Shown here piece by piece: positions 1 to 15,626 of a stretch of 15,626 nt of DNA. The first letter of the stretch is position 1, and every line of letters starts with the position of its first letter. The stretch spans positions 1-15,626 of the forward strand of contig CAMEOL010000008.1 of NCBI GenBank assembly GCA_945929765.1. Direction: 5' to 3'. This DNA is from an uncultured Gemella sp. Its GTDB lineage: Bacteria > Bacillota > Bacilli > Staphylococcales > Gemellaceae. The position numbers and the translations under genes are program-made. A model generated the notes under the pieces. The model was given only the letters and a program-made list of their open reading frames with translations, made no database searches and had not been told where the DNA came from.

Positions 1-55
1 GCTGCATAAGAATATTAGGCTTTATTTTTAAAACCACCGTATTTGACATAGAGCC
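1..55. mobile_element. Tip of an insertion sequence (ISL3-like), body off the left edge
   Basis: Positions 37-55 are the exact reverse complement of 15578-15596 (minus-strand reading GGCTCTATGTCAAATACGG). In both places the sequence diverges inward of the 19 bases and unrelated chromosome-like DNA lies on the other side, which is what the terminal inverted repeats of two IS copies look like. The GGCTCT...TCAAA form resembles ISL3-family ends; that assignment is from memory of the family and is not proven. The tip carries TTTGACA reading toward the window, a -35-like box, but I see no -10 at the right distance here. No transposase can be read in only 55 bases. Confidence 0.6.
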
Positions 56-74
56 TTGCAATGTTGTCTGGTGG

Positions 75-115
75 GGTTTACCATACATTTAAACCTCTTA
101 TATTTAAATATAAGA
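75..115. repeat. Two abutting inverted repeats downstream of yycI
   Basis: GGTTTA at 75-80 pairs with TAAACC at 90-95, and immediately next to it 96-115 is a perfect 20-base palindrome with TCTTATATTT as its left half. They lie about 75 bases beyond the yycI stop in its direction of transcription. They could end the walRK transcript, but neither has a good U-tract on the minus strand, so the role is unproven. Otherwise 116-188 shows only a short AGTATATACT palindrome at 161-170. Confidence 0.45.
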
Positions 116-188
116 ATATCTTTTAACTGCAATCTTGCTCGCAAAAATAAACTTCTTATGAGTATATACTTAAACCTATAGTCATATT

Positions 189-974
189 TTAACTTTGTTC
201 TAAAACTTTATTGTTAATAGCATCTATATAATAAGTTTCGGTAGATAATTCATGTGTAACTTCTATTTTCCAAACGGGTATTAATACTTGGTTTGATAAT
301 TTTGATATTCTAGTATAATAACCTAAAACAGAGGTAACCCTACTATTACTAGGAACTAAATTATTATGATAGAGTGAATAAACCGCTTGTGTATGACTTA
401 TTATAGTTTCTGTTTTTTCAAATTGAAAACTATCTAAAATGCTATAGCTATATTTTTTTATATCGCCATTACCATCTACATAAAACTTCAACGTTGCATT
501 TTCGTTGTCATAAATTACCAAACTATCGATAACTTGTCTAAATATAATTACCTTATTTTTTTCATCATATCCTTCAAAATAAAACTGCGCGTTTTTATCT
601 ATTTGTGTAAGAGAATAATTGCTTAATAAATCTCGATAACTTTTCTCATTTATATTAGTTATCGGTTTTTCTAATGTGACTATCAAACTCTCTATGCCAT
701 TATCAGTTTCTAATTCATAGCTTATATTATCTTTTATTTCTTTAGGAACTGCCAAAGATTTTATCGTTGCATTAACATACCCTAAACTATCTTTTTTTAT
801 TAACGGTTCTATTATTTCTATTTTTTCATTTTGTATAGATTTAACTATTTCGTCTTTTTCTTGATATAATTCTGTTTGATTTTTGTAAACTACATAACCA
901 TATATCGAGGCGAGAACTATATTCAAAACTAGAAAAAGATAAATAAACATTGTTTTTATTTTTCCCCATTCCAT
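189..974 (-). CDS. yycI: WalRK regulatory membrane protein YycI (WalI)
   Basis: This 261-residue protein has one N-terminal membrane segment (about residues 9-29) followed by an all-extracellular domain, and ends the walR-walK-yycH-yycI operon. Known from Bacillus and Staphylococcus: YycI and YycH form a complex with each other and with WalK through their membrane helices and tune its kinase activity (inhibiting it in B. subtilis, activating it in S. aureus). Length matches the family (about 260-280). Residues 35-261 show the PepSY-like alternating strand pattern usual for YycI, for example the FYVDGNGDIKKY segment. The ATG overlaps the yycH stop by one base (TAATG), with GGGAG just upstream inside yycH, so translation is probably coupled. 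Identity rests on operon position, size and topology more than on a signature motif. Confidence 0.88.
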   Translation of the reverse strand: MEWGKIKTMFIYLFLVLNIVLASIYGYVVYKNQTELYQEKDEIVKSIQNEKIEIIEPLIKKDSLGYVNATIKSLAVPKEIKDNISYELETDNGIESLIVTLEKPITNINEKSYRDLLSNYSLTQIDKNAQFYFEGYDEKNKVIIFRQVIDSLVIYDNENATLKFYVDGNGDIKKYSYSILDSFQFEKTETIISHTQAVYSLYHNNLVPSNSRVTSVLGYYTRISKLSNQVLIPVWKIEVTHELSTETYYIDAINNKVLEQS

Positions 975-2314
975 TATAATTCTCCCTTAGCTACTTTATT
1001 TTTTAATTCAGTAAATTCTGTATATTTGCCTTTATATTCGATATACCACTTAGGAATATAGGTAATAGTAGCGTCTTCTTCGTTATAAATTTTATTATAT
1101 CCTAGTTGGATATCCGAAACATCTTCTAATTTAATATTTTTAAAAATAAAATTCAGAACAGCATCTGCATTCTCTAAAGAAAATTGCTCGAGGTAGTTTT
1201 TTTCTATTTGTTCGTCTCTAACTATCCTCGGCATACTAGATCGCGAAACTCCATTTTGCAAAACATTTGCAGTTATCACAGATAAACTATCATTAGAAAA
1301 AACTAGACTCTCATTATAAACTTCTTGATATCGTATTTCATTACCCTCTATTTTTAACAGCGTAAAATCTATTAAAGGTAAGTATCCTGCAATAAAGAAA
1401 CTAGAAGCACGCGCCTGAACTTCTTCTTTTGTTGGTAAAACAGTATTTTTATCCATTATCGACGGATTTATGTAGTTTATACTTAGCATTCCTTCTCGTA
1501 AAATTGCATAACCATCTGTAATTTCTTTATTACCATCTAACGAACTTACTTTTAAACCATTATTATTAACAAAAACATTTTCTGCAACTTCTGATAAATT
1601 TAAATCCTTAACTGTATATTTATCTATAGTATAGTTACTTGTAGATTCTCGTAAATAAAATTCTTTATTGCCATTTATAATATATTTTCCATAAAAATTA
1701 AATCTATCATTAAAAGTTGTTTCTAATGCGTCATAAACATTATGATCAAACTCCACTTGCATGTAATTGTTAGGATTATCTTTTTTGTACAAATAAATTA
1801 TATTTTTAGTGGCATCAGATATCAAAACTCTATTAAATTCTACACTAGTAGTTTGATTATTCTCTCCTAAATATAACAATTTAGAAGACAGAGTGTCTGT
1901 TTCTAATTTATAATCCATTGTATAAAATCTTATACTCTTTCCTATTATCTCATCAATATTTCTATTTCTTATACGCGTCTCTACTACAGGTGAATTTGAT
2001 ATATCGCGTAAAATATCTTTTATATCATCTCTATTTTTTATCGCAGGAACTGTTGCTAATTTCGTTATAGAGTCAGAAACTACCGCTTCTTCTCGACCAT
2101 ATGCATCTTTTCTCACAATTATGTTAGGTGCCAACAAATTTAATGTATTATTTAGCAATTTAGAACTATCTTGTGTGTCTTTTTGTTTTTCGCTATTTAT
2201 TCCTAATATTTCATAATCTGGACGATATCCAGCTATATTTATTGAAAAAAATATACTAGATATAACCAACAATATAAGAATTATAGTTTTTATAGTTTCT
2301 TTTCTAGATTCCAC
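974..2314 (-). CDS. yycH: WalRK regulatory membrane protein YycH (WalH)
   Basis: YycH is the third gene of the walRK operon. The 446-residue protein has a short cytoplasmic tail, one membrane helix (about residues 9-28) and a long extracellular region, matching the family (S. aureus YycH is close to this length). It acts at the membrane outer face with YycI to modulate WalK. The start is GTG: AAGGAG at 2325-2330 sits nine bases upstream, overlapping the walK stop codon. An ATG inside that spacer is followed at once by TGA in its frame and cannot serve. The gene starts 13 bases after walK ends and overlaps yycI by one base, so all four genes should share one transcript. No truncation or frameshift is seen. 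Confidence 0.9.
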   Translation of the reverse strand: MESRKETIKTIILILLVISSIFFSINIAGYRPDYEILGINSEKQKDTQDSSKLLNNTLNLLAPNIIVRKDAYGREEAVVSDSITKLATVPAIKNRDDIKDILRDISNSPVVETRIRNRNIDEIIGKSIRFYTMDYKLETDTLSSKLLYLGENNQTTSVEFNRVLISDATKNIIYLYKKDNPNNYMQVEFDHNVYDALETTFNDRFNFYGKYIINGNKEFYLRESTSNYTIDKYTVKDLNLSEVAENVFVNNNGLKVSSLDGNKEITDGYAILREGMLSINYINPSIMDKNTVLPTKEEVQARASSFFIAGYLPLIDFTLLKIEGNEIRYQEVYNESLVFSNDSLSVITANVLQNGVSRSSMPRIVRDEQIEKNYLEQFSLENADAVLNFIFKNIKLEDVSDIQLGYNKIYNEEDATITYIPKWYIEYKGKYTEFTELKNKVAKGEL

Positions 2315-2327
2315 TCAACTCATCTCC

Positions 2328-4196
2328 TTATGCCCAGTCGTCTGTAAGTTCTTCTGAAGGTAGCATAACAAATATTATACTTCCATAACCTTCTCTACTT
2401 TGTGCCCAAATTCGACCTTTATGCGCTTCGACTATAGATTTTGCTAGTGCAAGACCTAGTCCTGTTCCACCCATATTACGTTGTCGGCTTTTATCTACAC
2501 GATAAAATCTATTAAATATTTTATCAATATGTGATAGCGGTATTCCGATACCTTCATCTTTTATCGATATACTTACTCTATTTTGATTGTAATTTTGGCG
2601 AACACGAATAGTTATGTTTTTTCCGTCTGGCGAATATTTTACTGCATTGTTAATGATATTATCAAAAACTTGTGTCAATTTATCTTGATCTCCATCGACA
2701 AAAACAGGTTCTTGCGGTAAGTAAAGTTCGAAATTTTTATCAGGATTCGCCATTCTAAAACGTTCTGTTATTGATTCTACTAATTTATTAATATCAAGAA
2801 TTTCTTTATCATAATGTTCTTCTTTGATATCCATTTTTCCAAGTTGCATCAACTCATTAACCATTCTTATCATACGAGTAGTTTCTTTATGTATTGTGTC
2901 TATAAATACTGGAGCTAATTTCTTATCTTCTAACACCCCATCTTCTAGTGCTTCCACATAGCTATTCATAGTTGTTAACGGCGTTCTTAATTCGTGTGAT
3001 ACAGTAGATACGAAATCACGACGTTCTTTCTCTTGGCGTTCTTGGTCAGTTACGTCGTAAAGAACTATAATGTACCCGTCTGATTTTTTCGACTCGTATT
3101 TTCTAGTTATATTTTCTGCTATAATTTCTGTAAATTCTACACGATAAAGTGATTCTCCCGCTTCAGAATCTATGGAAATTAACAGACTATCTTCCGCTTC
3201 TAAAATTTCTTCAATTGTGCGGTATTCTGTAATATTTAACAATTTTAAGACGTTTTTCCCGATAAAAATATCCTCATTATCATTTAGCATATCTCGAGCA
3301 CTATCGTTTATTAGAACTATACGGCCATTGCTATCTGTTGAGATTATACCATCCATCATACTATTAATTATTGTTGATAGTTTTCTACGTTCTGATTCTG
3401 TCGCACTCTGCTCTTCTTTTATTTTTTGAGAAATTTGATTAAAGACAACCGCTAAATCTCCTATTTCGTCTTTTGTCTTTATTCCTACTACGTTGCCATA
3501 ATTCCCTTCTGCCATCCCCTTAACTTGTGAACTCATCTTTTCTATTGAATTGGTAATAGTTTTTGAGGCAAAAAAACCTATGACTATAGTAGCTAACATT
3601 GATAATATAGTTCCAATAACAAATATTCTCGTAATATTGTCTAAATCACTATATACACTACCTATATCTGCCATTATGTATATAGTACCTATTACTGTAT
3701 CACCATTTTTTACTGGCGTTACATACACCCAATACACTTTTTGGCTTTCGTCAGTCTGTTCTTTTCCAGAACTTTCCCCACTCTTCAACACTTGGTTTAC
3801 TATTGGATCAACAGACCTTTTCCCTAAGTATCCTTCACTACCGTTCGTAGTTGATGATGCTATTATTTTTAGATCTTTATCTACAACATTAACCATAATT
3901 AGCTTAGTTGTAGAAAATTCACTAACTATTTTACGAATATTACTTTCTATTTTTTGTTTTTCGGTATCGTCTGTTACCTCTTTCGTCATTTCTTCCATGA
4001 CGTTATAATTTAATTTTTTTTCTTGCTCAACTATCGTATTTTGAAAATTATTAATATTTTGCGTCTTTAATTGTGTAGTAAAATACAAACCTATTAATTG
4101 TAAAGAAATAATATTAACCAATACGTAAACTACTAAAAATTTAAAACGAATAGATGTAAAGAAACGACGTCGTCCTTTTTTTATTCCGAGTTTCAT
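2328..4196 (-). CDS. walK: Sensor histidine kinase WalK (YycG/VicK)
   Basis: WalK is the sensor of the WalRK system, which adjusts cell-wall hydrolase expression to wall synthesis and is essential in most relatives. The 622 residues read as: membrane helix 1 (about 18-39), extracellular Cache-like domain (40-188), helix 2 (about 190-210), HAMP (211-265), PAS (270-385), HisKA and ATPase. The phospho-acceptor is H401 in STVSHELRTPL. The ATP site has the N-box around N513-N517, G1 DEGIGI 547-552, F-box FNRFYRVD 561-568 and G2 GGTGLGLA 576-583, so the kinase looks intact. The large outer domain is the Bacillus/Staphylococcus form; streptococcal VicK lacks it. ATG overlaps the walR stop by one base (TAATG), with a purine-rich GGAGAGGAAGAG site inside walR. 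Confidence 0.97.
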   Translation of the reverse strand: MKLGIKKGRRRFFTSIRFKFLVVYVLVNIISLQLIGLYFTTQLKTQNINNFQNTIVEQEKKLNYNVMEEMTKEVTDDTEKQKIESNIRKIVSEFSTTKLIMVNVVDKDLKIIASSTTNGSEGYLGKRSVDPIVNQVLKSGESSGKEQTDESQKVYWVYVTPVKNGDTVIGTIYIMADIGSVYSDLDNITRIFVIGTILSMLATIVIGFFASKTITNSIEKMSSQVKGMAEGNYGNVVGIKTKDEIGDLAVVFNQISQKIKEEQSATESERRKLSTIINSMMDGIISTDSNGRIVLINDSARDMLNDNEDIFIGKNVLKLLNITEYRTIEEILEAEDSLLISIDSEAGESLYRVEFTEIIAENITRKYESKKSDGYIIVLYDVTDQERQEKERRDFVSTVSHELRTPLTTMNSYVEALEDGVLEDKKLAPVFIDTIHKETTRMIRMVNELMQLGKMDIKEEHYDKEILDINKLVESITERFRMANPDKNFELYLPQEPVFVDGDQDKLTQVFDNIINNAVKYSPDGKNITIRVRQNYNQNRVSISIKDEGIGIPLSHIDKIFNRFYRVDKSRQRNMGGTGLGLALAKSIVEAHKGRIWAQSREGYGSIIFVMLPSEELTDDWA

Positions 4197-4903
4197 TACT
4201 CTTCCTCTCCTACGAAGTAACCTACTCCTCGTCTTGTCATAATATACATAGGATTTGAAGCATCATCTTCTATTTTTTCTCTAAGACGACGAACAGTTAC
4301 GTCTACAGTACGAACATCTCCAAAATAATCATATCCCCAGACAGTTTGTAAGAGATTTTCTCGTGTTAGTACTTGCCCTCTGTGTGTAGACAAATAATGT
4401 AACAAATCAAATTCTCTACGTGTTAACTCTATTTGCTCTCCGTGTTTTTTTATTGTATATGCTTCTGGATAAATTACTATATCTCGAATAGTTAATTCGC
4501 TAGAATCGTTGTCTTCTTGTTTATCTTCTGTTTGACGTGAAACACGACGCAAATTAACTTTTACTCTTGCCATTAATTCTCTTGTAGAAAATGGCTTCGT
4601 AACATAGTCATCAGCCCCAAATTCCAAACCTAAAACTTTGTCTATCTCGCTATTTTTAGCTGTTAACATTATTATAGGCACATCCATTTTGTTACGAATT
4701 TCTCGACAAACTTCCATACCATCTTTTTTTGGTAACATTAAATCTAAAAGAATTAAATCTGGATTTTCACTGAAAGCAAGTTCTACAGCTTTTTCGCCAT
4801 CGTGAGCCATAATTACTTCGTAGCCTTCTTTTTGTAAATTAAAATCTAATATTTTTGCAATCGGTTCTTCGTCGTCGACTACTAAAATTTTATACATACT
4901 CAT
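4196..4903 (-). CDS. walR: Response regulator WalR (YycF/VicR)
   Basis: WalR is the OmpR/PhoB-type transcription factor partnered with WalK. The receiver domain (residues 4-120) has the acidic pocket D10-D11-E12, phospho-acceptor D54 in LLDLMLP, T81 and K103. T102 in YVTKPFS corresponds to the Thr101 that Ser/Thr kinase PknB modifies in B. subtilis and S. aureus; whether that happens here is inference. The winged-helix DNA-binding domain spans about 130-233, ending in the [15 protein letters not shown] recognition region and a TRRGVGYF wing. The ATG at 4901-4903 has GGAGG seven bases upstream; a second in-frame ATG two codons on is too far from it. This is the first gene of the four-gene operon. 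Searching both strands by eye I found no good TGTWAH-N5-TGTWAH WalR box in the window. Confidence 0.97.
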
Positions 4904-4935
4904 AGTTTATCCTCCATTGTTGTAAGGTTACGTTT

Positions 4936-4969
4936 ACTATAACATTTTTTTGCCATTTTTTCCAGTTTT
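4936..4969 (-). promoter_or_regulatory. Probable promoter of the walR operon
   Basis: On the minus strand an extended -10, TGTTATAGT (4936-4944), lies 33 bases upstream of the walR ATG. The -35 region 17 bases further up is poor (TGGAAA), which extended -10 promoters tolerate. A-tracts fill the spacer. It is the best candidate in the gap. Confidence 0.45.
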
Positions 4970-5132
4970 ACTGTTAAATATCTTCATTAGAAATACGACT
5001 AATACTCCCGAAAATATAATTATTATTTCGCTTTACCATTTTTCTTATTGGGATGCTGCTGGTACTTATGTCACTTACTATTACGGTAATATAGCTAGAC
5101 AGCAGTAACCGACACATACTATAACCATTAGA

Positions 5133-5181
5133 AAAACAGCTAATTTTTAGTAGTTTCTTTCTACTTAAAATTAGCTGTTTT
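5133..5181 (-). terminator. Strong rho-independent terminator of the hydrolase gene
   Basis: Arms 5133-5153 and 5161-5181 pair over 21 bases with one mismatch around a 7-base loop (TTTCTTT on the plus strand). On the minus strand the hairpin runs into TTTTTC. It lies 86 bases beyond the hydrolase stop and separates that gene from walR. The A/T edges would let it act in both directions. Confidence 0.85.
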
Positions 5182-5267
5182 CACTTAAAAATTTAATATA
5201 ATATACATACTTATTTCTCTAAATATTTTTGAGTAGCCCCTCAATTAAAACAATATATTGTTATCTT

Positions 5268-6224
5268 TTATTTATAAACTTTAGCTAAAAAGTTTTCGAT
5301 GTAAATCCAATATTCTGCGTTATATTTTCTCTCCGCTTTACAGTGTTTAGCATCTTTGAAAATATGTATTTCTTTATCTGATGTTAATAACTCGTAAGCT
5401 CGTTGTCCATTAGATAACGGAACATACCCGTCTTGATCACCGTGTAATATTAACGCTGGCAATTTCGTTGTTTTTAACGCCTCTGTTGCATCAACATCTC
5501 CGAAATTATAACCTGCTTTAATTTTTGTTACCATATTAGCTAACGGTATTACAGGGAACGGTGGCAACCCGAACATTTTGTCTAGTTGGTATTCAAACTC
5601 TTCTTTTAAATTAACATAACCACTATCTTCAATAAAACCTTTAACGTTTTCTGGTAAACCTTTATTTAAAGAATTCATCGTTGTTGCTGCTCCCATACTC
5701 ATTCCAAACAATACAATTTGAGGATCGTTATGTTCAGCTGATATTTTCTTCACCCAGTTAACAAGATCCGAAGAATCGTATCCTCCCATTGAGTAAGCTT
5801 CTCCTTCGCTCTTACCGTGCCCTATTAAATCTGGCGCAAAAACATTATATCCTCTATCATAAAAACCTCTAATGTAATTAGCTGTTAAACGAGCTTCAAT
5901 AAAGAATCCATGCGTTACTACTACCCATTTTCTAGGTTGACCATCTTCTGTGTTTTCGCTATGTTCAAAAGTATATCCTTTTAAATTAACCCCTGTTACT
6001 GAAGTGTTACTATGTTCTTTTTTATTTTCGTCAAACCATTTCATATTTACTTCTTTTCTAGGGTCATAAACTCCATCGTCATCTTGAACAGAAACACGTG
6101 TTTTGTCTACTTTAGGATTTAACGCAAAATTATAAAAATAATCTCCCGTAAACCAACCTCCTGCTATTATTAAGATAGCAAAAAAACTAATTATAAATTT
6201 ATAATATTTTTTTAATAATTTCAC
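5268..6224 (-). CDS. Membrane-anchored alpha/beta hydrolase (serine hydrolase, YqkD-like)
   Basis: The 318-residue protein starts with KKYYKF and a membrane helix (about residues 9-27), probably an uncleaved anchor that puts the enzyme outside the membrane. The alpha/beta-hydrolase fold follows. The nucleophile elbow is GMSMG with S176; HGF at 105-107 sits at the oxyanion-hole position; the likely acid is D265 in HGDQDGYVP; and H294 in DAKHCK completes the triad. The family (serine aminopeptidase S33/BAAT-like, close to YqkD) hydrolyses esters, amides or peptides, and the natural substrate cannot be deduced. The start is GTG with AAGGAG about six bases upstream. The gene is monocistronic, with its own promoter and operator (6245-6286) and terminator (5133-5181). 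Confidence 0.85.
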   Translation of the reverse strand: MKLLKKYYKFIISFFAILIIAGGWFTGDYFYNFALNPKVDKTRVSVQDDDGVYDPRKEVNMKWFDENKKEHSNTSVTGVNLKGYTFEHSENTEDGQPRKWVVVTHGFFIEARLTANYIRGFYDRGYNVFAPDLIGHGKSEGEAYSMGGYDSSDLVNWVKKISAEHNDPQIVLFGMSMGAATTMNSLNKGLPENVKGFIEDSGYVNLKEEFEYQLDKMFGLPPFPVIPLANMVTKIKAGYNFGDVDATEALKTTKLPALILHGDQDGYVPLSNGQRAYELLTSDKEIHIFKDAKHCKAERKYNAEYWIYIENFLAKVYK

Positions 6225-6244
6225 AATAATCTCCTTGAAAAAAT

Positions 6245-6266
6245 TAGTATACTTAAAAGTATACTA
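6245..6266. promoter_or_regulatory. Palindromic operator overlapping the hydrolase promoter
   Basis: Arms TAGTATACTT (6245-6254) and AAGTATACTA (6257-6266) are perfect inverted repeats separated by AA. The right arm contains the -10 box, so a bound dimeric repressor would block RNA polymerase. The regulator is unknown; I did not find the same palindrome elsewhere in the window. Confidence 0.6.
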
Positions 6267-6286
6267 TTATCTCCTACTATTGTAAA
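6258..6286 (-). promoter_or_regulatory. SigA-type promoter of the hydrolase gene
   Basis: Minus-strand TTTACA (6281-6286), a 17-base spacer and TATACT (6258-6263) each match the consensus at five of six positions. The predicted start is about 25-30 bases before the hydrolase GTG. Confidence 0.75.
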
Positions 6287-6370
6287 TAGCTTTTTATACT
6301 TTTGTGGCTAACTTCTTTTTACAATATGCGATGTTTATTTTTTTGTGTGAAATGCCTGATAATTTATCGA

Positions 6371-6394
6371 GGCTGACCATCTTTTAGGTCAGCC
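6371..6394. terminator. Hairpin downstream of folP, probable terminator
   Basis: GGCTGACC (6371-6378) pairs perfectly with GGTCAGCC (6387-6394) around an 8-base loop. It lies 25 bases past the folP stop. On the minus strand the following TCGATAAATT is only partly U-rich, and on the plus strand CCTATTATTTT is slightly better. It is a weak or leaky terminator by appearance, adjacent to a small GATAATTTATC palindrome (6358-6368). Confidence 0.55.
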
Positions 6395-6418
6395 CCTATT
6401 ATTTTGACTTAAATTGTT

Positions 6419-7240
6419 TTATTTTTTACTAGCTTTATTTACAAAGTTATAAGCGTCTATTGTTTCTTTCATAATTTTTACGTTATGCATTCTAACTATT
6501 TTTGCACCTCTGCGAATTGCTTCAAGCGACAACACTGCACTAACTACATCCCTATCTTTCGGATTTGTTCCTCCCCCTAGAATAAAATCAGTAGTGCTTT
6601 TCCTACTAGCTGCGTATAATATCGTGCATCCTAATCGTTCCAATTCTTGTAGTTCATTAGTAATTATTAAATTTTCTTCCGCTTCTTTCCCAAAGCCTAA
6701 GCCTATCCCAGGATCTACTATTATGTTTTCTTTTTTTACTCCAGATTCTAAACAAATATCTACACTTTCTCTTAATTCTGCTACCAAGCTACTTATTTCA
6801 TTTCCTTTTGCTGTTCCCCCGTTGTGCATAACTATTATTGGAACATCATATTTTGCAGCTACTATCGACATATCATTCCCTTTTGCACCATAAACATCGT
6901 TTAGTATATCAACACCTGTCTTCAATGCATATTCTGCCACTTCTTTTTTGTATGTATCTATACTAAAAAGTACATCTGGATATTTAGCTCGTAAGTGTGG
7001 TAATATTGTTTCTAATCTTAATATTTCATCTTCTACAGAAACTTTCTCCGCTCCAGGCCCAGTAGATTCACAGCCTATATCAATTATATCAGCACCCTCT
7101 ATTATCATCTTTTCTACTTGCTTCAAAGCATCTTCTACATTAAAGAAATCTCCTCCATCAGAAAAAGAATCTGGTGTGAAATTTAATATCCCCATAATTA
7201 AATATTTTTTTTGTTGTAATAAATTGTGTAATTTTGTCAT
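6419..7240 (-). CDS. folP: Dihydropteroate synthase
   Basis: DHPS joins p-aminobenzoate to dihydropterin pyrophosphate in cytoplasmic folate synthesis and is the sulfonamide target. The 273-residue TIM barrel shows NFTPDSFSDGG (20-30), the loop-2 segment CESTGPGAE (57-65), SIDTYK (93-98), NDVYGAKG (114-121), VDPGIG (175-180) and ASRKS (211-215). Two oddities: loop 2 normally reads ESTRPG, and here the conserved Arg is Gly (G61) and the preceding Gly is Cys57; and GIGLGFGK has two residues more than the usual GIGFGK. The ATG has AGGAG five bases upstream, formed partly from the folC stop codon. folC ends eight bases before it, so the two genes form an operon. The product may still be a normal enzyme. 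Confidence 0.93.
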   Translation of the reverse strand: MTKLHNLLQQKKYLIMGILNFTPDSFSDGGDFFNVEDALKQVEKMIIEGADIIDIGCESTGPGAEKVSVEDEILRLETILPHLRAKYPDVLFSIDTYKKEVAEYALKTGVDILNDVYGAKGNDMSIVAAKYDVPIIVMHNGGTAKGNEISSLVAELRESVDICLESGVKKENIIVDPGIGLGFGKEAEENLIITNELQELERLGCTILYAASRKSTTDFILGGGTNPKDRDVVSAVLSLEAIRRGAKIVRMHNVKIMKETIDAYNFVNKASKK

Positions 7241-7248
7241 TTTAACTC

Positions 7249-8691
7249 CTATATAATATATTTTTCTAATATTTCTTTTCTCGCTGCTGCAATCAAGTAC
7301 AACGATCCACTTATTACTAATATATCGTTTTGTTTCAGATTTTTCATTAATTGTTCTAACGCAACTGAATAGTTTTTATGAAGCGTAACTTCTTGGCTAA
7401 ACTCTTTTGATAATTCTACAAGTGAACTTTCTCTCATTTCTATCGGAACTTTTGTTATATTGAATTCTGCATCTACTTTTTCGAAGATTGCTATCATTTC
7501 TTTATAATCTTTATCCGTCAATATACCAAGTAACATTTTTACATTATTAATTTTATTGCGCTGCAAGTAATCAACCAAACTTTCAACACCATCTATATTA
7601 TGTGCTCCATCTATTAATACTTGATCCGTTAGCCACTCTAAGCGTCCAGCCCAAGTTGTCGTTTCTAAACCTGTAATAATATCCTCATCGCTAATAGTTA
7701 TAATTTTTCTTACTTTTAAATTTTCTAGCGCTGCTAATGCTACTGTAGCATTATAAATCTGATGCTCTCCTAACATTTTTAATCGTATATTTTTGTATTT
7801 GTCATAATCGAAAATATTATAACGATAGCCTATCTCTTTAATTATTATTTTCGAAAAATCTACTATCGTTAATTTTGCATCATTATCTTTTGCTACTGTT
7901 GTTATTACATCTTGTACATTATTTTCTTGGGGATAAATTATTACATTATCGTTAGGTTGGATAATCCCTGCTTTTTCATAAGCAATTTTCTCTAAACTAT
8001 CACCTAGTACATTTGTATGATCTAGACCTATTTTTGTAATAATAGACAACTCTTTCTGCTCAAAAATATTTGTTCCGTCATATCTTCCTCCTAAACCTAC
8101 TTCCATAACAACAAAATCGACATTATTTTTCGCAAAGTATACTAATGCAACCGCAGTAAGAATCTCAAAAAAAGATAAGTTGTCATCACTTGATGGATTA
8201 TTATCCTTCCATAACTCGTGTATATACATATACAAATTATACATTTCTAAATATGTTATAAAACTATTATTAATACGTATTCTATCATTAAAACTTATCA
8301 TCCCAGGACTAGAGTACATACCTACTTTATACTTCTGACTTAATGTAGTTGTTATATACGAACTTACAGACCCTTTGCCATTTGTTCCTGCTATATGAAT
8401 AACTTTTAAATTTTGTTCTGGATTACCTAGTAATTTTAGAATTTTTTCCATTCTATGTAACCCTAATTTCATTCCACTACGCTCAATCTTTGATACAGAG
8501 TTTATTATTAACTCTTCACAAATTTTTTCCAAAAAATAACTTTTTTCAGCACTTTCTGGAAGTTTATTAAGTTCCTCATACATTTCTTCTAAATTATTTG
8601 ACAATAAAATTTTATCCAAAAAAGGCAAATCTTTCTTACCTTCGTTAAGATGTTCTATTAACATTTTTTTGAAATTATCAATATCTTTCAC
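7249..8691 (-). CDS. folC: Folylpolyglutamate/dihydrofolate synthase with N-terminal extension
   Basis: FolC adds glutamate to dihydropteroate and/or folates with ATP. It is a Mur-ligase-fold enzyme of the cytoplasm. Visible motifs are the P-loop GTNGKGS (102-108), GLGGRYDGTN (199-208), HTNVLG (225-230), WAGRLEW (347-353), DGAHN (361-365) and SGSLYL (461-466). At 480 residues it is longer than the usual 420-440. The excess is at the N-terminus, where about 55 charged, helical residues precede the conserved start region KLGLHRMEKIL. The GTG start is supported by AGGAG eight bases upstream and a promoter at 8721-8749; an internal ATG at codon 10 has no such site. It is the first gene of the folC-folP pair; the other folate genes (folE, folB, folK) are not in the window. 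Confidence 0.92.
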   Translation of the reverse strand: MKDIDNFKKMLIEHLNEGKKDLPFLDKILLSNNLEEMYEELNKLPESAEKSYFLEKICEELIINSVSKIERSGMKLGLHRMEKILKLLGNPEQNLKVIHIAGTNGKGSVSSYITTTLSQKYKVGMYSSPGMISFNDRIRINNSFITYLEMYNLYMYIHELWKDNNPSSDDNLSFFEILTAVALVYFAKNNVDFVVMEVGLGGRYDGTNIFEQKELSIITKIGLDHTNVLGDSLEKIAYEKAGIIQPNDNVIIYPQENNVQDVITTVAKDNDAKLTIVDFSKIIIKEIGYRYNIFDYDKYKNIRLKMLGEHQIYNATVALAALENLKVRKIITISDEDIITGLETTTWAGRLEWLTDQVLIDGAHNIDGVESLVDYLQRNKINNVKMLLGILTDKDYKEMIAIFEKVDAEFNITKVPIEMRESSLVELSKEFSQEVTLHKNYSVALEQLMKNLKQNDILVISGSLYLIAAARKEILEKYII

Positions 8692-8720
8692 AGTAAATTC
8701 TCCTATTATTTCATATTGTA

Positions 8721-8749
8721 ATTTTACTATAAACTATAATTCGTTGCAA
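8721..8749 (-). promoter_or_regulatory. Probable promoter of folC-folP
   Basis: Minus-strand TTGCAA (8744-8749), a 17-base spacer and TAAAAT (8721-8726) precede the folC GTG by about 30 bases, giving a short leader. The -10 matches at five of six positions and the -35 at four of six. Confidence 0.55.
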
Positions 8750-8793
8750 CTTAATTAATGTGTAGTTTTTATAACATTATAATAAAAAAACGA

Positions 8794-8822
8794 TTTCAGT
8801 AATTTGTTGTGTGTGTTATAAT
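8794..8822 (+). promoter_or_regulatory. Promoter of the micropeptide/C39-like/lipoprotein unit
   Basis: An extended -10, TGTTATAAT (8814-8822), is a full consensus match. The -35 region (TTTCAG at 8794-8799) is weak. Transcription would start near 8829, about 40 bases before the micropeptide ATG. A second TATAAT at 8778-8783 lies upstream without a clear -35. Confidence 0.65.
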
Positions 8823-8869
8823 AAAAGTGAAAAGAAAACTAAAAAATATAATAGAAAGGAGAAAATTTT

Positions 8870-8950
8870 ATGAATTATAAACTTCCTCAAAGATACAAAA
8901 ACGGTGATGAAAACAACCTACATCTTATGAAGAAAGACTTTCTTTTCTAG
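8870..8950 (+). CDS. 26-residue micropeptide, unknown function
   Basis: ATG at 8870 has an excellent AAAGGAG site eight bases upstream, nearly the same as the site of the next gene. The frame runs 26 residues (MNYKLPQRYKN..., ending KKDFLF) to TAG at 8948. It is the first frame after the promoter and lies 21 bases before the C39-like gene. The peptide is polar and charged with an aromatic C-terminus. It has no signal sequence, membrane helix, double-glycine leader or cysteine, so it is not an obvious bacteriocin or exported pheromone. It could be a regulatory leader peptide (its end overlaps a hairpin touching the next ribosome site), a small cytoplasmic partner, or a remnant. No homologue is recognised. 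The ribosome site is the main evidence that it is translated. Confidence 0.6.
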   Translation: MNYKLPQRYKNGDENNLHLMKKDFLF

Positions 8951-8962
8951 AAAATACGAAAG
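8938..8962 (+). promoter_or_regulatory. Hairpin reaching into the ribosome site of the C39-like gene
   Basis: CTTTC (8938-8942) plus TTTT (8943-8946) can pair with AAAA (8951-8954) and, after a three-base bulge, GAAAG (8958-8962). The right arm includes the first bases of the AAAGGAG site (8959-8965). Ribosomes finishing the micropeptide would melt it, suggesting translational coupling. The stem is AU-rich and weak, so this is a suggestion only. Confidence 0.35.
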
Positions 8963-8971
8963 GAGAAATAT

Positions 8972-9703
8972 ATGAAGAAATTGAATTTATTAATGATTGT
9001 TAGTACAGCAACGCTACTACTTGCGGTAGTAACCAACGTTTCCTATGCCGCAAAAAACTACAAAGGACAAACTGTAACTGTAGATGGGGTTCAAGTATCA
9101 TATGATCCAACCGCAATAAATGGTGGTATTGATTTAACATCTGAAACAGAAAAGAAAGTTGCTATAACAACAAGAGGCATATTAGAACAAAAAGAAATAT
9201 TCGTCCCTTTTGAAACACAAATAAATGACTATTATTTAGGCACAGCTGCTACTAGTATGTTAGCAAACTCAATAAATATTTCTACAAATCAACACAAAAT
9301 ATCTTCACTATTTGACACCACAACTACTAATATAAACCCCGAAATCGACTTATTAAATGCTCTAAACAAAGTTGTCGCAGGTTCTAATTTTAAATTTTAT
9401 TGGCAATGGCACAATAACGTTAATGATATAAATACTATAAGAACTCATATAGTATCAGCTATCGAACACGGTAATCCTGTAATGGTAAGCACAGCAGAAG
9501 GTCCAGGCGATACTTATTTACGAGGACACAACACCGGATACCGCCTATATAACGTCGTTATCATTTCTGGCTTCTATAATTACGGAAATAGGGTAAAATA
9601 CATCGATTCTGGATATGGTCGATTTTCTGGATTTGTTAAATCACAAGTTACAACTATAAAAAATTTAAGTTATGCTACAGGAACTAGAGGCTATGCTTGG
9701 TAA
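8972..9703 (+). CDS. Secreted C39-peptidase-like protein lacking catalytic Cys (pseudo-peptidase)
   Basis: The protein has 243 residues. A clear signal peptide (KK, then a hydrophobic run 5-20, S-Y-A before the likely cut at 26/27) exports it. From about residue 75 the layout resembles the Peptidase_C39_2 fold: IFVPFETQ, then DYYLGTAATSML (86-97) where such enzymes have Q...YYCGPAS..M, a LYNVVIISGF strand (192-201) where they have HYVVVxGY, and YIDSGYG (210-216) supplying the Asp. The nucleophile position is L89 and the His position N194 (or Y193); the whole protein contains no cysteine. If the fold call is right it cannot act as a cysteine protease and may bind peptides or wall material. The ATG has AAAGGAG seven bases upstream. 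Its last 11 bases overlap the next gene. Confidence 0.7.
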   Translation: MKKLNLLMIVSTATLLLAVVTNVSYAAKNYKGQTVTVDGVQVSYDPTAINGGIDLTSETEKKVAITTRGILEQKEIFVPFETQINDYYLGTAATSMLANSINISTNQHKISSLFDTTTTNINPEIDLLNALNKVVAGSNFKFYWQWHNNVNDINTIRTHIVSAIEHGNPVMVSTAEGPGDTYLRGHNTGYRLYNVVIISGFYNYGNRVKYIDSGYGRFSGFVKSQVTTIKNLSYATGTRGYAW

Positions 9704-10841
9704 ATTTCTTAAATTATTTATTTGTTTCGCATTAGCAATTCCATTAACAAGTTGTAACGAAAAAGCATTCCGTAATATAAACAAAGAGCCAGCAATAAAC
9801 AATTCAAATGAGTACATAAGCACAACAACTGCTAATAAAGTTTTTGAAAAAATCAACATCCAAAATAAATTTACAGATAGTAAAGACTATACTTATCCTA
9901 GTAATTACACATTTACACCTAATACACTAATAGAAAATAAACTTATAGGAGAAGCTGACGAATTTGCAAAACCAGGAATTAAGCATTTAGGGATATACGA
10001 TCTTAGCACGGAAAGAATAGAAATAATAAAACAAATAGACGACACATCAGCATATAAGTCGTTAATGATACTAGACTTCAAAGATAATAATATTTTGTTT
10101 GAAGAGTTTGATTACGAAAAAAGAGAATCAAAATTTTATTTCGGTAATATCCAAGACAAAAATTTCAAGTTGTTAGAACATAAAACTAACGTACCACAAA
10201 TACATCAATCTCAAGGAATTATTTATGAGCAAGATGTAATAGTATCATTATATAACGAAGAAACTAACAACTACGAACTAAACTATTACGAAATTAAAGA
10301 AAATAAAAAACAAACTATAGAGAAGTCTAACACCGGATTTCCTATTATCGTTAAAAAAACGCTATATTATTTAACAATAGATAATGATAAAAAAATTACT
10401 CAACTTATTTCTTATGATATTGTAACAAATTCTAAAAAAGTTATTTTTGAAACTAAAGATGAAAAAATGTATCTTTCAGGTTTGACAAGTAACGGAGAAA
10501 CATTAGCACTCTCTATGCAATACGAAGAAAAGGCTGAACTCTACATCTTAGAAAATAACGAATTAGCTAAGATTTACGAAACTACTTGGATAGAATCACT
10601 ATCTTTTAAAGGGAATATTATAACATGGTTAGGCGACTCTACTATTCCTGAACGTGAAAGAATGCAATATTTCGCTCTTGATATTAATAATAATCACGAA
10701 CTTATTAACGAGGGTGGTCCAATTATTTTATCAGATAACGGTATTGTTTGGATAGAATATAGAAAACCAGAAGCAGAAATTCCTAAAGGCGAAAGTATGA
10801 CAAACCAATATTCAAAAATTAAATATTTTAAATACAAATAG
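9693..10841 (+). CDS. Lipoprotein, probable beta-propeller, unknown function
   Basis: The chosen ATG at 9693 gives 382 residues with a textbook lipoprotein signal: MLGKFLKLF, a hydrophobic stretch and the lipobox LTSC with C21 as the lipidated residue. An in-frame ATG at 9672 would prepend two glutamates to the signal and has no ribosome site, so it is less likely. After an Asn/Thr-rich linker (to about residue 65) come repeated strand units such as LGIYDLSTERIEII and LISYDIVTNSKKVIFE, with alternating short hydrophobic strands like TolB/DPP4-type propellers. No catalytic motif is seen; a binding or scaffold role at the outer membrane face is inference. The start overlaps the C39-like gene by 11 bases, implying coupling, and a terminator follows at 10884. 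I do not recognise a named family. Confidence 0.75.
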   Translation: MLGKFLKLFICFALAIPLTSCNEKAFRNINKEPAINNSNEYISTTTANKVFEKINIQNKFTDSKDYTYPSNYTFTPNTLIENKLIGEADEFAKPGIKHLGIYDLSTERIEIIKQIDDTSAYKSLMILDFKDNNILFEEFDYEKRESKFYFGNIQDKNFKLLEHKTNVPQIHQSQGIIYEQDVIVSLYNEETNNYELNYYEIKENKKQTIEKSNTGFPIIVKKTLYYLTIDNDKKITQLISYDIVTNSKKVIFETKDEKMYLSGLTSNGETLALSMQYEEKAELYILENNELAKIYETTWIESLSFKGNIITWLGDSTIPERERMQYFALDINNNHELINEGGPIILSDNGIVWIEYRKPEAEIPKGESMTNQYSKIKYFKYK

Positions 10842-10883
10842 TTTAGTTAATAATAAACTCAGTACTAGTTTACTATTTATTTT

Positions 10884-10918
10884 AAAAGGGAGGACTTGAT
10901 TTTAGTCCCTCCCTTTTT
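10884..10918 (+). terminator. Rho-independent terminator of the lipoprotein unit
   Basis: AAAAGGGAGG-ACT (10884-10896) pairs with AGT-CCCTCCCTTTT (from 10904) with one bulged C and a seven-base loop, followed by a T-run to 10918. It ends the 8870-10841 operon 43 bases past its last stop. Confidence 0.88.
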
Positions 10919-11023
10919 ATTCAACCTCCAAATATATAGTTTAGCTCCAACTAAAAAAATAAAAAATTGAAACATTTGAAAATAACAAGAAAAACTGATA
11001 CTATATAATTATAAATTTATCAG

Positions 11024-11052
11024 TTGACATTATTACTAACTAGTATTATAAT
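11024..11052 (+). promoter_or_regulatory. Consensus promoter of the marR operon
   Basis: TTGACA (11024-11029), exactly 17 bases, then TATAAT (11047-11052): a perfect SigA-type promoter, the strongest in the window. This strength makes sense if the operon is normally held off by its repressor. An 8-base inverted repeat AACTGATA/TATCAGTT (10993-11000 and 11018-11025) overlaps the -35. Confidence 0.9.
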
Positions 11053-11074
11053 TAAACATAATTACTAATTAGTA
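11034..11074. promoter_or_regulatory. Twin MarR-type operators
   Basis: TACTAACTAGTA (11034-11045) lies in the promoter spacer and TACTAATTAGTA (11063-11074), a perfect palindrome, lies just after the expected transcription start. They are near-identical and 29 bases apart. Occupying both would block polymerase, so autorepression by the MarR protein encoded next is the natural reading. Confidence 0.7.
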
Positions 11075-11093
11075 GTTTTGTTTAGGAGGTCTT

Positions 11094-11570
11094 ATGGATA
11101 TTTCTTGGGAAAAAAATTCATCTATTCACACACAAATAGTATTCAAAAAAGCTGAGCGCACTATAAATGGAAAAATAGGAAAATCTGTTCGTGAAGCCGG
11201 ACTTACAGGACCACAATTTGGTGTTTTAGATGTCTTGTACGTAAAAGGTGAAATGCGTATTTGCCACTTAATTACAAAAATTCTTGCAACATCTGGGAAT
11301 ATGACAGTCATTATTAAAAACATGGAACGTGACGGCTTGATATATCGAATAAAAGATCAAGAAGATAAACGCGCTTATGTTGTGGGGCTTACTAACAAAG
11401 GTAAAGAACTTTACGAAAGCATACTTCCTAGTCATCGTTTAGAGATAGAAGCTGTTTATAACATCTTAACTCCAGAAGAAAAATCTACATTAATTAGTAT
11501 ATTGAAAAAATTTAAAAACTTAGATAACATTTCGGAGGAAGAAAAAATATGTCAAAAACAATTGCAATAG
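11094..11570 (+). CDS. MarR-family transcriptional regulator
   Basis: This 158-residue protein has the MarR winged-helix layout: an N-terminal dimer helix, TGPQFGVLDVL (38-48), the helix-turn-helix about 54-78 (ICHLITKILATSGNMTVIIK), the wing with DKRAYVVGLT (91-100) and long C-terminal dimerisation helices. MarR proteins are usually dimeric repressors released by small ligands or by thiol oxidation. C57 lies near the DNA-reading helix and C153 near the end, so redox or electrophile sensing is possible but not shown. The ATG has TTTAGGAGG six bases or so upstream. The gene overlaps the FMN reductase gene by 22 bases and is preceded by two matching palindromes, suggesting that it controls itself and the reductase. 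Confidence 0.92.
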   Translation: MDISWEKNSSIHTQIVFKKAERTINGKIGKSVREAGLTGPQFGVLDVLYVKGEMRICHLITKILATSGNMTVIIKNMERDGLIYRIKDQEDKRAYVVGLTNKGKELYESILPSHRLEIEAVYNILTPEEKSTLISILKKFKNLDNISEEEKICQKQLQ

Positions 11571-12106
11571 CAGTAGGATCATTTAGAAAAAATTCATTTA
11601 ACCAAAGTTTAGCAAACTATATTGCAGAATCATTAGAACGTCAAGGAATGACTGCAAAATTTTTGGATTATAGAAACTTACCAATACTAGAACAAGATAC
11701 TGAATATCCAACACCAGCTGAAGTTGTTGCTATACGCGAAGAAATTGCTAAAGTAGACGGATTATGGTTCGTATCTCCTGAATATAACGGTTCATACCCT
11801 GCCCTACTAAAAAACTTAATCGACTGGTTATCTCGTCCAGCTAAACCTTTCGATTCCGAAACACCAACTGTTATTAACGGATTACCAACTACTGTATCTG
11901 GAGCAGCAGGTTCTACTTTTGCCAAATTCGTACGTGCTCAAATATCAGGACTAACTACGTATGTTAGAATGAATACTATGCCTGGTGAAGGTGTCGGTCT
12001 TCAATTACCTGCAGAAGCATGGCAAACAGGAATTTTCGAACTATCTGTAGAACAAAAAGCAGAAATCGATGCTCAAGTTGCAGAATTTATTAAATTTATA
12101 GGGTAG
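11549..12106 (+). CDS. NAD(P)H-dependent FMN reductase/quinone or azo reductase-like flavoprotein
   Basis: The 185-residue flavodoxin-fold protein belongs to the NADPH-dependent FMN reductase family. GSFRKNSFNQSLA (10-22) is the FMN phosphate loop and SPEYNGSYPALLKN (76-89) is the signature isoalloxazine-side loop; length is typical. Members reduce FMN, quinones, azo dyes or chromate using NAD(P)H in the cytoplasm. Pairing with a MarR regulator recalls the quinone-responsive MhqR and YodB systems of B. subtilis, so protection from electrophiles is a reasonable inference, not proof. GGAGGAAG lies eight or so bases before the ATG and inside marR; the 22-base overlap implies coupled translation. 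The stop codon is part of the terminator stem that follows. Confidence 0.9.
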   Translation: MSKTIAIAVGSFRKNSFNQSLANYIAESLERQGMTAKFLDYRNLPILEQDTEYPTPAEVVAIREEIAKVDGLWFVSPEYNGSYPALLKNLIDWLSRPAKPFDSETPTVINGLPTTVSGAAGSTFAKFVRAQISGLTTYVRMNTMPGEGVGLQLPAEAWQTGIFELSVEQKAEIDAQVAEFIKFIG

Positions 12107-12156
12107 CATAAAATAGAAAAAACCTAGGCAATATTGCCTAGGTTTTTATTTTATGC
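12106..12156. terminator. Bidirectional terminator shared by convergent genes
   Basis: 12118-12147 is a perfect 30-base palindrome centred on AATATT with CCTAGGC arms and A/T flanks. Past a one-base bulge the pairing extends by GCATAAAATA (12106-12115) with TATTTTATGC (12147-12156). It serves the reductase on the plus strand and the symporter on the minus strand; the symporter stop codon and the last base of the reductase stop lie in the outer stem. Confidence 0.92.
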
Positions 12157-13341
12157 TTTTTTTGATTTTGTCATCCACTGATTTATTTTATCAACTACTG
12201 ATGATAATGCTGCATCTCCAGTTATGTTACATGCAGTTCCAAAACTATCTTGTGCGATATATAAAGCTATCATTAATGATAACATTATTTCGTTAAATCC
12301 TAGTACTGACTGTAATAATCCTAAAGCTGCCATTACCGCACCACCAGGAACACCCGGTGCTGCAACCATTGTTACACCTAACATAATGATAAATTGAATC
12401 ATTGATGCTGTAGTCGGGAATGTTGCTCCATGTTGTAACCAATAAACTGCAGTTGCACATGTAGTTAACGTAATTGTACTTCCTGATAAATGGATAGTAG
12501 CAAACAATGGAACTGTAAAGTTAGCTACATTCGGATCAACGTCCATTTTCTTTGTACAATCTAAAGTTACAGGAATTGTCGCTGCTGATGATTGTGTTCC
12601 TATAGCTGTTGCATATGCTGGTAAAATTTTTACTAACATTTTGAACGGATTACGTCCGTTAAGAGCTCCACCAACTAAATATTGGAAAACTATTATTAAG
12701 AAGTGTAATACTAATATTAAAACAAATACTAATAAGAAAATTTGTAAAATTTTAAACACTTCACCTGATACTGTAATGTTAGAGAAAACACCTAAAATGT
12801 AGATTGGTAATAATGGAATGATTACTTTATTTAACATTAACTCTACTATTTGTCCAAAATCATCAAAAGCTCTCTTCATAGACTCTAATTTCAACGCTGA
12901 AATTCCAATACCTACAACAAATGATAAAATCAACGCCGTAGTAACACTAAATATTGGGTCCATTTCTATTGTTAAATATCCTTGTAACAGTAAATCTTCT
13001 GGATTAGATAATGCTTGTAATGAAGATCCTTGAAGAATATTAGGCAAGAAATTTCTCGCTACTATATATGCAAAAGCTCCCGCTATTAATGTTGAAATAT
13101 AAGCGATTAATGTTGAAACACCTAATAATTTCCCTGCATTCGCAGAAACTTGACTAATCCCCGGTACAATAAATCCAACTATAATTAACGGAATAGCAAA
13201 TTTCAAGAACGAACTAAATACTCCAGAAAAAGTAACTAAAACTTTAATTGCAGATTCTGGTAAAACTTTTCCTAACACTATACCTAGAGTAAGTGCAAGT
13301 ACTAATTTTGCTAATAATGGTAATTTTTTATAAAAACTCAT
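12151..13341 (-). CDS. Cation-coupled amino acid/dicarboxylate symporter (SDF/DAACS family)
   Basis: This 396-residue membrane protein has the SDF-family plan: six N-terminal helices, hairpin 1 with GTQSSAATIPV (248-258), helix 7, hairpin 2 with APGVPGGAVMAALGLL (328-343) and helix 8. Relatives import amino acids or dicarboxylates with Na+ or H+. The helix-7 NMDGT motif is HLSGS here (284-288). In helix 8, QDSFGTACNITGD (364-376) aligns with the GltPh substrate site but has Gly where the Arg that binds acidic side chains sits. The substrate is therefore probably not glutamate or aspartate, and cation coupling may differ. An upstream in-frame ATG at 13356 overlaps the ribosome site; AAGGAG six bases before 13341 decides the start. 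Its promoter is at 13396-13424. Confidence 0.9.
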   Translation of the reverse strand: MSFYKKLPLLAKLVLALTLGIVLGKVLPESAIKVLVTFSGVFSSFLKFAIPLIIVGFIVPGISQVSANAGKLLGVSTLIAYISTLIAGAFAYIVARNFLPNILQGSSLQALSNPEDLLLQGYLTIEMDPIFSVTTALILSFVVGIGISALKLESMKRAFDDFGQIVELMLNKVIIPLLPIYILGVFSNITVSGEVFKILQIFLLVFVLILVLHFLIIVFQYLVGGALNGRNPFKMLVKILPAYATAIGTQSSAATIPVTLDCTKKMDVDPNVANFTVPLFATIHLSGSTITLTTCATAVYWLQHGATFPTTASMIQFIIMLGVTMVAAPGVPGGAVMAALGLLQSVLGFNEIMLSLMIALYIAQDSFGTACNITGDAALSSVVDKINQWMTKSKKA

Positions 13342-13368
13342 GTTATTCTCCTTCATAAATTTATAATT

Positions 13369-13389
13369 ATGTCTTTTCTAGAAAGACAT
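13369..13389. promoter_or_regulatory. Inverted repeat at the symporter transcription start
   Basis: ATGTCTTT (13369-13376) and AAAGACAT (13382-13389) are perfect inverted arms around TCTAG. The repeat covers roughly +1 to +21 of the symporter transcript and could be an operator or a 5' hairpin. The nearby TetR regulator is a possible but untested ligand. Confidence 0.5.
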
Positions 13390-13395
13390 GTGTAC

Positions 13396-13424
13396 ATTAT
13401 ACAACAATTCTGATAATTTGTAAA
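13396..13424 (-). promoter_or_regulatory. Promoter of the symporter gene
   Basis: Minus-strand TTTACA (13419-13424), 17 bases, then TATAAT (13396-13401) is near-perfect for SigA. It lies between tetR and the symporter, so the symporter has its own transcript. Confidence 0.85.
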
Positions 13425-13524
13425 GAGAAGAATATTGAAAATCATTAAATTATTATGAAAATAATATTATCTATTTATTACTTCTTTATATAAAATTTTA
13501 TTTAATCTTCGTGTCTATAAAAAA

Positions 13525-14082
13525 TTATCTCTCCGAAAACCTAATAATGCCTCCTTCTAAGATTAAACAAAGCAAGTCTATTGTTTTTTCTATACTTTCT
13601 TGCATACCATCATAAGACCATCTTTCAATAACATTAATAACTGCCCCCACATAAAAATCAATAATAAAATCCATATCTTTATTAAGCACTATTTTGTCAT
13701 TAATAGTAATTAAAAATTGTTCTATTATTGGTCTTATTTCTGAAAATAAAAATTTTTGAAATTGTCCTCTATCTCCTAGTTCGTATATACATCTACAAAC
13801 ACCTTTATTTTCATAAAGATAATTAAACATTCTTGATAACGTATTTTTCCAATCATTTTTATTGAAATCTTTCTTTAAAATTTCTAAAATCTCTGTTTCC
13901 AGTATCCACTTTAACAAATCATAAATATCTTCAAAATGATAATAAAACGTTGCTCTCGTTATTTTGCAATCTTTTATTAAACTACTTACAGTTATTTTCT
14001 CAAAATCTTCGTTTTTTAATCTCGTTTTTAAAGCTAATGCTAATTTTCTTTTTGTATTTAATGTACTTTCTGATTTTTTCAA
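13525..14082 (-). CDS. TetR-family regulator, DhaS-like (TetR_C_8 type)
   Basis: The protein has 185 residues. The helix-turn-helix is about 30-52 with ITRATFYYHFEDIYDLL (42-58), the motif typical of the DhaS/TetR_C_8 subgroup, in which a C-terminal all-helical domain of about 110 residues binds ligand or a partner. DhaS itself is a coactivator of dihydroxyacetone kinase genes, and none are present here, so the target is unknown. The start is TTG at 14082 with AGGAGG five bases upstream; the ATG in that spacer is followed two codons on by TGA. Neighbours in the same direction are the symporter downstream (own promoter) and the AI-2E-type gene upstream. A TATAAT lies about 50 bases upstream with no clear -35. 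No good terminator follows it. Confidence 0.88.
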   Translation of the reverse strand: MKKSESTLNTKRKLALALKTRLKNEDFEKITVSSLIKDCKITRATFYYHFEDIYDLLKWILETEILEILKKDFNKNDWKNTLSRMFNYLYENKGVCRCIYELGDRGQFQKFLFSEIRPIIEQFLITINDKIVLNKDMDFIIDFYVGAVINVIERWSYDGMQESIEKTIDLLCLILEGGIIRFSER

Positions 14083-14164
14083 AGCATCCTCCTAACAAAA
14101 AATGATTAACCATACAATAAAATTATAATTTCCTTTTATTTATATAACTCTATTAAAAATATAA

Positions 14165-14261
14165 AAATGTGAAGTTCTAAGCACTATCTAAAACATAATA
14201 ATATCTTAATTAATTATTATGTAGATCGTAATTCATACCGCATAAGAATCTTCACACATTT
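14165..14261. repeat. 97-base imperfect inverted repeat between tetR and the AI-2E-type gene
   Basis: AAATGTGAAG (14165-14174) pairs with CTTCACACATTT (14250-14261) allowing a two-base bulge. Pairing continues inward imperfectly (TTCT...AGAA), and a perfect inner hairpin ACATAATAAT/ATTATTATGT spans 14193-14222. It lies 22 bases past the AI-2E-type stop and may act as its terminator, or be a small non-coding or MITE-like element. No target-site duplication is clear. Confidence 0.4.
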
Positions 14262-14282
14262 ATAAATTTAAAATTTTTCGAG

Positions 14283-15443
14283 TTAATCTCTATATATTCT
14301 GTTATATCTATTTTTTATTGCTAAAAATATTTTTTCAGCTAATATTTTTAAAATTGCATAAAGGGGTATTCCTATAATAGCACCTACTATCCCCATCATT
14401 TTTGCTGCGATAATAATTACAAATATTACAGTAAGTGGATGTTGCTTCATACTACGTCCCATTATATTTGGAGAAATAAAATTACCTTCTAAAAACTGAA
14501 CAACTCCCCACACTACTAACATTTTTACTACCATTACCCAGTCAGTAGCAACTGCAACTAACATAGCTGGCATAATCGCTAATACAGGTCCAAGATAAGG
14601 AACTATACTTAATAACGCTGCTAATGTCGCTAACGACACAGCATATTGTAATCCTATAATGTTATATCCTATAAATAATAATATTCCTATACATAACGAT
14701 ACTAACATTTGTCCAGAAATATACGATCCAACTTTACTATCAATTTCATCTATAGTTTCTTCAACAGATTGTTGCATTTTTTTTGGCAATTTACCTATAA
14801 CGAAATTTTGGAATGTCGTTGAATCTTTTAATAAATAATACAATACGAATGGTGCTGTCATCATTACCGTCGCCATAGAAGAAAATGCAGAAGCTACTCC
14901 AGTTACTGTACTACTAAATATACTAAACGCTTTTGAACTCAATTGTCCCATATTAAGATTATTGTTCATATAATCAATGATACTCTTTACAATTGCATTC
15001 TCAGAATTGGCTTCTAAATAATATCTAATAGTTTCGTAATAACCTGGCATTGCTTCTATCAAATGCTGAGTTTGTTCGATCATTACAGGTACTGCACCTA
15101 CAAACACCGCTATAATTATTGCAACACCTATAATTATTGATAATATAGAAGCCATACTTCTATTTAATGACATCCTTGATACTAAAAAATTGTTAATAGG
15201 ACGCAAAACATAGAAAAATATGTACGCCACCAAAACCGGAGCTAATAAACTACTATATATTATCCCTACCGGTTCCATAATTGATGAAATTTGATTATAT
15301 AGCCATATAGCTGCAAACGATAATATTATCATAACTAATACATACATGCTTAATTTGCCGCCAAGAAATTGTATTAGTTTTGATTCTTTATTATTTTCTA
15401 ACTCTAATTTTATTTTTTCTCTATCTATTTTATTTTTATCCAC
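14283..15443 (-). CDS. AI-2E/PerM-family membrane transporter
   Basis: The 386-residue protein has a charged cytoplasmic head (1-30), paired helices (31-50, 58-82, 97-122), a soluble extracytoplasmic-type segment (about 123-185), then further helices 186-206, 243-275, 277-300, 303-318 and 335-375. Signature stretches are PYLGPVLAIMP (282-292), EGNFISPNIMGRSM (319-332) and the HPL (335-337) that follows. The family (UPF0118/PerM) includes proposed AI-2 exporters and Na+/H+ antiporters, so 'AI-2E' is a family name and not evidence of autoinducer export. The start is GTG with AAGGAGG eight bases upstream. A 29-base palindrome covers its likely promoter (15529-15557), and an IS tip with an outward -35-like box sits just beyond it. 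Confidence 0.88.
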   Translation of the reverse strand: MDKNKIDREKIKLELENNKESKLIQFLGGKLSMYVLVMIILSFAAIWLYNQISSIMEPVGIIYSSLLAPVLVAYIFFYVLRPINNFLVSRMSLNRSMASILSIIIGVAIIIAVFVGAVPVMIEQTQHLIEAMPGYYETIRYYLEANSENAIVKSIIDYMNNNLNMGQLSSKAFSIFSSTVTGVASAFSSMATVMMTAPFVLYYLLKDSTTFQNFVIGKLPKKMQQSVEETIDEIDSKVGSYISGQMLVSLCIGILLFIGYNIIGLQYAVSLATLAALLSIVPYLGPVLAIMPAMLVAVATDWVMVVKMLVVWGVVQFLEGNFISPNIMGRSMKQHPLTVIFVIIIAAKMMGIVGAIIGIPLYAILKILAEKIFLAIKNRYNRIYRD

Positions 15444-15528
15444 TAACTAATCCTCCTTATCTCTTAAAATTATTACGTTATTTTTTATAAACTATATAAT
15501 TCATAAAATCTATAAATTATATACGCAT

Positions 15529-15557
15529 ATATTTTATGTTATTATAACATAAAATAT
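15529..15557 (-). promoter_or_regulatory. Palindrome over the promoter of the AI-2E-type gene
   Basis: Two 14-base arms (ATATTTTATGTTAT and its complement) flank a single T. On the minus strand the centre contains TGTTATAAT (15541-15549), an extended -10, with no good -35 upstream of it. The site could be an operator. A second minus-strand TATAAT at 15560-15565 lies 19 bases from the IS-borne TTGACA at 15585-15590. Confidence 0.55.
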
Positions 15558-15577
15558 TTATTATACATAAATTTTTT

Positions 15578-15626
15578 GGCTCTATGTCAAATACGGGGCA
15601 TGGAGGAAAATAACAGAAACAACTAA
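15578..15626. mobile_element. Tip of an insertion sequence (ISL3-like), body off the right edge
   Basis: 15578-15596 repeats the 19 bases of the left-edge tip in opposite orientation, so the element body lies to the right. After base 19 the two copies differ (GGCATGG here, TGGTTTT at the left), as expected for left and right ends of one element or for different elements. No transposase is readable: the ATG at 15600 stops after eight codons. Confidence 0.6.

Follow-up and report, generated by a model that had tools for sequence, protein, structure and literature searches.

The DNA analysed here, 15,626 nucleotides from an uncultured Gemella sp. (hereafter the window), carries between folC and marR a gene for a C39-like protein and a gene for a lipoprotein, and raises the question of whether these genes form a unit and what such a unit might do. 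An earlier note, made from the window alone, had proposed a closed unit of three genes, in which a peptide of 26 residues joins or regulates a secreted protein with a dead protease fold and a surface lipoprotein. The genome from which the window derives is incomplete (66% complete, 185 contigs), and its genus is represented in our set by six genomes (G000–G005). One genus-mate (G002) carries a syntenic copy of the unit on its contig, the locus L003, which serves below as the closest comparison.

Layout of the unit and its site between folC and marR

The three frames of the earlier note are found on the plus strand at the positions claimed. A 26-codon frame with a Shine-Dalgarno sequence (8870–8950) is followed by the gene of a C39-like protein (8972–9703), which is related to Peptidase_C39_2 and has an N-terminus resembling a signal peptide, and by the gene of a lipoprotein (9693–10841). 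The likely start of the lipoprotein is the ATG at 9693, which lies within the last codons of the C39-like gene. The lipoprotein start and the C39 stop share 11 nt (9693–9703, plus strand; ATGCTTGGTAA), and the same arrangement, with an ATG at the equivalent position, is found in L003, L004, L005, and L006 but not in L007.

Upstream of the frames, the extended −10 element that had been pointed out (TGT-TATAAT, 8814–8822, plus strand) is present. A scan with the consensus promoter returned 14 sites against 15.3 expected from shuffles, which is no excess, and the promoter call therefore rests on the conservation of the block TG.GTGTG.TATAATAAAA, which is common to the window and L003 while the surrounding bases are poorly conserved. 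At the other end, the terminator holds as a G+C-rich intrinsic hairpin (10884–10917, plus strand; −17.0 kcal/mol for the folded 55-mer); in L003, the 75 bases 3′ of the stop fold to only −5.3.

Of the six genus genomes, G000 and G002 have the unit between folC and marR. In G001, G003, G004, and G005, these two genes are instead divergent, bare neighbors whose matches are 152–229 bp apart, with intergenes of about 140–150 bp and a broken marR in G004. The intergene of G003 aligns with the window up to approximately 8748 and again from approximately 11008, which gives the approximate ends of the block that is missing from the four genomes (8749–11007); no convincing terminal repeats were found at the block ends. 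Because it is present at this site in two genomes and the site is bare in four, the unit acts as a cassette, and its patchy distribution across Bacilli would favor spread by transfer.

Downstream of the block, marR of the window has a near-perfect promoter (TTGACA-17-TATAAT), and a palindromic TAATTAGTA-type sequence lies between this promoter and marR (11053–11084). Similar repeats precede marR in G003 and L003, and the palindrome is likely a MarR operator.

Recurrence of the C39-like and lipoprotein genes

The genes of the two large proteins are adjacent at all five loci of the contig set (L003–L007). Those at L004–L007 encode an intact C39 triad and, as third gene downstream, a second C39-family protein. 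Across a class-wide sample, a C39 match was obtained in 21 of 398 genomes. Eleven distant C39 loci were inspected, a set without the streptococcal C39-2 loci and without L030 and L031, whose matches fall inside frames of more than 1300 codons; a propeller-type neighbor is present at all eleven, downstream on the same strand at ten and divergent at one.

Closer relatives were examined by presence and absence. In the 39-genome family of G259, nine genomes match C39, of which five are strong and four weaker ones (G279, G377, G479, and G511) were kept apart; the lipoprotein occurs in those five and in G377, a co-occurrence with a Fisher p of 1e-5 when kinship is ignored. Among 284 Streptococcus genomes, lipoprotein matches in 22 were sorted into 10 full-length proteins, 4 fragments (G387, G532, G565, and G732), and 8 matches to the N-terminus only (E 3.9e-5 to 9.7e-4), which we took as chance similarity of signal peptides. 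Nine of the 10 full-length lipoproteins adjoin a C39-family gene. Conversely, a C39-family match is found in 45 of the 284 genomes, and 36 of these 45 are without a full-length lipoprotein. In G215, the lipoprotein is present with no adjacent C39. From these counts, the lipoprotein seems to depend on C39 more than C39 depends on the lipoprotein. The two large proteins were thus checked for independent occurrence in most genomes, which the earlier note had named as a refuting condition, and the pair stands; what is conserved is the pair of C39-like protein and lipoprotein only, and the proposal of a three-gene unit is given up. Two proteins without assigned function are thereby joined into one recurrent unit.

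The lipoprotein of the window carries the lipobox LTSC and is predicted to fold as a propeller (pLDDT 86.7, pTM 0.83), the two features of a bacterial β-propeller lipoprotein, in agreement with the surface propeller lipoprotein of the earlier note. In the sequence search for this protein, scoring was limited to the 7996 candidates with the most shared words. The propeller is a common fold. When the distant propeller neighbors were themselves built into two profiles (A5 and A6), both matched the streptococcal/Gemella profile (hhalign E 2.2e-7 and 3.2e-6). As single sequences against profile A4, L069 gave an E of 1.8e-4 over 136 columns and L065 gave 0.0029 over 272 columns. The two controls, an unrelated propeller of the lactonase type and another streptococcal lipoprotein, gave 0.17 (31 columns) and 0.002 (34 columns), respectively. 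By this comparison, propellers of the L069 type stand above the controls and are probably related to the Gemella/streptococcal lipoprotein, and for neighbors of the L065 type we are less sure of such kinship. A lipobox-like motif is found in nine of the 11 distant propeller neighbors (eight by pattern, L074 by eye); those of L071 and L073 appear to be membrane-anchored instead.

Two further arrangements were seen. In G377, one frame (L092:1306–2637) fuses a C39-like leader to a propeller, with no catalytic domain and no lipobox seen. In the streptococcal genome G532, L061:7931–9673 contains a leaderless C39 frame and a lipoprotein split over several frames, and to judge from these frames it is a decayed copy of the unit.

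Loss of the catalytic residues in the C39-like protein

A search of 5.8 billion proteins with the C39-like protein gave 12 homologues at E ≤ 1e-3. Against Peptidase_C39_2 (PF13529), whose gathering score is 24 bits, the window protein (22.9 bits) and that of L003 (19.0) stay below the cut-off, and the intact homologues P0016–P0018 score 50.5–60.1 bits. The predicted model of the window protein is of moderate quality (pLDDT 75.5, pTM 0.67), and on this model the fold is papain-like. The best Foldseek matches are mostly papain-like proteins and include the phytochelatin synthase Alr0975 (E 8.0e-7) and the C39-like structure 3erv (4.7e-5). Others are the pseudomurein endoisopeptidase PeiR, the peptidase domain of ComA, the leader-cutting peptidase domain of PCAT1, and 9l5u, a papain-like toxin of a toxin/immunity pair.

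No cysteine is found anywhere in the window protein. In the columns that we take to be catalytic, assigned from the motif of the family, the Cys, His, and Asp expected of an active enzyme are Leu, Asn, and Asp in the window and Phe, Ile, and Glu in L003. All three residues are kept in 10 of the 18 rows of the homologue alignment (A2). The eight rows without the Cys carry L, L, F, F, S, R, G, and S in its place, with both L rows and both F rows being near-identical pairs. The motifs E..GD and GH are retained in all 18 rows, including the eight Cys-less ones, and Trp is the final residue in 17 of 18; the Gemella-type protein keeps these invariant motifs together with the C-terminal GY(A/V)W. The dead protease of the earlier note is therefore half right: the catalytic loss is real in the Gemella-type clade, but it is a derived state, since 10 of the 18 homologues keep the Cys. 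On a 20-row tree with a weak backbone, the Cys state must change three times under parsimony, although the well supported branches force only one change; the Cys has likely been lost repeatedly in this family.

We then asked how strongly the two genes are constrained. Between the window and L003, dN/dS (Nei-Gojobori) is 0.335 for the C39-like gene and 0.132 for the lipoprotein gene, compared with 0.15–0.25 for five neighbors; FolC and FolP give 0.23 and 0.24. In the same comparison, the C39-like proteins are 62% identical and the lipoproteins 82%; among intact pairs (six comparisons), the C39 proteins are 61–70% identical and the lipoproteins 30–37%. Purifying selection on the C39-like gene is weaker but clear, and the heavier constraint now lies on the lipoprotein. 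Because E..GD and GH persist in 18 of 18 rows and dN/dS against L003 is 0.34, the window protein is best read as a pseudo-enzyme that is probably maintained, and not as a pseudogene of recent origin.

The same values bear on an alternative in which the lipoprotein alone matters in the Gemella-type clade, and translational coupling through the overlapping start is what retains a C39 gene that decays slowly as a passenger. The loss of Cys and His, the faster evolution of the C39 gene relative to the lipoprotein gene, the fusion of a propeller to a bare C39-like leader in G377, and the solitary lipoprotein of G215 all point in this direction. On the other hand, neither Gemella-type species has a stop or frameshift in the C39-like gene, its dN/dS is well below 1 even if somewhat above those of FolC and FolP, and the invariant motifs and the C-terminus are retained, which leaves the passenger an unlikely account.

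Three Gemellaceae genomes (L009, L010, and L011 in G009, G004, and G002) encode, at a different genome site, a C39-family protein that retains the Cys motif and ends in NYAW, with no propeller neighbor within the stretch examined.

Several other assignments were tried and set aside. For a phage or plasmid origin, the homologue P0007 was unmatched in the phage and plasmid collections, and for a viral one, A2 gave 31 pattern matches in viral contigs, none of which was confirmed. As to known defense systems, the C39-like protein has only a weak PADLOC match (PDC-S05, 1.5e-4 over 36 residues), and PADLOC returned no match for the three other proteins given. The weak matches to Cystatin (0.039), tRNA_anti-like (0.0065), Transposase_32 (0.087), ExtJ (0.0074), and phrog_10920 (0.0024) were regarded as chance.

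Gene neighborhoods, function, and known systems

The window unit has no adjoining Rgg/RNPP-type regulator or bacteriocin-type gene, and marR also stands at the bare sites. The neighborhoods of relatives offer clues to function. The comparison covered 22 loci (the window, L003, L005, L006, L007, L061, L065–L075, and L128–L132), of which L128 has the lipoprotein without C39 and L129–L132 have the lipoprotein with a second C39 type; L004 was excluded, as only 287 bp of its contig lie upstream. An HTH regulator of the Rgg/RNPP type adjoins the unit at eight of these loci and is absent from 14. HTH_3 is above cut-off in all eight regulators and TPR only in that of L005 (S. sinensis), which also carries RNPP_C (5.8e-15); Rgg_C is found in L130 (3.3e-7) and, below threshold, in L131. 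An N-terminal profile built from the eight themselves revealed no ninth regulator at the 22 loci at E ≤ 1. In the window and L003, the unit is flanked by folC and marR, and an HTH-TPR receptor gene is not among its neighbors.

Small frames were sought between the regulator and the unit (or around the unit) with a Shine-Dalgarno filter, and an export-type frame was found next to the regulator at five of the eight loci (L006, L007, L069, L070, and L072). Those at L069:4627, L070:4360 (plus), and L072:6419 (minus) have 45–46 codons, lie directly 3′ of the HTH regulators, and share (E/Y)DPGH ends; the L069 frame, which overlaps the regulator stop, ends in EDPGH and the L072 frame in YDPGH. We regard these frames as candidate peptide pheromones. 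In S. parasanguinis, a 29-codon frame upstream of the unit (L007:4297–4386, minus) ends in DIWRWWGFH and is divergent from an HTH_3 regulator, with an ABC exporter nearby. Pheromones of the ComS type are tryptophan-rich, and the L007 frame is alike in that respect.

Genes of another kind lie directly upstream of the lipoprotein at three of the 22 loci, where a DUF1430 protein and a lactococcin-972-type ABC ATPase are encoded (L128:5484–8121, L129:5276–7913, and L132:7844–10481); the family matches were made on the L128/L100 proteins, to which those of L129 and L132 are 93–98% identical. The gene context in relatives is suggestive of a toxin-immunity or bacteriocin pair.

A clue to the substrate comes from the intact homologue P0018, which matches the phage endolysin family phrog_6007 (2.7e-13), and wall peptides are therefore indicated as a target; the window protein itself has no match among the PHROG endolysin families. 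Taken together, these data lead us to a tentative main reading, to which we give a probability of roughly 0.35, that the two genes encode a pair that acts at the surface, in antagonism or on wall peptides, and that its enzyme has turned into a non-cutting binder in the Gemella-type clade. Where the enzyme is intact, it would be secreted and cut a wall peptide or a bacteriocin-type peptide of rival cells, and the anchored propeller lipoprotein, its likely partner at the cell surface, would dock it or shield the producing cell. In some lineages, the pair may be under peptide quorum-sensing control. In the Gemella-type clade, the former enzyme would now bind the same target or the propeller without cutting, as a decoy, an immunity factor, or a sensor, and the lipoprotein would for that reason be the part under stronger constraint. 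The pair may have a role in binding or inhibition at the surface, as the earlier note suggested. A more specific version, namely an undescribed surface antagonism of Bacilli in which a papain-like wall peptidase is secreted, the propeller lipoprotein of the overlapping gene protects or arms the producer, Rgg/RNPP peptide signaling switches the system in some lineages, and the weapon has become a dead decoy in the Gemella-type clade that binds the target uncut and confers immunity, appears doubtful.

A different use of the same parts is peptide handling, in which the secreted C39 protein would trim or degrade a pheromone or nutrient peptide that the propeller captures at the surface, with the Gemella form capturing only. 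The regulators and small exported-type frames that adjoin the unit in several relatives are consistent with this proposal, as are the fold matches to ComA and PCAT1, whose peptidase domains cut leaders, but 14 of the 22 loci are without such a regulator, and the endolysin match of P0018 and the PeiR fold fit wall substrates at least equally, and we consider it improbable. Least of all do we favor the closed unit of three parts, with the 26-residue peptide as a regulator or member of the pair. Although its frame has its own Shine-Dalgarno sequence and sits between the promoter and the C39 start, it occurs in one of 15 Gemellaceae genomes, the window's own, has no start in the aligned leader of L003, and encodes no hydrophobic export segment of the kind seen in the candidate peptides of relatives, so that it is probably no functional part of the unit, neither as a conserved member nor as an exported propeptide.

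The relatives offer a natural series (the intact enzyme, Cys-less copies, a propeller fused to a C39-like leader, and a propeller alone) that could help dissect the role of each part. Provided that the regulator controls the pair, the peptide-signaling neighbors would be a direct handle for switching it on. Should the pair prove to be a weapon, its dead form would illustrate the conversion of a weapon into a shield.

Both folds are already known, and the C39-propeller pair as a unit appears in none of the matches listed among open-licence papers. Pheromone genes adjoin their receptor genes according to two studies (PMC10075063, PMC9765709); the main text of the former contains neither of the terms C39 and propeller, and that of the latter does not contain C39.

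Four known systems resemble the unit in part. It is similar to Peptidase_C39_2 in the papain-like fold of the window model and in its intact homologues above the cut-off, and differs in that the window protein is below the cut-off and Cys-less. It resembles the Rgg/RNPP(A) quorum-sensing loci in that relatives carry, beside the unit, small exported-type frames and HTH regulators, two of which have RNPP_C or Rgg_C above cut-off, whereas neither a regulator nor an exported peptide lies beside the window unit. The lactococcin 972-type ABC/immunity-type genes (TIGR03608, TIGR01654/DUF1430) immediately precede the lipoprotein gene at L128, L129, and L132 but are absent near the window unit. In the staphopain/staphostatin system, a secreted papain-like enzyme is paired with the small cytoplasmic inhibitor staphostatin. 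The unit shares with it a secreted papain-like enzyme encoded next to a non-enzymatic partner, which in the window is a predicted propeller lipoprotein rather than a small cytoplasmic protein.
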